Positions 1 to 55,829 of a stretch of DNA of 55,829 nucleotides are shown one piece after another (position 1 is the first letter of the stretch; each line of letters begins with the position of its first letter). The stretch spans positions 1 to 55,829 of the forward strand of contig CASEOD010000040.1 of NCBI GenBank assembly GCA_949289445.1, read 5' to 3'. The translations under genes and the position numbers were made by a program. Below the pieces are notes generated by a model. That model searched no databases. It was not told where the DNA came from and was given only the letters and a program-made list of their open reading frames with translations. The DNA is from an uncultured Eubacteriales bacterium. Its GTDB lineage: Bacteria; Bacillota; Clostridia; Peptostreptococcales; Anaerovoracaceae.

Positions 1-37
1 GCTGGCGAAATTTCATTTCTTCTGTTACAATAATCAT
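1..37 (-). CDS. 5' end of a gene running off the left edge (possibly an IS transposase)
   Basis: Only the first 12 codons are inside the window. An ATG on the minus strand is preceded by AAGGAG at 8 nt spacing, so a real start is likely. A -10-like TATAAT lies at 78-83 on the minus strand. The visible residues (MIIVTEEMKFRQ) resemble, from memory, the N-terminus of helix-turn-helix/DDE transposases common in clostridia, but 12 residues cannot prove it. Confidence 0.35.
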   Translation of the reverse strand, partial: MIIVTEEMKFRQ

Positions 38-142
38 GAGAGATGCTCCTTTTGGTTGTTGTTTTTTGGTCGAAAACATTATATCAAAGTATCTCTCTTT
101 TTTTATTTATTTCTGTAACATATGTCTTATCACATTACAAAT

Positions 143-1258
143 TTATATTTCAATATAAGGTTTCATAATGTAGTCCGAATAGTCATAGAGGTCGCTGCCT
201 GTGATGATATTATACATATCCGATGCCAGAATATCTTTTTCCAAGGTTGTCCGAATCTGTGGATAATCAGACAGTTCTTTGTTAATATTCGTCAGTACAG
301 GGATCTTCATGCACTCTTTCTTTTTCATTTCCTTGAGAAACTTTGCCCCCACGTCATCCAGCGCCAGAATTCTGATATATCTTGCACTTTCCACCACTAC
401 ATTCTCGTCTATCCCCAGAAGAATGTGAGTCAGCAGTCTTGAAATACGACTGTAAGTATAGGCCTTGGATTTAATTCTCTCAATCAGCTGCTCTGTTGAA
501 GAAACATAACGAATCTCATTTTTCAGCTTGTTTCCAAGACCTTCTCCGGCAGAAAAAACCTGCTCCAGCTGTTTACTGTCGGTCTGCAGAATCTTTGCCC
601 CCACAAGTTCCCAGTAGGATCTGTTCAGCCTCTGAAACTTCTCAGGGTTTTCTTCCTGCATTTCCTCTCTGATCATGGTAGCCGACTGATGATAACCGTA
701 CCCCCGACGTTTCAGGGTATACGGCTTCAATGTCCTGATCTTTTTCAGATATTCGATGGCAAGGATGTTGTTGGGTTCTTTCAGAAGAGCCTCGTCAAAT
801 TCCGGGTCTATTTCCAAAACTGCGGTCTGTCTGGCTCTTGGATAAGAGATTCCCTGTCTGGTCAGTTCAGCAATACGCTGATGAAGTTCCGCATCTTTTT
901 CTTTCAGAAAACCGGCAGTTTTCTGCAGTCTTCCCAAATCTCCGCTTTCACTGCCGAAAGCCAGCGTGTCGATACATCCGAATCCCTCCAGAACACCGAC
1001 GCCTCCTTCAGCGAAATATTCCGCACTGTTACACGCAAAAACCGTCGGCAGTTCCACCACCAGATTGACTCCGTTCTTCACTGCAAGCTGTGCTCTTGTC
1101 CATTTGTCGAAGACTGCGGGTGTTCCCCGCTGTACAAAATTACCGCTCATTACAGCAACGCAGACATCTGAAGAGGTATCCTTCATGGCTCTTTCAATCA
1201 GATATTTATGTCCCTGATGAAAAGGATTAAATTCTGCAATAATTCCTAAACTCTTCAT
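143..1258 (-). CDS. tmcAL: tRNA(Met) cytidine acetate ligase (TmcAL/YlbM family)
   Basis: Predicted to use acetate and ATP to acetylate the wobble cytidine of elongator tRNA-Met in the cytoplasm. The N-terminus has the nucleotidyltransferase signature GIIAEFNPFHQGHKYL (residues 4-19), followed by MSGNFVQRG and the C-terminal family-typical block ending in ITGSDLYDYSDY. The open frame extends upstream to 1507, but the ATG at 1258 is preceded by GGGAGAG and begins directly at the conserved MKSLGIIAEF block, so the longer form was rejected. At 371 aa it is slightly shorter than B. subtilis YlbM. It lies beside ylbJ and coaD, the usual Bacillota neighbourhood. The family assignment is firm; the acetate ligase activity is from family knowledge. 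Confidence 0.9.
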   Translation of the reverse strand: MKSLGIIAEFNPFHQGHKYLIERAMKDTSSDVCVAVMSGNFVQRGTPAVFDKWTRAQLAVKNGVNLVVELPTVFACNSAEYFAEGGVGVLEGFGCIDTLAFGSESGDLGRLQKTAGFLKEKDAELHQRIAELTRQGISYPRARQTAVLEIDPEFDEALLKEPNNILAIEYLKKIRTLKPYTLKRRGYGYHQSATMIREEMQEENPEKFQRLNRSYWELVGAKILQTDSKQLEQVFSAGEGLGNKLKNEIRYVSSTEQLIERIKSKAYTYSRISRLLTHILLGIDENVVVESARYIRILALDDVGAKFLKEMKKKECMKIPVLTNINKELSDYPQIRTTLEKDILASDMYNIITGSDLYDYSDYIMKPYIEI

Positions 1259-1311
1259 AAATTCTCTCCCATACTGAGATATACGATGATTCATGTAATT
1301 TACTTCGTAAA

Positions 1312-2229
1312 TTATACCACAAATGCGCCGACAGAAAAAGCTATGATTGCGCTGACAAGCGCCTGTGTCAGTTTCATCAGAAGCAGTCTTCTGAAGGATA
1401 CTCCGCATCCTCTGAGCATGCTCATCGATTGTCCCATCACAGAAAGCCCGCCGAAAGTGACGATGAAGGCTGCCAGTGTCAGCTTTACCAGTCCGCTGCA
1501 CTGACACATGCGCAGGCTGTTACAGCCTACTGTCATCTCCAGAATACCTTTCAGCAGTGCCGAAGCCTCTGCCGTGGGGGCCAGCTTCAAAAGTCCTGAA
1601 AACTGGATTAAATCCACAGCAATCATAAAAATGATGATATATGCAAGAATCACTGCCACTGATCGGAAACTGTCCAGAATCGCATCGGTGAAAATTTCAT
1701 AATAGCCCTGACTGCGAACTGCTCCTGTTCTAAACCGGTTCTCTTTTCTTCTCGTCTTTTCTCCTGCTTTTCCATAAAAAACTCTGTTTATCAGTGCTCC
1801 TGCATAATGGCTGACTGCCAGTACAATGCCCAGCTGATGAGAACCCAGAAATTCATGCCCCACAGTTCCAATCAGAAATGCCGGTCCTGTTATCATACTG
1901 TAGCTGAGAACCTGATAAAGCTGCTCCCTGCTCAGATATCCAGAAAGATAGTAATCTCCGGCAATCCTCGCTCCCATCGGGTAACCTGACAGCATTCCCA
2001 TGGCAAATGGATAGATCGTCGGAGAAATCCTGCTGACAATACCGGTATTTTTCAGAAAGTTTGCTGCGATAAAAAACGGCAGCAAAACGGGAACTACCGA
2101 ATTAAGCCACAGGTTGATAGCCTCCTTTGATGCTGTGGCAGTGATTTCAGGAAATATGACCATGATAAGACAGCAGACAATTGCAGCGCCGATAACCATC
2201 CGGTTCTTTTCAAAAATTTTAAAACCCAT
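1312..2229 (-). CDS. ylbJ: Sporulation integral membrane protein YlbJ
   Basis: A polytopic membrane protein of about 305 aa with roughly eight hydrophobic segments. It carries two copies of the nucleoside-recognition (gate-like) pattern: SGYPMGARIAGDYY in the first half and VGCNSLRMC with TFGGLSVMGQ in the second. In B. subtilis, YlbJ is made in the mother cell and is needed for proper spore cortex and heat resistance; that role is inferred by homology. The chosen start (ATG at 2229) lies inside the right arm of a 15-bp hairpin. An in-frame ATG at 2199 (MVIGAA) is an alternative that avoids the hairpin, but neither has a strong ribosome binding site. The frame runs further upstream to 2430, into the preceding gene, and that extension is not credible. 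Confidence 0.85.
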   Translation of the reverse strand: MGFKIFEKNRMVIGAAIVCCLIMVIFPEITATASKEAINLWLNSVVPVLLPFFIAANFLKNTGIVSRISPTIYPFAMGMLSGYPMGARIAGDYYLSGYLSREQLYQVLSYSMITGPAFLIGTVGHEFLGSHQLGIVLAVSHYAGALINRVFYGKAGEKTRRKENRFRTGAVRSQGYYEIFTDAILDSFRSVAVILAYIIIFMIAVDLIQFSGLLKLAPTAEASALLKGILEMTVGCNSLRMCQCSGLVKLTLAAFIVTFGGLSVMGQSMSMLRGCGVSFRRLLLMKLTQALVSAIIAFSVGAFVV

Positions 2230-2259
2230 AGTAGAGGATATTCTTCTACTATGGGTTTT
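2212..2259 (-). terminator. Hairpin terminator overlapping the ylbJ start
   Basis: Perfect 15-bp arms (AAAACCCATAGTAGA at 2221-2235 and its complement at 2245-2259) enclose a 9-nt loop. On the minus strand the stem is followed by TTTTAAAATTTTT. It sits just after the stop of the coiled-coil gene (2282), as an intrinsic terminator would. The right arm also contains the ATG at 2229 used for ylbJ. Confidence 0.6.
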
Positions 2260-2281
2260 ATGATACATCGGTATCGTTATC

Positions 2282-2842
2282 TTATTCCTCGTCCTCAGTG
2301 GTTCGTACAGCCACGCCGTCTTCTCCGTTCTGTGTACGGTATGCCATCGCCTTGATTTCATCCCGGTTTGCCTGCAGGACGCCGCCAATTTCTTCAAAAG
2401 ATTTTTCCAGATTTGCATACATCTCTCCAAAATACTTCAGATTCAGATCTTCCATCTTGGTCTGCATATCGTAAAGCATCTTATCCACATAATCATATGT
2501 ACGCATTTTCAGCACACGTGCATAATCCTCCGCATTTTCCTGAATATCTTCAGCCATTTTCTGTGCGCGAAGTGTAATATCGTCAGTTTCCACCAGATAG
2601 TCAGCCTGCTTTTTTGCTTCTACAATAATCTTTTCATATTCGGCTTTGGCTTCGCTCAGAATTCTCTCTTTTTCATCTTTGACCCATTTTGCCTGCTGTA
2701 CATCGTCAGGAAGACTCAGTCTGATTTCCCTGACAATTTCCAGAAGCTCATTGGCATCTACCATGATTTTACCTGTCAGCGGCAAACCAGGGGCAGTATC
2801 GACGATATCCTCAATTTCTTCCAATAATTCTAATACTGTCAT
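2282..2842 (-). CDS. Coiled-coil protein resembling ATP synthase b-subunit/DivIVA-like proteins
   Basis: A 186-aa soluble protein made almost entirely of charged helix. Residues about 50-165 form a long predicted coiled coil rich in Glu, Lys and Ala; the C-terminus is acidic (ending TTEDEE). A short N-terminal segment contains LPLTGKIMVDANELLEIVREIR. Proteins of this shape are often automatically named ATPase or V-type ATPase subunit H in clostridial genomes, but there is no nucleotide-binding motif. A clear GGGAGG site precedes the ATG. It lies 12 bp downstream of coaD and is probably cotranscribed with coaD, rsmD and nnrE, and it ends at a strong hairpin. The function is unknown. Confidence 0.8.
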   Translation of the reverse strand: MTVLELLEEIEDIVDTAPGLPLTGKIMVDANELLEIVREIRLSLPDDVQQAKWVKDEKERILSEAKAEYEKIIVEAKKQADYLVETDDITLRAQKMAEDIQENAEDYARVLKMRTYDYVDKMLYDMQTKMEDLNLKYFGEMYANLEKSFEEIGGVLQANRDEIKAMAYRTQNGEDGVAVRTTEDEE

Positions 2843-2854
2843 AACAACCTCCCG

Positions 2855-3340
2855 TTATTTGATGTACTTTTCTTTTATTCTCTGCAGGATAATCTGCGGA
2901 ACAAGATCGTCTACACATCCGTTCAGCGAGACCACTTCTTTGATCATGCTGGAACTGATAAAAGAATATTTGGGACTGGTCATCAGAAAGATGGACTCAA
3001 TTCCCTCGTCAAAGAGGCAGGCATTCATCTGCGCCATAGAAATCTCATATTCGAAGTCTGAAGTAGCTCTGAGACCTCGAACCACCGCATCAAAATGATT
3101 TCGATTTACGTAATCTGCCAGAAGCCCCTCAAAACTGTCCACTCTCACGTTGGAAAGATGAGAGGTAACCTCCTCAATCATAGACACCCGTTCCTCCTTG
3201 CTGAACAGCGGGTGCTTGTTGGGATTTACAATCACACCGACAACCAGTTCGTCAAACATCTTGGATGCTCTGGTAATAATGTCTAAATGTCCGTTTGTCA
3301 TGGGATCAAAAGATCCTGTGTAAAGCGCTTTTCTGGTCAT
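2855..3340 (-). CDS. coaD: Phosphopantetheine adenylyltransferase
   Basis: Catalyses the fourth step of coenzyme A synthesis, joining 4'-phosphopantetheine and ATP to give dephospho-CoA. The 161-aa length is standard. The nucleotidyltransferase T/HxGH motif is visible as YTGSFDPMTNGHLDI (residues 7-21), and the C-terminal adenylate-binding motif as YSFISSSMIKEV. VVRGLRATSDFEYE is the typical central block. The start overlaps the end of rsmD by 4 bp, a tight coupling seen across Bacillota, and GGAG lies within rsmD 10 nt upstream. Confidence 0.97.
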   Translation of the reverse strand: MTRKALYTGSFDPMTNGHLDIITRASKMFDELVVGVIVNPNKHPLFSKEERVSMIEEVTSHLSNVRVDSFEGLLADYVNRNHFDAVVRGLRATSDFEYEISMAQMNACLFDEGIESIFLMTSPKYSFISSSMIKEVVSLNGCVDDLVPQIILQRIKEKYIK

Positions 3341-3948
3341 ATCAGGGATTCTCCTTGTGCCGCATCTGTTGTGTCGTTTTCCTTATCTGTTTCTTCCTCA
3401 GGAAAGTCTGCGTGTCTGTATATACTTACCATAATTTTGCCGTATTTTTTTTCTCTGACCTTCACCAGTCTGCCTGCTCTGTCAGGGACAAAATCACGAA
3501 CACCGTGTTCCGCAATGATAACACCATCACTGCTCAGTAAATCAAGAGCATCAATTTCAGCAAGGCAATCCTCATAAAGACCATCCTTATATGGCGGGTC
3601 TAACAGAAAAATATCTACTTTTTCTCTGATTCCGGAAAGGGCTTTTCTGTAATCTCCCGCCAGAATCACTGATTTATTCTGTGCTCTGCATTTCTCTATA
3701 TTCGTTTTCACAAGGCGCAGACTCTCTCTGGAGTTATCACAGAAATAACACCGTCTGGCTCCCCTTGATAGAGCCTCCAACCCCAGATTTCCTGTTCCTG
3801 CAAAGAGATCCGCCACCACTGCGTCATAAGTATCATTCATCAGAATGTTAAAAATGGCTTCTTTTACTTTATCTGTGGTGGGACGAATGTCGTAGCCGAT
3901 TGGAGATTCCAGTTTTCGTCCCCGATATTCTCCCGTAATGATTCTCAT
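3337..3948 (-). CDS. rsmD: 16S rRNA (guanine-966-N2)-methyltransferase RsmD
   Basis: A SAM-dependent enzyme that methylates G966 of 16S rRNA during small-subunit assembly. The N-terminal MRIITGEYRGRKLESP block, the SAM-binding VADLFAGTGNLGLEALSRGA motif (about residues 45-64) and the catalytic DPPY motif in LLDPPYKDGLYED are all intact. The C-terminal tail after residue 185 is acidic and low in complexity. It is sandwiched between nnrE and coaD with 4-bp overlaps on both sides, indicating translational coupling within one operon. Confidence 0.95.
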   Translation of the reverse strand: MRIITGEYRGRKLESPIGYDIRPTTDKVKEAIFNILMNDTYDAVVADLFAGTGNLGLEALSRGARRCYFCDNSRESLRLVKTNIEKCRAQNKSVILAGDYRKALSGIREKVDIFLLDPPYKDGLYEDCLAEIDALDLLSSDGVIIAEHGVRDFVPDRAGRLVKVREKKYGKIMVSIYRHADFPEEETDKENDTTDAAQGESLI

Positions 3949-4622
3949 TTCTGTTTCTCTCCGTTTTCTAAAGCTTGTCCGATACCGATGTCGGCAGTCA
4001 CTACAATACCCAGGAAATCTTGAGCCGCTTCACAAAGGTGAACGGGCTTTTTCGCATGAAAAGTCACTGTCAGATCTGCTTTTACGCACATCTCCGCTTT
4101 TTCACCGTTCTCCATATCTCCGGAAAGTCCGCTGGGCAGATCCAGCGCTGCCTTAAAGCCTTTCGCCTCATTAAAGTAAGCGATAATTCTGTCAGCAGGA
4201 CTTCTCAGGCTGCCGTGAAATCCCGTGCCGTAAACGGCATCAACCAGAATGTCCGCCTGTTCCTGCCCCATCCTGCATAAAAAGTCTTCTGCACTGAAAA
4301 TCCTGATTTCATCATCTAACATGCCGTAATTGGTGCGGGCATCCTCGGTAACCGGTTCTCCTTCCACCAGAACGACTGTAGTATCCAGATCTTTTTCCAG
4401 AAATTTTCTGGCAGTTACGAACCCGTCTCCCCCATTATTTCCTTTTCCGCAAAATATCACTGCATTCTTCGGCCCGGCACACTGATGCAAAATAATTTTG
4501 ACAGCTTCCGAACCTGCGTTTTCCATCATTTGATAATAAGAAAGACCTGCGGTATCTGCCTCCTTTTCCAGTTCTTTCATCTGACTGCAGGATACTACTT
4601 TCTGTTTATATAAAGGTTCCAT
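3945..4622 (-). CDS. nnrE: NAD(P)H-hydrate epimerase (YjeF N-terminal domain only)
   Basis: Repairs hydrated NAD(P)H by epimerising the R form to the S form. The YjeF_N signature is present: MMENAGSEAV near residue 30, then FCGKGNNGGDGFVTAR, VDAVYGTGF and LDLPSGLSGD. Unlike many bacterial homologues there is no fused C-terminal ADP-dependent dehydratase domain; the protein stops after about 225 aa. The start at 4622 has GGGAG at 6-nt spacing. In-frame ATG (4637) and GTG (4652) codons upstream are alternatives. It overlaps rsmD by 4 bp (ATGA). A separate NnrD is expected elsewhere in the genome. Confidence 0.88.
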   Translation of the reverse strand: MEPLYKQKVVSCSQMKELEKEADTAGLSYYQMMENAGSEAVKIILHQCAGPKNAVIFCGKGNNGGDGFVTARKFLEKDLDTTVVLVEGEPVTEDARTNYGMLDDEIRIFSAEDFLCRMGQEQADILVDAVYGTGFHGSLRSPADRIIAYFNEAKGFKAALDLPSGLSGDMENGEKAEMCVKADLTVTFHAKKPVHLCEAAQDFLGIVVTADIGIGQALENGEKQK

Positions 4623-4734
4623 GATCTTCTCCCGCATCGGTTTCTCCGCCACAGTATCTGCTGCAGCTTATTTTTAAACTATTCAATTATACCATGATTC
4701 AAAAATAAGTGCAAACAAATAAACTCTGCTATAC

Positions 4735-4769
4735 GAAAAAGGACTGTCTCAAGTCATTTGAGACAGTCC
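4735..4769 (-). terminator. Intrinsic terminator of the spore-protein gene
   Basis: A 12-bp perfect stem (GGACTGTCTCAA and complement, 4741-4769) with a 5-nt loop is followed on the minus strand by TTTTT. It lies 34 bp past the stop codon of the small acid-soluble spore protein gene. Confidence 0.9.
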
Positions 4770-4802
4770 CTCTTCCTGTGTGAGTTACAACGTATTCAAA
4801 GG

Positions 4803-5006
4803 TTATTTTCCGGCTAACTGCTGTTCAGCCATTTCTACAAGCTTCTTGGTCATATAGCCGCCTACATAACCGTTCTGTCTTGCAGTCATGTTACCCTTAT
4901 CAGCCTGCTCGTAGTTGGACAGGCCCAGTTCGTTTGCAACCTCAGTTTTCAGGTTGTTTAATGCAGGTTTTACACTTGCATTGTTTGTTTTCTGTTGTAA
5001 ATTCAT
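4803..5006 (-). CDS. Small acid-soluble spore protein, alpha/beta type
   Basis: DNA-binding protein made in the forespore that coats spore DNA and protects it from UV and heat; it is degraded at germination. The sequence shows the family core: ALNNLKTEVANELGL, then the GPR protease recognition region, and GNMTARQNGYVGGYMTKKLVEM near the C-terminus. The start is placed at the ATG at 5006, preceded by AGGAGG at 8 nt. An in-frame GTG at 5015 overlaps that ribosome site and was rejected. The protein is 67 aa, normal for the family. It is monocistronic with its own strong terminator. No convincing sigma-G promoter was found by eye. Confidence 0.95.
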   Translation of the reverse strand: MNLQQKTNNASVKPALNNLKTEVANELGLSNYEQADKGNMTARQNGYVGGYMTKKLVEMAEQQLAGK

Positions 5007-5088
5007 ATCTTTCACCTCCTGTTTACGTTATTAATTTAACCCGTCAGAAGGTTTCTATGTCTTGTAATTTTTGGCTGCGTTTTTCTTT

Positions 5089-7131
5089 TTAAAGCTCCAG
5101 TCGGATGTCTTCTCCAAACATCTTCTGAACCCGCTGTTTCAAAGGCCTTAATTCTTCCGCCTCAAGTCTCGGATCTTTTTCTGTTATTTTTTTCGCGGCA
5201 TTTCTGGCCTTTTCCAGAACGTCCCCATGGCGGACAAGATCACTGATATGCATTTCGGGCAGTCCGTGCTGTCTGGTTCCGAACAGATCTCCCGGCCCCC
5301 TCAGTCTCAAATCTGCTTCTGCAATCTCAAATCCGTCACTGGTCTCGCACAGAATTTTATTTCTTTCCGCCGCCTCCCTGCTGTCAGAGGCACAAATCAG
5401 AAAACAGTAAGACTGATCCGCTCCTCTGCCCACTCTGCCTCTCAGCTGATGAAGCTGGGCAAGACCGAATCTTTCGCTGTTCTCAATGACCATGACCGTG
5501 GCATTTGGCACGTTGATACCTACCTCAATCACCACTGTGGAAACCAGTACATCTATGGTTCCTGCGGCAAATTCGCCCATAACGTCATCCTTTTCCTCCT
5601 GTTTCATGGCTCCGTGAACCAGTGCCACCCGAAAACCTTTCAGCTTGGTCAGAAGTTCTTTGTAAAGTTCCTCTGCGGATCGGGCATTCACCTTGTCTGA
5701 CTCTTCAATCAGAGGTGCCACCACATATGCCTGCTTGCCTTCTGCAAGCTGCTTCTTTACAAAATTGTAGGCACGCCCTCGCTCATCTCCGTGAAACAGG
5801 GTGGTTCTGACTGCTTTTCTTCCCAAAGGCATAGTCCGAATCTGAGAAATATCCAAATCGCCGTAAAGAATCACGGCAAGAGTTCTTGGAATCGGTGTGG
5901 CTGTCATAACAAGCACATTGGGATTTCTGCCTTTCTGCGATAAAAGTCTTCTCTGATTTACACCGAAACGATGCTGTTCGTCTGTGATTACAATGCCCAG
6001 ATTTTTAAATTTTACGTCAGGCTGAATGACAGCATGTGTGCCCACCAGAATATGAATTTCTCCTGTTTGCAGTCTTTCCAGAACCTGACGCTTTTCCGAC
6101 GTTTTCATGGAGCTGCAGAGAAGTCCAATCTCCACGCCGTAAGCCGAAAAATCCTTCTTCAGAGATGCAAAATGCTGCTTTGCCAGAAGCTCTGTGGGCG
6201 CCATCATCACGCTCTGATACCCGCATTTTACTCCCGCAAACATTGTCATTTCCGCAATGACAGTTTTTCCGCTTCCCACATCTCCCTGAATCAGACGACT
6301 CATTGGTTTCTCACTTGCCAGATCTCTTCTGATATCTTCCCAGACTGTCTTCTGCCCCTCAGTCAGGTCAAAAGGCAGGTCTCTGACAAAATCCGAAGCA
6401 GTGCTGCCGTCGACGGCAATACCTCCCTCTGCTTTTCCTGTTTCATTTTTTATATAGAAAAGTCCTGTCTCAAGAGTCAGAAGTTCATCGAAAATCAGTC
6501 GAAATTTGCTTTGCAGCATCTGGCTGCCGTCTTTTGGAAAATGAATGTGTTCCATGGCAAAAGACGGATCTGCCAGCCTGTACTCTCTGACGATCTCTTC
6601 GGGAAGCCATTCGGCAAGACCGGGATAAAGCTGCCTGAGCTGCAGCTGCAGCTTTCTGATTTCATTTTGAGAAATACCGGAAATCTGTGGATAAACGGGA
6701 ATCACACCTCTGATGTCAGCCGGATCACCCGCTTTGTGAAACTCGGGATGCACCATCTGCAGTCTTTCAAAATTAGCCGTAACTTTTCCGAAAAAAGTGT
6801 ATTCCCGGTTGACACTGAAGAGTCCGGCAATATAGCGGCCATTAAAAAAAACCACCTCAATCGCTGCTGTTCCGTCAGATACCAGAAGGGTCAGAGGCGC
6901 GTTTTTTTTATACGGGTTTGCCGAATAACGCTTAGACAGAAGGGTTCCTCTGACAAGAAAGTCTTTTCCTGTTTCCAGTTCTCCTATGGGGGTTTCCTTC
7001 CTCCGATCTTCATACCTTCTCGGGAAAAAGTTCAGAAGATCCTCCAGAGTGTTAATGCCTGCCTTTGCAAAGGCTTCCGCTTTCTTGGGTCCCACTCCTT
7101 TCAGCGTGTCAATTCTGTCCTTCAGCTCCAT
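5089..7131 (-). CDS. recG: ATP-dependent DNA helicase RecG
   Basis: Branched-DNA helicase that remodels stalled forks and Holliday junctions. About 680 aa, the normal size. The N-terminal wedge/OB region begins with a helix-hairpin-helix-like LKGVGPKKAEAF. Walker A is GDVGSGKTV, Walker B with the RecG-type box is DEQHRFGVNQR, and motif VI is the QLRGRVGRG block; the TRG region near the C-terminus includes GPGDLFGTRQHGLP. The start at 7131 has GGAG at 6 nt; the in-frame ATG at 7143 lacks one. It overlaps the upstream Asp23-family gene by 23 bp and is probably cotranscribed with it. Confidence 0.96.
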   Translation of the reverse strand: MELKDRIDTLKGVGPKKAEAFAKAGINTLEDLLNFFPRRYEDRRKETPIGELETGKDFLVRGTLLSKRYSANPYKKNAPLTLLVSDGTAAIEVVFFNGRYIAGLFSVNREYTFFGKVTANFERLQMVHPEFHKAGDPADIRGVIPVYPQISGISQNEIRKLQLQLRQLYPGLAEWLPEEIVREYRLADPSFAMEHIHFPKDGSQMLQSKFRLIFDELLTLETGLFYIKNETGKAEGGIAVDGSTASDFVRDLPFDLTEGQKTVWEDIRRDLASEKPMSRLIQGDVGSGKTVIAEMTMFAGVKCGYQSVMMAPTELLAKQHFASLKKDFSAYGVEIGLLCSSMKTSEKRQVLERLQTGEIHILVGTHAVIQPDVKFKNLGIVITDEQHRFGVNQRRLLSQKGRNPNVLVMTATPIPRTLAVILYGDLDISQIRTMPLGRKAVRTTLFHGDERGRAYNFVKKQLAEGKQAYVVAPLIEESDKVNARSAEELYKELLTKLKGFRVALVHGAMKQEEKDDVMGEFAAGTIDVLVSTVVIEVGINVPNATVMVIENSERFGLAQLHQLRGRVGRGADQSYCFLICASDSREAAERNKILCETSDGFEIAEADLRLRGPGDLFGTRQHGLPEMHISDLVRHGDVLEKARNAAKKITEKDPRLEAEELRPLKQRVQKMFGEDIRLEL

Positions 7132-7546
7132 ATTTCGCTCCATACCGTTTTATCACTTCCAGGCTTCTTCTTGCTGTCTGTCTGGATTTCACACCGCTGA
7201 TACGAATCGTAATCTGACACGGTTTTTTCCCCGACTTTTTTTCAATTTCTTCCGCAATATAGTCAGCCATGGCATCAGTCAGCGCCCGGATACTGGTTCC
7301 GAATTTTACAATCACAGAATACTCCAGATCCACGCTGTTTCCGTCCAGGCTGGCCTCCACCTCTATATGAGATGCCAGTTCACTGATGGAGAATTTCTGA
7401 TCGTTTCCAATCTGCCGTCCTTTTCTGGTTGCCGGCCAGACCCGATCCATGCATGGTTCAAGTTCAAAACTTTCGGCAATGATCTGCGCAAAGAGCGTAT
7501 CTGATACCGAAATCGTTCCGAGCTCTGTCTCTTTTGATAATGTCAT
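7109..7546 (-). CDS. Asp23/Gls24-family envelope stress protein
   Basis: A 145-aa protein with the DUF322 fold signature: LGTISVSDTLFAQII at the N-terminus and VDLEYSVIVKFGTSIRALTDAM in the centre, ending with a helix containing IRISGVKSRQ. Family members such as Asp23 and AmaP partners are cell-envelope associated proteins in Gram-positives. Here it sits just before recG, as many one-copy clostridial homologues do. GAGGTG precedes the ATG at 7546; the longer frame to 7657 was rejected. A 41-residue insert (about residues 25-65) between the first strand and the core is longer than usual. Its exact role is unknown. Confidence 0.85.
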   Translation of the reverse strand: MTLSKETELGTISVSDTLFAQIIAESFELEPCMDRVWPATRKGRQIGNDQKFSISELASHIEVEASLDGNSVDLEYSVIVKFGTSIRALTDAMADYIAEEIEKKSGKKPCQITIRISGVKSRQTARRSLEVIKRYGAKYGAEGQN

Positions 7547-7646
7547 CTCGTTCACCTCATCTTTTATTCTAATTGACCTTTCCCAAAACTTCAAGCTTTC
7601 TGTCACAAAACGGACATTTCCTTCATAGAATAACAAGGGTGGTATT

Positions 7647-7838
7647 ATGGGAAACAATTATAACTATAATAAAAAAAGAAAATCAATCTGTAATTATAAA
7701 GAAGCGAAGGATATAGGCTTCGTACTGATTGTCTTCGGAATCGTCACTGTCTGCGCCTTCTTTCTGCCTCCGAAAGCATGGATTCTGCTTCTGGGAGCTG
7801 TTCTTGTCGTATGCGGCGCAGCTCTTCTGAAAAAATAA
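7647..7838 (+). CDS. Small two-helix membrane protein
   Basis: A 63-aa protein on the plus strand between two minus-strand genes. After a basic, Asn/Tyr-rich N-terminus (residues 1-22) come two hydrophobic helices, IGFVLIVFGIVTVCAFFL and WILLLGAVLVVCGAALL, ending in KK. An AGGGTGG site stands about 6 nt before the ATG. The clean membrane-hairpin pattern and the ribosome site argue that it is real despite its size. I do not recognise the family. It could be a spore or envelope small protein, but nothing in the sequence shows that. Confidence 0.65.
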   Translation: MGNNYNYNKKRKSICNYKEAKDIGFVLIVFGIVTVCAFFLPPKAWILLLGAVLVVCGAALLKK

Positions 7839-7883
7839 CCGCAGGACCGCAGACATGATCACAGAATACAAGGCAGATAAAAG

Positions 7884-7906
7884 AAAAACCCGCTGAAACC
7901 AGCGGG
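7884..7906 (-). terminator. Intrinsic terminator of rpmB
   Basis: A CCCGCTG stem with a 4-nt loop at 7889-7906 is followed on the minus strand by TTTTTC, 18 bp after the L28 stop codon. Confidence 0.88.
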
Positions 7907-7923
7907 GATTCTATACAGCATAA

Positions 7924-8115
7924 TTAGATAGCACGGTTGATCTTGCCTGATCTGATGCATCTTGTGCATACATTGGCTCTTCTTACTGTACCGTTATCAT
8001 CGATTCTTACAGTCTGAATGTTTGCATTCCACTTTCTTCTAGTGTGTCTGTTGGAATGGGAAACAGAATTGCCGGACACCTGTCCTTTTCCGCAAATCTC
8101 GCATTTTCTTGACAT
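7924..8115 (-). CDS. rpmB: 50S ribosomal protein L28
   Basis: A 63-aa structural protein of the large ribosomal subunit. The family pattern is complete: CEICGKG near residue 5, SHSNRHTRRKWNANIQ in the middle and ANVCTRCIRSGKI near the end. The two CxxC pairs mark the zinc-binding (C+) form of L28. GGAGG lies upstream of the ATG. It is a single-gene unit with its own terminator. Confidence 0.97.
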   Translation of the reverse strand: MSRKCEICGKGQVSGNSVSHSNRHTRRKWNANIQTVRIDDNGTVRRANVCTRCIRSGKINRAI

Positions 8116-8241
8116 CTACCGCACCTCCTTACAATATGTTAAGCATATCTCGCATTGATTCTTACTTATTCTGTTCATATCGAACAAGCGATATTATATC
8201 ACAAACATGATAGGCTTTACAAGTATTTTTTCACAATTATA

Positions 8242-8763
8242 TCAGAATTTTTCCGATTCCACTGCCTGTCTCTCTCTGAGAGACGCCTTTACATCGATGA
8301 CTCTCTGATTTGAACTGCCTCGAAAGGCCAGAGTCAAATCCCTTTTCTCCGCTTCATATCTTCCGTCAACCAGAGTATCCACATACTGCAGAAGCAGAGC
8401 CAAATCCGGACTGTTTTCAGCCATGGCAAGGAGTTCCTCAAAAGTATAGCCGGAATACATGATAATATCAAGGCCCCGTGCCTTAATGCCGCGCGCCAGA
8501 GATAAAAAACCTGACGGCTGGCATGCAGGTTCTCCGCCGCTGAATGTGACCCCGTCCAGCAGCGGGTTTTCATCTATAACTTCCAGAATTCTGTCAGTAC
8601 TGCAGTCATATCCTCCGTCAAAATCGTGGGTCACGGCATTGTGACATTCTCTGCAGCCATGTGGGCAGCCCTGACAGAATACAACCAGCCGTATACCGGG
8701 GCCGTCTACAATGGATTCTCTCACAATACCCGCAAGACGGATAAACTCAGATTTATCTTTCAT
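8242..8763 (-). CDS. nrdG: Anaerobic ribonucleotide reductase activating protein (radical SAM)
   Basis: Generates the glycyl radical on NrdD using S-adenosylmethionine and a [4Fe-4S] cluster. The radical-SAM motif CPHGCREC (CX3CX2C) is within VVFCQGCPHGCRECHN. FSGGEPACQP is the SAM-binding GGE motif. The N-terminal IRLAGIVRESIVDGPGIR is typical. The 173-aa length matches the family. It follows nrdD by 24 bp on the same strand, so activase and reductase are co-expressed under the NrdR-type operator upstream of nrdD. Confidence 0.95.
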   Translation of the reverse strand: MKDKSEFIRLAGIVRESIVDGPGIRLVVFCQGCPHGCRECHNAVTHDFDGGYDCSTDRILEVIDENPLLDGVTFSGGEPACQPSGFLSLARGIKARGLDIIMYSGYTFEELLAMAENSPDLALLLQYVDTLVDGRYEAEKRDLTLAFRGSSNQRVIDVKASLRERQAVESEKF

Positions 8764-8787
8764 TGTCTTTTATTCGGAACCTTTCGG

Positions 8788-11133
8788 TTAAATTCTCTCA
8801 AAGCCCTCTCCGATACCATGCTTTACACGATCTCTCTCCTCAGAAGTCTTGGCGTCATTCCAGTGATCCATAGTGCCTACCAGATAGCCCGTAATTCTTC
8901 TGATACGCTCAAAGTCCGGATTACCGTCACCTTCCCTTCTTCCGCAGGCAGGGCACTCATTGTCAATGATACCGGTATATCCGCAGACAGGGTCCCGATC
9001 CACCGGATGGTTAATGGACCCGTAACCGATACCGTTTTCTTTCATACATCTTACGACCTTTTCAAAGGCATCCACGTTTTTCAGCGGATCGCCGTCAAGT
9101 TCAATATAGGAAATATGACCGCCGTTGGTCAGCTCATGGAATGGCGCTTCCTTCCTGATCTTGTCAAAAGCGTTGATGTGATAATATACAGGTACATGGA
9201 AACTGTTGGTGTAATAGTCTCTGTCTGTTACCCCCGGAATCACACCGTATTTTTCTCTGTCTATCTTGACAAATCTGCCGGAAAGACCTTCCGCCGGCGT
9301 CGCAATGAGAGACCAGTTGAGTCCCGTTTTTCTGGCTTCTTCATCCATGCGTTTTCTCATATAGGCAACAATTTCAAGCCCCAGTTTCTCCGCCTCTTCA
9401 GATTCTCCGTGATGCTGCCCGATAAGTGCTTTCAGAGCCTCTGCAAGACCGATAAATCCTATGGTCAGAGTTCCGTGTTTCAGCACTTCTCCCACCGTAT
9501 CCTCCGGTTTCAGATCCTTAGAATCGATCCATACTCCCTGCCCCATGAGGAACGGGAAATTCTTCACTTTTTTCATACACTGGATTCTGTAGCGTTCATT
9601 CAGCTGACCGATAGCCAGATCGATCATATGATCCAGTCCGTCAAAGAAGATATCTGTGTCACCCTTTGCCTTAATGGCAAGCCGCGGAAGATTTATGGAT
9701 GTAAAGGAAAGATTTCCTCTGCCGTATACAATCTCTCTGGACGGATCGTGTACGTTTCCGATTACGCGGGTTCTGCAGCCCATGTAGGCGCATTCTGTCT
9801 CCGGCCTGCCTTCCTTGTAGTACTGCAGGTTGAACGGTGCATCCAGGAAGGAAAAGTTTGGAAAGAGCCGTTTTGCAGAAACTCTGCAGGCCAGCTTGAA
9901 CAAATCATAGTTTGGATCTTCCGGATTATAGCTGACGCCTTCTTTTACCTTAAAAATCTGAATCGGGAAAATCGGCGTTTCTCCATTTCCAAGCCCCGCC
10001 TCTGTAGCTTTCATAATGCATTCCATCACAAGACGCCCCTCAGGAGACGTATCTGTGCCGTAGTTCAGAGAACTGAAAGGCACCTGAGCGCCGGCCCTTG
10101 AATGCATGGTATTCAGATTGTGAATCAGCGCCTCCATCGCCTGATAGGTCTGTCGTCTGATCTCTCTGTCTGTGAAGGCTGTCGCCTTCTCCTGCATTCT
10201 GCTGATTTCCTCTTCCGAAGCATATTCTTTCAGATACTCCGCCTCCAGCGCTTTGTAGTTATTATCCCACGCCATGCAGGGAGTTACTCCGTGTTTTTCT
10301 TCAATTTCTCCGGCGACAGTCTTTGCCTTTTCTGCTCCCTCCGGAACATCAAAGAGAAATTCCAGCATCTTTCCCATGTTCTGGCAGTAAAGTCTGCGGT
10401 AACTTTTTTTTACGCCGGGAGCCATGCTGTAATCGAAATTCGGTACAGACTGACCGCCGTGCTGATCATTCTGATCAGACTGAATGGCGATGCAGGCCAG
10501 GGCCGCATAACTTTCAATGCTGTTTGGCTCTCTGAGGTGACCGTGACCTGTCGAAAAACCATCCTTCAGCAGTTCCAGCAAATCTATCTGACAGCAGGTC
10601 ATAGTCAGTGTATAAAAGTCCATATCGTGGATGTGGATATCTCCGTTGTCATGAGCCTTGGCATACCTTGGATCAATGACATACATCTTGTAAAACTCTT
10701 TGGCTCCTTCTGAACCGTATTTCAGCATGGTGCCCATGGCGGTATTTCCGTCAATATTGGCGTTTTCTCTCTTGACGTCATTGTCTTTGGCTTCCTTAAA
10801 GGTCAGATCCTCATAGACACGCATCAGCTTGGTGTTCATATCGCGGACTCTGGTACGCTCCGCTCTGTAAAGAATGTATTCTTTGGCTGTTCTGGCATGA
10901 CCGGCCTCTATGAGAACCTTCTCCACCGCATCCTGAATCTGCTCCACCGTCGGTGTGGTATTGTGGCAGATTTCCAGAAGATACAGTTCCACCTGTCTGG
11001 CCAGATAGGCAGACATATCTCTGTCCTTTCCGCCCAGAACTTTGGCAGCCTTATAGATGGCTTCCGTGATCTTGTCCACATCAAAATCAACGGTTCTTCC
11101 ATCTCTTTTAATGATTTTTGTGATATTTTCCAT
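8788..11133 (-). CDS. nrdD: Anaerobic (class III) ribonucleoside-triphosphate reductase
   Basis: Makes deoxyribonucleotides under anaerobic conditions by a glycyl-radical mechanism. The N-terminus (about residues 1-90) is an ATP-cone allosteric domain (IIKRDGRTVDFDVDKI). The catalytic body contains DIHIHDMDFYTLT and NSIESYAALACIAIQSDQND segments. At the C-terminus a zinc site of four cysteines (VCGYTG and CPACGRR) precedes the glycyl-radical loop RITGYLVGTMD. The start at 11133 has GGAGG about 13 nt upstream, longer than usual, with no better in-frame codon. About 781 aa, normal. It is cotranscribed with nrdG; two NrdR boxes overlap its likely promoter. Confidence 0.96.
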   Translation of the reverse strand: MENITKIIKRDGRTVDFDVDKITEAIYKAAKVLGGKDRDMSAYLARQVELYLLEICHNTTPTVEQIQDAVEKVLIEAGHARTAKEYILYRAERTRVRDMNTKLMRVYEDLTFKEAKDNDVKRENANIDGNTAMGTMLKYGSEGAKEFYKMYVIDPRYAKAHDNGDIHIHDMDFYTLTMTCCQIDLLELLKDGFSTGHGHLREPNSIESYAALACIAIQSDQNDQHGGQSVPNFDYSMAPGVKKSYRRLYCQNMGKMLEFLFDVPEGAEKAKTVAGEIEEKHGVTPCMAWDNNYKALEAEYLKEYASEEEISRMQEKATAFTDREIRRQTYQAMEALIHNLNTMHSRAGAQVPFSSLNYGTDTSPEGRLVMECIMKATEAGLGNGETPIFPIQIFKVKEGVSYNPEDPNYDLFKLACRVSAKRLFPNFSFLDAPFNLQYYKEGRPETECAYMGCRTRVIGNVHDPSREIVYGRGNLSFTSINLPRLAIKAKGDTDIFFDGLDHMIDLAIGQLNERYRIQCMKKVKNFPFLMGQGVWIDSKDLKPEDTVGEVLKHGTLTIGFIGLAEALKALIGQHHGESEEAEKLGLEIVAYMRKRMDEEARKTGLNWSLIATPAEGLSGRFVKIDREKYGVIPGVTDRDYYTNSFHVPVYYHINAFDKIRKEAPFHELTNGGHISYIELDGDPLKNVDAFEKVVRCMKENGIGYGSINHPVDRDPVCGYTGIIDNECPACGRREGDGNPDFERIRRITGYLVGTMDHWNDAKTSEERDRVKHGIGEGFERI

Positions 11134-11155
11134 ATTTTTATGCGTTCCTCCAAAT

Positions 11156-11171
11156 CCACAAGATATAGTAT
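11156..11171 (-). promoter_or_regulatory. NrdR box 1 upstream of nrdD
   Basis: The 16-mer matches the NrdR consensus (acaCwAtATaTwGtgt type) at about 13 of 16 positions, containing CACAAGATATAGT on the plus strand. It overlaps the likely -10 of the nrdD promoter. NrdR is the standard repressor of ribonucleotide reductase genes in bacteria. Confidence 0.7.
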
Positions 11172-11187
11172 TTTTTTCAAAATGTCC

Positions 11188-11203
11188 AAACAAAGTATAC
11201 TAT
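11188..11203 (-). promoter_or_regulatory. NrdR box 2 upstream of nrdD
   Basis: A weaker match (about 11 of 16) containing AAACAAAGTATACTAT. It starts exactly 32 bp from box 1, the three-helical-turn spacing typical of paired NrdR boxes, and overlaps the likely -35 region. Confidence 0.6.
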
Positions 11204-11249
11204 TATTACCAACATTTGTCCACTGTTAAACGCAAAAAAATATTCGGAT

Positions 11250-12515
11250 TTATTTTTCCTGTTCTTTCAGTTCCTCAAACTTCTGCGCCATGGTCGGATT
11301 ATTTCTGGTCAGTTTCTTGATGGTCAGATCCTCTGCCTTGTTGTTTGCGAGACGGAGATTGTTCTCAGAGGACAGCAGCGCTTCCTTGGTCTTCTGCAGA
11401 TGCTGAATAGTCTTGTCTATTTCGTCGATAGCTGTCTTAAATTTCTTGCTGGCAAGTTCATAATTGCGGGAGAATTTCTCCTTGAACTCATTCATGGCGT
11501 CCTCAAAATGAGAAATATCAATATTCTGTTCTCTGATTTCCGCAAGTTCTCTGCGATATCTGAGTGAATTCAGCGCAGCATTGCGAAGCAGCGTAATCAT
11601 TGGGATAAAAAACTGAGGACGAATTACATACATCTTGGGATAACGGTGCGACATATCCACAATCCCACTGTTATAAAGATCGCTGTCCATCTCCAGAAGT
11701 GACACCAGCACAGCATATTCACAGTTTTTCTCACGGCGATCCTTATCCAGTTCTTTCAAGAAATCTTCGTTTTTATGTTTGGTTGCCGTTTCATCCATCT
11801 CATTTTTCATCTCGAACATGATAGAGATAAACTCCACGCCGTCTTCCGATTCCTCGCGGAAAATAAAATCGCCTTTACTCCCTGTTCTTACATCGTTGTC
11901 TTTTTCAAAATAAGCATTCTGAAATCCGGTTGCCCGCAGTCTGTTGAACTCGATCTCACAGTGCTGTTCCAGGCTTTCTCCCACCATTTTCGTAGATTGT
12001 CTCGCCTTAAAGTCTCTGTAATATGCAATCTGTTCGTCCTTATCCTTCAGTTTTTCCTCATAACCGTCTTTGAGAAGAGCCAGCTGTTCTTTCTGCTGAG
12101 AAATCTCCTTTTCCTTCTCCATAACCGCTTTGCTGACAGCAAGTTCCTGTTCAGATACATGCAGCTGCAGCTGAGCTTTCAGTTCTGCAATTTTACGGTC
12201 TTTCTGAGTCAGTTCTTTTTCTTTTTCCGAAACTGCCTCATTGACAGCCAGTTTCTGATTGCTGCTTTCCGCCTCAAGTCTTGCGCGCAGTTCCGTCAGT
12301 TCTTTCTCTTTTTCCGCAAGCCGCTCTCTGTAGCTGCTCTCTGTTTCTGCTTTCGCCAGTTTCACGGCGCTTTCTTTCTCTTCCGCCATTCTGGTCTCCC
12401 GGCTTTCAATCTCTTTCTGAAATTCACGGTCACGAACCTGTTTCACGATAGCCGCATAGCCCGATTCGTCTACTTTAAACACTTCCCCGCACTTGGGACA
12501 CTTGATTTCCTGCAT
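11250..12515 (-). CDS. DUF2130-family coiled-coil protein with nuclease-like domain
   Basis: A 421-aa cytoplasmic protein. Residues 1-20 hold a CPKCGEVF-type CxxC motif suggesting a half zinc ribbon. Residues about 30-175 are a long coiled coil with repeated [18 protein letters not shown] units. The core (about 185-330) carries a PD-(D/E)XK-like pattern, GSKGDFIF followed by FEMKNE, then a second helical region. DUF2130 members resemble restriction-endonuclease folds, but substrate and role are not established. It stands alone between nrdD and a GNAT gene, with GGAG upstream of the ATG. Function unknown. Confidence 0.85.
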
Positions 12516-12542
12516 TCTTACTCTCCAATCTTTCTTTATTTG

Positions 12543-12571
12543 AAAAAACAGGGACGGAATGGCTCCGTCCC
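12543..12571 (-). terminator. Intrinsic terminator of the GNAT gene
   Basis: GGGACGGA arms (12551-12571) are followed on the minus strand by TGTTTTTTC, 15 bp after the acetyltransferase stop and before the start of the DUF2130 gene. Confidence 0.85.
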
Positions 12572-12586
12572 CGATTTGTATCGGAA

Positions 12587-13123
12587 TTATTTGTGCAGCT
12601 TGTCGTAATATTCTGCCCGAAGCATGGATTTAAGCTGCAGATTTACATATTTCCCGTTTTTCTTTCCTGCATGTCTCATAAGCCCTTCGTTGGTAAACCC
12701 GATTTTCTCGTAAAGGGCTGCCGCAATCTTGTTTCCTTCAAAGTGATCGATGGTGACCCGCTCCATATGCAGATTGATGAAAGCATATTCCAGAATCAGG
12801 CGCAGAGTTTCTTCTCCGTATCCCTTTCCGCGATTTTCAGGATTTGCAATATAGACACGGGTAATATCCAGAGAATCTTCAGCTGCATTGATTCTGGAAA
12901 GGTAAACCTTTCCGATAGGCTTGTCCTCCGGTTTCAGCGTGATGGTAAACTGCATTTTGGTAGGGTCAAGATTATATCTCACGAACTCGGTCACAACCTG
13001 TTCATATGATCTGCCCTCATCCATGGTAAAGAACTCCGTTACCTCCGGCCGGTTCTCCCATTCTGCGAAATAACGGCAATCATCAAACACAGTCTCTCTG
13101 ATGATTAAATTTTTCGATTCCAT
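12587..13123 (-). CDS. GNAT-family N-acetyltransferase (RimJ/RimL/SpeG-like)
   Basis: A 178-aa acetyl-CoA-dependent transferase. The N-terminal [23 protein letters not shown] block is typical of the acetyltransf_3 group. The acetyl-CoA pyrophosphate-binding motif is [15 protein letters not shown] (Q/RxxGxG/A), and the C-terminal [22 protein letters not shown] motif follows. The substrate (ribosomal protein, antibiotic or polyamine) cannot be told from sequence. AGGAG precedes the ATG; a TATAAT-like -10 lies about 80 bp upstream on the minus strand. It is monocistronic with its own terminator. Confidence 0.85.
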
Positions 13124-13496
13124 ATCCTTTCTCCTATCAAAATCTTAAAATTATGTGAAGTTTTTTAAAAGACCTACTAATTTCTTCACGTTTATGGTAT
13201 CATTATATATGATTTTTTATGTAAAATAAACGATTATTTGAAAAAAATAAACAAAAAAAGAGAAACTGACGGAATCTGAGATTCCTGATTTCAGCACATC
13301 TCCCTCTTCAGGGAAGTGCCTGCAAAATACTTTATTTGAAACACGGGAAGTGTCATAAATCAATATTGCCCGTGTTATAAAAAAGCCGGTGTCTCTGACT
13401 CTGTGCAGCGACAGACTTTTTTCATAATCCGGAAATACCGGTATCCGGTATTTCCGGCATGACAACAGAAAAGATGCTTAACGAAGGAGATTGATG
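13124..13496. other. 373-bp intergenic region with several inverted repeats
   Basis: This divergent gap separates the GNAT gene from the lipoprotein gene. It holds the minus-strand -10 for the GNAT gene, a small GGAATC/GATTCC stem near 13271, an AACACGGG/CCCGTGTT repeat at 13340-13376 and a near-perfect palindrome at 13429-13457. An 82-codon minus-strand frame here (13217-13465) has no ribosome site and no recognisable features, and is not called. No known riboswitch class was recognised. Confidence 0.5.
13429..13457. repeat. 29-bp near-perfect palindrome upstream of the lipoprotein gene
   Basis: CCGGAAATACCGG, a TAT centre, then its exact complement. It is not followed by a T-run on either strand, so it is a poor terminator. 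It lies 40 bp upstream of the chosen start codon and could be an operator or an RNA hairpin. Confidence 0.7.
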
Positions 13497-14912
13497 ATGA
13501 AGAAGCTAGTTACTTTCATGCTGGTGCTCACCTTGATTGGGGCATCTCTTTTTTCTCTGACTGCCTGCGGTGAAGAGGAAGAAGAACTCTCTGCAAAAAT
13601 TGAAGAAAAAATAATCGCCTACCAGACAGATCTGCAGGATTCAGCTGCAACGCTGACTTCCACTGAAGCGATCTGCGATTATCTTACAAACTGGGCAAAA
13701 TCAAAAGGGATTAGCTGCAGTGTGGACAGTCATGACAATGTCATCATGTCTGTAAAAGCAAGCAAAGTCTATCAGGATGCAGATCCGACGGTGGTTCTCT
13801 GTTCTTATGATTCCAAGCAGTTTGAAAACTGTATCGAACCCATGGCTGTTGCCCTGTACCTGGCTAAAAACAATGAAGAAACCGGAAAACTGACCGTTAT
13901 TTTCACAAAAGAATCGGGACATGATTTTTCAGGAATCCAGAAGCTGAGCAACAAGTATTTTACCGATGACACAAACGTGTTCTGTCTCAACAGAGGATCA
14001 AACAATATGTGGTCTCTCAATACCGGCGCCCGTTCCACCTATCAGTTTACAGGACCGGTAACCTATACCTCTCCGACAAAGGACAAGGCATACAAAATCA
14101 CCATTGAAGGACTGCCCGGGGGAATACCTGACACGAAAATCTCGTCTTATCCCAATGCCATCAAAGAGATCGGCGATCTGCTGGCATACTTCAAAACCAA
14201 TGCGTTTATCTTTGAACTGGCTGATGTCAGCGGCGGAACAGATGCATCGACCTACCCGAAAAAAGCCTCTGTCACTGTAGTTATCAACCAGAATGACGAT
14301 GAGAAATTCCAGAGCAGAATGGAAACCGCCATCGAAAACTTCAACGACGATTATCTGGAAAACTATCCGGATGTAACTTATACCTACGAGGAAGTGGATC
14401 TTCCAAAGAAGGTGGTAAGTCAGGAGAGTCAGAATGATCTGATCAAAACACTTTACACACTCATCGACGGAATTCATTACAGAGACGAAGCGACTGATCA
14501 GATAGTTTCTATCAGCAGTATCGGATCCATAAAACTGAAAGACAGCACCTATACCATTCAGGCTGTGGGCAACAGTCTAACCGATGAAAAACTGTCGGAT
14601 ATCGACAACGACTATAAAACCATCTGTGGTCTTGCGGATATTTCCTACAAAAAGACAGATTCTCAGAAAGGATGGTCCGGAGATCCGGAATCGGATATCG
14701 CCCTTGCCTGCATACAGGCTTTTAATGATTACTGTGGCAAAGAAATGGAATTCAAAGATTATGTATCTGCGACAAATACTGCCTATGTGCAGGAGAAGAA
14801 TCCTGACTGCAGCATTGTCAACGTATCTGTCAACGAGGACAGACTGGAAAGATATACCGGAACCATTCTGACCTTCCTGATGAATCAGGAGCATGAAGAT
14901 ATAAAAGACTGA
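13497..14912 (+). CDS. Lipoprotein with a degenerate PepD-like (M20) peptidase fold
   Basis: A 471-aa exported lipoprotein. The signal peptide ends in SLTAC, so Cys about 24 is the lipidated residue. The mature part follows the layout of aminoacyl-histidine dipeptidase PepD (family M20): ICDYLTNWAKSKGISC at the start, then VVLCSYDSKQF where a metal-binding HxD is expected, TKESGHDFSG where EE-G is expected, GLPGGIPDTKI where GGHSG is expected, and VSGGTDASTYPKKASVTVVI. The recognisable metal ligands are replaced, so it is probably catalytically dead and may bind peptides instead. The alignment is by eye. AGGAG stands 7 nt before the ATG at 13497; an upstream TTG and ATG are alternatives. It is a single-gene unit. 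Confidence 0.75.
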   Translation: MKKLVTFMLVLTLIGASLFSLTACGEEEEELSAKIEEKIIAYQTDLQDSAATLTSTEAICDYLTNWAKSKGISCSVDSHDNVIMSVKASKVYQDADPTVVLCSYDSKQFENCIEPMAVALYLAKNNEETGKLTVIFTKESGHDFSGIQKLSNKYFTDDTNVFCLNRGSNNMWSLNTGARSTYQFTGPVTYTSPTKDKAYKITIEGLPGGIPDTKISSYPNAIKEIGDLLAYFKTNAFIFELADVSGGTDASTYPKKASVTVVINQNDDEKFQSRMETAIENFNDDYLENYPDVTYTYEEVDLPKKVVSQESQNDLIKTLYTLIDGIHYRDEATDQIVSISSIGSIKLKDSTYTIQAVGNSLTDEKLSDIDNDYKTICGLADISYKKTDSQKGWSGDPESDIALACIQAFNDYCGKEMEFKDYVSATNTAYVQEKNPDCSIVNVSVNEDRLERYTGTILTFLMNQEHEDIKD

Positions 14913-14959
14913 TTAAACCTCATAAAAAAGAGCATTGAATTATCTGAAACCTGATTGTT

Positions 14960-14996
14960 CCCCCTTTACCGGACAAACCGGTAAAGGGGGATTTTT
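14960..14996 (+). terminator. Strong intrinsic terminator of the lipoprotein gene
   Basis: CCCCCTTTACCGG, a 5-nt loop and its perfect complement (14960-14990) are followed by ATTTTT on the plus strand, about 48 bp after the stop codon. Confidence 0.93.
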
Positions 14997-15063
14997 ACAT
15001 TCTAAACAGAAAAACAGTTATGGTCAACTTGTTCAGGTATCCAACAGAAATAATTTCCCGACG

Positions 15064-15093
15064 CAAAGAGACCGTCTGCATTTTTGCAGACGG
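15064..15093 (-). terminator. Terminator of the NuoEF/NfnB-NuoG-like operon
   Basis: A CCGTCTGCA stem (15072-15093) lies 48 bp past the last gene of the minus-strand operon. The trailing sequence TCTCTTTG is only moderately U-rich. Confidence 0.65.
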
Positions 15094-15140
15094 CCTCACT
15101 TATAATCCGGTTCTCTGTCAAACCTTTTTCTCACCGTATC

Positions 15141-18100
15141 TTAAGCAGTAGGAGATACAGCTTCAGGGATTCTCTCTGTCATCATATTCATCAGAGCATC
15201 GGTACAAGGCAGTACATCTACCATCTTGGCATCCTTTGCAGGAACGAACTTAGGATTTACAGGAGTCAGTACACCGCCCAGCACTTCGCCGATTTCAGCA
15301 TATTTATAGAGCGGCAGCGTATCATCCATCTCACGAGAGATATCTGCCTCATCCTCAAAGCCGAATTCCTCCTCAAATACATGAGCCAGCTCTGCTGCGA
15401 TCTCCCAGTTGGAGAAATCTACATCCTCCACAACAGCAGCTTCTACAGGCATCAGTCTTCTTTCTGTATTGGTGTAAGTTCCGTCGGTGCTTGCAAATCC
15501 AGTTCCCGGAATGAATACATCAGCTTTCTTTGCGGTTTCTGTCATGTAAATGTCGGAAACCATGAGGAATTCCAGTCCGGACAGATCATAGCCGCAGGCA
15601 GCCGGATCTTCACCGAATACCATAAGACCCTTAATACCTTCCATTGCTTCAGCACCTGCATGAATACCCATATCCACAAGACCCTGAGAATTATTCTTAG
15701 CCTTGATTTCCAGGATACCGTCTCTTGGTTTTCCGATATGGCCGGAAAGCAGCGCAATATCCGCTATGAGTGCAGCAGCTTCTACCGACAGCGTATTCTG
15801 CTGGAATACGATCATGGCCTTCTTGGCCTTTGCGTACATTTCAGCAGCGGCCTGAATTTCCTCGCACACAGCTGCATCAGAAACAGAAGCGGCAAATTCG
15901 TCAAAGCCTTCCGCGTCAGATTTCTTGCCCATATCCAGAAGTGCTTTTGCAAAGCCTTTCAGGAAGGCTGTACTGTTGTCAGTATCAATCACTTTTTCCG
16001 CAAATGGCCAGGATGTCTGAACATCTTCTGTATTCACTGCAATAACTTTTGCACCTGCTTCAGCAGCCTGCTTGATCTTGTTCCAGATTACAGCATTCTT
16101 TTTCTTGATGAAGCCAGGAACAAGGATCACTTCTGTAGACAGAAGTTCATCAATTGTATTCGGAGAAGCATCTATGCCCAGTACGTCTGTCAATGCATTG
16201 GCTCTCGCATTAAAACAGAAAGTCTTAGCGCCTACCAGTCTGGCAAACTTCTTCATAGCATAAGCTTCTTCGTTGGTATATCTGTCAGAAATCGCTACAG
16301 CAATAGAATCAACACCATGTCTTACTTTGACGGCCTCAAACTTTTTAGCTGCCATAACCATGGCTTCATGATAGTCAGTCATACGGAAATCGTCTCCGTC
16401 CTTGATAAGCGGATCCACCTCTTTGCCTTCCAGAACGGCTGCATCAAATCCCCACTTACCTTTTCCGCAGCAGATGCCGGCATTGACATAACCTTCCTTG
16501 GAAGGATTTGCTTTAATCAGCATATCTGCATAAGACTCCAGATCCAGAGAACATCCAACCGAGCAGTAGGAGCAAGTGGTTTCAGTAATCTCTGTTTCCA
16601 GTGGAACTTCTTTCTGTACGGTCTGTCTCTCCTGAAGAGCACCTACAGGACAAACACTTACACACTGACCGCAGGATTCACATCCGGACTGAGCAAGCGG
16701 TTTCTCCAGATTTGGTTTTACAACTGTGTCAAAGCCCCTCTTTACAAGACCAAGAGCACCGACGCCCATCACCTCGTCACAAACTCTGACACACAGTCCG
16801 CAAAGAATACATTTATTCGGATCTCTTACAATGAACGGATGATCATCTGTAAATTCAATCAGATTCTTATCACCTGCAAATCTGGCAGGTTCTACATCGT
16901 ATTCATTGGCAAAATCAATCAGCTTACATTCATAATAGTCATGACATCCGCATTCCAGACATCTGGAAGCTTCCGCAACTGCCTGATCTTCTGTCAGTCC
17001 GTCATATACCACTTCAGAGAAATTATCTTTTCTCTCGGCAGCTGTCAGCTGCTCAGCTTTTTCTCTGCACAGTCTCTCTCTGTCTTCAAATGTCTTTTCC
17101 GTTACATCGTCTCTCTCTACAAAGAACGGTTTTTCATAGCTTACAGCCTCTCCATTCAGATAAGAATCGATGACAATAGCTGCCTTGCCTGCGTCAGCAA
17201 TAGATTCGATTGCAATAGAAATCTTGTCGTTGCCGCAATCGCCTCCTGCAAAAACTCCAGGAATACTGGTCATAAATGTATCAGGATCATATGCAATGGC
17301 ATTCTTTCTCGTCTTGTCGACATCAAACGGTGTAGCATCTACAGCCTGGCCGATTGCCAGAATTACTGTATCAACATCAATAGTTTCAGTCTTTCCTTCT
17401 ACAGGAACAGGTCTTCTTCTGCCTGACTCATCAGGTTCTCCCAGTTCCATTACCTGCAGAACCATCTGTTTTACATGTCCGTTTTCATCCTTGATAATTT
17501 CCAGCGGATTGGTCAGGTTCTTAAAGATTACGCCTTCTTCTTCCCCTTCCTCGATTTCAATTCTGTCAGCAGGCATTTCATCCTTGGTTCTTCTGTAGAT
17601 GTTGTAAACTTCCTTTGCGCCCAGTCTTACTGCAGTTCTGCAGGCATCCATAGCGGTGTTTCCACCACCGACAATGGCAACCTTTTCACCAAAGTCGATG
17701 TGCTCGTTTCTGACAACCTTTCTCAGGAAATCGATACCGCCGATAACACCGTCTGCATCTTCACCGGGACAACCCACACCTGTGGATACCCATGCACCGA
17801 TACCAAGAAGAACTGCATCATAGTCAGCTCTGACAGTATCAAATGACATATCTTCACCGATCTTGCAGTTGGCAATCATTTCAACGCCCATTGATCTGAT
17901 AATTTCAATCTCTGCATCCAGAACTTCCTTTGGAAGTCTGTATTCAGGAATACCGTATCTCAGCATACCGCCCAGTTTTGGCATCGCGTCAAAGATTGTA
18001 ACATCATGACCTTTCTGTCTGAGGAAGTACGCAGCGGAAAGCCCCATCGGACCGCCGCCGATAATAGCAACAGATTTTCCTGTTTCCTCTTCCATTTCAG

Positions 18101-18656
18101 GAACAAAAACCATCTCTTCCATCATATCATAATCGGCAGCAAATCTCTTTAGTGCAGCAATGCTGATCGGCTCATCAACAAGCCCTCTTCTGCAGGCATC
18201 CTCACATGGGTGCGGACAGACTCTGCCGATAGATGCAGGAAGCGGAATCTTATCCTTAATCAGTTCATTTGCAGCTTCAAACTCTCCATTGGCGATAAGT
18301 CCCACGTAGCCCTGACAGTCAGTTCCTGCAGGACATGCAAGAGAACAAGGAGCTTTACAGTCGCCGTTATGATTGGATATGAGAAGTTCCAGATTGGTTT
18401 TTCTGGATTCTACAACTCTGTCTGTGTTTGTCATCACTACCATACCGGGCGCTACTGTTGTTGCACAGGCCTTGCAGAGTTTAGGATTTCCTTCCACCTC
18501 TACTACACAAAGACCGCAGGCGCCATAGATGGCTGTTCTTTCATCATAGCAAAGAGTAGGGATAAAAATGTCGTTCTCTCTGGCAACTTCCAGGATAGTC
18601 TGTCCCGGAAGACCGAATACTTCTTTGCCGTCGATATTCATTCTGAATTTATTCAT
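15141..18656 (-). CDS. Fused iron-sulfur flavoprotein: NuoG-like 2Fe-2S + NfnB/GltD-like FAD + ferredoxin + inactive FDH-like domain
   Basis: A 1171-aa multi-cofactor subunit. Residues 1-80 are a 2Fe-2S domain (CYDE at 36, GACGLC at 45-50). Residues 96-180 hold GltD-like 4Fe-4S cysteines (CPHPCEDAC at 147-155). Residues 190-500 are an NfnB/GltD-like FAD and NAD(P) module (IIGGGPMGLSAAY; VGGGNTAMDA). Two ferredoxin clusters follow (CILCGLCVRVC at 616, CESCGQCVSVC at 659), then a molybdopterin-oxidoreductase domain (CSYCSVGC at 695, CCGKGKWG at 729) to about 1070. Where formate dehydrogenase has Sec/Cys-His, this protein has Asn820-Ala821, and the C-terminal dinucleotide-binding domain is missing. 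It is therefore NuoG-like rather than a formate dehydrogenase. With the NuoE- and NuoF-like genes upstream it probably forms an NAD(H)/NADP(H)/ferredoxin, possibly bifurcating, complex. AGGAGGAGG precedes the ATG. Confidence 0.85.
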   Translation of the reverse strand: MNKFRMNIDGKEVFGLPGQTILEVARENDIFIPTLCYDERTAIYGACGLCVVEVEGNPKLCKACATTVAPGMVVMTNTDRVVESRKTNLELLISNHNGDCKAPCSLACPAGTDCQGYVGLIANGEFEAANELIKDKIPLPASIGRVCPHPCEDACRRGLVDEPISIAALKRFAADYDMMEEMVFVPEMEEETGKSVAIIGGGPMGLSAAYFLRQKGHDVTIFDAMPKLGGMLRYGIPEYRLPKEVLDAEIEIIRSMGVEMIANCKIGEDMSFDTVRADYDAVLLGIGAWVSTGVGCPGEDADGVIGGIDFLRKVVRNEHIDFGEKVAIVGGGNTAMDACRTAVRLGAKEVYNIYRRTKDEMPADRIEIEEGEEEGVIFKNLTNPLEIIKDENGHVKQMVLQVMELGEPDESGRRRPVPVEGKTETIDVDTVILAIGQAVDATPFDVDKTRKNAIAYDPDTFMTSIPGVFAGGDCGNDKISIAIESIADAGKAAIVIDSYLNGEAVSYEKPFFVERDDVTEKTFEDRERLCREKAEQLTAAERKDNFSEVVYDGLTEDQAVAEASRCLECGCHDYYECKLIDFANEYDVEPARFAGDKNLIEFTDDHPFIVRDPNKCILCGLCVRVCDEVMGVGALGLVKRGFDTVVKPNLEKPLAQSGCESCGQCVSVCPVGALQERQTVQKEVPLETEITETTCSYCSVGCSLDLESYADMLIKANPSKEGYVNAGICCGKGKWGFDAAVLEGKEVDPLIKDGDDFRMTDYHEAMVMAAKKFEAVKVRHGVDSIAVAISDRYTNEEAYAMKKFARLVGAKTFCFNARANALTDVLGIDASPNTIDELLSTEVILVPGFIKKKNAVIWNKIKQAAEAGAKVIAVNTEDVQTSWPFAEKVIDTDNSTAFLKGFAKALLDMGKKSDAEGFDEFAASVSDAAVCEEIQAAAEMYAKAKKAMIVFQQNTLSVEAAALIADIALLSGHIGKPRDGILEIKAKNNSQGLVDMGIHAGAEAMEGIKGLMVFGEDPAACGYDLSGLEFLMVSDIYMTETAKKADVFIPGTGFASTDGTYTNTERRLMPVEAAVVEDVDFSNWEIAAELAHVFEEEFGFEDEADISREMDDTLPLYKYAEIGEVLGGVLTPVNPKFVPAKDAKMVDVLPCTDALMNMMTERIPEAVSPTA

Positions 18657-18674
18657 CTCAGTATTTCCTCCTCC

Positions 18675-20423
18675 TTACTTTTTCTCAATTGCACCGAATT
18701 TGCAGTTTTCCGCACATTTTCCGCACTTGATGCACTTGGTCTGATCGATCACATGCTTACCCTTTACTTCGCCTGTAATGGCCCCTACAGGACATTTCTT
18801 GGCGCACAGAGTACATCCTTTGCATGCGTCAGTAATCTCAAAGGAAATCAGCGCTTTGCAGGATTTTGCAGTACACTTCTTATTATAGATATGATCTTCA
18901 TATTCATTTCTGAAGTACTTCAGTGTCGTCAGTACAGGGTTAGGTGCAGTCTGTCCCAGTCCGCACATAGCACCATCCTTAATTTTTGCTGCCAGTTCTT
19001 CCAGAAGCTCAATATCTCCGTCCTTGCCTTTGCCTTCTGTAATTCTCTCCAGAATCTCCAGCATTCTCTTCGTTCCGATTCTGCAGTAGTTGCACTTGCC
19101 GCAGGATTCCTTCTTTGTAAAGTCAAGGAAATATCTTGCCATGTCAACCATACAGGTGTCTTCGTCCATGACGATCATACCGCCTGAACCTACAATTGCG
19201 CCTGTCTTGTTGATATCTTCATATGTAACAGGAGTGTCAATCAGTGATGCAGGAATACATCCGCCGGAAGGTCCGCCCATCTGTACAGCCTTGAATTCCT
19301 TGTCCTGCTTAATTCCGCCGCCAATACCGAAGATAACATCTTTCAGAGGAAGACCCATAGGAACCTCTACCAGACCGCCTTTCTTGATCTTGCCGGCCAG
19401 TGCAAACACCTTGGTGCCCTTGGACTGTTCTGTTCCCATGGCGCCGAAAGCAGCTCCTCCATTGTTGATAATCCATGATACGTTGGCGTAAGTTTCTACG
19501 TTGTTGATATTGGTAGGCTGCTGCCAGTAACCTTTTGCTGCAGGGAAAGGCGGTTTCAGTCTTGGCATACCTCTTTCACCTTCCAGAGAAGCAATCAGTG
19601 CAGTTTCTTCACCACATACGAAAGCTCCCGCACCGGCTTTGATTCTGATATCGAAATCATATCCTGAACCAAAAATGTTCTTGCCCAGAAATCCTTTTTC
19701 TCTAGCCTGCTCCATGGCAATTTCCAGTCTCTTGATTGCCAGAGGATACTCAGCACGGCAATAGATGATACCTTCTGTAGCTCCCATGGCAAATCCACCG
19801 ATGATCATACCCTCAATCACAGAATGAGGATCTCCTTCCAGAACAGATCTGTCCATGAATGCACCAGGATCTCCTTCATCGGCATTACATACAATGTATT
19901 TATCTTTTCCCGGATTACCTTTGGCCGCATTCCATTTAAACCAGGTGGGGAAGCCGGCACCGCCTCTTCCTCTCAGGCCGGAAACTTTGATTTCCTCAAT
20001 TACTTCGTCCTGAGTCATGGAGGTTACTACCTTCTTGGTAGCTTCATAACCTCCTACAGCCAGATATTCTTCAATCTTCTCAGGATTAATCAGACCGCAA
20101 TGTCTCAAAACAACTCTTTTCTGCTTCTGAATAAACTGTTCGTCTTCTGCAGAAATCGCATATTCTTCTACAACCTTGCCGCCTTTCAGGTGCTCACTGA
20201 CAATTTTTTCTACCTTGTCAGGCTGTACCTTGACATATCTGGTCATTTTTCCGTCGTCGTCATAAACATCTACAATCGGCTCCAGATAGCATGTGCCCAC
20301 ACAGCCGGTAAAGTCAAGAACTGCGTCAACGCCCTGTTTTGCCATCTGGGCTTCGAACTCAGCCTGGGTTTTCTTTGCGCCTGTCGCAATACCGCAGCTG
20401 CCCTGTCCAATAATTACTTTCAT
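18675..20423 (-). CDS. NuoF/HydB-like NADH-binding flavoprotein subunit
   Basis: A 582-aa subunit that binds FMN, NADH and several iron-sulfur clusters. Residues 1-85 are a thioredoxin-like 2Fe-2S domain (GSCGIATGA, GCVGTCYLEP). Then come the NuoF core: GRGGAGFPTWFKW (NADH/FMN binding), CNADEGDPGAFMDR, GAGAFVCGEETALIASLEG; an SLBB domain; the C-terminal NuoF 4Fe-4S motif ESCGKCNYCRIGTKR; and two ferredoxin clusters (CKGCTLCAKKCPVGA and CIKCGKCAENC). This architecture is that of HydB/HndC in electron-bifurcating hydrogenases and relatives. No hydrogenase catalytic subunit lies in the window; the partner is the fused subunit 18 bp downstream. TAGGAGG precedes the ATG. Confidence 0.93.
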   Translation of the reverse strand: MKVIIGQGSCGIATGAKKTQAEFEAQMAKQGVDAVLDFTGCVGTCYLEPIVDVYDDDGKMTRYVKVQPDKVEKIVSEHLKGGKVVEEYAISAEDEQFIQKQKRVVLRHCGLINPEKIEEYLAVGGYEATKKVVTSMTQDEVIEEIKVSGLRGRGGAGFPTWFKWNAAKGNPGKDKYIVCNADEGDPGAFMDRSVLEGDPHSVIEGMIIGGFAMGATEGIIYCRAEYPLAIKRLEIAMEQAREKGFLGKNIFGSGYDFDIRIKAGAGAFVCGEETALIASLEGERGMPRLKPPFPAAKGYWQQPTNINNVETYANVSWIINNGGAAFGAMGTEQSKGTKVFALAGKIKKGGLVEVPMGLPLKDVIFGIGGGIKQDKEFKAVQMGGPSGGCIPASLIDTPVTYEDINKTGAIVGSGGMIVMDEDTCMVDMARYFLDFTKKESCGKCNYCRIGTKRMLEILERITEGKGKDGDIELLEELAAKIKDGAMCGLGQTAPNPVLTTLKYFRNEYEDHIYNKKCTAKSCKALISFEITDACKGCTLCAKKCPVGAITGEVKGKHVIDQTKCIKCGKCAENCKFGAIEKK

Positions 20424-20434
20424 ATCCGCACCTC

Positions 20435-20947
20435 CTAAGCTCTTTCTCTGATTTCAGCCAGGATCTGCACTACTTTATCTTTTGTAAGATTTCCGTAGGT
20501 TTCATCTCCGTCAGCATTCTGAACCATCATCACAGGCGCCAGAGAGCAGCATCCCAGACATGCTACGTTATTCAGGGTGAACACACCGTCTTCTGTAGTT
20601 TCACCATCCTGAATCCCAAGATACTCACAGACTGCTTCCTCGATCATTTCTGATCCGTTGACATGACAGGCAGTACCCTGGCAAAGCATGATCAGATTCT
20701 TGCCAATAGGCTGTAATCTGAACTGAGCATAGAAAGTAGCTACACCGTAAATCTTTGCAGGCTTGATTCCTGTCGCTTCTGAGATATGGTTGATTGTGTC
20801 GATAGAAAGATAACCGTAGATGTCCTGTGCCTTCTGCAAAATGGTAATCAGACTGCCAGGAACCTTTGCGTACTTCTCTAAAACGGGCTCAAGTTCTTTG
20901 AACTGCTCGTTATTGGAGCCGCCGCAACAACAACATTTTTCGCTCAT
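20435..20947 (-). CDS. NuoE/HydC-like 2Fe-2S thioredoxin-fold subunit
   Basis: A 170-aa small electron-transfer subunit. The helical N-terminal part (VPGSLITILQKAQDIYGYLS) and the 2Fe-2S thioredoxin fold (CQGTACHVNGSEMI and CLGCCSLAPVMMV) are characteristic of NuoE/HydC/HndA. The N-terminus also carries a run of cysteines (KCCCCGG), which is unusual and could ligate extra metal. The start at 20947 has GGAGG at 9 nt; the frame extends to 20998 but without support. It is the first gene of the three-gene operon, 12 bp ahead of the NuoF-like gene, and is driven by the promoter at 21017-21045. Confidence 0.93.
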   Translation of the reverse strand: MSEKCCCCGGSNNEQFKELEPVLEKYAKVPGSLITILQKAQDIYGYLSIDTINHISEATGIKPAKIYGVATFYAQFRLQPIGKNLIMLCQGTACHVNGSEMIEEAVCEYLGIQDGETTEDGVFTLNNVACLGCCSLAPVMMVQNADGDETYGNLTKDKVVQILAEIRERA

Positions 20948-21016
20948 GATATGTTTCCTCCTGCTTACATAGTCTATCGAAATAAACCTAGCTTCCAATA
21001 TGAAACTATAGCGTTA

Positions 21017-21045
21017 ATTATACTTTTTTTTGTAGTAAAAATCAA
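21017..21045 (-). promoter_or_regulatory. Sigma-A type promoter of the NuoE/F operon
   Basis: TTGATT, 17 bp, TATAAT on the minus strand; the predicted transcript starts near 21010, about 62 nt before the NuoE-like ATG. Confidence 0.75.
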
Positions 21046-21106
21046 CATGCCCGAAATATATTTATTTTTTAACAAATATATGTAAATTTTTTCACAATTA
21101 AGCATT

Positions 21107-22033
21107 TCACTCTGTCTTTTCTTCCAGAGTATGTCCTTTTGTGGTATCCGAATTTTTCCCCATTTTTTTAAAGTCAATTTCTGTCACAAACAGTGCAGCA
21201 ACCATCAGCACTGCTCCCATATAGGATTTGAAGCTGAGCACTTCTCCCGCAAACAGAAATGCCACAATTGCTGCAAATACAGGCTCTAGGGTAAAAATGA
21301 TGCCCACATGGGCAGCTTTGGTATACTGCTGAGCAACCGCCTGTACAATAAAGGCCACCCCGGTACAGAAGATGGACAGGAAAACGACGCTGCCCCAGAT
21401 AGGCAGACTGCTTGGCAGATGTGGTGTTTCAAAGATAAAAGACAGGAGCAGCATATAGACTCCGGTCACAGCAAGCTGAAAAACGCCCAGCTGAAAGGCA
21501 TCTACCTTCTCATGAGCCACAGCCTTCTCTGTCAAAATCAGATCTACGGCATAAGCTGCCGCACCTATGATGCACACCACATCCCCCTTCAGATTAGCCA
21601 TATTGATAGAAAAATCATCTTTTAGGGTCAGCATCATAATACCTATCAGACTCATAGTTACAGCAAAGATAATTTTTTTCTCCACCCTTTTTCTCAGAAA
21701 GATGATTTCAATCAGAGGTACAAAGATCACAGTCAAAGCACAGAGAAACCCTGAGTTCGACAAAGTGGTGTATTTTACCCCGAAAGTGGCACCCGCATAG
21801 ACAAATACCAGAACCGTTCCGATAAGTACACTGTATTTCAGCGTTTCTCTGCTGACATTTTTCAAATTTTTGAAAGCGAGAATTCCCGCTACAACAAAAG
21901 CTCCAAGAAAACGAAACGCATTGAGCGTAAATGGCTCTATATCTTGCAGGGTTACATCCATCAGATAATAGGATACGCCCCAGCACAGCGTAACCACTAC
22001 CAGCATCAGATCTGCTTTTAATTGGGTTTTCAT
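21107..22033 (-). CDS. EamA/DMT-family transporter
   Basis: An integral membrane protein of about 308 aa with ten predicted helices arranged as two EamA repeats. The first repeat contains TLCWGVSYYLMDVTL and FRFLGAF; the second contains CTGVAFIVQAVAQQYTKAAHVGIIFTLEPVFAAIVAFLFAGE, the classic EamA terminal block (split here by family convention). Family members export or import metabolites such as amino acids; the substrate is unknown. The start at 22033 has GGAG at 9 nt. An ATG at 22063 overlaps the holA stop (ATGA) and is an alternative. It follows holA and may be cotranscribed. Confidence 0.9.
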   Translation of the reverse strand: MKTQLKADLMLVVVTLCWGVSYYLMDVTLQDIEPFTLNAFRFLGAFVVAGILAFKNLKNVSRETLKYSVLIGTVLVFVYAGATFGVKYTTLSNSGFLCALTVIFVPLIEIIFLRKRVEKKIIFAVTMSLIGIMMLTLKDDFSINMANLKGDVVCIIGAAAYAVDLILTEKAVAHEKVDAFQLGVFQLAVTGVYMLLLSFIFETPHLPSSLPIWGSVVFLSIFCTGVAFIVQAVAQQYTKAAHVGIIFTLEPVFAAIVAFLFAGEVLSFKSYMGAVLMVAALFVTEIDFKKMGKNSDTTKGHTLEEKTE

Positions 22034-22059
22034 AAAATCTCTCTCCTTCTCTCTGTCAA

Positions 22060-23103
22060 TCATATTCCCGCAATAAACAGTTCCAGCGCCAGCTGGCTGT
22101 CCAGAAGACCTGTCTTGATCTGCCTGTCAACTTCATAAGCAGACGACAGTGTCTTTTTCAGTTTTTCTTCCGAATATCTTCCTGCATAAGGAAGTAACTT
22201 CTTAATACGATATTCACTGCCGCCCAGCTTTTTCTGCATATCACTGGAGTTCAGGCCGTCTTCTCTCAGCTGTTTCACTGACAAAAGCAGTTCAAACTGA
22301 GAGACAATGGCTCCAATAACAGAAAACGCATCCCTTCCACTGTGAAGAATATTATATAATATCTGAAAAGCTTTATCCTTTTTGTTTCCTGTGATTGCCT
22401 CAAGCATGTCAAATACAAAGGTATCCATATCACCACAGACAGTCTTCTCGATATCCTCTTCTGTAACGCTGCCGCTGCAGTGGGCAATGAGCTTCTGAAT
22501 ATCATTTTCAAAATGAAACAGCCTGTAATCACTTTCTTTATTAAAGTATCCTGTAGTTTCAATAAGCAAACTGACTGCTGCAGGACTGATTTCAACACCT
22601 GCTGCCCGAAACCTCTTTTTTGCAAAAGAAGATAGCTCCGCCTTATCTATCTTATCAAAGTCATAAACCTGTCCCACCTTTTTTAGTGTGGCAGTTAAAA
22701 GTGCCCCGGACTTAATCTCTTCCGCTGAGAATATCAAAATCGTGCTTTCATTGCTGGCCGCAGCATAATCAGAAAGCTGCTGCATCTGATCCTTTCCGAA
22801 CCCTTTGAAACTGTCAGCCGACAAACCTTTAAAGTCTCTCACCCAGACGACTCGCCTCTGTGAAAACATGGAAAAGGTTTCACATGCCTCAATAATCTGG
22901 TCGCAACTGACCTCATCTCCTGAAAACTGGATGTAGTCCATGGATACCGCAGCCGGATTCACATATTTTCTGACCAGGCTTTCACAGGCCCATCTGACTA
23001 GGTACTGCTCCACGCCATACATCAGGATCACTTTGCTTATGTTATCAGCTTTCAGGTTTTCTGAAAAGACCTTGAAGCTGTGTTTTACGGGTTTTCTGTA
23101 CAT
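22060..23103 (-). CDS. holA: DNA polymerase III delta subunit
   Basis: Clamp-loader subunit that opens the beta clamp. The 347-aa length fits the family. Near the N-terminus, ISKVILMYGVEQYLVRWACESL corresponds to the clamp-binding/AAA-like start of HolA. DMLEAITGNKKDKAFQILYNIL is the conserved lid/collar helix, and the C-terminal VDRQIKTGLLDSQLALELFI is the diagnostic HolA tail. It overlaps comEC by 19 bp, the usual Bacillota order comEC-holA. The upstream ribosome site is poor, consistent with translational coupling to comEC. Confidence 0.93.
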   Translation of the reverse strand: MYRKPVKHSFKVFSENLKADNISKVILMYGVEQYLVRWACESLVRKYVNPAAVSMDYIQFSGDEVSCDQIIEACETFSMFSQRRVVWVRDFKGLSADSFKGFGKDQMQQLSDYAAASNESTILIFSAEEIKSGALLTATLKKVGQVYDFDKIDKAELSSFAKKRFRAAGVEISPAAVSLLIETTGYFNKESDYRLFHFENDIQKLIAHCSGSVTEEDIEKTVCGDMDTFVFDMLEAITGNKKDKAFQILYNILHSGRDAFSVIGAIVSQFELLLSVKQLREDGLNSSDMQKKLGGSEYRIKKLLPYAGRYSEEKLKKTLSSAYEVDRQIKTGLLDSQLALELFIAGI

Positions 23104-25343
23104 ATTCTGATTCTGCCTTTTTCGTTGATGATTCCGACGGCTCCGCAGAGATCCGTCCTGAATACCATTATACCTTTTTTCTGCAGTTTTTCAATGACCT
23201 TCTCCGAAGGATGGCCGTAATTATTTTTACCTACGCTGATCACCGCCACAGAGGGTCCAACTGCCTCCAGAAACTCGTCACAGGTGCTGTAGGCGCTGCC
23301 GTGATGCGCAACCTTCAGAATATCCGCCTGCAGTGCCTTGGTCCCTTTATACCGCTCTGTCAGCATTCTCTCTCCCTTTTCCGTAATATCGCCTGTGACA
23401 AGCACGCTGATTCCTCTGATCCGCACTTTGAAGATCAGACTGTTCAGATTTTCATCTTCGGTATCGGGATGCAGTTTTTCCGGCCACAGAATATCAAGAT
23501 ATTCTTCCTCACCCAGTTTAATTCTCCGTCCGGCTTTTCCTGCAGTGATCAGCTTTCTGACCGGATAACAGCCGGCAAGCTGGACAAGTCCCAGATAATG
23601 ATCTGTGTGAAGATGAGTTGCCGCCGCCAGATCAATTCGGGAGATCCCGTTTTTCAGAAGGTAAGGTTTCAGTGTCTGTTTTCCTGTATCATACGAGAGC
23701 TTTCCTCCACCGTCAATGAGCAGATTTCTCCCTTCCTCTGTTCTGATATGCAGGCTGTCCCCCTGTCCCACGTCCAGAAAAACATAGCTTGCCTTATCAA
23801 AGGGTGATGCTCCCGCTGCCGCAGAAAACAGGATCACCGCCACTGTAACTGCCGCCGTAAAAGTCATTGCGCGAAAGTCTCTTCTGTTCCGGCAGAGATA
23901 GAACTGTTCTGAGCTGAAAGTAAAAATACACAGATATATAAGCCAGATCATCCACAGAGGCGGAGATACTGTATCAAAGGCAAGAAAACCTAAATTTCCA
24001 AAGATTCCGTTAATCTCGGCAGATGCCAGAGCCACACCTTCAAGAAGACGGGGCAGCCCCGGAATCATCATGTCCGCAGCCAGATAGACAAAAAAACCGG
24101 CTGCGCCTGCAGGTACCAGTACAGAGACCAGCAGAACCACCGGAAAGTTGCAGAGAAAGCCGATAACAGACACATAATTAAAGGTGTACGCAGTATAGGG
24201 GATCAGTCCTGCCTGTACAGCAATCATCACAGCCGGAGTCTCTCCCATATGCCTTTCCAGAACAGGTGTCAGAAACGCCAGAGACAGCACTGCCAGAAAA
24301 GACATCTGAAACCCCGTTCCAAAGATCACCCACGGATTTCTACCTATGGCAAACAGCGCTGCCACAGAAAGCGCTGTAGTCAAATCATACCGCCGTTTCA
24401 GCAGATCCGCTCCGAGAGAGAGCAGGACCAGAATCACTGCACGTCTGACTGATACAGACCAGAGTGCTGCGCTGCCGTAAATAAAAAGCATCAGTACAAA
24501 GACTACCGTCAGTTCGACACGTTTCCGGCGTTTATACAGCTTTCTGTACAGACTGTAGATCATGCCCACATGCATTCCGCTGACCGCAAGAACGTGAGCA
24601 GTGCCATTTCTCCTGAAATCCTCATACACAGACTCATCCATTTTCGACGTATCTCCAAAGAGAATCCCGCGAATCAGTCCTTCCGCTGCAGATGACAGCG
24701 ACAGTTTTTCTATCATGCGCTCCCTTTTCTCAAGAATCAGCGCCTTTACCCTGTCAGGAAAAGCAGTCTTTTTTCCTGTGAGCTGAAACTCATCAATCAC
24801 TGCAATGTGACGAATGCCCTCAGAGCGAAGATACGTCCTGTAATCAAAGGTTCTCGGGTTCCCCGCGCCTCTCGGCTCGGAAAACACAGCTTCAAAGGCG
24901 ATGGTTTTTCCAACCAGTTTCCATGGATCACTCAGCTCACGGTAATATGAGCAGAGCACTTTCTCTCTGCCCATAAGCAGATACAGACGATAGCTTTCCT
25001 TGTCTTTCTGTTCGATTTCGCATACTTTTGCAAGACATGGGCGTGGGGTTTCTGTCTGAGCGGATAACGGACTTGCTGTCCATAAAGCTTCATAGCCGGC
25101 TGTCAGAAGTACACCTGCCAGAAATCCCGCCGCCAGAGCTCTGTAAAACCGAATCCTTCTCCGATTCTCCGCTTCTGTCGTTCTTTCGATTTTTTCTGCC
25201 GATTTCCCGGCCACAGCAAAAATCGAAAGAACAGCTGCGACAGAGAGAATAATGAACAATAAGTCAAGTTTCTCTTCCGCTGAATCAGCATATAAAATGC
25301 CGCAGATCACGGCAGCGGTAAAAGATACTGTCTTTCTTCTCAT
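23085..25343 (-). CDS. comEC: DNA internalisation competence protein ComEC/Rec2
   Basis: Forms the inner-membrane channel for single-stranded DNA during natural transformation. In the 752-aa sequence, residues about 1-75 are hydrophobic helices, followed by an OB-like domain with GNPRTFDYRTYLRSEGI, the competence domain with HVLAVSGMHVGMI and further membrane helices, and a C-terminal metallo-beta-lactamase domain (YVFLDVGQGDS, ATHLHTDHYLGL, VAHHGSAYST). All three domains are full length, so the gene is not truncated. Whether the organism is competent cannot be told here. The ribosome site at the ATG (25343) is weak. Confidence 0.95.
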   Translation of the reverse strand: MRRKTVSFTAAVICGILYADSAEEKLDLLFIILSVAAVLSIFAVAGKSAEKIERTTEAENRRRIRFYRALAAGFLAGVLLTAGYEALWTASPLSAQTETPRPCLAKVCEIEQKDKESYRLYLLMGREKVLCSYYRELSDPWKLVGKTIAFEAVFSEPRGAGNPRTFDYRTYLRSEGIRHIAVIDEFQLTGKKTAFPDRVKALILEKRERMIEKLSLSSAAEGLIRGILFGDTSKMDESVYEDFRRNGTAHVLAVSGMHVGMIYSLYRKLYKRRKRVELTVVFVLMLFIYGSAALWSVSVRRAVILVLLSLGADLLKRRYDLTTALSVAALFAIGRNPWVIFGTGFQMSFLAVLSLAFLTPVLERHMGETPAVMIAVQAGLIPYTAYTFNYVSVIGFLCNFPVVLLVSVLVPAGAAGFFVYLAADMMIPGLPRLLEGVALASAEINGIFGNLGFLAFDTVSPPLWMIWLIYLCIFTFSSEQFYLCRNRRDFRAMTFTAAVTVAVILFSAAAGASPFDKASYVFLDVGQGDSLHIRTEEGRNLLIDGGGKLSYDTGKQTLKPYLLKNGISRIDLAAATHLHTDHYLGLVQLAGCYPVRKLITAGKAGRRIKLGEEEYLDILWPEKLHPDTEDENLNSLIFKVRIRGISVLVTGDITEKGERMLTERYKGTKALQADILKVAHHGSAYSTCDEFLEAVGPSVAVISVGKNNYGHPSEKVIEKLQKKGIMVFRTDLCGAVGIINEKGRIRICTENP

Positions 25344-25456
25344 ACATGATTTGTCATACCTGCATAAGCTCCATTTCCATAATATACCATTTTTGTATTT
25401 ATGACAAGCGCAGCGGAAAATTTTTTCGATAAATTTTCCAAAAGCAGAAATATTGT

Positions 25457-25485
25457 TTAACTTTGGTGGTGAATTATGGTATACT
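25457..25485 (+). promoter_or_regulatory. Sigma-A type promoter of the penicillin-binding protein gene
   Basis: TTAACT, 17 bp, TATACT on the plus strand, leading to a 5' UTR of about 42 nt before the ATG at 25534. Confidence 0.6.
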
Positions 25486-25533
25486 AATAGAAGTTTATTC
25501 TTTGAGATTACAGAGAAAGGATATCACGTTTAT

Positions 25534-28467
25534 ATGCGCAGCGATAAGAATAAAAAAACGAATAAACGGGGCCGTTCCGACAATTCTGCAGTCCAGACAG
25601 ACGGCACCGTCACCAGGAAAAGATACCGGCTCAACAAGAAACGCTTTCTGCTTTTTCTGCTGGGCATCATATTTGCCTGTATCATCGCAGCAGGTGTCTA
25701 TGTGGGCATCACTATTTCCAATGCACCGAAAATCGATGTCGATGATATTTATACAATTCTAACGGAAAGTACCGTGGTCTACGATGATGAGGGCAACGAG
25801 ATAGATACGGTCTACTCGGAGGAAAACCGTACCAACGTGGAATACGAGGACATCCCGGAGAATATGATCAACGCCATGGTGGCTCTGGAAGACAAGACTT
25901 TCTGGGATCATCACGGGTTTAACTTTATCAGAATCATGGGCGCCATCAAGGAAGCAGTCTTTGGCGGCGGTCAGATCAGCGGCACCAGTACCATCACCCA
26001 GCAGCTGGCAAGAAACATCTTTCTCAAGGATAGTCAGTTCGACCATACCATGAGCAGAAAGATCATTGAAGCTTACTATACACTCATCATTGAAGACAAG
26101 CTTGACAAAGAAGAAATCATCACCCTTTATCTCAATACCGTCAACTTCGGTTACGGAAGCTGGGGGGTACAGGCTGCAGCACAGTCCTATTTTTCCAAGG
26201 ATGTACAGGAACTTACTCTGGAAGAGTGTGCGGCCCTTGCAGCACTTCCGCAGCAGCCGAGTACTTATCAGCTGATAGAATTTGTCGGAAATGACGATGT
26301 TTCTGAAAAAGACGACAACATTCTGAAGAGAACCTCAAGCGGCACTTACATTGCAAATGACAGCAGCAAAGGCAGAAGACAGACCTGTCTGTCTCTGATG
26401 GCTGAGCAGGGATATATTTCCGAGAAGGAAGCGGAAGAGGCATCTGCCGTCAAACTGACTGACATGCTTAATCCGAGCTACAGCAACAACTCTCAGCAGG
26501 CCTCCTATTTCAAAGATTATGTCATTGAGCAGGTCATCGAAGATCTGATGGAGGAAAAAGACTGGGACTACGATACGGCATGGGACAGAGTCTATAACGG
26601 CGGTCTGAAAATTTACTCCACCATGGACGCACAGGCTCAGGAAGTTGTTGAAACAGAATTCGATGACGATTCCAACTTCCCTTCGGCATCCACCTACAGT
26701 GTGCCGAATCTTGCATCCTATGACAGCTATTTCGACAGCGACAAGAATTTTACTCTGAAGAAGAGTGAAATTATCAAGAGGAATGACGGTGGTCTGTTGA
26801 TCAAGTCCGGAAAGCGTCTCAACATCTACGAGACCACAGTCAACGGAGAAACCGACTACAGTATCGAGTTCAAAGGGATGTACACCTATGAAAACGGCAA
26901 GCTTTACACTATCAGCGGTGGATTTATCAACGTACCACAGCAGTACAAGTCCCTGAACGAATACGGCAACGTGATTATTTCTGCTGATTTCTTCGAGAAT
27001 GAAGACTATGAGGACTTCTTCATCTTCAACGATGACGGAACCGTCACCATCCCTCCGAGCTCCTATACGCTGAATCAGAAAGTCATTCAGCCTCAGGCAG
27101 CCATGACCATTGTGGAAAATTCCACCGGTTACATCAAAGCCATGGTTGGTGGCAGAAAAACCACCGGAAGAATGCTTCACAACAGAGCGATCACTCCGGA
27201 ACAGCCCGGTTCCTCCATCAAGCCTCTGGGAGTTTATTCGGCAGCGCTCCAGCAGAGTGCGGATGAAGCTGCCAGCGGAAAGAAGCATACCTTTGTTGAC
27301 TACAAAATAGATAAACAGGGAGCCAAACTCTGGGGATACTATCTGACGGCTGCATCCATCGTCATCGATGAGAAGACTACCATCAACGGCAAGGTCTGGC
27401 CGCAGAATGCAGGCGGTGCTTCCTACTCCGGTCCTCAGACCATGAGAAGCGCTCTGCAGCAGTCCATCAATACCTGTGCCGTAAAGATCTTCCTTCAGGT
27501 GGGCGAGCAGTACTCTGCTGACCTGGTGGAAAAGTTCGGCATCACCACTTTAGATACAGAGGGTGACGTCAACGATCTGAATCCGGCAGCTCTGGCGCTG
27601 GGCGGTATGACTGAAGGCGTCACCACACTGGAGATGGCCAGCGCCTATTCGGTATTTCCAAACAACGGAACACGTCAGGAGACCACCGCCTACACCAAAG
27701 TGGAAGACAGCAAGGGAGAAGTCATTCTAGATCGCACCAGTACTGAAACCTATGAGGTTCTTGATTCAGGTGTTGCCTGGATTATGGCCGATATGCTCAA
27801 ATCCGTCGTAACCAACGGTATCGGCGGCGGCGCCTCCATTTCCGGCGTTCAGTCCGGCGGTAAGACTGGAACCACCGACAATCAGATGGATATCTGGTTT
27901 GACGGCTTTACTCCATCCTATTCCGCATCGCTGTGGATCGGGGTGGATCAGAACTGCAGCGGTACAGAGATGAGCGGTCCTGCCGCAGCCCTCTGGGGCA
28001 AAATCATGAACCAGATCGACGGTGCAAAACAGGGATCCTACCCTGACAGACCAAGCAATGTTATCTACAGCGGCGGTGAATACTTTATCAACGGTACTCA
28101 GGGCGGTGTAGGTAGCATTAAAGATCTGGAGGAAGAGGTTACAATCTGTACCGAAACAGGATATCTTGCCACTCCTGACTGTCCTCACACCAAAAAGGTG
28201 ACCTACACTGACTGGGGCAATGAAGACGACGACGAGGAAGAAATACCTAAATATTACTGCTATAAACATAACTCGGATCCTGAAAAATACCCGATCAGTC
28301 CGGATGAAACCTATGAGCCGCCTGAGGCTACGAAACCAGAGGATCCGGAATTGCCGGATTCGGGAGAACCGACAGATCCGGATGATCCCGATACAGATCC
28401 GGATGACTCCGGCCAGTCCGGCGGAGACTCAGGTGATACGGAAACCCCGATAAACCCTGCAGCCTGA
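25534..28467 (+). CDS. Class A penicillin-binding protein (PBP1A-type)
   Basis: Bifunctional peptidoglycan synthase of about 977 aa. After a basic cytoplasmic tail there is one membrane anchor (FLLFLLGIIFACIIAAGVYVG). The glycosyltransferase domain shows ALEDKTFWDHHGFN, GTSTITQQLARN and LYLNTVNFGYGSWGVQAAA. The transpeptidase domain has all three catalytic motifs: SSIKPL (SxxK), QQSINTC (SxN) and GGKTGTT (KTG). An acidic Pro/Asp/Gly-rich tail of about 60 residues ends the protein. The start at 25534 is the only credible codon downstream of the promoter; AAAGGA lies about 13 nt upstream, rather far. It is monocistronic and diverges from comEC. Confidence 0.95.
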   Translation: MRSDKNKKTNKRGRSDNSAVQTDGTVTRKRYRLNKKRFLLFLLGIIFACIIAAGVYVGITISNAPKIDVDDIYTILTESTVVYDDEGNEIDTVYSEENRTNVEYEDIPENMINAMVALEDKTFWDHHGFNFIRIMGAIKEAVFGGGQISGTSTITQQLARNIFLKDSQFDHTMSRKIIEAYYTLIIEDKLDKEEIITLYLNTVNFGYGSWGVQAAAQSYFSKDVQELTLEECAALAALPQQPSTYQLIEFVGNDDVSEKDDNILKRTSSGTYIANDSSKGRRQTCLSLMAEQGYISEKEAEEASAVKLTDMLNPSYSNNSQQASYFKDYVIEQVIEDLMEEKDWDYDTAWDRVYNGGLKIYSTMDAQAQEVVETEFDDDSNFPSASTYSVPNLASYDSYFDSDKNFTLKKSEIIKRNDGGLLIKSGKRLNIYETTVNGETDYSIEFKGMYTYENGKLYTISGGFINVPQQYKSLNEYGNVIISADFFENEDYEDFFIFNDDGTVTIPPSSYTLNQKVIQPQAAMTIVENSTGYIKAMVGGRKTTGRMLHNRAITPEQPGSSIKPLGVYSAALQQSADEAASGKKHTFVDYKIDKQGAKLWGYYLTAASIVIDEKTTINGKVWPQNAGGASYSGPQTMRSALQQSINTCAVKIFLQVGEQYSADLVEKFGITTLDTEGDVNDLNPAALALGGMTEGVTTLEMASAYSVFPNNGTRQETTAYTKVEDSKGEVILDRTSTETYEVLDSGVAWIMADMLKSVVTNGIGGGASISGVQSGGKTGTTDNQMDIWFDGFTPSYSASLWIGVDQNCSGTEMSGPAAALWGKIMNQIDGAKQGSYPDRPSNVIYSGGEYFINGTQGGVGSIKDLEEEVTICTETGYLATPDCPHTKKVTYTDWGNEDDDEEEIPKYYCYKHNSDPEKYPISPDETYEPPEATKPEDPELPDSGEPTDPDDPDTDPDDSGQSGGDSGDTETPINPAA

Positions 28468-28486
28468 CAACAGAATATGAAAAGGA

Positions 28487-28527
28487 AAAGGCTTTGCCGA
28501 GAATTAAATCATCTCGGCAAAGCCTTT
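28487..28527. terminator. Bidirectional terminator between the PBP gene and rpe
   Basis: A 16-bp perfect stem (AAAGGCTTTGCCGAGA and complement) with a 9-nt loop. T-rich sequence follows on both strands, so it can end the PBP transcript and the ten-gene operon that finishes with rpe. Confidence 0.88.
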
Positions 28528-28557
28528 CTGTTACCTCTTATTTTAAATCTAAAAGTT

Positions 28558-29214
28558 TCATTCATTCAGGATCTTCCGAAAGTCACTGACTCTCTGAGAA
28601 ATATCCAAAGCGCCGAAGACGGCAGAACCCGCCACCAGAATGTCACATCCGGTTTCTGCTATCTGTGCCGCATTTTCAAGGGTTACCCCTCCGTCAATTT
28701 CGATGGCATAATGACAGTTTCCTTCTTTTCTCAGCCTGTCCAGCTGTCTGATTTTCTCCAGAGCTGACGGAATAAACTTCTGACCGCCGAATCCCGGATT
28801 GACTGACATGATCAGAACCAGATCCACATCCTCCAGCACACACTCCAGTAAAGATACAGGTGTGGCAGGATTCAGAGACACTCCCGCCTTTATACCGAGA
28901 GATTTTATGTTCTGCAGGGTTCTGTGAAGATGCCTGCATGCCTCCTGATGCACCACAATAAATTCGGTTTTTTCTGTTACAAAATCCCCGATATACTGAT
29001 CCGGATTCTCTATCATCAGATGAACATCATAAGGCGCCGTTTTCAGCTTGTTCAAAGACTTCATTACAGCGGAGCCAAAACTGATATTGGGTACAAAATG
29101 ACCATCCATCACATCGATATGCAGATAATCCGCACCCGCTCTGCTGACTGCTTCAGCCTGTTGTCCCAGATGAGCAAAATCCGCTGATAAAATGGAAGGC
29201 GCTAACTTACTCAT
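28558..29214 (-). CDS. rpe: Ribulose-phosphate 3-epimerase
   Basis: Interconverts ribulose-5-phosphate and xylulose-5-phosphate in the pentose phosphate pathway. The TIM-barrel signatures are all visible: LAPSILSADFAHLG at the N-terminus, LHIDVMDGHFVPNISFG with metal-binding His/Asp, PYDVHLMIENP, LIMSVNPGFGGQKFI and AIEIDGGV. The start at 29214 has GAGG at 7 nt; the frame continues to 29529 without support. The 218-aa length is normal. It is the last gene of the run beginning at asnA, directly after rsgA, a standard Bacillota order. Confidence 0.96.
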   Translation of the reverse strand: MSKLAPSILSADFAHLGQQAEAVSRAGADYLHIDVMDGHFVPNISFGSAVMKSLNKLKTAPYDVHLMIENPDQYIGDFVTEKTEFIVVHQEACRHLHRTLQNIKSLGIKAGVSLNPATPVSLLECVLEDVDLVLIMSVNPGFGGQKFIPSALEKIRQLDRLRKEGNCHYAIEIDGGVTLENAAQIAETGCDILVAGSAVFGALDISQRVSDFRKILNE

Positions 29215-29254
29215 AACTTTTCCTCGACTTTCTTTATCATCTACTGCAAATCTT

Positions 29255-30106
29255 TCAATACTTTTTTCTGTTTCTGATCTCTTCCAGATTGGCAAGATAA
29301 GACTCGTATCGAACTCTGCTGATCCTGCCTTCCTCCGCGGCTTTTCGGACTGCGCAGTCAGGCTCTTTTCTGTGCCGGCAGTTATCAAATCTACACTGCC
29401 CCAGATAAGGTGCAAACTCCGGATAGCAGTCTGCCAGTTCATCCTCTTCTCCTTCCAGAATATCAAAGGAAGTAAAGCCCGGAGTATCAAATACCAGTCC
29501 GCCATATTCCGTTTCAAAGATCTCAACATGTCTGGTCGTATGCCTTCCCCTGCTGGTTTTGCTGCTGACCGACCCGGTCTCCATTTTGGCTTCCGGAATA
29601 ATCAGATTGGTAATGGTAGATTTCCCTACTCCTGACGGTCCGGCAAAGGCGGCCCTCTTTCCCGATATATATGTATTCAGTTCAGAAATTCCCTCACCGG
29701 TTTTGCCGCTTACAAAGAGCACAGGGTAAGTCTCTCCGTATACGGATTTTATCTGCTCCAGCTCTTCCTTTTCTGCCAAATCACATTTATTTACACAGAT
29801 GACAGCCTCCATACCGCATCGCTCTGCCATGATGAGAAACCGATCCACTACCTGAAAATTGGGTTTTGGTTTTCGAACAGCGAATACTACCACAAAACAG
29901 TCCACATTGGCGATGGGCGGTCTGATAAACTGATTCTTTCTCGGCAGAATTTCATTGATCACTCCGTCTCCGTCAGGCAGAATTTCTATTTCCACATTGT
30001 CTCCCACAGACAGAGTTACACCCTGCTTCTTAAAAATTCCTCTGCCTCGAGTCCGGTAAATCCCATCAGCGGTCTTTACATAGTAAAAACCGCCGATTCC
30101 TTTCAT
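29255..30106 (-). CDS. rsgA: Ribosome small subunit-dependent GTPase RsgA
   Basis: A circularly permuted GTPase that checks late 30S ribosome maturation. An OB-fold (about residues 1-65) is followed by the permuted G motifs: NKCD (G4), GPSGVGKST (G1) and DTPGF (G3). The C-terminal zinc site contains CRFDNCRHRKEPDCAV. The start at 30106 has AAAGG at 7 nt; the in-frame ATG at 30121 lacks one. The length is about 283 aa. It lies between prkC and rpe, as in many Bacillota. Confidence 0.95.
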   Translation of the reverse strand: MKGIGGFYYVKTADGIYRTRGRGIFKKQGVTLSVGDNVEIEILPDGDGVINEILPRKNQFIRPPIANVDCFVVVFAVRKPKPNFQVVDRFLIMAERCGMEAVICVNKCDLAEKEELEQIKSVYGETYPVLFVSGKTGEGISELNTYISGKRAAFAGPSGVGKSTITNLIIPEAKMETGSVSSKTSRGRHTTRHVEIFETEYGGLVFDTPGFTSFDILEGEEDELADCYPEFAPYLGQCRFDNCRHRKEPDCAVRKAAEEGRISRVRYESYLANLEEIRNRKKY

Positions 30107-30160
30107 AATTAAACCTTTCATCTTAATAAAACTTCTATCACTGTTTCCGCAGGCCACAGA

Positions 30161-31975
30161 CTACTCTTCAGAAGATTCATTTCCGGAGTCTGAACCACTG
30201 TCGCCGCCATTGCCTTCATTTCCGGAGTCACCGCCGTCAGAAGGTTCCTCCGGCGGATCCGGAGTTACCTCAGGCTGACCCTTGCTGACAGTAATTACAA
30301 CAGTGGAACCTTTCTCCACTTTGGAGCCTTCTGTTGGAGAAACATCAATAACGGTTCCCTCAGTGGCTGTACTTTCCACATATTCTACACTGACTGACAG
30401 TCCCTGACCTTCAATGGCAGCTTTTGCCGCATCCACATCAAGCCCCATGACAGGAGGCACCGTAACCTTTGTACTTCCCTTGCTGACAACGATGTTGATG
30501 GCAGTACCTTTCGCAGCCTCTGATCCTGATCCCGGATCCTGGTTGATGATTATACCTTCTTCTTCCTCACTCTCCATATAGGAAACTTCTCCGATGGTAT
30601 AATCACCTGCAGACTTGAGGTATGCCTCAATCAGCTCTCTGTCTTCATTATAATTTCTTCCTACGATGGAAGGAACCTGTCCCGTCGGTTTTCCGGAGCT
30701 TAAAAAGACTGTAACGGTATCGCCTTTGCTGATCCGTTCGCCTTCCTTCGGATTCTGCATGGCGATTTTTCCCTCTTCTACTTCCTCACTGGTAATTTCC
30801 TGTTCATCTACCTCCAGTTTCAGGTTCATATCCATCTTGTCAAGAATCTCCTGCGCTTCTCCAGGAGTTTTTCCTGTCAAATCAGGCGCCTTTGTCCCTC
30901 CGATAATGCCAAAGGCATACAGCGCACCCACAACAGCCACCACTGCAATGACCGCCGTAACGGCTGCAATAATCGGTTTTCTGGATTTTTTCTTTTCAGA
31001 AGTTTTTCTTCCATGAGTATCTTTTGATTTTTTCTTCGGTTTGATCTCTTCGTCTTCGAAAGCTTCTTCCTCTTCATGGCGCTGTCTGCGTCTGTTCCTT
31101 TCCTGAAACTCTTCCACATCAGAGGCAGCAAAGACGGAATCTCCCACCATCTTGGTGACAAATTCAATATTATCCAGATCTTCCATCAGTTCCTCCGCAT
31201 TTTTATAGCGGTTGGACTGGAACTTATCTGTCGCTTTCATCACCAGTTTCTCAAGTGCCGGCGGAATCCCCGGAACCAGCTGAGACGGCGGCGTGATTTC
31301 GTCATTGATATGCATCAGTGCCACCTGCACAGGATTGTCTCCGTCAAAAGGTACCTGCCCTGTCAGCATCTCGTACAGAACAATTCCGAGGGAATAAATG
31401 TCAGATCGCTCATCTACATAAGCGCCCCTGGCCTGCTCCGGTGAAAAATAATGGACAGAACCGATAATTCTGCTGGTTTCAGATGCGATAATGGTAGAAT
31501 CGCTGACTGCTTTTGCGATGCCGAAGTCAGCCAGCTTAGCCGTACCGTCCCGGGTAATCATAATATTATGAGGTTTCACATCCCGGTGAACAATATTGTT
31601 CCTGTGCGCCAGACTCAGAGCAGAAGCCACCTGTCTGGTAATTTCAATTGCCCGCTTATAGTTCATCGGTGCCTCTTCAGGAATAATTTCGCTGAGGGGG
31701 CGTCCTTCTATCAGTTCCATGACGATAAAATGGATATTTCCTTCTTTACCCACATCATAGACACTGACAATATTGGGGTGCTGCAGTCTTGCAGCAGCCT
31801 GAGACTCTCTCTTGAAATTTTCTACAAACTGCACATCTTTTGTAAATTCGGGTCTGAGGATCTTTACTGCCACATATCGATTGAGCAGTCTGCACCTGGC
31901 TTTATAGACTACAGCCATACCACCCTCACCGATTTTTTCTATCAATTCATATCTGCCTGCAAGTAATTTACTCAT
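30161..31975 (-). CDS. prkC: PASTA-domain Ser/Thr protein kinase PrkC
   Basis: Membrane kinase that senses muropeptides and controls growth, cell wall metabolism and spore germination in Bacillota. Residues 1-270 form a Hanks-type kinase with GEGGMAVVY, catalytic HRDVKPHN (about 130) and DFG (149). A basic juxtamembrane stretch precedes one membrane helix at about 334-359. Outside there are three PASTA domains, each with a VPxVxG-like start (PDLTGKTPGEA, VPSIVGRNYNED, VPPVMGLDVDAA), and a Ser/Gly/Glu-rich tail. GGAGG precedes the ATG, which overlaps the prpC stop by 8 bp, so kinase and phosphatase are translationally coupled. Confidence 0.96.
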   Translation of the reverse strand: MSKLLAGRYELIEKIGEGGMAVVYKARCRLLNRYVAVKILRPEFTKDVQFVENFKRESQAAARLQHPNIVSVYDVGKEGNIHFIVMELIEGRPLSEIIPEEAPMNYKRAIEITRQVASALSLAHRNNIVHRDVKPHNIMITRDGTAKLADFGIAKAVSDSTIIASETSRIIGSVHYFSPEQARGAYVDERSDIYSLGIVLYEMLTGQVPFDGDNPVQVALMHINDEITPPSQLVPGIPPALEKLVMKATDKFQSNRYKNAEELMEDLDNIEFVTKMVGDSVFAASDVEEFQERNRRRQRHEEEEAFEDEEIKPKKKSKDTHGRKTSEKKKSRKPIIAAVTAVIAVVAVVGALYAFGIIGGTKAPDLTGKTPGEAQEILDKMDMNLKLEVDEQEITSEEVEEGKIAMQNPKEGERISKGDTVTVFLSSGKPTGQVPSIVGRNYNEDRELIEAYLKSAGDYTIGEVSYMESEEEEGIIINQDPGSGSEAAKGTAINIVVSKGSTKVTVPPVMGLDVDAAKAAIEGQGLSVSVEYVESTATEGTVIDVSPTEGSKVEKGSTVVITVSKGQPEVTPDPPEEPSDGGDSGNEGNGGDSGSDSGNESSEE

Positions 31976-32714
31976 CGAAATCTTCCTCCGTTACTTTCAA
32001 GACTACCATGGTAATATTGTCGCTGCCTCCGTTATGATTGGCAGCATTCACCAGATCACCGCATATTTCGGTCATAGATTCCTCTCTGCTGAGAATACTG
32101 ATAAGTTCTTCCTTAGGAACCTCTCCATATAAGCCGTCGGTACAGATAAGAATGATATCTCCGGCTTCGATGGGTGTTTCAAAATAGTCAGCTTCAATGG
32201 CATAATCTGCGCCTACCGCTTTAGTAATCATATTCTTCTTATCGTGATTCTCTGCTTCCGCTTCAGAAATCAGCCCTGCTTTCAGCAGTGTATTTACATA
32301 GGTGTGGTCTTCTGTAATTTGAGTCAGTTCTTTATCACGCAGCACATAAGCTCTGCTGTCCCCAACATTGACTATGTAAAGACAGTTTTCTGACAGATAG
32401 GCCATCACGACTGTGGTGGCCATCCCCTTATTTTTTTCATATCTCTGTGACATTTCCAGAACTTTGAAGTTCACATCCCGCAGGCAGGTTTCAAAATATG
32501 ATTTTACCTGCTGCAGTCCTTTCAGTTCTGACAGGGGATTATTCTCCACATATTTTGCGATTTCATTGACACAGGTTCTGCTGGCGATCTCCCCGGAGTT
32601 GTTGCCCCCAACTCCGTCGGCGACAATAAAAACCCTGTCCCTCGTCATTACAAAACAGGCATCTTCGTTGTTGCTTCGCCGCAGTCCCTTGTCTGTCTTA
32701 AACCCTACTTCCAT
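31968..32714 (-). CDS. prpC: PP2C-family protein phosphatase (PrpC/Stp)
   Basis: Mn-dependent Ser/Thr phosphatase that reverses PrkC phosphorylation. The PPM motifs are complete: GLRRSNNEDACF, FIVADGVGG, NVGDSRAYVLRD, the ITEDHT block, ILICTDGLYGEVP and GGSDNITMVVL. The start at 32714 follows AAGGAG at 5 nt; an upstream in-frame TTG (32732) was rejected. The length is about 248 aa. It is placed directly before prkC with overlapping ends, the standard pair. Confidence 0.95.
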   Translation of the reverse strand: MEVGFKTDKGLRRSNNEDACFVMTRDRVFIVADGVGGNNSGEIASRTCVNEIAKYVENNPLSELKGLQQVKSYFETCLRDVNFKVLEMSQRYEKNKGMATTVVMAYLSENCLYIVNVGDSRAYVLRDKELTQITEDHTYVNTLLKAGLISEAEAENHDKKNMITKAVGADYAIEADYFETPIEAGDIILICTDGLYGEVPKEELISILSREESMTEICGDLVNAANHNGGSDNITMVVLKVTEEDFDE

Positions 32715-32725
32715 ATAATCTCCTT

Positions 32726-34012
32726 TCAGCAATCCGTCTTTCTCATAGCACAGATAAAGAATCCGTCTGTTTCCGTATCATCCGGCAGCAGCTGTATCTG
32801 TTCCTCAGGTACGAATTCCTTATGTTCTTCAAGAAACCGCTCTGCCACCCGGCTGTTCTCATTGGCATTGATGGTACAGGTGCTGTACAGAAGTCTTCCG
32901 CCCTGTTTTACGTAAGCTGACGATATATTCAGGATCTGTAGCTGTTTCTCCGCAAAAGAGCGTCCCTCGTCTGAAATCTCCCGATACTTGATCTCCGGTT
33001 TTCTCCGAAGTACACCGAGCCCCGAACATGGCCCGTCGACGAGAACACAGTCCGCCGATGCTAACAGTTCAGTTTTCTCCTTCGTTCCGTCGTTTTCTTC
33101 AGTTTCTATAACAGAAAGACCCAGCCGTTCTGCCTCTCTGTTCAAAAGTGCAAGCTTATGCTCATATATATCAAAGGCTCTGATTCGCCCTCTGTTTTCC
33201 ATTATTTCAGCCATGGCCAGACTTTTCCCACCCGGCGCTGCGCAAATATCCAGAACGGTATCTCCGGGTTTGGGAGCCAGTTTTTCTGCCGTCAGGCAGG
33301 AAGCCTGATCCTGTACCGAAAACAGTCCTTTACGATAGCTTTCCGTTTCCAGCAGACCGCTGCCCTGTACAAAGAGAATCCGCCGGCTCAGAGTTCCCTC
33401 TTCCGTTTCAAAACCTTCCGCTTTTAAGATCTCCGACAGTTCTTTCCTGCCTGTTTTCAGCAGATTAACCCGTACAGAAAGCTTGGGTCTGCGGTTTGAA
33501 GCCGCCAGCAGCTGTTCGGTTTTTTCTTCTCCGTACTGAGAAAGCCATAGCCTGACAATGTCTAATCCACAGGAATAACGTACTGACAGATATTTCGCTG
33601 CATCACAACTCCGATCGGGAAGTTTTATCTGTTCCCTTTTCTTCAGGTAACCCCGCAGCACGCCGTTAACAAAGCCTTCCCGTCCCACGGCAACTTTCCG
33701 GGCCATTCTCACTGTTTCCCCCACAGCAGCGTAATCCGGCACAGAGTCCATGAAAACAATCTGGTACAATCCCATGCGAAGCAACGTCAGAACCTGCTTT
33801 TTTACACCTTTGAGCCCTCTTGGAATCAAAGCCTGCAGCAAATAGTCCAGATACATTTTCTGCTCTGTTACACCGTAAACCAGTTCTCTGACAAATGCCG
33901 GAGAATCAGGCTTCAGAAGCCTGATCTGACGATTCAGTTCCAGATTGGAGTATGCTCCGTTTTTTTCAATTTCCAGAAGCGTCTGATACGCTGTCTTCCG
34001 GTTAATGTCCAT
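32726..34012 (-). CDS. rsmB: 16S rRNA (cytosine-967-C5)-methyltransferase RsmB
   Basis: SAM-dependent methyltransferase acting on C967 of 16S rRNA. The N-terminal NusB-like RNA-binding domain (about residues 1-135) is followed by the Nop2/Sun methyltransferase core with CAAPGGKS (SAM binding), VDGPCSGLG (first catalytic Cys, PCS motif) and YSTCTIN (second Cys, TC motif). The 428-aa length is typical. The start at 34012 (MDINRKTAY) has AAGG 10 nt upstream. It is 1 bp from the upstream protease gene. The rlmN gene that often follows rsmB in Bacillota is absent from this position. Confidence 0.94.
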   Translation of the reverse strand: MDINRKTAYQTLLEIEKNGAYSNLELNRQIRLLKPDSPAFVRELVYGVTEQKMYLDYLLQALIPRGLKGVKKQVLTLLRMGLYQIVFMDSVPDYAAVGETVRMARKVAVGREGFVNGVLRGYLKKREQIKLPDRSCDAAKYLSVRYSCGLDIVRLWLSQYGEEKTEQLLAASNRRPKLSVRVNLLKTGRKELSEILKAEGFETEEGTLSRRILFVQGSGLLETESYRKGLFSVQDQASCLTAEKLAPKPGDTVLDICAAPGGKSLAMAEIMENRGRIRAFDIYEHKLALLNREAERLGLSVIETEENDGTKEKTELLASADCVLVDGPCSGLGVLRRKPEIKYREISDEGRSFAEKQLQILNISSAYVKQGGRLLYSTCTINANENSRVAERFLEEHKEFVPEEQIQLLPDDTETDGFFICAMRKTDC

Positions 34013-34013
34013 A

Positions 34014-34727
34014 TCAGTCGCGCCTTCCTCTGAGAGCGAGAATTCTAAGCAGATTGGCCACAGCCACAGCCAGCGCCGCAACATAAGTCAAAGCTGCAGA
34101 ACGCAGCACTCTTTTCGCCCCCGTTTTCTCTTCGCTGTCTACAATGCCCAGTTCCTCCATCTGAGAAATGGCTCTTCTGCTTGCATCAAACTCAACAGGC
34201 AGAGTAATCAGATGAAAAATCACCACGCCTGCAAAACAGGCAACACCGATATTGAACAGCAGATTTCCCATATAATACGATTCATAACTGCCCCCTGCAA
34301 GAAGTCCCAGTCCTATGAGCAGCAGTATCCAGGTAAAACTGGATGCGAAATTCACTACCGGTACGATGGCATTTCTCAGTTTCAGCGGCATATAGCTTCG
34401 CGCATGCTGAATAGCGTGACCGGCTTCATGACAGGCAACACTGACTGCCGCCACAGATGTGACTCCGTATACATCTTCTGACAGACTCAGAATTCTGTTT
34501 CTCGGATCATAATGATCGGTCAGACTTCCTCTGATCTGCCTGATCGCTACGCCGTTCAGCCCGTTGCTGTCAAGAACCCGTCTTGCCGCTTCTGCGCCGG
34601 TCATATTCCTGTGACTGCGAACCCTGGAATATTTCCGGAAGGTTCCTTTTACTTTTGCCTGCGCCCACAATGCGAAAAGCATTGCCGGGATAAGAATTAT
34701 CAGACTTTCGTAGCTGTAGAAATACAT
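34014..34727 (-). CDS. YugP-like membrane zinc metallopeptidase
   Basis: A 237-aa protein with a membrane helix at the N-terminus and two to three more in the second half. The zinc-binding HEAGH motif is in VSVACHEAGHAIQHARSY (about residue 105). FDASRRAISQMEELGIV further on holds the probable third ligand region, as in the Peptidase_M membrane family represented by B. subtilis YugP. The substrate is unknown. It is embedded in the fmt-rsmB segment, a frequent position for this gene in clostridia. Confidence 0.88.
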   Translation of the reverse strand: MYFYSYESLIILIPAMLFALWAQAKVKGTFRKYSRVRSHRNMTGAEAARRVLDSNGLNGVAIRQIRGSLTDHYDPRNRILSLSEDVYGVTSVAAVSVACHEAGHAIQHARSYMPLKLRNAIVPVVNFASSFTWILLLIGLGLLAGGSYESYYMGNLLFNIGVACFAGVVIFHLITLPVEFDASRRAISQMEELGIVDSEEKTGAKRVLRSAALTYVAALAVAVANLLRILALRGRRD

Positions 34728-34766
34728 TTCTCTTCCCCCTTTGCAGCCTGAATCCTGTTCAGGCCC

Positions 34767-35699
34767 TTATTTCAGAATCTGTTTCTTATCAATGGAATTT
34801 CCCAGAAGAAACGTCTTCACTTCCATTCTTTTCTTACCCGGCAGCTGAATCTCTGTTGCCCGCAGAATTCCGCCGCCGCATACAATGTCAATTCCCTCTG
34901 CACTCACATTTGCAATGGTTCCGGCAGGTTTTCCGCCGGTATCCGTCACAAGAGGTTCTGCCCTCCAGATCTTCATAACCGCCTGTCCATAAGAACAGTA
35001 TGCCCCCGGCCACGGATCAAAGGCACGGATCTGCCGCTCAATTTCCACAGGGCTTTTCTCAAAATTTATTTTTCCATCTTCTTTAGAAATTAAACCTGCA
35101 TAGGTGGACAGGCTGTCATCCTGCTTCTGATGCCGGATTTCTCCTGATTCTATGCGGGGCAGTGTTTCGATGAGCAGTTCCGCCCCCAGCTTTGCCAGCA
35201 GATCATGAAGCTGCTGTCCGTTCAGACCAGAAATGGAAACAGAAGCCTTGGAAAGCATATCTCCGGTATCCAGTCCTTCATCCATCTGCATAATCGTTAC
35301 GCCGCTTTCCGTTTCACCCTGCAAAATTGCATGCTGAATGGGAGAAGCACCCCTCAGTTTCGGAAGCAGGGATGCATGAACATTGACGCATCCATATTTG
35401 GGCAATTCCAGAATTTCTTTCTGAATGATCTGTCCATAGGCCACCACAACAATAATATCCGGTTCGTACTCTCTGAGAATGGCCATGATTTCAGGATCCT
35501 TCTTTATCTTCTCCGGCTGCAGAACTTTAATACCGCAGCTTACCGCCAGTTCCTTGACAGGTGTAAACTGTATTTTTTTCCCGCGGTTTCTGGCTTTGTC
35601 CGGCTGAGTCACCACATAACCCACCTGATGTCCGGCGTCGATTAAAGCTTTCAGAACCGGCACAGAAAAATCCGGCGTTCCCATAAATACTATCTTCAT
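34767..35699 (-). CDS. fmt: Methionyl-tRNA formyltransferase
   Basis: Formylates initiator Met-tRNA using 10-formyl-THF. The N-terminus MKIVFMGTPDFSVPVL and the catalytic/folate-binding block NVHASLLPKLRGASPIQ with Asn, His and later MDEGLDTGDML are intact. The C-terminal tRNA-binding OB domain contains IRAFDPWPGAY. The 310-aa length is normal. Its ATG overlaps the def stop by 1 nt (TGATG), which couples formyl addition and removal genes, as expected. Confidence 0.97.
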   Translation of the reverse strand: MKIVFMGTPDFSVPVLKALIDAGHQVGYVVTQPDKARNRGKKIQFTPVKELAVSCGIKVLQPEKIKKDPEIMAILREYEPDIIVVVAYGQIIQKEILELPKYGCVNVHASLLPKLRGASPIQHAILQGETESGVTIMQMDEGLDTGDMLSKASVSISGLNGQQLHDLLAKLGAELLIETLPRIESGEIRHQKQDDSLSTYAGLISKEDGKINFEKSPVEIERQIRAFDPWPGAYCSYGQAVMKIWRAEPLVTDTGGKPAGTIANVSAEGIDIVCGGGILRATEIQLPGKKRMEVKTFLLGNSIDKKQILK

Positions 35700-36172
35700 C
35701 AGTTTTCCTCTTCCTCTTCAGGCTCTCTCACATTGGTGGCCTTGTCGGTATAAAGAATGCCTTCCAGATGATCGTACTCGTGACACATCACTCTGGCATC
35801 CCAGCCTTCAAAATCGTATACCTGTTCATTCCCGTCCAGATCAAGTGCTTTGATTTTTATTCTTTCAGGTCTTACTACAGTCCCGATTAGGCCCGGAACG
35901 CTGAGACAGCCCTCATCTCCTTCCTGCTCTCCTTCCTGCTCCAAAATCTCAGGATTGATCATATAATAAACTCTGCCCGGTTCCGGCTCTGCCACAAACA
36001 TTCTCCGCATCACGCCTACCTGAGGACCTGCAATCCCGCATCCCATCTGGGAATGCATGGTTTCCAGCATATCCTCCATAGTGGTTCTGATTCGGTCTGT
36101 CACCTCAGAAACCTCTCGGCAGTGTTTTCTGAGAATTTCATCCCCCTCTAATACAACATTTCTGATTGCCAT
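35699..36172 (-). CDS. def: Peptide deformylase
   Basis: Metalloenzyme that removes the N-formyl group from new proteins. All three family motifs are present: GCGIAGPQVG (motif 1; Gly replaces the usual Ala before PQ), EGCLSVPG (motif 2, metal Cys) and HEYDHLEGIL (motif 3, HExxH). The C-terminus has an unusual acidic tail (REPEEEEEN). The 157-aa length is typical. The start at 36172 has GGAG at 9 nt; the frame extends to 36271 without support. Confidence 0.96.
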   Translation of the reverse strand: MAIRNVVLEGDEILRKHCREVSEVTDRIRTTMEDMLETMHSQMGCGIAGPQVGVMRRMFVAEPEPGRVYYMINPEILEQEGEQEGDEGCLSVPGLIGTVVRPERIKIKALDLDGNEQVYDFEGWDARVMCHEYDHLEGILYTDKATNVREPEEEEEN

Positions 36173-36228
36173 ATGTTCTTTCTCCTGTTCTGAAATCTTA
36201 TTATACAGGTATATCAGATATACCAAAG

Positions 36229-38235
36229 TTAAACTGCGCTGTATGGATTGACATCGATAGTCATGGCACACTGAATTCTTTTTTTGAGCAGTGTGTCTCC
36301 GTAACAGCTGATGTAATAAATGTATCGGTTTCTAATCCCTTTGGGACTTTTTATCAGAATGTAATAGCGAAAGCTGTCTTTACCTTTAAAATGGAAGGAC
36401 AGCTTCGGCGAAAAGATACAGCTGTTCTCTTCTATTCTGCATCGCATCAGGTATTCCCTGCAGTTTTCTGCACAGCTCAGCGCCTCCTGCTCTGTATTGC
36501 CGGTAAATTCCACCAGTATCAGATCGGAAAAAGGCGGATAAGCCATCATTTCTCTCATTCTGATTTCCATATCAAAAAAACTCTGATAATCGTGGCCTGC
36601 CGCTGTTGTCAGTGCAAAGTTTTCCGGAGTATAGGACTGAACGATGACCAGTCCCTCTTCTTCTCCTCTTCCGGCTCTTCCCGCCACCTGAGTGACAAGC
36701 TGGAAAGTTCTCTCCGTGGCTCTGTAGTCCGGAATATTCAGACTCACATCGGCGGCGACAACGCCTACAAGCCCCACATTCTTAAAATCAAGTCCCTTGG
36801 CCACCAGCTGCGTTCCGATCAGAATATCCGTCCTGCCTTTAGAAAACTGCCCGATAATCCGGCTGATTTCCCTGTTATTCTTCGCCGTGTCAAGATCCAG
36901 CCGCTCCACAGATTTATCAGGGAACAGCTCTTTCGTAAATTCCTCCACTTTTTCGGTTCCGCTGCCAAAATATCTGATGTACCTGCTGCCGCAGGAAGGA
37001 CAGGTTTTCGGAATCGTAAACTGTTTTCCGCAGTAGTGACAGACTCCCGCATTTTCCTTTTTATGATAGGTCAGCGAAATTCCGCATTCAGGGCACCTCA
37101 GAACTTCTCCGCATTCCCGGCAGGAAATAAAGGTGGAATAACCTCTGCGGTTGAGGAACAAAATGATCTGCTGTCCTTTTTTCAGAGTTTCCTCCATCTT
37201 TCGGTAAAGCCTGTCGCTGAAAATGGTTCTGTTTCCTGCCTTCAGTTCCTGCCGCATATCAACCAGCTCCACTTTGGGTAGAGGCGTTTCATTATATCGC
37301 TTTGTCAGACGAATCAGACGGTAAATACCTTCTCTGGCCCGCTGATAGGAAACGACTGAAGGAGTGGCACTGCCCAGAACCAGAACACCGCTGTAATGCA
37401 TGAGTCTTTTCAGAGCCACATCCACGGTCTCGTATTTCGGTGTCATGTCGGATTTGTAGGTAGCCTCATGCTCTTCATCCATGATAATGACTCCGATGTT
37501 CTCCAGCGGTGCAAATACTCCCAGCCTGGCGCCGATAACAATACCGGCTTCACCCCTTCTGATACGGGTCCATTCGTCAAATCTCTCTCTCTTTGTCAGC
37601 TTGCTGTGAAGCACCGCAATGCGGCTTTTGCCGAATCTGCCGATAAAACGGTCTGTCACCTGTTTGGTCAGCGCTATTTCGGGAACCAGCATAATGGCAG
37701 TTTTTCCCTTTGCGAGAACCCTTGCGATAATCTGCATATAGACTTCTGTCTTACCGCTCCCCGTAACTCCGTGAATCAGAAAGTTCTCCTGCCGCCCGTC
37801 TTCGATGGCCTCCCCTATGGTAGTGACTGCTGCCAGCTGTTCTCCTGTCAGTGATTCTATTTCCTGTATCTCACCTTCCGCATCCCGATAGGGCTCTTTT
37901 TCTTTTCCCTCTCTGGCCGGTTTTCCGTTCGGTACAAAACAGCGCAGAGCGTCTGCATATTTAATGCCGTAGCGCCGTTTCATCCAGATGCATGTCTCTA
38001 TCATCTCCCGGGTCAGGGATATGGTCTCCTCCACCGAATCCACCTCTTTAATGATGGCCGGATCACACGAGGGTTCCACATCCGTTTCAAAAACCCAGGC
38101 CGTTTTGACAGCATTTCCCCTGTTAAAGGGTACTTTTACCATAGTTCCCACAGGCAGCGCTTCTTCTGCTGCGTAAGTGTAATATGTATCTGTATGTCTG
38201 CTGTTTCTGTCGATTACAACGTTAATGTAGTTCAT
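36229..38235 (-). CDS. priA: Primosomal replication restart helicase PriA
   Basis: Helicase that reloads the replisome at repaired forks. At 668 aa it is shorter than many homologues; the N-terminal DNA-binding region is reduced to about 130 residues. Walker A is GVTGSGKTEVY and Walker B is DEEH. Zinc cysteines lie in CRECGEVLRCPECG, CHYCGKQ and CPSCG, and the C-terminal helicase block is VAGRAGRGEEEG. The start directly follows the asnA stop with a weak ribosome site, suggesting coupling. The order priA-def-fmt is widely conserved. Confidence 0.95.
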   Translation of the reverse strand: MNYINVVIDRNSRHTDTYYTYAAEEALPVGTMVKVPFNRGNAVKTAWVFETDVEPSCDPAIIKEVDSVEETISLTREMIETCIWMKRRYGIKYADALRCFVPNGKPAREGKEKEPYRDAEGEIQEIESLTGEQLAAVTTIGEAIEDGRQENFLIHGVTGSGKTEVYMQIIARVLAKGKTAIMLVPEIALTKQVTDRFIGRFGKSRIAVLHSKLTKRERFDEWTRIRRGEAGIVIGARLGVFAPLENIGVIIMDEEHEATYKSDMTPKYETVDVALKRLMHYSGVLVLGSATPSVVSYQRAREGIYRLIRLTKRYNETPLPKVELVDMRQELKAGNRTIFSDRLYRKMEETLKKGQQIILFLNRRGYSTFISCRECGEVLRCPECGISLTYHKKENAGVCHYCGKQFTIPKTCPSCGSRYIRYFGSGTEKVEEFTKELFPDKSVERLDLDTAKNNREISRIIGQFSKGRTDILIGTQLVAKGLDFKNVGLVGVVAADVSLNIPDYRATERTFQLVTQVAGRAGRGEEEGLVIVQSYTPENFALTTAAGHDYQSFFDMEIRMREMMAYPPFSDLILVEFTGNTEQEALSCAENCREYLMRCRIEENSCIFSPKLSFHFKGKDSFRYYILIKSPKGIRNRYIYYISCYGDTLLKKRIQCAMTIDVNPYSAV

Positions 38236-38236
38236 T

Positions 38237-39244
38237 TTACAGTAAGAAGATGTTAGCTTCTTTGCATGCCTTGATCATATCCTCTGGCCATACGGAAACC
38301 TGCACTTCTCCGATGTGAGCTTTGCGGAGGAAAAACATACAGAGTCTGCTCTGTCCGATGCCGCCGCCGATGGAATAAGGCAGCTCATCATTCAGAATAG
38401 CCTGATGGAAATCCTGTTTTCTGCGATCTTCGGCATCTGCCAGTTTTAACTGTCTGTCCATAGCTTCGGCATCTACACGGATACCCATGGAGGAAATTTC
38501 AAATGCTCTGCCAAGTATATCGTTCCAAAGCAGAATGTCGCCGTTAAGTTCCCAGTCATCATAATCCGGAGAACGTCCGTCATGCTTTTCTCCAGAAGCC
38601 AGCGCTCCGCCGATTTTTTCAATGAAAACAGCGCCGTACTTCTCACAGATCAGGTCTTCCCTCTCCTTTGGCGTGCTGTCAGGATACATATCCTCCAGTT
38701 CCTGAGAGGTAATGAAGAAAATCTCATTGGGAATTTCTGTCTGCAAATCTCTGTAAAGACGATTTACATAATCTCCAAGGTTCTTTACCGCATTATAAAT
38801 GGTGATTACTGTTTCGTGAAGATACTCCGTAGTTCTCTGCTCCTTTGTGATGACTTTCTCCCAGTCCCACTGATCCACATAGATGGAGTGCAGATTATCC
38901 AGTTCCTCGTCCCGTCTGATGGCATTCATATCGGTATAAATCCCATGTCCGGGTTCAATGCCGTATTTCCCGAGCGCCATTCTCTTCCATTTTGCAAGAG
39001 ACTGCACAATCTCAACTTCTTTTTCGTCCATGTCCAGAAGAGTAAAAGATACTCTTCTCTCCACACCGTTCAGGTTATCGTTGAGTCCGGTTTCCGGCGC
39101 TACAAAAAGCGGAGCGGAAACCCTGCGCAGATTGAGTCCGTAAGCCAGTTCCTGCTGAAAATAATCTTTAATCTTTTTAATCGCCCTCTGCGTCTCAATA
39201 GGGCTGATCACCGGTGAATAATCCTTTGGAATAATTAGTGCCAT
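38237..39244 (-). CDS. asnA: Aspartate-ammonia ligase (AsnA)
   Basis: Makes asparagine from aspartate, ammonia and ATP. The fold is related to class II aminoacyl-tRNA synthetases. The 335-aa protein carries family blocks [51 protein letters not shown] and, near the end, [16 protein letters not shown] (the ATP-binding GIGQSR). The start at 39244 follows AAAGGAG at 8 nt. It is the promoter-proximal gene of the long operon; its linkage to priA has no obvious functional reason. Confidence 0.96.
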
Positions 39245-39265
39245 ACTCAAAACTCCTTTATGTCT

Positions 39266-39295
39266 ATAATATTTTTATCATTTTTATCAAATCAA
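39266..39295 (-). promoter_or_regulatory. Promoter of the asnA-to-rpe gene run
   Basis: TTGATT, 18 bp, TATTAT on the minus strand. The -35 overlaps the queH stop codon, and the spacer is a tandem nine-base repeat (tttttatca twice on the plus strand). The predicted transcript starts about 15 nt before the asnA ATG. Confidence 0.6.
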
Positions 39296-39945
39296 TCGCA
39301 TTTGGAATAGTCACAGCCACAGTAATTCTGACGATAAAGGCCATATTCCTTTGAAAGCTGTATACTGCGCTGAAATCCCGCCTTTTTCTTAAAATCCATA
39401 TCAAGAAATTCTACACCGTATTTTTTTGCTGCTTCCTTTCCGATTTCAGAAATCAGCGGATAGTTTTTATGTGGACTGACTGTCAGTGTAGTCGTAAAAA
39501 GCTGATATCCTTTCGAGGCGGCTTCCGCAGCAGTTTTTTCAAGACGCATCCTGAAACAGATCGTACAGCGGGCGCCGCCTTCCGGTTCATTACTGTAGCT
39601 GGCGGTCAACTCGTAGTATCTGTCCGGCTCATACTCTCCCTCAATCAGTGAAATTTTATGCATACCTCCAAGGTACAGGTTATACTTCTCGATAAATGCG
39701 ATCTGAGCTTCTTTTCTCCTCTCGTATTCCTCCCTGTCTGTAATACACGGGTTGTAAAAAAACACGGTCAGATCATAATCGCAGACCAGACGTTCAATGA
39801 CGGCAGTACTGCAGGGGCCGCAGCAGCTGTGAAGCAGCAGAGAAGGTTTCATCACCGTCTCACCTCTTCCCGCGAGACATGCTGCTTTGGGATCAGCGAC
39901 GGTACGGTTCTGACATCCCCACGATGCTGTGTTTTTTTTCGTCAT
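39292..39945 (-). CDS. queH: Epoxyqueuosine reductase QueH
   Basis: Performs the last step of queuosine synthesis in tRNA, using iron-sulfur chemistry and no cobalamin. Diagnostic cysteines are LLLHSCCGPCS near the start, GARCTICFRMRLE in the centre and NYCGCDYSKCD at the C-terminus. The start at 39945 has AGGAGG at 8 nt; a second in-frame ATG at 39852 with GAGGTG begins exactly at the conserved core (MKPSLLLHSC), so the first 31 residues are uncertain. It probably has its own promoter at 39993-40021. Confidence 0.92.
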   Translation of the reverse strand: MTKKNTASWGCQNRTVADPKAACLAGRGETVMKPSLLLHSCCGPCSTAVIERLVCDYDLTVFFYNPCITDREEYERRKEAQIAFIEKYNLYLGGMHKISLIEGEYEPDRYYELTASYSNEPEGGARCTICFRMRLEKTAAEAASKGYQLFTTTLTVSPHKNYPLISEIGKEAAKKYGVEFLDMDFKKKAGFQRSIQLSKEYGLYRQNYCGCDYSKCD

Positions 39946-39992
39946 TTCTCCGGCCTCCTTTCGGTTCGCATTTCAAGAACTATTAACAATTT

Positions 39993-40021
39993 ATTATATA
40001 TGATTTTGCCCCGTTTTACAA
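39993..40021 (-). promoter_or_regulatory. Sigma-A type promoter of queH
   Basis: TTGTAA, 17 bp, TATAAT on the minus strand, ending about 50 bp before the queH start codon. Confidence 0.7.
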
Positions 40022-40123
40022 CAATTCAGCCGGAAAATTCAGCCGAAAAAAATAAATTAAAGAAAACTCTCTTCAATTTATCCTGTACAAAATATGCTGC
40101 GAAGCGTGTCGTGACCGCCACCC

Positions 40124-40152
40124 TTGACAATCCTGCAGGAAGGCCTTAAGAT
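40124..40152 (+). promoter_or_regulatory. Promoter of the YtqA-like gene
   Basis: TTGACA (perfect -35), 17 bp, TAAGAT on the plus strand, about 30 bp before the start codon. Confidence 0.7.
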
Positions 40153-40181
40153 TGAACATAAGTAAAAGGGAGGAATACGTT

Positions 40182-41090
40182 ATGCAGCCATCCATTAACA
40201 TGATCAGTAAATATCTGAAAGCCGAATTCGGCGGCAAAACAGTCAAACTGTCACTGGACGGAGGTTTTACCTGTCCAAACAGAGACGGCACAAAAGGTAT
40301 CGGCGGCTGTATCTTCTGTTCTGCAGACGGAAGCGGCGACTTTGCTTCCACCATTGATGAACAGATACAGCTTTTGTCCCGCAAATGGCCTAACGCTCAC
40401 TATCTGGCATATTTTCAGAATCATACCAATACCTACGCTCCCGTAGAGGTCCTTCGCCGAAAGTTCTGCGAGGCCTTAAATCATCCTCTCATCAGCGGCA
40501 TTGCCATAGCCACAAGACCGGACTGCCTCAGCGAAGAAATACTGGAACTTCTTTCTGAAATCAATGAAAAACACTTTCTCTGGGTTGAACTGGGACTGCA
40601 GACAATTCATGAAGATACAGCTGAACTGATCAACCGGTGTTATGAACTTCCGGTCTATGATGATGCTATGGCACAGCTGAAAAAACGGCATATCCGAACC
40701 GTAGTCCATCTGATACTGGGACTGCCCGGTGAAACGGAAAAAGATATGACAGAATCAGTCCGTTACGTGTGCGACAGCGGCGCCTGGGGGATCAAGCTGC
40801 ATATGCTCAATGTAGTCAGAGGTTCCCAAATGGAAAAACTCATGCCGGACTACTGCTCCTTTGCGTCTATTGAAGAGTATGTCAATCTCGTCTGCAACCT
40901 GATCGAAATCATTCCTCCCCAGGTTGTGATTCACCGTCTCAGTGCAGATGCACCGAGAAAAATTCTGATGACTCCGCCATGGAGTTATCAGAAAAGAACA
41001 ATTCTCAACGGCATTCATGCAGAACTGGCAAGACGGGGGAGCACTCAGGGCTGCCGACTTGATTCATCACCGGATTTGATACCGGACTGA
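40182..41090 (+). CDS. Radical SAM protein of the YtqA/YhcC (TIGR01212) family
   Basis: A 302-aa iron-sulfur protein. The cluster-binding cysteines are in LDGGFTCPNRDGTKGIGGCIFC, with a wider first spacing than the standard CX3CX2C, as in this Elp3-related family. Further family blocks are AYFQNHTNTYAPVE, ATRPDCLSEEILELL, WVELGLQTIHEDT and HLILGLPGETEKDM. Family members are linked to tRNA modification, but a confirmed reaction is not assigned here. GGGAGG precedes the ATG; it is monocistronic with a terminator at 41102. Confidence 0.9.
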   Translation: MQPSINMISKYLKAEFGGKTVKLSLDGGFTCPNRDGTKGIGGCIFCSADGSGDFASTIDEQIQLLSRKWPNAHYLAYFQNHTNTYAPVEVLRRKFCEALNHPLISGIAIATRPDCLSEEILELLSEINEKHFLWVELGLQTIHEDTAELINRCYELPVYDDAMAQLKKRHIRTVVHLILGLPGETEKDMTESVRYVCDSGAWGIKLHMLNVVRGSQMEKLMPDYCSFASIEEYVNLVCNLIEIIPPQVVIHRLSADAPRKILMTPPWSYQKRTILNGIHAELARRGSTQGCRLDSSPDLIPD

Positions 41091-41100
41091 CTGTATATAA

Positions 41101-41148
41101 AAAGGCATCGCTATGGCAGAATAAATCTGCCGGCGATGCCTTCTTTTT
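41101..41148. terminator. Bidirectional terminator
   Basis: AAGGCATCGC arms (41102-41111 and 41133-41142) are followed by CTTTTT on plus, with TTTTT on minus. It serves the YtqA-like gene and probably also the minus-strand glucosaminidase gene that ends at 41218. Confidence 0.85.
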
Positions 41149-41217
41149 ACTATAAACGGACTGCTTTCAAAGCGTTCTGTTTTTTACTGTATTCCCTCTG
41201 CAGTCTCAGGCCCTGGT

Positions 41218-43644
41218 TTAAGTTACACTTTTTCCGGCATAGGTTCTGTAACACAGCCCCGACCACTGGGTGTAATAGGTCTTGCCGTCGATAACTCTGA
41301 CGCCTCGTACCTTATAGTAGTACCTGGTGCCGTTTTCCAGCTCCTTGGTATTCTTGTAGCTTACCGCACTTCCGTCAGCGGTCTTAAAGTAGGTTGTATC
41401 TCCGAAATCATCCTTGTCTGTGGACTTGAAAATCTCATAATAGTCTACTTTATAGCCAGCAGATTTCTCCCAGTTGACTTTGATGTAGCCTTCACCCTGC
41501 TCCGAGCTTGCCTTGATAGTGGTATTCTCCACTCCGTTAATGATTCCCGCATTAGGAATCACGCTGGTTCCGGCATAGGTTCTGTAACACAGCCCCGACC
41601 ACTGGGTGTAATAGGTCTTGCCGTCGATAACTCTGACGCCCCGTACCGTATAGTAGTACCTGGTGCCGTTTTCCAGCTCCTTGGTATTCTTGTAGCTTAC
41701 CGCACTTCCGTCAGCGGTCTTAAAGTAGGCTGTATCTCCGAAATCATCCTTGTCTGTGGACTTGAAAATCTCATAATAGTCTACTTTATAGCCAGCAGAT
41801 TTCTCCCAGTTGACCTTGATGTAGCCTTCACCCTGCTCCGAGCTTGCCTTGATGGTGGTGTTTTCCACTCCGCTGATCAGGTTTTCATTTCCTGAAGGCT
41901 CTTCCGGTTCTTCTGATGATCCTCCGGCATAGGTTCTGTAGCACAGATTGGACCACTGGGTGTAATAGGTCTTGCCGTCGATAACTCTGACGCCCCGTAC
42001 CTTATAGTAGTACCTGGTGCCGTTTTCCAGCTCCTTGGTATTCTTGTAGCTTACCGCACTTCCGTCAGCAGTTTTGAAATAAGCGGTACTGCCGAAATTA
42101 TCCTTGGCTGTGGACTTGAAAATCTCATAGTAGTCCACTTTGTAACCTGCAGATTTCTCCCAGTTGACCTTGATGTAGCCCTCACCCTGCTCTGAGCTTG
42201 CCTTGATAGTGGTGTTTTCCACTCCGCTGATCAGGTTTTCATTTCCTGAAGGCTCTTCCACAATAGATGAATCCTTGTTTACAACGACATAGTAAGTTCT
42301 GCTTGCCAGGCCGGAAGAAGATTTCACCTTGACGGAAATCTTATTCTGTCCTTCTTTCAGTTCTGTTCCGCTGATCGTTACGGTTGCATCAGAAGCATTC
42401 GTCTTAGCAGAAACTGTCACCTTGTCTACAGATTTTCCTACAGTAGTACTTACAGTATGGGTGGATGTAAAGCGATCAAAACTCTTGGTAAAGGAGAGCG
42501 TCTTTCCACCTGCAGTCACAGTGATGCTGTCCAGATATGCGTTATTGTTGCCTGATGTAGGCGGCTGTTTCGATTTGGTTTCCGGCATATCCTGAAATAC
42601 AGGAATCTCAAATTCAAAAGCCTCATTCAGCACTCCGAAATCCTTATAATCTGCCTGCATGATGATAGCCATGGTGGCTGCATTGAATACGTTGGTGGCG
42701 TACTGATAAGTTCCCACGGAAGACAGTCCGTTAAGCACGTTCCACCGTTCATAGTAAAGGCTGTACTGGTTGTTTCCGATGAAATTATCGGCGATATAAA
42801 TTGCGCCGCCTTTTACAGCTTTTTCCAGAGAGTTCCAGGGCCTGAGGTAGGTGGTTCCTTTTCCGTCACTACCTCCTGCAGCAAAAACAAGTCCTTTAGT
42901 CGCTGCACTGCCGTCGGGACTGTCCGATGCGCCAATGTTGTATGTGTTGTAATAACCTTTGTAGGTCTTTCCACCATAAGTAAATTCGTGACCATCGATG
43001 TTAAAGCTGCTGCTGCCCAGTTCAATTCTGGTCTTCGTAGCCAGATAAATGGGACTGATGCTGTATTCCACATTATTGTAGGTCTGCTGTGCCGCTTCCA
43101 TATAATATTTTGAAGCACCGGACGGCAAAGCTGTGGTTTCCAGTATCTTCTTTACAATAGCCTCTGACTGGTAGGAAGGATTGTAGGTATTGGCCTCGAA
43201 CATAAAGATGGATTCCTCATCCAGCCAGTTTCTCGGGTCCATGTAAAACTTTACAGCCGCATCAGAAGCAGATACCCATGTATCTCCGTCTTTAGCAATA
43301 TAATCATGGTTTTCAAAGTCATAGGTTCCCTGTTTTACCGCTTTATAAGCATCCGGGAAATTCCTCGAAATTGTATTGGCATTCTGATTGGCGATCTGTT
43401 TTGCCACCGCCTCATCCCAGGTGTAATCAAGCAGCTTGGCTTTGAATGTCCAGTTGGGATGCGCCTCATGCAGCTTTCTCAATTCCACTTTGTAACTTTC
43501 AGGAAATCCCTGAGCTGTAAGCTGCGCTTCAAAGCTGCTGTCCGCAGCATATGCAACGGTCTCATTAAACTGCAGAACGGCTGAGCAGATCAGAACAGAC
43601 GACAGAAGTATTGCGCCCGCTTTTTTCATTTTTGTCAGTATCAT
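41218..43644 (-). CDS. Secreted glucosaminidase-like cell-wall protein with three FN3 repeats
   Basis: An 808-aa exported protein. Residues 1-34 are a signal peptide ending around VAYAADS. The catalytic part (about 100-350) has the glucosaminidase pattern, FMFEANTYN and SISPIYLATKTRIELG, with Glu in RIELG as a likely acid residue and GYYNTYNIGASDSPDG further on. A cadherin-like beta-sandwich domain follows (about 375-460). Then come three nearly identical fibronectin-III modules, each with KVNWEKSAGYKVDYYEIFKS and RYYYxVRGVRVIDGKTYYTQWS. No sortase LPxTG or anchoring repeats are seen at the C-terminus. The start at 43644 has AGAGG at 6 nt. It follows tdk by 14 bp on the same strand. Confidence 0.88.
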   Translation of the reverse strand: MILTKMKKAGAILLSSVLICSAVLQFNETVAYAADSSFEAQLTAQGFPESYKVELRKLHEAHPNWTFKAKLLDYTWDEAVAKQIANQNANTISRNFPDAYKAVKQGTYDFENHDYIAKDGDTWVSASDAAVKFYMDPRNWLDEESIFMFEANTYNPSYQSEAIVKKILETTALPSGASKYYMEAAQQTYNNVEYSISPIYLATKTRIELGSSSFNIDGHEFTYGGKTYKGYYNTYNIGASDSPDGSAATKGLVFAAGGSDGKGTTYLRPWNSLEKAVKGGAIYIADNFIGNNQYSLYYERWNVLNGLSSVGTYQYATNVFNAATMAIIMQADYKDFGVLNEAFEFEIPVFQDMPETKSKQPPTSGNNNAYLDSITVTAGGKTLSFTKSFDRFTSTHTVSTTVGKSVDKVTVSAKTNASDATVTISGTELKEGQNKISVKVKSSSGLASRTYYVVVNKDSSIVEEPSGNENLISGVENTTIKASSEQGEGYIKVNWEKSAGYKVDYYEIFKSTAKDNFGSTAYFKTADGSAVSYKNTKELENGTRYYYKVRGVRVIDGKTYYTQWSNLCYRTYAGGSSEEPEEPSGNENLISGVENTTIKASSEQGEGYIKVNWEKSAGYKVDYYEIFKSTDKDDFGDTAYFKTADGSAVSYKNTKELENGTRYYYTVRGVRVIDGKTYYTQWSGLCYRTYAGTSVIPNAGIINGVENTTIKASSEQGEGYIKVNWEKSAGYKVDYYEIFKSTDKDDFGDTTYFKTADGSAVSYKNTKELENGTRYYYKVRGVRVIDGKTYYTQWSGLCYRTYAGKSVT
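41234..42225. repeat. Three near-identical 302-bp tandem repeats encoding FN3 modules
   Basis: Units at 41234-41535, 41570-41871 and 41924-42225 are each exactly 302 bp and differ at few positions, many silent. They are separated by short linkers of 34 and 52 bp that vary. They point to recent duplication inside the cell-wall gene and make copy-number change likely. Confidence 0.85.
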
Positions 43645-43658
43645 AAAAAACCTCTATT

Positions 43659-44261
43659 CTACTTATTTTTTTCCTTTCCGTATTCCGGCCCGATTCGGCC
43701 GTCATTATAGTGTTTACGGCAAAGGGATACATACATGTCATTTCCACCGATAAGTACCTGCTGACCCTGTTTGACAAATTTGCCGTCCACAATTCTGGCA
43801 ACCATAGTGGCCTTTCGGCCGCACCAGCAGATTGTCTTGATTTCTTCAATCTTGTCAGCATAAATCAGCATGTAATAGGAACCCTCAAACAGTTCATTTC
43901 TGAAATCATTCTTTAGTCCATAGGCAAGGACGGGAACTTCAAGGCTGTCAACAATCTCTACCAGTTCCTGCACATGATGTTTCTTCAGAAACTGACACTC
44001 ATCGATGAGAACACAGTCAATTCTCTGTTTCTCATTCTCACGCATAAACAGTTCCAGAATATTGGTGTCATCACTGACGGCCATCGCATCTCTTTGTAAA
44101 CCGATTCTGGAAGTTATCACGCCGCTTCCGTATCTGTCATCCACGGCAGGCACCAACGTGAGCACATGTTTTCCCCGCTCCTCATAGTTGTAAGCAACTT
44201 TAATCAGTTCAATCGATTTTCCCGCATTCATTGTACTGTATCTGTAATATAACTGTGCCAT
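43659..44261 (-). CDS. tdk: Thymidine kinase (type II)
   Basis: Salvages thymidine by phosphorylating it to dTMP. The P-loop is [11 protein letters not shown] (about residues 9-19), the Mg-binding aspartate with LIDECQFL follows, and zinc cysteines are CWCGRK and LCRKH. The lasso loop contains [13 protein letters not shown]-type residues ([10 protein letters not shown]). At 200 aa it has the normal length. GGGAGG precedes the ATG and the promoter is at 44295-44323. It heads a unit with the cell-wall protein downstream. Confidence 0.96.
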
Positions 44262-44294
44262 GTAATCCTCCCTTTTTCACCATTGCCATGTTCT

Positions 44295-44323
44295 ATTTTA
44301 TCGAAAAAAAGACATAAAATCAA
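44295..44323 (-). promoter_or_regulatory. Sigma-A type promoter of tdk
   Basis: TTGATT, 17 bp, TAAAAT on the minus strand, ending about 33 bp before the tdk start codon. Confidence 0.7.
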
Positions 44324-44476
44324 TATGATGTAATTGGTAATACAAATTTCACCAAATCACCACATTTCTTCCTTTTCGGTACACAGTCCGAAGAAAAAAA
44401 CAGTATCTTCTATCAGATAAACCGTGAAGAACTCAATCGTATCCTAAAGGATTTGAAAAGTTTCATACAAAATTAA
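44318..44476 (+). pseudogene. Remnant of a helix-turn-helix (ArsR-like) regulator gene
   Basis: An open stretch of 52 codons on the plus strand has no start codon and no ribosome site. Its last part reads NSIFYQINREELNRILKDL and SFIQN, which resembles the end of an ArsR-type winged helix (beta-wing followed by a dimerisation helix). It is probably the 3' remnant of a lost gene, ending at the bidirectional hairpin. The family link rests on pattern memory and is tentative. Confidence 0.35.
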
Positions 44477-44525
44477 AAAGATTTGAATCCAGCAAAAACC
44501 ATATGGCAGATTCAAATCTTTTTTT
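44475..44525. terminator. Bidirectional terminator
   Basis: Arms AAAAAGATTTGAATC and complement (left 44475-44489, right 44509-44523) enclose a 19-nt loop with T-runs outside on both strands. On minus it ends transcripts from the histidine kinase region and from the small promoter at 44571-44599. Confidence 0.88.
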
Positions 44526-44564
44526 ATTTTCAGTCCATCCCAAAACCTTTATTATCTTTTCCCC
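44475..44564 (-). ncRNA. Candidate LytTR-controlled small RNA
   Basis: A promoter (TTGCAT, 17 bp, TATATT) with a LytTR-type operator directs minus-strand transcription from about 44564. The transcript would reach the terminator at 44525-44475 after about 90 nt. The only ATG in between gives a two-codon frame, so no peptide is encoded. The start site is inferred from the -10 position; no known RNA family is recognised. Confidence 0.4.
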
Positions 44565-44570
44565 GTTTCC

Positions 44571-44639
44571 AATATACCTCTATATTTGGACAAATGCAAT
44601 CGATTTGCGGCCAGCGGTTCTTTTTTGCGATAAGTGGTC
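44571..44639 (-). promoter_or_regulatory. LytTR-type operator and promoter downstream of the kinase gene
   Basis: The operator at 44606-44639 contains GACC and AACCG half-sites separated by TTATCGCAAAAAA; it is followed after exactly 6 bp by TTGCAT, 17 bp and TATATT. The same layout occurs at 46822-46890. Two direct half-sites about 21 bp apart are the usual target of LytTR response regulators. Confidence 0.55.
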
Positions 44640-44665
44640 ACAATCCTGAAAGAGTTGGCGAAATC

Positions 44666-45970
44666 TTACGATTCATCTTTTATTTCACAGGGCAGAATAA
44701 CAAAAGTAAGGACAGAATCCTTTTCTTCATTTATCCAGAAAACCATGCCGCCGTTTCTCTCTGCAGCTTCTTTCATGTTCCTCGTTCCTATGCCGTGATT
44801 TTCATGATCGGGATTTCTGCTTGCCGGGCATCCTTCTTTTATGTTTACAGGATTTGAAGTCGGGTTTCTCATTTCAAAAAACAGATAATGCTCTTCTCTT
44901 CTGATTTTCAGACTGATCTCTTTTTTCCGGTCTCCCCGGTATTTTCTTACGGCATCAAAAGCATTTTCAAATGCATTGGACAGAATCACACAGAGATCAA
45001 CCTGCGGCACGTTCAGCATGCCGTCAATCTTTCCGCTGACAGAAAAACCGATTCCCGCTTTTTTGCACAATCCGTAATACTGATTTACAATTGCATCGCA
45101 GATCTGATTGTTCGTGCTGAGAAAACTGAATCCCTCACTGACTGTTCCCAAACCATTTATATATTCCTCTACTTCCGCAAATCGTCCTTCCCGTGACAGA
45201 CTCTGCAGAACGCTGATATGCTTATTAAAATCATGACGGAACTTTCGCAGTTCCATATCTCGTTCCCCTATCAGTCTGTACTGTTCCGTCTGTCCTGCAA
45301 TACATTTTTTATTAAAACCGATTTCCTTCCTCAGTTCTCTCTTCTGATTGCTGTTTACACACAGCAGAACAAGAATAGTCAAGGTAAATATTCCGATGAC
45401 TCCGTTTTTTGACATGTGAATGGCGGAAATAATCTGTACTGTATTTCCATCAATTTCACCGGAATAACCGGACTCCAGCTGAAGAATATACATGATGACA
45501 AAAATAGGAACAAATAACAGGGGATTCAGGCTTTGAAGACAGTTCCATACCTTCCTTCTATGGGTCCTGACCATCGCTCCTATTACTGACAGAAAAGAAA
45601 GTACAATCACCAGAGATAAAATATGGCAGAACTCATAATCCACCTCTGCCACCAGGCCGTCCTTTACGATAATATCTATTCCCAGAACCAAATTGCAGAC
45701 AATACCCAAAACCTCATATAGCACAGCACTGATTCCGACAACAGAACCTAATCTTCCGCGAAAAACAGCTGCCGAAACAGCTATATACATCAACAATCCT
45801 GTCTGCAAATATACGGGATGCAGACAGTTATCTGCGAAATGCAGTCCGACCCAGATAACACATAAAGAAAAGCCTAAAACAACAAGGCCGCGGTTTTTCC
45901 TGAACTCGCAGCCCAATACAAATATGAACATGATAAACAAATCGATGAGTTGTATCACAGATGCAGCCAT
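44666..45970 (-). CDS. GHKL sensor histidine kinase (AgrC-like)
   Basis: A 434-aa membrane kinase. Six to seven hydrophobic segments fill residues 1-205, as in AgrC-type peptide sensors. The phosphoacceptor region is KFRHDFNKHISVL (His about 246), the ATP-binding N-box is ILSNAFENAFDAV and the G-box is NHGIGTRNMKEAAER. The C-terminus ends in VLTFVILP. GAGGGAG precedes the ATG. It follows the LytTR regulator by 12 bp. No agrB or agrD gene is adjacent, so the signal is unknown and may not be a peptide made here. Confidence 0.92.
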   Translation of the reverse strand: MAASVIQLIDLFIMFIFVLGCEFRKNRGLVVLGFSLCVIWVGLHFADNCLHPVYLQTGLLMYIAVSAAVFRGRLGSVVGISAVLYEVLGIVCNLVLGIDIIVKDGLVAEVDYEFCHILSLVIVLSFLSVIGAMVRTHRRKVWNCLQSLNPLLFVPIFVIMYILQLESGYSGEIDGNTVQIISAIHMSKNGVIGIFTLTILVLLCVNSNQKRELRKEIGFNKKCIAGQTEQYRLIGERDMELRKFRHDFNKHISVLQSLSREGRFAEVEEYINGLGTVSEGFSFLSTNNQICDAIVNQYYGLCKKAGIGFSVSGKIDGMLNVPQVDLCVILSNAFENAFDAVRKYRGDRKKEISLKIRREEHYLFFEMRNPTSNPVNIKEGCPASRNPDHENHGIGTRNMKEAAERNGGMVFWINEEKDSVLTFVILPCEIKDES

Positions 45971-45982
45971 TTCCTGCTCCCT

Positions 45983-46699
45983 CTACACATATTTGGCGAT
46001 TCTGCTCAGGTAGCATAAATACTGCTGATAGCAATCTTTTTTTCGCCGCCTGCTGACACGAAGACAAATCGGCTCTCCGTCTTTATCCGGTTTCTTCAGA
46101 ATAATCCTGTCATCCCGAAAAGATTTAATATGACGGCTGCTGACAATACAGCTTTTTTCAATGCGAAGAAACCCCTGTTCTTTTAATTCTTCTTCCCATT
46201 GATCCAATGACTTTCTTCCGCCGTCTTCAGAATCCCCGGATGCAAGATACAGCACTGTATACCCTCTGTCCGCATGAATTCTGATAATATCCCCCGTGTT
46301 TATCCATCTGCCATGAGGCAGTTCTATCTCCCTGTCAAGATTCAAATGCAAGATCGCCAGGTCCAGCATATCCTCAAGCTGGCGAGGATCGACAGGTTTT
46401 AACAGAAAACCGATGACATTACGGTTAAAAGCTTTTGACATGACATCTGCGTATCTGGTCGCAAAAATGATCAAAGGACAGTCAGTTTCCATGGCAAGCT
46501 GGTCTTTCAGCGTTATCCCGTCAAGTTCAGGCATCTCAACATCCAGTATCAGAATATCCGTCTGACCTGCCCTGACGGAAAACGGATCTGTCACAGCAGT
46601 TACTTCTGCCTCATACCGATGTTCTGCGAGATATGCTTCGCATAACTGTTCTAGCTCCCGCGCATCTGATAGACTGTCATCGCAAACGGTAATCTTCAT
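45983..46699 (-). CDS. LytTR-family response regulator (AgrA-like)
   Basis: A 238-aa DNA-binding regulator. The receiver domain (1-125) has acidic Asp7-Asp8, phosphoacceptor Asp53 in LILDVEMPELDG, and Lys in FLLKPVD. The LytTR domain (about 135-235) shows IIRIHADRGYTVLY, FLRIEKSCIVSSRHIKSF and a basic C-terminus with VSRRRKKDCYQQY. AGGAGG precedes the ATG. Two promoters lie upstream: a near one at 46734-46762 without an operator and a far one at 46822-46850 with a LytTR operator, suggesting positive autoregulation. Confidence 0.93.
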   Translation of the reverse strand: MKITVCDDSLSDARELEQLCEAYLAEHRYEAEVTAVTDPFSVRAGQTDILILDVEMPELDGITLKDQLAMETDCPLIIFATRYADVMSKAFNRNVIGFLLKPVDPRQLEDMLDLAILHLNLDREIELPHGRWINTGDIIRIHADRGYTVLYLASGDSEDGGRKSLDQWEEELKEQGFLRIEKSCIVSSRHIKSFRDDRIILKKPDKDGEPICLRVSRRRKKDCYQQYLCYLSRIAKYV

Positions 46700-46733
46700 C
46701 TCTTCCTCCTGAATACCCTAGATTTCAGATATA

Positions 46734-46762
46734 AGTATATCACAAAGTATTCAGGATGTCAC
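46734..46762 (-). promoter_or_regulatory. Operator-free promoter P2 of the two-component operon
   Basis: GTGACA, 17 bp, TATACT on the minus strand; five of six -35 bases match. The transcript would start near 46727, 28 nt before the regulator ATG. Confidence 0.65.
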
Positions 46763-46821
46763 TTGCGGCTATGACTCACAATTCAAAAATCTCAATTCCC
46801 AATCCCCCTCGGATTATCTCC

Positions 46822-46890
46822 AGTATATCCTCATGACAAAGAAAAGACAACAAAAATGCGGCGAACGGTCATTTTTTGCGATAAACGGTC
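46822..46890 (-). promoter_or_regulatory. LytTR-type operator and promoter P1 of the two-component operon
   Basis: The operator (46857-46890) has two ACCGT half-sites about 20-21 bp apart with TTATCGCAAAAAA between them. After exactly 6 bp come TTGTCT, 17 bp and TATACT. The spacing is identical to that of the copy at 44571-44639, and 26 of 34 operator positions agree by eye. Confidence 0.65.
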
Positions 46891-46898
46891 TTTTACGC

Positions 46899-46932
46899 AA
46901 AAAACTGTTCGCGGATGTTCCCCTGCGAACAG
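46899..46932 (-). terminator. Intrinsic terminator of the CmpB-like gene
   Basis: CTGTTCGC arms with a 12-nt loop (46905-46932) followed by TTTTTT on the minus strand, 18 bp after the stop at 46951. It insulates the two-component operon from upstream read-through. Confidence 0.85.
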
Positions 46933-46950
46933 CTATATTTCCAGCCTATT

Positions 46951-47484
46951 TTATTTTACCAGATAGCAGACAACATCAACTGCAAAGACAACCCCCATGA
47001 TACCGGTTATCGCATTGAAAGTTCCGGGTTTTAACTTCTCACTTATCTTCACAAAGACAGGCTGCAGCACATACAGGAAGATCATTCCGCCAATACCGAA
47101 ACGGATACTCGGGTTCAAAGCGATCCGTCCCTGAAAATTAAAGGCAAATCTGGTGTAATCCCACATCCAGTCTCCTGTGGTGAATTCCATAATATAGCTT
47201 CCAATCAGTTCAGTCACCGTGGTAACGATTACCACACCCAGAAAGACAAGTAGCGGTGTAACCGATATGCCGCCGATACAGATCCTTTTTTTCTGCAGCC
47301 AGCCGAGAGAAAATATCAGTATCAGCGCACCTACACCGTAAATTACACAGTAGGGGCCAAAAAGAACGCCTCTGTTGGAAAACCCCCACCGGTAGATTAC
47401 CACTTCTAAAAACACTTCATACACCCATCCGATGATCGAGTACAGCATGAAATAGAAAAAGTATTTTTGTATCTTCTGTATCAT
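46951..47484 (-). CDS. CmpB-like (DUF1113) membrane protein
   Basis: A 177-aa polytopic membrane protein with five predicted helices. The opening YFFYFMLYSIIGWVYEV and RGVLFGPYCVIYGVGA are hallmarks of the family labelled putative ABC transporter permease (CmpB). SYIMEFTTGDWMWDY is the conserved central loop. No transport partner is nearby and function is not established. The start at 47484 has GGGAGAAGG in front; a GTG at 47511 is an alternative. It follows xerD by 29 bp on the same strand. Confidence 0.85.
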   Translation of the reverse strand: MIQKIQKYFFYFMLYSIIGWVYEVFLEVVIYRWGFSNRGVLFGPYCVIYGVGALILIFSLGWLQKKRICIGGISVTPLLVFLGVVIVTTVTELIGSYIMEFTTGDWMWDYTRFAFNFQGRIALNPSIRFGIGGMIFLYVLQPVFVKISEKLKPGTFNAITGIMGVVFAVDVVCYLVK

Positions 47485-47513
47485 ATCCTTCTCCCTAAAA
47501 TTAAAATTCACTC

Positions 47514-48404
47514 TTATGCTCTCGGATGTGTTCTGTCATAAACATCCTTGATTCGATTTTTGGTCACAGAAAGATAAATCTGTGTTGCCATGATGTCCTC
47601 GTGACCCATCAGTTCCTGCAGACTCTTAAGGTCTGCTCCGTTCTGCACCATATGTACCGCAAAAGATGTTCTTAAAATATGCGGTGTCAGCTTCTGCTCC
47701 AGTCCTACCTGTCTGCCGTACTGTTTCATCAGTTTCCACAAACCCTGTCTGGAAAATGCCTCGCCCTGATAATTGACAAAAAGAGGACTGTTCGGCTCTT
47801 CTGAACCTTTTTCCCGCATCAGATACAGACGGCTGTTGAGAATATAGCTGTCCAAAGCCCTTCTTGCCATAGTTCCCATAGGCACGATTCTGGCTCTTCC
47901 ATGGGCTCCGCTGCAGGTAATAAACCCCATACGCAGATTCACATCGGCCATTTTCAGTTCAATGATTTCGCTTACTCTGAGACCCGTGGCATACATCACC
48001 TCAAGAATTGCTCTGTCCCGCATCCCTTTGACTGAATTATCCGGCGCTTCCAGAAGTTTTTCCACTTCTTCAACAGTAAGGTAGGCCAGCTCTTTCTTTT
48101 CAATGCGGGGAGCTTTTATACCGTCCACAGGATTTACAGACGTAAACCCCTGTTTCACAAGAAATTTATAGAAAGTCCGCAGAGATGACAGTTTCCGGTT
48201 TGCCGTTGACCTGGATTTTCCGCTGTTTTTCAGCTCCATAAGATAGGCCGCCGCATCCGCTTCCGATGCCTCATGGAGCGCTCCCGTTCCTCTCCTGTTC
48301 AAAAACTTTTCAAAAGCTCTGATATCCCTTTCATAGGCATCACAGGTATTGTCAGCTGTCTTCTTTTCTTCTTTCATATATGTAATAAAACCATAAAGCT
48401 CCAT
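47514..48404 (-). CDS. xerD: Tyrosine recombinase XerD
   Basis: Site-specific recombinase that resolves chromosome dimers at dif. The N-terminal core-binding domain (1-100) is followed by the catalytic domain with Arg in ATGLRVSEI, HILRTSF (HxxR), GHEDIMATQIYLSV with His and nucleophile Tyr. At the beta-hairpin, where XerD usually has GKGxKER with an active-site Lys, this protein reads CSGAHGRARIVPM and appears to lack that Lys. The length (296 aa) is normal. GGAG precedes the ATG at 6 nt. It diverges from spoIIM, an arrangement known near ripX in B. subtilis. Confidence 0.92.
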   Translation of the reverse strand: MELYGFITYMKEEKKTADNTCDAYERDIRAFEKFLNRRGTGALHEASEADAAAYLMELKNSGKSRSTANRKLSSLRTFYKFLVKQGFTSVNPVDGIKAPRIEKKELAYLTVEEVEKLLEAPDNSVKGMRDRAILEVMYATGLRVSEIIELKMADVNLRMGFITCSGAHGRARIVPMGTMARRALDSYILNSRLYLMREKGSEEPNSPLFVNYQGEAFSRQGLWKLMKQYGRQVGLEQKLTPHILRTSFAVHMVQNGADLKSLQELMGHEDIMATQIYLSVTKNRIKDVYDRTHPRA

Positions 48405-48425
48405 AAAATTCTCCGTCCATTCCTA

Positions 48426-48453
48426 TCATATTTCTCTATAAACAACATACCTT
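48426..48453 (+). promoter_or_regulatory. Sigma-E-like promoter of spoIIM
   Basis: TCATATT, 13 bp, CATACCTT on the plus strand, close to the sigma-E pattern (KMATATT, 13-15 bp, CATACAWT). It lies 22 bp before the start codon. B. subtilis spoIIM is transcribed by sigma-E. Confidence 0.55.
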
Positions 48454-48475
48454 ACATAGAAAGGGGAGGTTGTCT

Positions 48476-48997
48476 ATGAGTCAAAAAATAAGTTTTATTT
48501 TCTTAATTCTCTTAGTGATCAGTTTTTCGGCAGGTATTTTCACTGAAATCACCATCACACCTGCCGGCGCGGTCTCGTCACTGCTTCCTGCCATGGTTTC
48601 CGGTATTTTAGATTACATAAAAAACGATATTGTTACCGTAGCTGCCGCCATGATATTTTCCGCAAGTGTTCTGCTTCTGCCCTTTGTGCCTCTGATGGTG
48701 ATTGGAAAAGTTTTTTCACTGGGCTTCTCTTCCGCCTATATTCTATCCTCATCCTCGGAAAAAGCACTGGGCATTATCATGGCCGCTCTGCTTCCACGGG
48801 GAATCTTCAAACTGCCGGCTTACATTGCGCTGACGCTCATTTCCATAGACATGGCAATCTTCATCAGAAACCACTATCAGAATCCTCAGGCCCTGCTCCA
48901 CGGCGCGCCTAAGCATCTTCTTCGATTTCTCTTCTGTTTTCTGGCGCTCGCTGCTTCCAGCATACTGGAAGTTTTCCTTCTGAAAGGAGTCCTTTGA
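48476..48997 (+). CDS. spoIIM: Stage II sporulation protein M
   Basis: Mother-cell membrane protein that works with SpoIID and SpoIIP in septal peptidoglycan thinning during engulfment. The 173-aa sequence has about five membrane helices; FSAGIFTEI near the start and LLPRGIFKLPAYIALTL in the middle (a DUF95-type signature, GxxELP-like) support the family. The start at 48476 follows GGGGAGG at 6 nt; an upstream in-frame TTG at 48470 is less likely. Its last 89 bp overlap the end of the convergent nudix gene, so both genes share coding DNA there. Confidence 0.87.
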   Translation: MSQKISFIFLILLVISFSAGIFTEITITPAGAVSSLLPAMVSGILDYIKNDIVTVAAAMIFSASVLLLPFVPLMVIGKVFSLGFSSAYILSSSSEKALGIIMAALLPRGIFKLPAYIALTLISIDMAIFIRNHYQNPQALLHGAPKHLLRFLFCFLALAASSILEVFLLKGVL

Positions 48998-49511
48998 CCA
49001 TGAGGATGGCTGTCTGAGACTTGCCGTCCTCGATTTTTCCTTCCATCACCATCTGATACAGAGTATCCACAGAATATTCCTCAATGTCGATGGCTTCATT
49101 TTCGTCAAAATCAGTTTCTCCGGCCGTAAGACCTGTGCATAGGTAAATATAAAGTATCTCTTCAGAATATCCCACAGACGGATACATTCTGGTCAGCAGC
49201 GTAATGTGTTCTGCACTGTAGCCGGTTTCTTCCTTCAGTTCTCTCAAAGCGGTCTTCTCAGGATCTTTCTCATCGGGATCAATCTTTCCCGCCGGTACCT
49301 CCAGCATCACCCTGCCTGCCGCTTTACGATACTGTCTCACCATCGGCATGGTTCCGTCATCCTTTACTGCGGCAATCACAGCTCCCCCTCGATGTTCCAC
49401 AATCTCTCTGTAGGATTCTCCCTGACACACTGTTACTCTATCTTTGCGCAGATTCAAAATTGTACCCTCATAAATGCGCTCTGAACTGATTGTTTTTTCT
49501 TCGAAAATCAT
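48909..49511 (-). CDS. nudF: Nudix hydrolase, ADP-ribose pyrophosphatase type
   Basis: Hydrolyses ADP-ribose and related dinucleotides. The Nudix box is complete: GKIDPDEKDPEKTALRELKEETGY (GX5EX7REUXEEXGU). Upstream, VRQYRKAAGRVMLEVPAG is typical of the ADP-ribose group. The start at 49511 follows AGGAG at 10 nt; the in-frame ATG at 49520 sits too close to it. The length is about 200 aa. The C-terminal 29 residues are encoded opposite the end of spoIIM. In B. subtilis the yqkG nudix gene lies in the same neighbourhood. Confidence 0.92.
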   Translation of the reverse strand: MIFEEKTISSERIYEGTILNLRKDRVTVCQGESYREIVEHRGGAVIAAVKDDGTMPMVRQYRKAAGRVMLEVPAGKIDPDEKDPEKTALRELKEETGYSAEHITLLTRMYPSVGYSEEILYIYLCTGLTAGETDFDENEAIDIEEYSVDTLYQMVMEGKIEDGKSQTAILMVKGLLSEGKLPVCWKQRAPENRREIEEDA

Positions 49512-49602
49512 AGTACCCATTCTCCTGACAGACTTGTGTTCTTCATATATTACAACAATAATACTAATTACAGTATACCATCTATGACCGGCAAATAAAA
49601 CA

Positions 49603-49627
49603 GGGAACTTGAAAAAAACAAGTTCCC
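49603..49627. terminator. Terminator of spoVS
   Basis: GGGAACTTG arms (49603-49627) with a 7-nt A-rich loop, 17 bp after the spoVS stop on the minus strand and followed there by TGTTTTATTT. Confidence 0.85.
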
Positions 49628-49643
49628 TTTATCCCGTATCGGT

Positions 49644-49904
49644 CTATCTCGGCTCTACTATCAGCTTGATAGCCGTTCTTTCTTCACCTTCGATTTCTAT
49701 GTCCGTAAATGCAGGAACACAGACTAAATCAATACCGCTCGGTGCTACGAAGCCTCTTGCAATTGCTGTTGCTTTAATAGCCTGATTCAGTGCTCCTGCA
49801 CCGATAGCCTGAATCTCTGCACCCCCTTTCTCCCTTAAAACACCTGCTAACGCCCCTGCTACCGAATTCGGATTTGACTTGGCTGAAACTTTTAATATTT
49901 CCAT
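49644..49904 (-). CDS. spoVS: Stage V sporulation protein S
   Basis: An 86-aa Alba-like protein that affects sporulation and cell division in Bacillota. The sequence is highly typical: EILKVSAKSNPNSVAGALAG, AIGAGALNQAIKATAIARG, APSGIDLVCVPAFTDIEI and ERTAIKLIVEPR. GGGAGG precedes the ATG. It is monocistronic with its own terminator and a sigma-H-like promoter 45 bp upstream. Confidence 0.97.
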   Translation of the reverse strand: MEILKVSAKSNPNSVAGALAGVLREKGGAEIQAIGAGALNQAIKATAIARGFVAPSGIDLVCVPAFTDIEIEGEERTAIKLIVEPR

Positions 49905-49948
49905 ACTGTTTTCCTCCCTTAGAATAAATAAGTTTTCTTTATTATAAT

Positions 49949-49976
49949 GTTCAATATGCTCAAAAAGTGGTCCTAT
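49949..49976 (-). promoter_or_regulatory. Sigma-H-like promoter of spoVS
   Basis: ATAGGACCA, 12 bp, ATTGAAC on the minus strand against the sigma-H pattern RnAGGAwWW, 11-12 bp, RnnGAAT. Only the last bases differ. B. subtilis spoVS is sigma-H dependent. Confidence 0.55.
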
Positions 49977-50030
49977 CGCATGACAAAAACTCTGTTTTTC
50001 ACTTTTTTTTCACTTTTTTTGCAGTAATAC

Positions 50031-50059
50031 TTGCATTTTTCGACTAAATTATATATAAT
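50031..50059 (+). promoter_or_regulatory. Strong sigma-A promoter of the YprB-like gene
   Basis: TTGCAT, 17 bp, TATAAT on the plus strand. The transcript would start near 50066, leaving a long leader. Confidence 0.78.
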
Positions 50060-50065
50060 TACATT

Positions 50066-50255
50066 GTGGTTATCCCCCTGATAACCTCATTAATCTCTAA
50101 TCCCAATACCCCTTTTGAACAAAGTAGACTGCACCCCTGCGGTCTATTTTGTTTTATGGGAAGAGTCTCCGGAGGTTGGTCAGTTCCCGTTATACAGGAA
50201 TTTCAGGCTATTCTCCCCTGCTTCTCTTCCATCAGATTTTCAGATGAGGTGAACT
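50066..50255 (+). promoter_or_regulatory. Structured 190-nt leader of the YprB-like gene
   Basis: The leader can form GGTTATC/GATAACC (50068-50086), a 12-bp stem AACAAAGTAGAC with one wobble pair (50118-50153), TCCCA/TGGGA around it and AACCTC/GAGGTT (50083-50088 with 50172-50177). The segment ACCTCAT (50084-50090) can also pair with ATGAGGT (50244-50250), the ribosome site of the gene. The pairings are mutually exclusive, as in switching leaders. No known riboswitch or 6S RNA was recognised, and no folding was run. Confidence 0.5.
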
Positions 50256-51245
50256 ATGAAAACAATAACAGACTGCCTGCAGCTCTCTGCCTATACTTCA
50301 AGAATCTTTGACATGTATTTCAAAGATCGCAGTTTTTCTGTCTTTGATATTGAAACTACCGGTCTTTCTCCCAGCCGCTGCAAAGTCATCCTTTCCGGTA
50401 TGCTTTTGCATGACAGGCAGGGATGCCGTGTCATCCAGCACTTTGCAGATCAGCCTGACGATGAAAGACAGATCATTGAGCAGACCATGAATCAGCTGGA
50501 AAAAGTAGATTATATCATCACCTACAACGGAAAACACTTTGACATCCCTTTCATGGAAGCCCGTGCAAAGAAATACGGTATTTCTTTTGATCCGAAGGTA
50601 TATAACCTGGATCTGTTTCTCGTGGTGCAGAGCTGTTCCGATCTGAGAGAAACCCTGCCCAATCTGAAACAGAAGACTTTAGAAATCTTCATGGGACTGT
50701 CAGACGGCCGGGACGATAAAATCTCAGGCGGTGAAAGTGTCATTCTTTATGAACAATATATGCAGAATCATGCATTTGCGTTAGAAAAAACGATTCTGCT
50801 CCATAATCATGATGATCTGATCCAGCTGTATCGGCTGCTGCCGGTCATTGCCAAGACAGATTTTCACAAAGCCATGTACAAAAGAGGGTTTCTGTCCGGA
50901 AATTTCCTGATAAAAAGAATTTCCATCGGTGGCAAAATGCTGACAGTCAGCGGAAGACAGCTGGAAAATCCCGTCAGCTACATTTCCTTTCCCACCGAAG
51001 ATAATCCTGTTTATCTGAATCTGGATGCTGCCGGCGGCTTTGAACTGAGCGTACCTTTGTCCGGCCGGGCAGGAGCTCTGTACTTCGATGCCGCCGCTCT
51101 TCTTGGTAAAGACCTTTCTGCCATTGAAAAATACCCGTCAGTCGTAAACGGGTATCTTATCGCAGAAAATCGGGGCACAGTAAATCATATGGAAATCAAC
51201 CGGTTTCTTTTGGAATATCTTCCCAAACTGGAAAACCTTCTGTAA
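50256..51245 (+). CDS. YprB-like ribonuclease H-fold exonuclease domain protein
   Basis: A 329-aa protein with a DEDD-type 3'-5' exonuclease fold (RNase_H_2/YprB). Acidic residues are in FSVFDIETTGLSPSR (Exo I), YNGKHFDIPFMEARAKKYG (Exo II) and LHNHDDLIQLYRL (Exo III). A C-terminal extension of about 130 residues with beta-strand character follows (YKRGFLSGNFLIKRISIG) and has no recognisable motif. The substrate is unknown; relatives often sit beside YprA-like helicases, but none is here. GAGGTG is 6 nt before the ATG. A long leader may control translation. Confidence 0.85.
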   Translation: MKTITDCLQLSAYTSRIFDMYFKDRSFSVFDIETTGLSPSRCKVILSGMLLHDRQGCRVIQHFADQPDDERQIIEQTMNQLEKVDYIITYNGKHFDIPFMEARAKKYGISFDPKVYNLDLFLVVQSCSDLRETLPNLKQKTLEIFMGLSDGRDDKISGGESVILYEQYMQNHAFALEKTILLHNHDDLIQLYRLLPVIAKTDFHKAMYKRGFLSGNFLIKRISIGGKMLTVSGRQLENPVSYISFPTEDNPVYLNLDAAGGFELSVPLSGRAGALYFDAAALLGKDLSAIEKYPSVVNGYLIAENRGTVNHMEINRFLLEYLPKLENLL

Positions 51246-51270
51246 GAAAAGCTTTCTCACTGCATAAACT

Positions 51271-51301
51271 TGCCCGTAGCTTCGTCCTGCGGGCATTTTT
51301 T
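51271..51301 (+). terminator. Intrinsic terminator of the YprB-like gene
   Basis: TGCCCG arms (51271-51276 and 51290-51295) followed by TTTTTT, 26 bp after the stop codon. Confidence 0.82.
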
Positions 51302-51309
51302 CGATTCTA

Positions 51310-52830
51310 TCAATATATCATTTTTTCCGCCACCTGTTTCAGACAGAATAGGGGCACATTTTTTACCTTCTGATTTGCGGAAGAAGCCGGTGCAATACAG
51401 CCTACCGCCAGACCGACTATTTCCTTTTTTTCCTTCCATTTGCTGCCAAAAGCCGTCACACGCTCCACATGGGCATTCTTTATAAATACGGTTTTTTTCT
51501 GAAATCCTCCCGCAGACAGAGATATATGATCCCTGCAGCAGTAGATTCCGGTATTCCTGTACTCCATCACTCTCCCCAGAACACTGTACAAGAGTGGAAG
51601 AACACCTACAACCCAAAGATGACGGCACAGTGGCCGGGTCGCGGTAAAATAGACGGAAACCGCAAGAACTGCCAGTGCAAAGACAAATCCGAAACCGCAG
51701 AAGAAGTAGTGAAGACTTCCTTTCGGCGGCTTTACATACTCCTGCTCACTTTTTATCTCCGGCAGGATCTCGCTCATTACTCCGGAAAGCTCATTTTTAC
51801 TGATTAACGGAAACAGGATCGGCTCTTCACTGCTTTCTGAATCTCCGTCAGAACCGTAGCCAATGGCAAAAATCTGCAGAATTCCGCATCCGCATAATCT
51901 CATGAGGAAAGACTGTTCATATCTGAATCCGCTGATTCGGTTCTTCTGAATCACATAGCCTTTCTTTGTGAAAAGGCCATACTGAATCTTGACGGCTTCA
52001 CCATTATCCAGAACGGTGAAATCGTAATAACGTATCAGAGCACCTGCAGCGCCGCAAACCGCTGCAAGCAGGAAAACAACAGCAATGGCCGCAGTAGCAG
52101 CAAAACCGATTCCCATGACCACGACAACTTCTGACGCTGTTTCTGACAAACGTTCCGAAGAAATATTGAATACTGCCGTAATGGTCATGATCAGCGCAAT
52201 GAGCTGAAAGAAAAAAGTCATCTTGGATTTCATCAGTCCCATCAGTACCAGCTGAGAAGGTTTTACTCTGATCTGTTTTCCGTTCCGCTGGTTCAATTTC
52301 TCTTCTGTCACGGACTGTTCGACAGAGACTGCGGCTTTGAACCGTTCAGAATTCTTCTCCTCTGCAGCAAAATTAAAGCCGTCCAGGCCATTTCTTCCCT
52401 GAATCAGAAGTTCACGAACCATAAAGGCATCCTGGGCCGAAAGTGTCATTCTGACCTTTTTGCCGGCAGAAGACATATTGCCTGCATTATCCACATTGAG
52501 ACGATAAACTCCCAGAATCTGATGGAGAACACCCTGAGAAAGATCCACTGTCGTAACCGTTGCCACAGGAATCTCCATGAATGATTTATTAAAAAGTCCG
52601 GTCTTTATTACCAGTTTTTCGTTATCCACAGAATAAAAAGTGGTCAGATACCGGACAATCCTGCTGATCGGCCCGAAAAGAACCACAACCAGCACTCCCA
52701 CATTGTTGAGCAGGAAATCCATATCTCCCTGTATCACACCGATAACGGCAGCGATCAGCGCAAGGCTGAAATCTTTAAAGAAATTCTCAAAGATATAGAG
52801 AACATGGCCCCTTTTCGGTCCGAATCTCAT
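51310..52830 (-). CDS. bPH2 membrane protein, YdbT-like
   Basis: A 506-aa membrane protein with repeated membrane helices and bacterial PH-like (bPH2/DUF304) domains. Domain 1 covers about residues 60-135 (FYSVDNEKLVIKTGLF, VDLSQGVLHQILGVYRLNVDNAG); domain 2 about 265-345 (FTVLDNGEAVKIQYGLFTKK, QKNRISGFRYEQSFLMRLCGCGILQIF); a third, weaker copy lies at the end (NTGIYCCRDHISLSAGGF). The pairing with a YdbS-like gene mirrors ydbS-ydbT of B. subtilis, which confer resistance to some antimicrobial peptides; the role is inferred. It overlaps the upstream gene by 4 bp. Confidence 0.88.
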   Translation of the reverse strand: MRFGPKRGHVLYIFENFFKDFSLALIAAVIGVIQGDMDFLLNNVGVLVVVLFGPISRIVRYLTTFYSVDNEKLVIKTGLFNKSFMEIPVATVTTVDLSQGVLHQILGVYRLNVDNAGNMSSAGKKVRMTLSAQDAFMVRELLIQGRNGLDGFNFAAEEKNSERFKAAVSVEQSVTEEKLNQRNGKQIRVKPSQLVLMGLMKSKMTFFFQLIALIMTITAVFNISSERLSETASEVVVVMGIGFAATAAIAVVFLLAAVCGAAGALIRYYDFTVLDNGEAVKIQYGLFTKKGYVIQKNRISGFRYEQSFLMRLCGCGILQIFAIGYGSDGDSESSEEPILFPLISKNELSGVMSEILPEIKSEQEYVKPPKGSLHYFFCGFGFVFALAVLAVSVYFTATRPLCRHLWVVGVLPLLYSVLGRVMEYRNTGIYCCRDHISLSAGGFQKKTVFIKNAHVERVTAFGSKWKEKKEIVGLAVGCIAPASSANQKVKNVPLFCLKQVAEKMIY

Positions 52831-53318
52831 GACAGAACACCTCTTTCTGCCACTCTCTGATAAAGTCTGCTTTTTAGATTCTCGCTGATGGAGTCTGCAG
52901 TTTCTCTGTCCAGTCCTTCGATAGAAAAACTGCCGCTGGCCAGAGTCAGCTCCACTTCGTAAAGACCCAGTTTCCTATTGATCGGACCCTGGGATACGGT
53001 GATATTCTGAATTCGTATAATAGGAATGATGTTCTTTCTAATCAGGAAGATTCCGTGGCGAATAACCACTTTATCCTCCTCCACCAGATATCCCCACTGT
53101 CTGTATTCTATGACAGGATACAAAATCAATGCAGCAATCCCGTAGATCACCAGAAGCGCCGCAGCTGCCATTGCCGCACTTCTCAATATAAAATTCCATT
53201 CGGCTCCCGCCAGATAAATCTCAGCGGGAACCGCCATGATCAAAAGGATCATCAGCCTGATAGCCCTCCCGATTCTCCAGCTTTTCACAGCCTTCGGATC
53301 AATCTTTCTGTACTCCAT
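52827..53318 (-). CDS. bPH2 membrane protein, YdbS-like
   Basis: A protein of about 163 aa with two N-terminal membrane helices and one bPH2 domain (WGYLVEEDKVVIRHGIFLIRKN, then PIIRIQNITVSQGPINRKLGLYEVEL). The start at 53318 (MEYRKIDPKAVK) matches the family N-terminus, but GGGAG is only about 2 nt away; an ATG at 53339 with AGGA in front is an alternative and would add seven residues. It overlaps the HD-protein gene by about 20 bp and the YdbT-like gene by 4 bp, so all three form one operon. Confidence 0.87.
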   Translation of the reverse strand: MEYRKIDPKAVKSWRIGRAIRLMILLIMAVPAEIYLAGAEWNFILRSAAMAAAALLVIYGIAALILYPVIEYRQWGYLVEEDKVVIRHGIFLIRKNIIPIIRIQNITVSQGPINRKLGLYEVELTLASGSFSIEGLDRETADSISENLKSRLYQRVAERGVLS

Positions 53319-53781
53319 TCTCCCTTTTCCACCTCTCATATCGTTCCTGTTTTTCCGGTCTGTCGAAAGGAAGACCGTACTGATAACAGTCAATCACATC
53401 AGCATCCTTGACAATCTCCTCAATCACAGAGCCTTTTTCTGTTTTGCGGCTGTGATTCTTTACAGCCACTGCAATCATCTCAATCTCCTCCTCGTCAAAC
53501 AGCTCTGTTTCTTTCAGAAAAGCCTTTACAGGCTCATAGCCCGCCTCTGCGTGCCCACTTTGTTTTCCTGTGATAATACGTCCATAATCATGAACACAGG
53601 CCGCGCAGGCTGCAAGCTCGGGATCTGCTCCTCTTTTCTGTGCAAGCATATAAGCGCACCTTGCAGAAGATGCCATATGGAGACGCTCCCAGTCCAGAGT
53701 TTCATCTCTTTCATCCTGTCTTCCCTCCTGCTGATCAATTACCTTATTCAGTTTTACTTCCAGTTCAAATAATCTGTTCAT
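53299..53781 (-). CDS. HD-domain protein
   Basis: A 160-aa protein of the HD phosphohydrolase superfamily. Metal-binding residues are visible as LHMASSARCAYMLA (His), CVHDYGRIITG (HD), VKNHSRKT (His) and KDADVIDCYQYG (Asp). The substrate may be a nucleotide, but this is not determined. The start ATG at 53781 has no Shine-Dalgarno site; the predicted promoter places the transcript start at that ATG, so it may be a leaderless mRNA. The frame could extend to a TTG at 53829, which would overlap the opposing promoter. It leads the HD-YdbS-YdbT operon. Confidence 0.85.
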   Translation of the reverse strand: MNRLFELEVKLNKVIDQQEGRQDERDETLDWERLHMASSARCAYMLAQKRGADPELAACAACVHDYGRIITGKQSGHAEAGYEPVKAFLKETELFDEEEIEMIAVAVKNHSRKTEKGSVIEEIVKDADVIDCYQYGLPFDRPEKQERYERWKRENGVQKD

Positions 53782-53788
53782 GAAAACT

Positions 53789-53825
53789 ATTTTACATTGT
53801 TTTTCCCTAAGGTGCAATGTATAAT
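53789..53825. promoter_or_regulatory. Overlapping divergent promoters
   Basis: Minus strand: TTGCAC (53812-53817), 17 bp, TAAAAT (53789-53794) for the HD gene. Plus strand: TTGTTT (53797-53802), 17 bp, TATAAT (53820-53825) for the secreted protein. Each promoter lies inside the other, so one RNA polymerase would block the other. Confidence 0.6.
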
Positions 53826-53880
53826 TCAAAATACCACACTCACTTCTGATTTGTCCGAAAAAATATCAGGAGGAAACACA

Positions 53881-54996
53881 ATGAAACAGAAAAAAACAAA
53901 CAAACTGCTGTCACTGCTCTTGACCGCCGTCCTTGTCATGGTTCTCTGCTTCGCTGCATTGGCCTCAACATCCGAAAATGCAAGTGCAAAGACTTTTCTA
54001 AGCTACACAGTCCGGATGAACCCGGCAGGGGAAGGTCAGCTTTACTGGAACTATGGAAAAAATATGGAGTTTTTCATTCTGAACGGAAATTCTTTCAACA
54101 GAGAGTGTCTCGTCGGAAACGGAACGTCCTGCCGGTTCTCTTCTCTTGTGGACAGAAGTGTCATTCCCGTGGCTTCCGAGGGCTGGTACTTTGATGGTTT
54201 CTACGACAAATCGGGTAAAAAAATTTCTCTGAAAAGCACAAACATCGATATCATACGACTAACAGTCAAAGGCATCTACTTCTATGACTGTATTCCGTCC
54301 TACGATAATCCGCAGTACAGCCGCTATACCGAAAAAGCTTATAAAGAAGAAATGAAGACGCTGCTGAAAGCGATGTACGGTATCAAAACATACAAAGTGA
54401 TGAACCATGGAGTCATGTATCGGCTGCCTAAAGAAGACAAGACCTATTATCCTCTGTTCAAAGAGAAAAAAGCTCCTTCCCTGCCGGGAAAACTGACTCT
54501 GGAAAAAAGCCTGAACGATCCCGATTTCTACGCAGCGGGAAAAAAGAACTTTACCGCTTCTTACAGTTCTTCCTGCAGCAAGGTGATCAAGGTTGACAAG
54601 ACTACAGGGCTTGCACAGATTACCGGTCCGGGAAAAGCAACTGTTACCGTCAGGATTCCCGCCACAGAAACATCATTGTCTGCAGTTTACAAGGTAAATA
54701 TTACTGTAAATCCAGTGGCTGTTACAGATTTCTCCGCATCACGAACCCGGGATAAAAAATACGTAGCCGTTAAATGGAAAGCGGACAGCCGCTGTTCGGG
54801 CTATGAAGTGGAGATCAGCAATTCTAAGTCTTTCTCAGAGATTACGGCAAAGAAAACCGTCACATCAGGAAAAACAGCTTCCACAAAAGTCAGCTGTTCC
54901 AAAACCGCAAACTGCAGGTATGCACGAATACGTCCCTACAAAACCAGCGGTGGTAAACGACTTTACGGAAGTTACACCGTATGCACTGTGAAATGA
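53881..54996 (+). CDS. Secreted protein with bacterial Ig-like and fibronectin-III domains
   Basis: A 371-aa exported protein. The signal peptide runs to about residue 38, ending near SENASAK. The N-terminal part (45-210) is an unfamiliar domain beginning SYTVRMNPAGEGQLYWNYGKN. A Big2-like Ig domain follows (about 210-280: ASYSSSCSKVIKVDKTTGLAQITGPGKATVTV), then a fibronectin-III domain (about 285-371: KYVAVKWKADSRCSGYEVEIS). There are no cell-wall anchor motifs, so it may be free or attached by protein contact. AGGAGG is well placed before the ATG at 53881. No partner gene is obvious. Role unknown. Confidence 0.85.
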   Translation: MKQKKTNKLLSLLLTAVLVMVLCFAALASTSENASAKTFLSYTVRMNPAGEGQLYWNYGKNMEFFILNGNSFNRECLVGNGTSCRFSSLVDRSVIPVASEGWYFDGFYDKSGKKISLKSTNIDIIRLTVKGIYFYDCIPSYDNPQYSRYTEKAYKEEMKTLLKAMYGIKTYKVMNHGVMYRLPKEDKTYYPLFKEKKAPSLPGKLTLEKSLNDPDFYAAGKKNFTASYSSSCSKVIKVDKTTGLAQITGPGKATVTVRIPATETSLSAVYKVNITVNPVAVTDFSASRTRDKKYVAVKWKADSRCSGYEVEISNSKSFSEITAKKTVTSGKTASTKVSCSKTANCRYARIRPYKTSGGKRLYGSYTVCTVK

Positions 54997-55069
54997 TTCG
55001 TGTATTGCTGAAAAAGCTGTGCACAGAATAACAAACCATCAGCCCGTACGGCAGCTGACTTTCAACTTT

Positions 55070-55111
55070 CTGCTGCCGGGACCATACACTGTCATAAATT
55101 CCCGGCAGCAG
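55070..55111. repeat. Inverted repeat at the end of the HTH gene
   Basis: CTGCTGCCGGG (55070-55080) and its complement (55101-55111), 20 nt apart, span the stop codon of the HTH gene. There is no T-run on either strand, so termination here would not be of the classic type. Confidence 0.6.
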
Positions 55112-55391
55112 CTGTAAGCAGTTTGAAAGATTCTCTGCTATTTTTTTTTACAATCGCTTCCGTCAGCTTTGCCTGTAACTGTTGTTTCATATGCTCATCG
55201 ACACATTGCTGAAACGTGCCGTTTCTGAGACCGAGTGTCCTGGTGCAGATCTTGTTAATATAGGCATCATAATACAGAAGAACGGTTTCCACAGCAAAAG
55301 AATCCCCCTCGCAGGCGGCTTCAATCACGGGCAGATCCAGAAGCTTTCTGCCACTGAAAACAGGTGGTTTCATTTTACGCATTATTCTCAT
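55092..55391 (-). CDS. Helix-turn-helix protein, Tn916 Orf8-like
   Basis: A 99-aa protein. After a short N-terminus it contains a repeat-helix segment (LPVIEAACEGDSFAVETVLLYYDAYINKICTR), then VDEHMKQQLQAKLTEAI. This is the HTH_16 pattern found in Orf8 of Tn916 and in many clostridial mobile elements, where it accompanies a sigma-like Orf7. It overlaps the Orf7-like gene by 17 bp. In Tn916 xis and int come next, but here a plus-strand chromosomal gene follows, so the module is isolated on this side. Family recognition is by pattern. Confidence 0.7.
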   Translation of the reverse strand: MRIMRKMKPPVFSGRKLLDLPVIEAACEGDSFAVETVLLYYDAYINKICTRTLGLRNGTFQQCVDEHMKQQLQAKLTEAIVKKNSRESFKLLTAAAGNL

Positions 55392-55803
55392 CTCTTTCTA
55401 ATCTTTTTCTTAGTTCTTTCAGGTATTTTGTCCTGTGACGCTGGACGGCACTTCTTGAAAGCCCTACAAATCTGCCGATCTCTCCGTCAGAGAAAGCAGG
55501 AACACAATGCAGAATCAGAATCTGCTGTTCCAGTTCCGGCAGACGGTCAAATTCTTCCGCAAGTTCCTCATTCTTTATATAAAGGAAGTATCCGCAGGCA
55601 GTAAATACAATGGAGTCTCTGGGATATTCATCTGATTTGCACAGTTTGTCCGTCTCTGTCTGTGACAGCGAACTGAACCGGATCTCGTGCTTTTGTCTGC
55701 GCGACATATCCCGCAGATAAGTCCTTGCTCCATTGCGAATCACAGCTTTACAGAAAGCATCAAACCGACAGCGCTGTCCGTAATCTTCAGAAACATGTTT
55801 CAT
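55375..55803 (-). CDS. Sigma-70-like regulator, Tn916 Orf7-like
   Basis: A 142-aa protein. Residues 1-90 are a helical region with FDAFCKAVIRNGARTYLRDMSRR, a pattern common to Orf7-type proteins; residues about 90-140 are a sigma region-4 helix-turn-helix (LPELEQQILILHCVPAFSDGEIGRFVGLSRSAVQRHRTKYL). GGAGG precedes the ATG at 7 nt. Such Orf7/Orf8 pairs regulate conjugative elements or nearby resistance genes. The gene ends 26 bp from the right edge, so the element it belongs to would lie outside the window. Confidence 0.78.
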   Translation of the reverse strand: MKHVSEDYGQRCRFDAFCKAVIRNGARTYLRDMSRRQKHEIRFSSLSQTETDKLCKSDEYPRDSIVFTACGYFLYIKNEELAEEFDRLPELEQQILILHCVPAFSDGEIGRFVGLSRSAVQRHRTKYLKELRKRLERDENNA

Positions 55804-55829
55804 CTTTCCACCTCCGATCTGCGGGAGAG

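Follow-up and report, generated by a model that had tools for sequence, protein, structure and literature searches.

Architecture of the locus

The window, by which we mean the whole 55,829-nucleotide stretch of DNA analysed here, contains a two-component operon on the minus strand. The first gene (45983..46699) encodes a response regulator of 238 amino acids with a receiver domain (PF00072) and a LytTR domain (PF04397), both over the cut-off. The second (44666..45970) encodes a membrane histidine kinase of 434 amino acids with a GHKL domain (PF14501, over the cut-off) and hydrophobic stretches within the first ~200 residues. The kinase bears a weak resemblance to the NCBIfam AgrC model (25.9 bits, E 5.1e-6, with a model cut-off of 500). 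Genes for a membrane protein of the CmpB family and for a tyrosine recombinase lie upstream of the operon. The next same-strand gene downstream of the kinase is the thymidine kinase gene tdk (43659..44261, minus strand; PF00265), which has a promoter-like site of its own at 44323-44295.

The operon is flanked by two minus-strand promoter modules, each consisting of tandem LytTR half-sites followed by a promoter. Module 1 (P1; 46822..46889) lies upstream of the regulator gene and is the predicted autoregulated promoter of the regulator-kinase operon, with half-sites at 46889-46877 and 46869-46857, a -35 element TTGTCT at 46850-46845 and a -10 element TATACT at 46827-46822. Module 2 (44571..44638), downstream of the kinase gene, is a predicted output promoter whose usual target is missing; its half-sites are at 44638-44626 and 44618-44606, with TTGCAT at 44599-44594 (-35) and TATATT at 44576-44571 (-10). 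The two half-sites of each module are 13 bp long, follow the form ACCrnTnnnCnnA and recur with a 20-bp period. In both modules 6 bp separate the second half-site from the -35 element and a 17-bp spacer leads to the -10 element. An earlier reading made from the sequence alone (the sequence-only reading) had described two matched modules with these positions and spacings, and direct reading and an ungapped comparison agree with it (58 of 111 bases identical in a single register). A receiver-LytTR regulator, an adjacent membrane histidine kinase and direct repeats in tandem before the -35 element place the locus among LytTR two-component systems.

The leader that separates module 1 from the regulator gene contains P2 (46734..46762, minus strand), a predicted basal promoter of the operon with the arrangement GTGACA-17-TATACT and a TG ahead of the -10 element. 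It is the top promoter-like site of 19 in 43500-48500 (shuffles: 10.3). At the equivalent place a -10-like hexamer is present in all six examined leaders of relatives that are at least 140 bp long and in neither of two short leaders, counts that come without a shuffled control.

A hairpin followed by a T-run (44475..44523, minus strand) lies behind module 2 and is likely to terminate transcripts of the kinase operon as well as those from module 2. On the opposite strand, a 52-codon open stretch (44318..44476) ends just short of the hairpin; it is possibly the tail of a lost gene. Its translation looked like an ArsR-type C-terminus, an assignment that we rejected as it found no support in Pfam, NCBIfam or the PDB (best E 0.18).

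Specificity of the operators

In the 2.14-Mb genome sequence of the window (G000; 84.8% complete, 162 contigs, 3.1% contamination), TTATCGCAAAAAA occurs without mismatch only at modules 1 and 2. With one mismatch allowed, it has 20 sites in total, compared with 10 in the reversed control. A composite operator pattern with up to three mismatches gives two matches in the genome and none in the reversed control. Both matches are the modules flanking the operon. A matrix built from 15 modules of relatives' loci, none of them from the window, scores module 1 at 47.1 and module 2 at 38.3; the next best position in the window on either strand scores 0.7 (background mean -58.6, sd 13.4). The paired modules are real and far from chance.

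A generic sigma-70 scan lists the module 1 promoter (9/12), while the module 2 promoter is absent from its list. The -35 element of module 2 shares three of six positions with TTGACA, a weakness that may be compatible with an activator-dependent promoter.

Paired modules in related genomes

A search of 349 genomes of the family returned 18 regulator matches at E<=1e-30 in 11 genomes, that of the window included. Together with two loci (G292 and G099) reached through the gene S1 described below, they form a set of 20 loci. Among the matches listed in a scan of further contigs with a generic receiver motif, most were distant regulators, and the best locus shares its length and open reading frames with the G338 contig. 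The closest relatives of the window's regulator are only about 36-44% identical, and the set includes no intact locus from a close relative. Under uniform criteria, 9 of the 20 loci have one module ahead of the regulator gene and another further downstream, a proportion that is descriptive since the half-site form was derived from the same loci. The independent tests are the controls, which gave no match on the opposite strand and none in reversed sequence (141,867 bases). The paired loci are that of the window, three in G006 (C21, C38 and C65), G007:C57, G011:C25, G340, G338 and G099; the eight outside the window belong to three genera.

At four loci a module is found only after the regulator gene (G009, G098, G007:C55 and, with a period of 21, G011:C45). 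G097 has an upstream module only, and in G011:C22 the upstream module is accompanied by an additional one located 973 bp ahead of the regulator gene. Five loci (G003:C40, G006:C49, G003:C4, G001 and G292) have no module at the criteria used, with a degenerate one present in G003:C4. Contig ends cut G003:C40, G007:C55, G338 and G097.

Within a locus the two operators share 27-33 of 33 bases (mean 30, nine loci). Between loci the mean is 20.8 and the maximum 31 of 33 in 121 comparisons, which leave out G340 against G338, the module with a period of 21 and two modules without a clear position. An operator's own partner is its best or tied best match at eight of the nine loci, the exception being G007:C57; the upstream operator of the window matches its own partner and the one in G099 equally well. 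With operators more alike within a locus than between loci, each regulator probably reads its own operator pair. From this comparison, the modules look like operator-promoters of the LytTR regulator they flank, serving its own operon in one case and an output in the other.

Of the nine operator pairs, that of the window shows the lowest agreement (27/33). With a matrix that omits the window's locus, module 2 scores 35.7, tied seventh lowest of 25, and module 1 scores 49.2. The low agreement of the pair and the low score of module 2 are compatible with relaxed selection without proving it.

S1 is the usual gene behind the downstream module

At each of the eight other paired loci, the gene behind the downstream module belongs to one secreted-protein family, which we call S1, and its start lies 102-132 bp from the module's first base. 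At G006:C38 two other genes separate the kinase from the module, and in G338 the contig end falls inside S1. The protein has about 244-278 amino acids, a conserved WKDYGNRYF region in most of the sequences and a start that, judged by eye, resembles a signal peptide. Four further downstream modules stand before a broken S1 (G007:C55) or before different frames whose starts resemble those of exported or membrane proteins (G098, G009 and G011:C45).

S1 has no Pfam match over the cut-off (one chance-level match, E 0.12), no NCBIfam match and no relative in the PDB. Relatives were absent from viral contigs searched with a profile and from plasmids and phages searched with one S1 protein query. The gene was found in 26 of the 349 family genomes at E<=1e-3, 12 of them at E<=1e-10; at the latter threshold a sample of 393 genomes from the order contained it in eight, every one a member of the window's family. 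The recurring unit is a cassette of regulator, kinase, matched promoters and a secreted S1 family without Pfam (at the cut-off), NCBIfam or PDB match. S1 can also occur outside the cassette, since no regulator or kinase match lies within the 4-8.5 kb around it in G267, G163, G034 and G069.

Cassettes also decay. S1 is apparently damaged in two relatives (G007:C55 and G003:C4), and G009 has kept the regulator and a module, with kinase and S1 not found in the piece examined and S1 not in the genome.

S1 is missing from the window

S1 has no match in the 84.8%-complete genome G000, and a tblastn search of the whole window with S1, S2 and S3 queries gave six matches (best E 0.45) and no trace of S1. 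The gene that stands in its place, tdk, is found in 10 of the 12 other genomes of the genus, at 87-93% identity. Upstream of tdk there is a tRNA array within about 175 bp in six of these ten relatives and at about 1.6 and 3.4 kb in two; none is present on the examined piece in the remaining two. The window contains no tRNA. Conversely, the kinase, the regulator, the CmpB-family protein and the recombinase have no match near tdk in the pieces from the ten relatives. With tdk keeping different neighbours in its relatives, the kinase-tdk join is either peculiar to G000 among the compared genomes or an assembly error. From gene order, the join looks rearranged, unless it is misassembled.

A false join of the cassette to the tdk region, with the true genome keeping S1 behind module 2, is conceivable in a draft of this fragmentation and contamination, and the join sits where the gene order of the relatives breaks. 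Against this, the kinase, module 2, the hairpin and tdk follow one another continuously without an N gap, and S1 was found on no other contig of G000. We regard such an artefact as rather improbable.

Our data suggest instead that the locus is a LytTR two-component cassette after loss of its output gene, and we give this reading a probability of roughly three in four. Some regulator and kinase would be supplied from the basal promoter P2. Once the kinase is triggered, the phosphorylated regulator would bind the tandem half-sites and help RNA polymerase to start at P1, giving positive feedback, and at module 2, giving the output. In the relatives the output of module 2 would be S1. In the window S1 is gone and tdk stands behind the kinase, the direction of change presumably being loss of S1. 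Module 2 still looks able to fire, and would then give only a ~90-nt RNA made of leader and terminator. On this evidence the output gene of the locus has most likely been lost.

Several points weigh against target loss, among them the S1 relatives that lie apart from any regulator or kinase match and the distance of the compared regulators from that of the window. The layout of module 2 is intact, which is unexpected if the loss is long past. Eleven of the 20 loci lack one or both modules at the criteria used, some through contig ends. Finally, in a genome that is 84.8% complete and in 162 contigs, S1 may have been missed by the assembly, or the join may be wrong.

The short transcript behind module 2

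The predicted transcript of module 2 is ~90 nt long (44475..44564, minus strand), with its start placed ~7 nt past the -10 element and its end at the hairpin. The sequence-only reading had placed a terminator about 90 nt downstream of module 2, and the long hairpin and T-run at 44523-44475 bear this out. A simple terminator scan does not list the hairpin because it has few G-C pairs near the base of the stem and a long loop. The fold of 44475-44564 has an energy of -20.8 kcal/mol (z -3.18), most of it in the terminator stem. The accompanying claim that no open reading frame lies in between is correct for ATG frames of at least 20 amino acids; it does not extend to two TTG frames of 26 (44543-44463) and 23 amino acids (44515-44444), which run through the hairpin. 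We rejected a coding role for the ~90 nt, as these TTG frames are the only candidates and both stop beyond the T-run.

Searches of Rfam with the whole window gave nothing above a gathering score. A search of 44400-44700 at E up to 1 gave six sub-threshold matches (best E 0.0081), of which five coincide with the hairpin. The region 44262-44580 has no counterpart in 60 other genomes, save for 75 bases of the tdk leader in G011 (76% identity) and one 48-base match in G055; we take the latter as chance, there being no recognisable gene in common around it. Loss of the downstream module alongside a conserved upstream one, the outcome that would have counted against the sequence-only reading, was not seen: the downstream module is conserved, and the sequence behind it is not.

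Alternatively, a regulatory RNA of ~90 nt with a function of its own might be made from module 2; it would form the RNA arm of an Agr-like system and was perhaps co-opted after the loss of S1. The intact layout of module 2 and the stable hairpin end would fit such a role, and the related regulators VirR and AgrA drive regulatory RNAs (PMC2838878, PMC4227749). The comparative evidence speaks against it: the output is a protein gene in all eight other paired loci, the ~90 nt have no counterpart in the 60 genomes, Rfam holds nothing over a gathering score, and the fold is mostly terminator stem. A regulatory RNA of this kind is, in our judgement, distinctly improbable. The sequence-only reading had proposed that the regulator activates its own operon and a small RNA. 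The operator-promoter roles are supported by the module pairs at eight other loci and the likeness of operators within a locus; a designed, RNAIII-like RNA is not, given the S1 gene behind module 2 in eight of eight.

Module 2 might also drive tdk by read-through of the hairpin, tdk being the next same-strand gene, about 310 bp past the -10 element. A strong hairpin with a T-run stands between the two, however, and the tdk leader, which resembles the one in G011, contains a separate promoter-like site. We consider read-through very improbable indeed.

With target loss as the preferred reading, the ~90-nt RNA most likely consists of the lost target's leader together with a terminator. It may exist as a transcript. 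Neither the 60 other genomes nor Rfam gives an indication of conservation or function, and the RNA is presumably without function. An apparent orphan small-RNA promoter can thus be the relic of a lost target, visible only through comparison.

Comparison with agr and other LytTR systems

The absence of agrB noted in the sequence-only reading holds: AgrB (PF04647) has no match in G000 (84.8% complete). It is also absent from the six other genomes of the genus that carry the regulator (G001, G003, G006, G007, G009 and G011, of which G001 is 82% and G003 73% complete). Two of 13 genomes of the genus, G004 and G010, have AgrB, and both lack the regulator; a control search of 14 genomes gave one match, below the cut-off. 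No AgrD-type peptide precursor was recognised between 43500 and 48500.

The staphylococcal agr system, in which AgrA drives a regulatory RNA, combines the kinase AgrC, which the window's kinase weakly resembles, with a LytTR regulator, and, like the window locus, has a direct-repeat promoter for its own operon and another for the output (PMC4227749). The promoter spacers given there are 18 (P2) and 20 (P3) (PMC4227749), compared with 17 bp in the window. In contrast to agr, AgrB was not found with the window-type cassette and the usual output is a protein gene. A conserved RNA from the second promoter, as in the case of RNAIII, is not seen, judging by the 60 genomes, the S1 gene in eight of eight loci and Rfam. 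The comparison with RNAIII is reasonable as a mechanism, and the comparative evidence points to a lost protein output.

The VirSR system of Clostridium perfringens likewise has paired imperfect direct repeats in a fixed place just before the -35 element, and the targets of its regulator include secreted proteins and regulatory RNAs (PMC2838878). Its targets are many and scattered (PMC2838878), whereas only two modules were found in the genome of the window, both flanking the operon. Unlike in VirSR, the usual output in relatives of the cassette is S1, of a family without Pfam or NCBIfam match.

The LytTR Regulatory Systems HdrRM, BrsRM and their relatives also have direct repeats before the -35 element of their own operon, on which they exert positive feedback (PMC6193735). 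Most of these repeats are separated by 12 bp, a minority by 11 or 13, and their commonest distance to the -35 element is 10 bp (PMC6193735). The operator layout of the window, with corresponding distances of 11 and 10, fits this pattern, and the BrsR repeat ACCACTTAT is identical to the first nine bases of module 2. These systems pair a regulator with a membrane inhibitor protein (PMC6193735), whereas in the window a GHKL ATPase domain is found in the partner and a receiver domain in the regulator. The window locus has a kinase-type partner where a LytTR Regulatory System would have a membrane inhibitor instead of a kinase, and we do not assign it to that class.

In the bacteriocin-type LytTR circuits blp, pln and sil, the regulator-kinase operon and adjoining output operons share a set of direct repeats. 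Unlike in these circuits, no peptide precursor, transporter or bacteriocin gene was recognised at the window locus. Among the literature matches listed, as titles and abstract openings, we recognised no paper describing the cassette, and we do not claim novelty.

Divergence of the kinase sensor half

Locus-specific operators and differing sensor halves make these cassettes a tractable case for the diversification of such systems. The sensor half of the kinase may have been exchanged, to judge from the alignments, and its divergence resembles the polymorphism of agrC groups. It is tempting to speculate that the cassette is an AgrB-less signalling and secretion unit, with its own operator type, sensor and secreted S1 at each locus. 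S1 or a piece of it would be the cue for an exchangeable sensor half, strains would sort into groups as in agr, and the window would hold a 'listener' that has retained sensor and switch without signal and output. We consider this proposal as a whole unlikely.

In the sibling genomes G340 and G338 the regulators share 99% identity, and S1 shares 98% over its first 95 residues. Their kinases are 45% identical over residues 1-215 and 95% thereafter, the difference starting near residue 60 and ending near 224. Other kinase pairs show a less sharp difference between the sensor half and the rest, with 74% and 93% for G011:C25 and G007:C55, and 78% and 81%, 66% and 79%, and 33% and 58% for three further pairs.

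Variation of the cassette among relatives

The usual output gene of the cassette encodes a member of the S1 family, which is predicted to be secreted (L057:1979-2800, L062:270-1064 and L060:1663-2472, among others, each on the minus strand of its locus). S1 is present at E<=1e-10 in 12 of the 349 family genomes. The family has no Pfam match above the cut-off and none in NCBIfam or the PDB.

The kinase genes of two sibling genomes, G340 (L162:3331-4611) and G338 (L163:431-1705, minus strand), encode proteins that diverge across most of residues 60-224, with 45% identity over residues 1-215 and 95% over the remainder. Elsewhere the two are nearly identical, with 99% identity for the regulator and 98% for the beginning of S1. 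The difference looks like an exchange of the sensor half of the kinase.

Gene content also varies. In G006:C38, the kinase gene and the downstream module are separated by two genes (L169:5198-6696), which resemble an AbiE-type toxin-antitoxin pair. G009:C20 retains the regulator and the downstream module (L167:3231-4690), with no kinase match in the piece read and no S1 match there or elsewhere in its genome, and seems to be a further cassette undergoing decay.

Modules are also found in unusual settings. A high-scoring module close to a contig end (G006:C80, L166:330-397) has no regulator, kinase or S1 match within the 8 kb read, and the next frame of >100 aa begins ~390 bp beyond it. In G011:C22, a regulator gene with no kinase match next to it is preceded, at a distance of 973 bp, by an extra module of a different operator type (L063, minus strand; position 1893 of the reversed coordinates). 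Downstream of this module lie a short inverted repeat and two small membrane-like frames.

Sequences flanking the window's genes

In the window, the leader that separates module 1 from the regulator gene contains a predicted second promoter, P2 (46734-46762, minus strand), which looks to be unregulated. A counterpart of P2 occurs in all six long leaders of relatives examined (6/6).

A 52-codon open stretch on the plus strand (44318-44476) ends immediately before the predicted terminator hairpin behind module 2 (44523-44475, minus strand). The stretch gave no match in the libraries searched; it may represent the end of a gene since lost, for which the hairpin would once have served as terminator.
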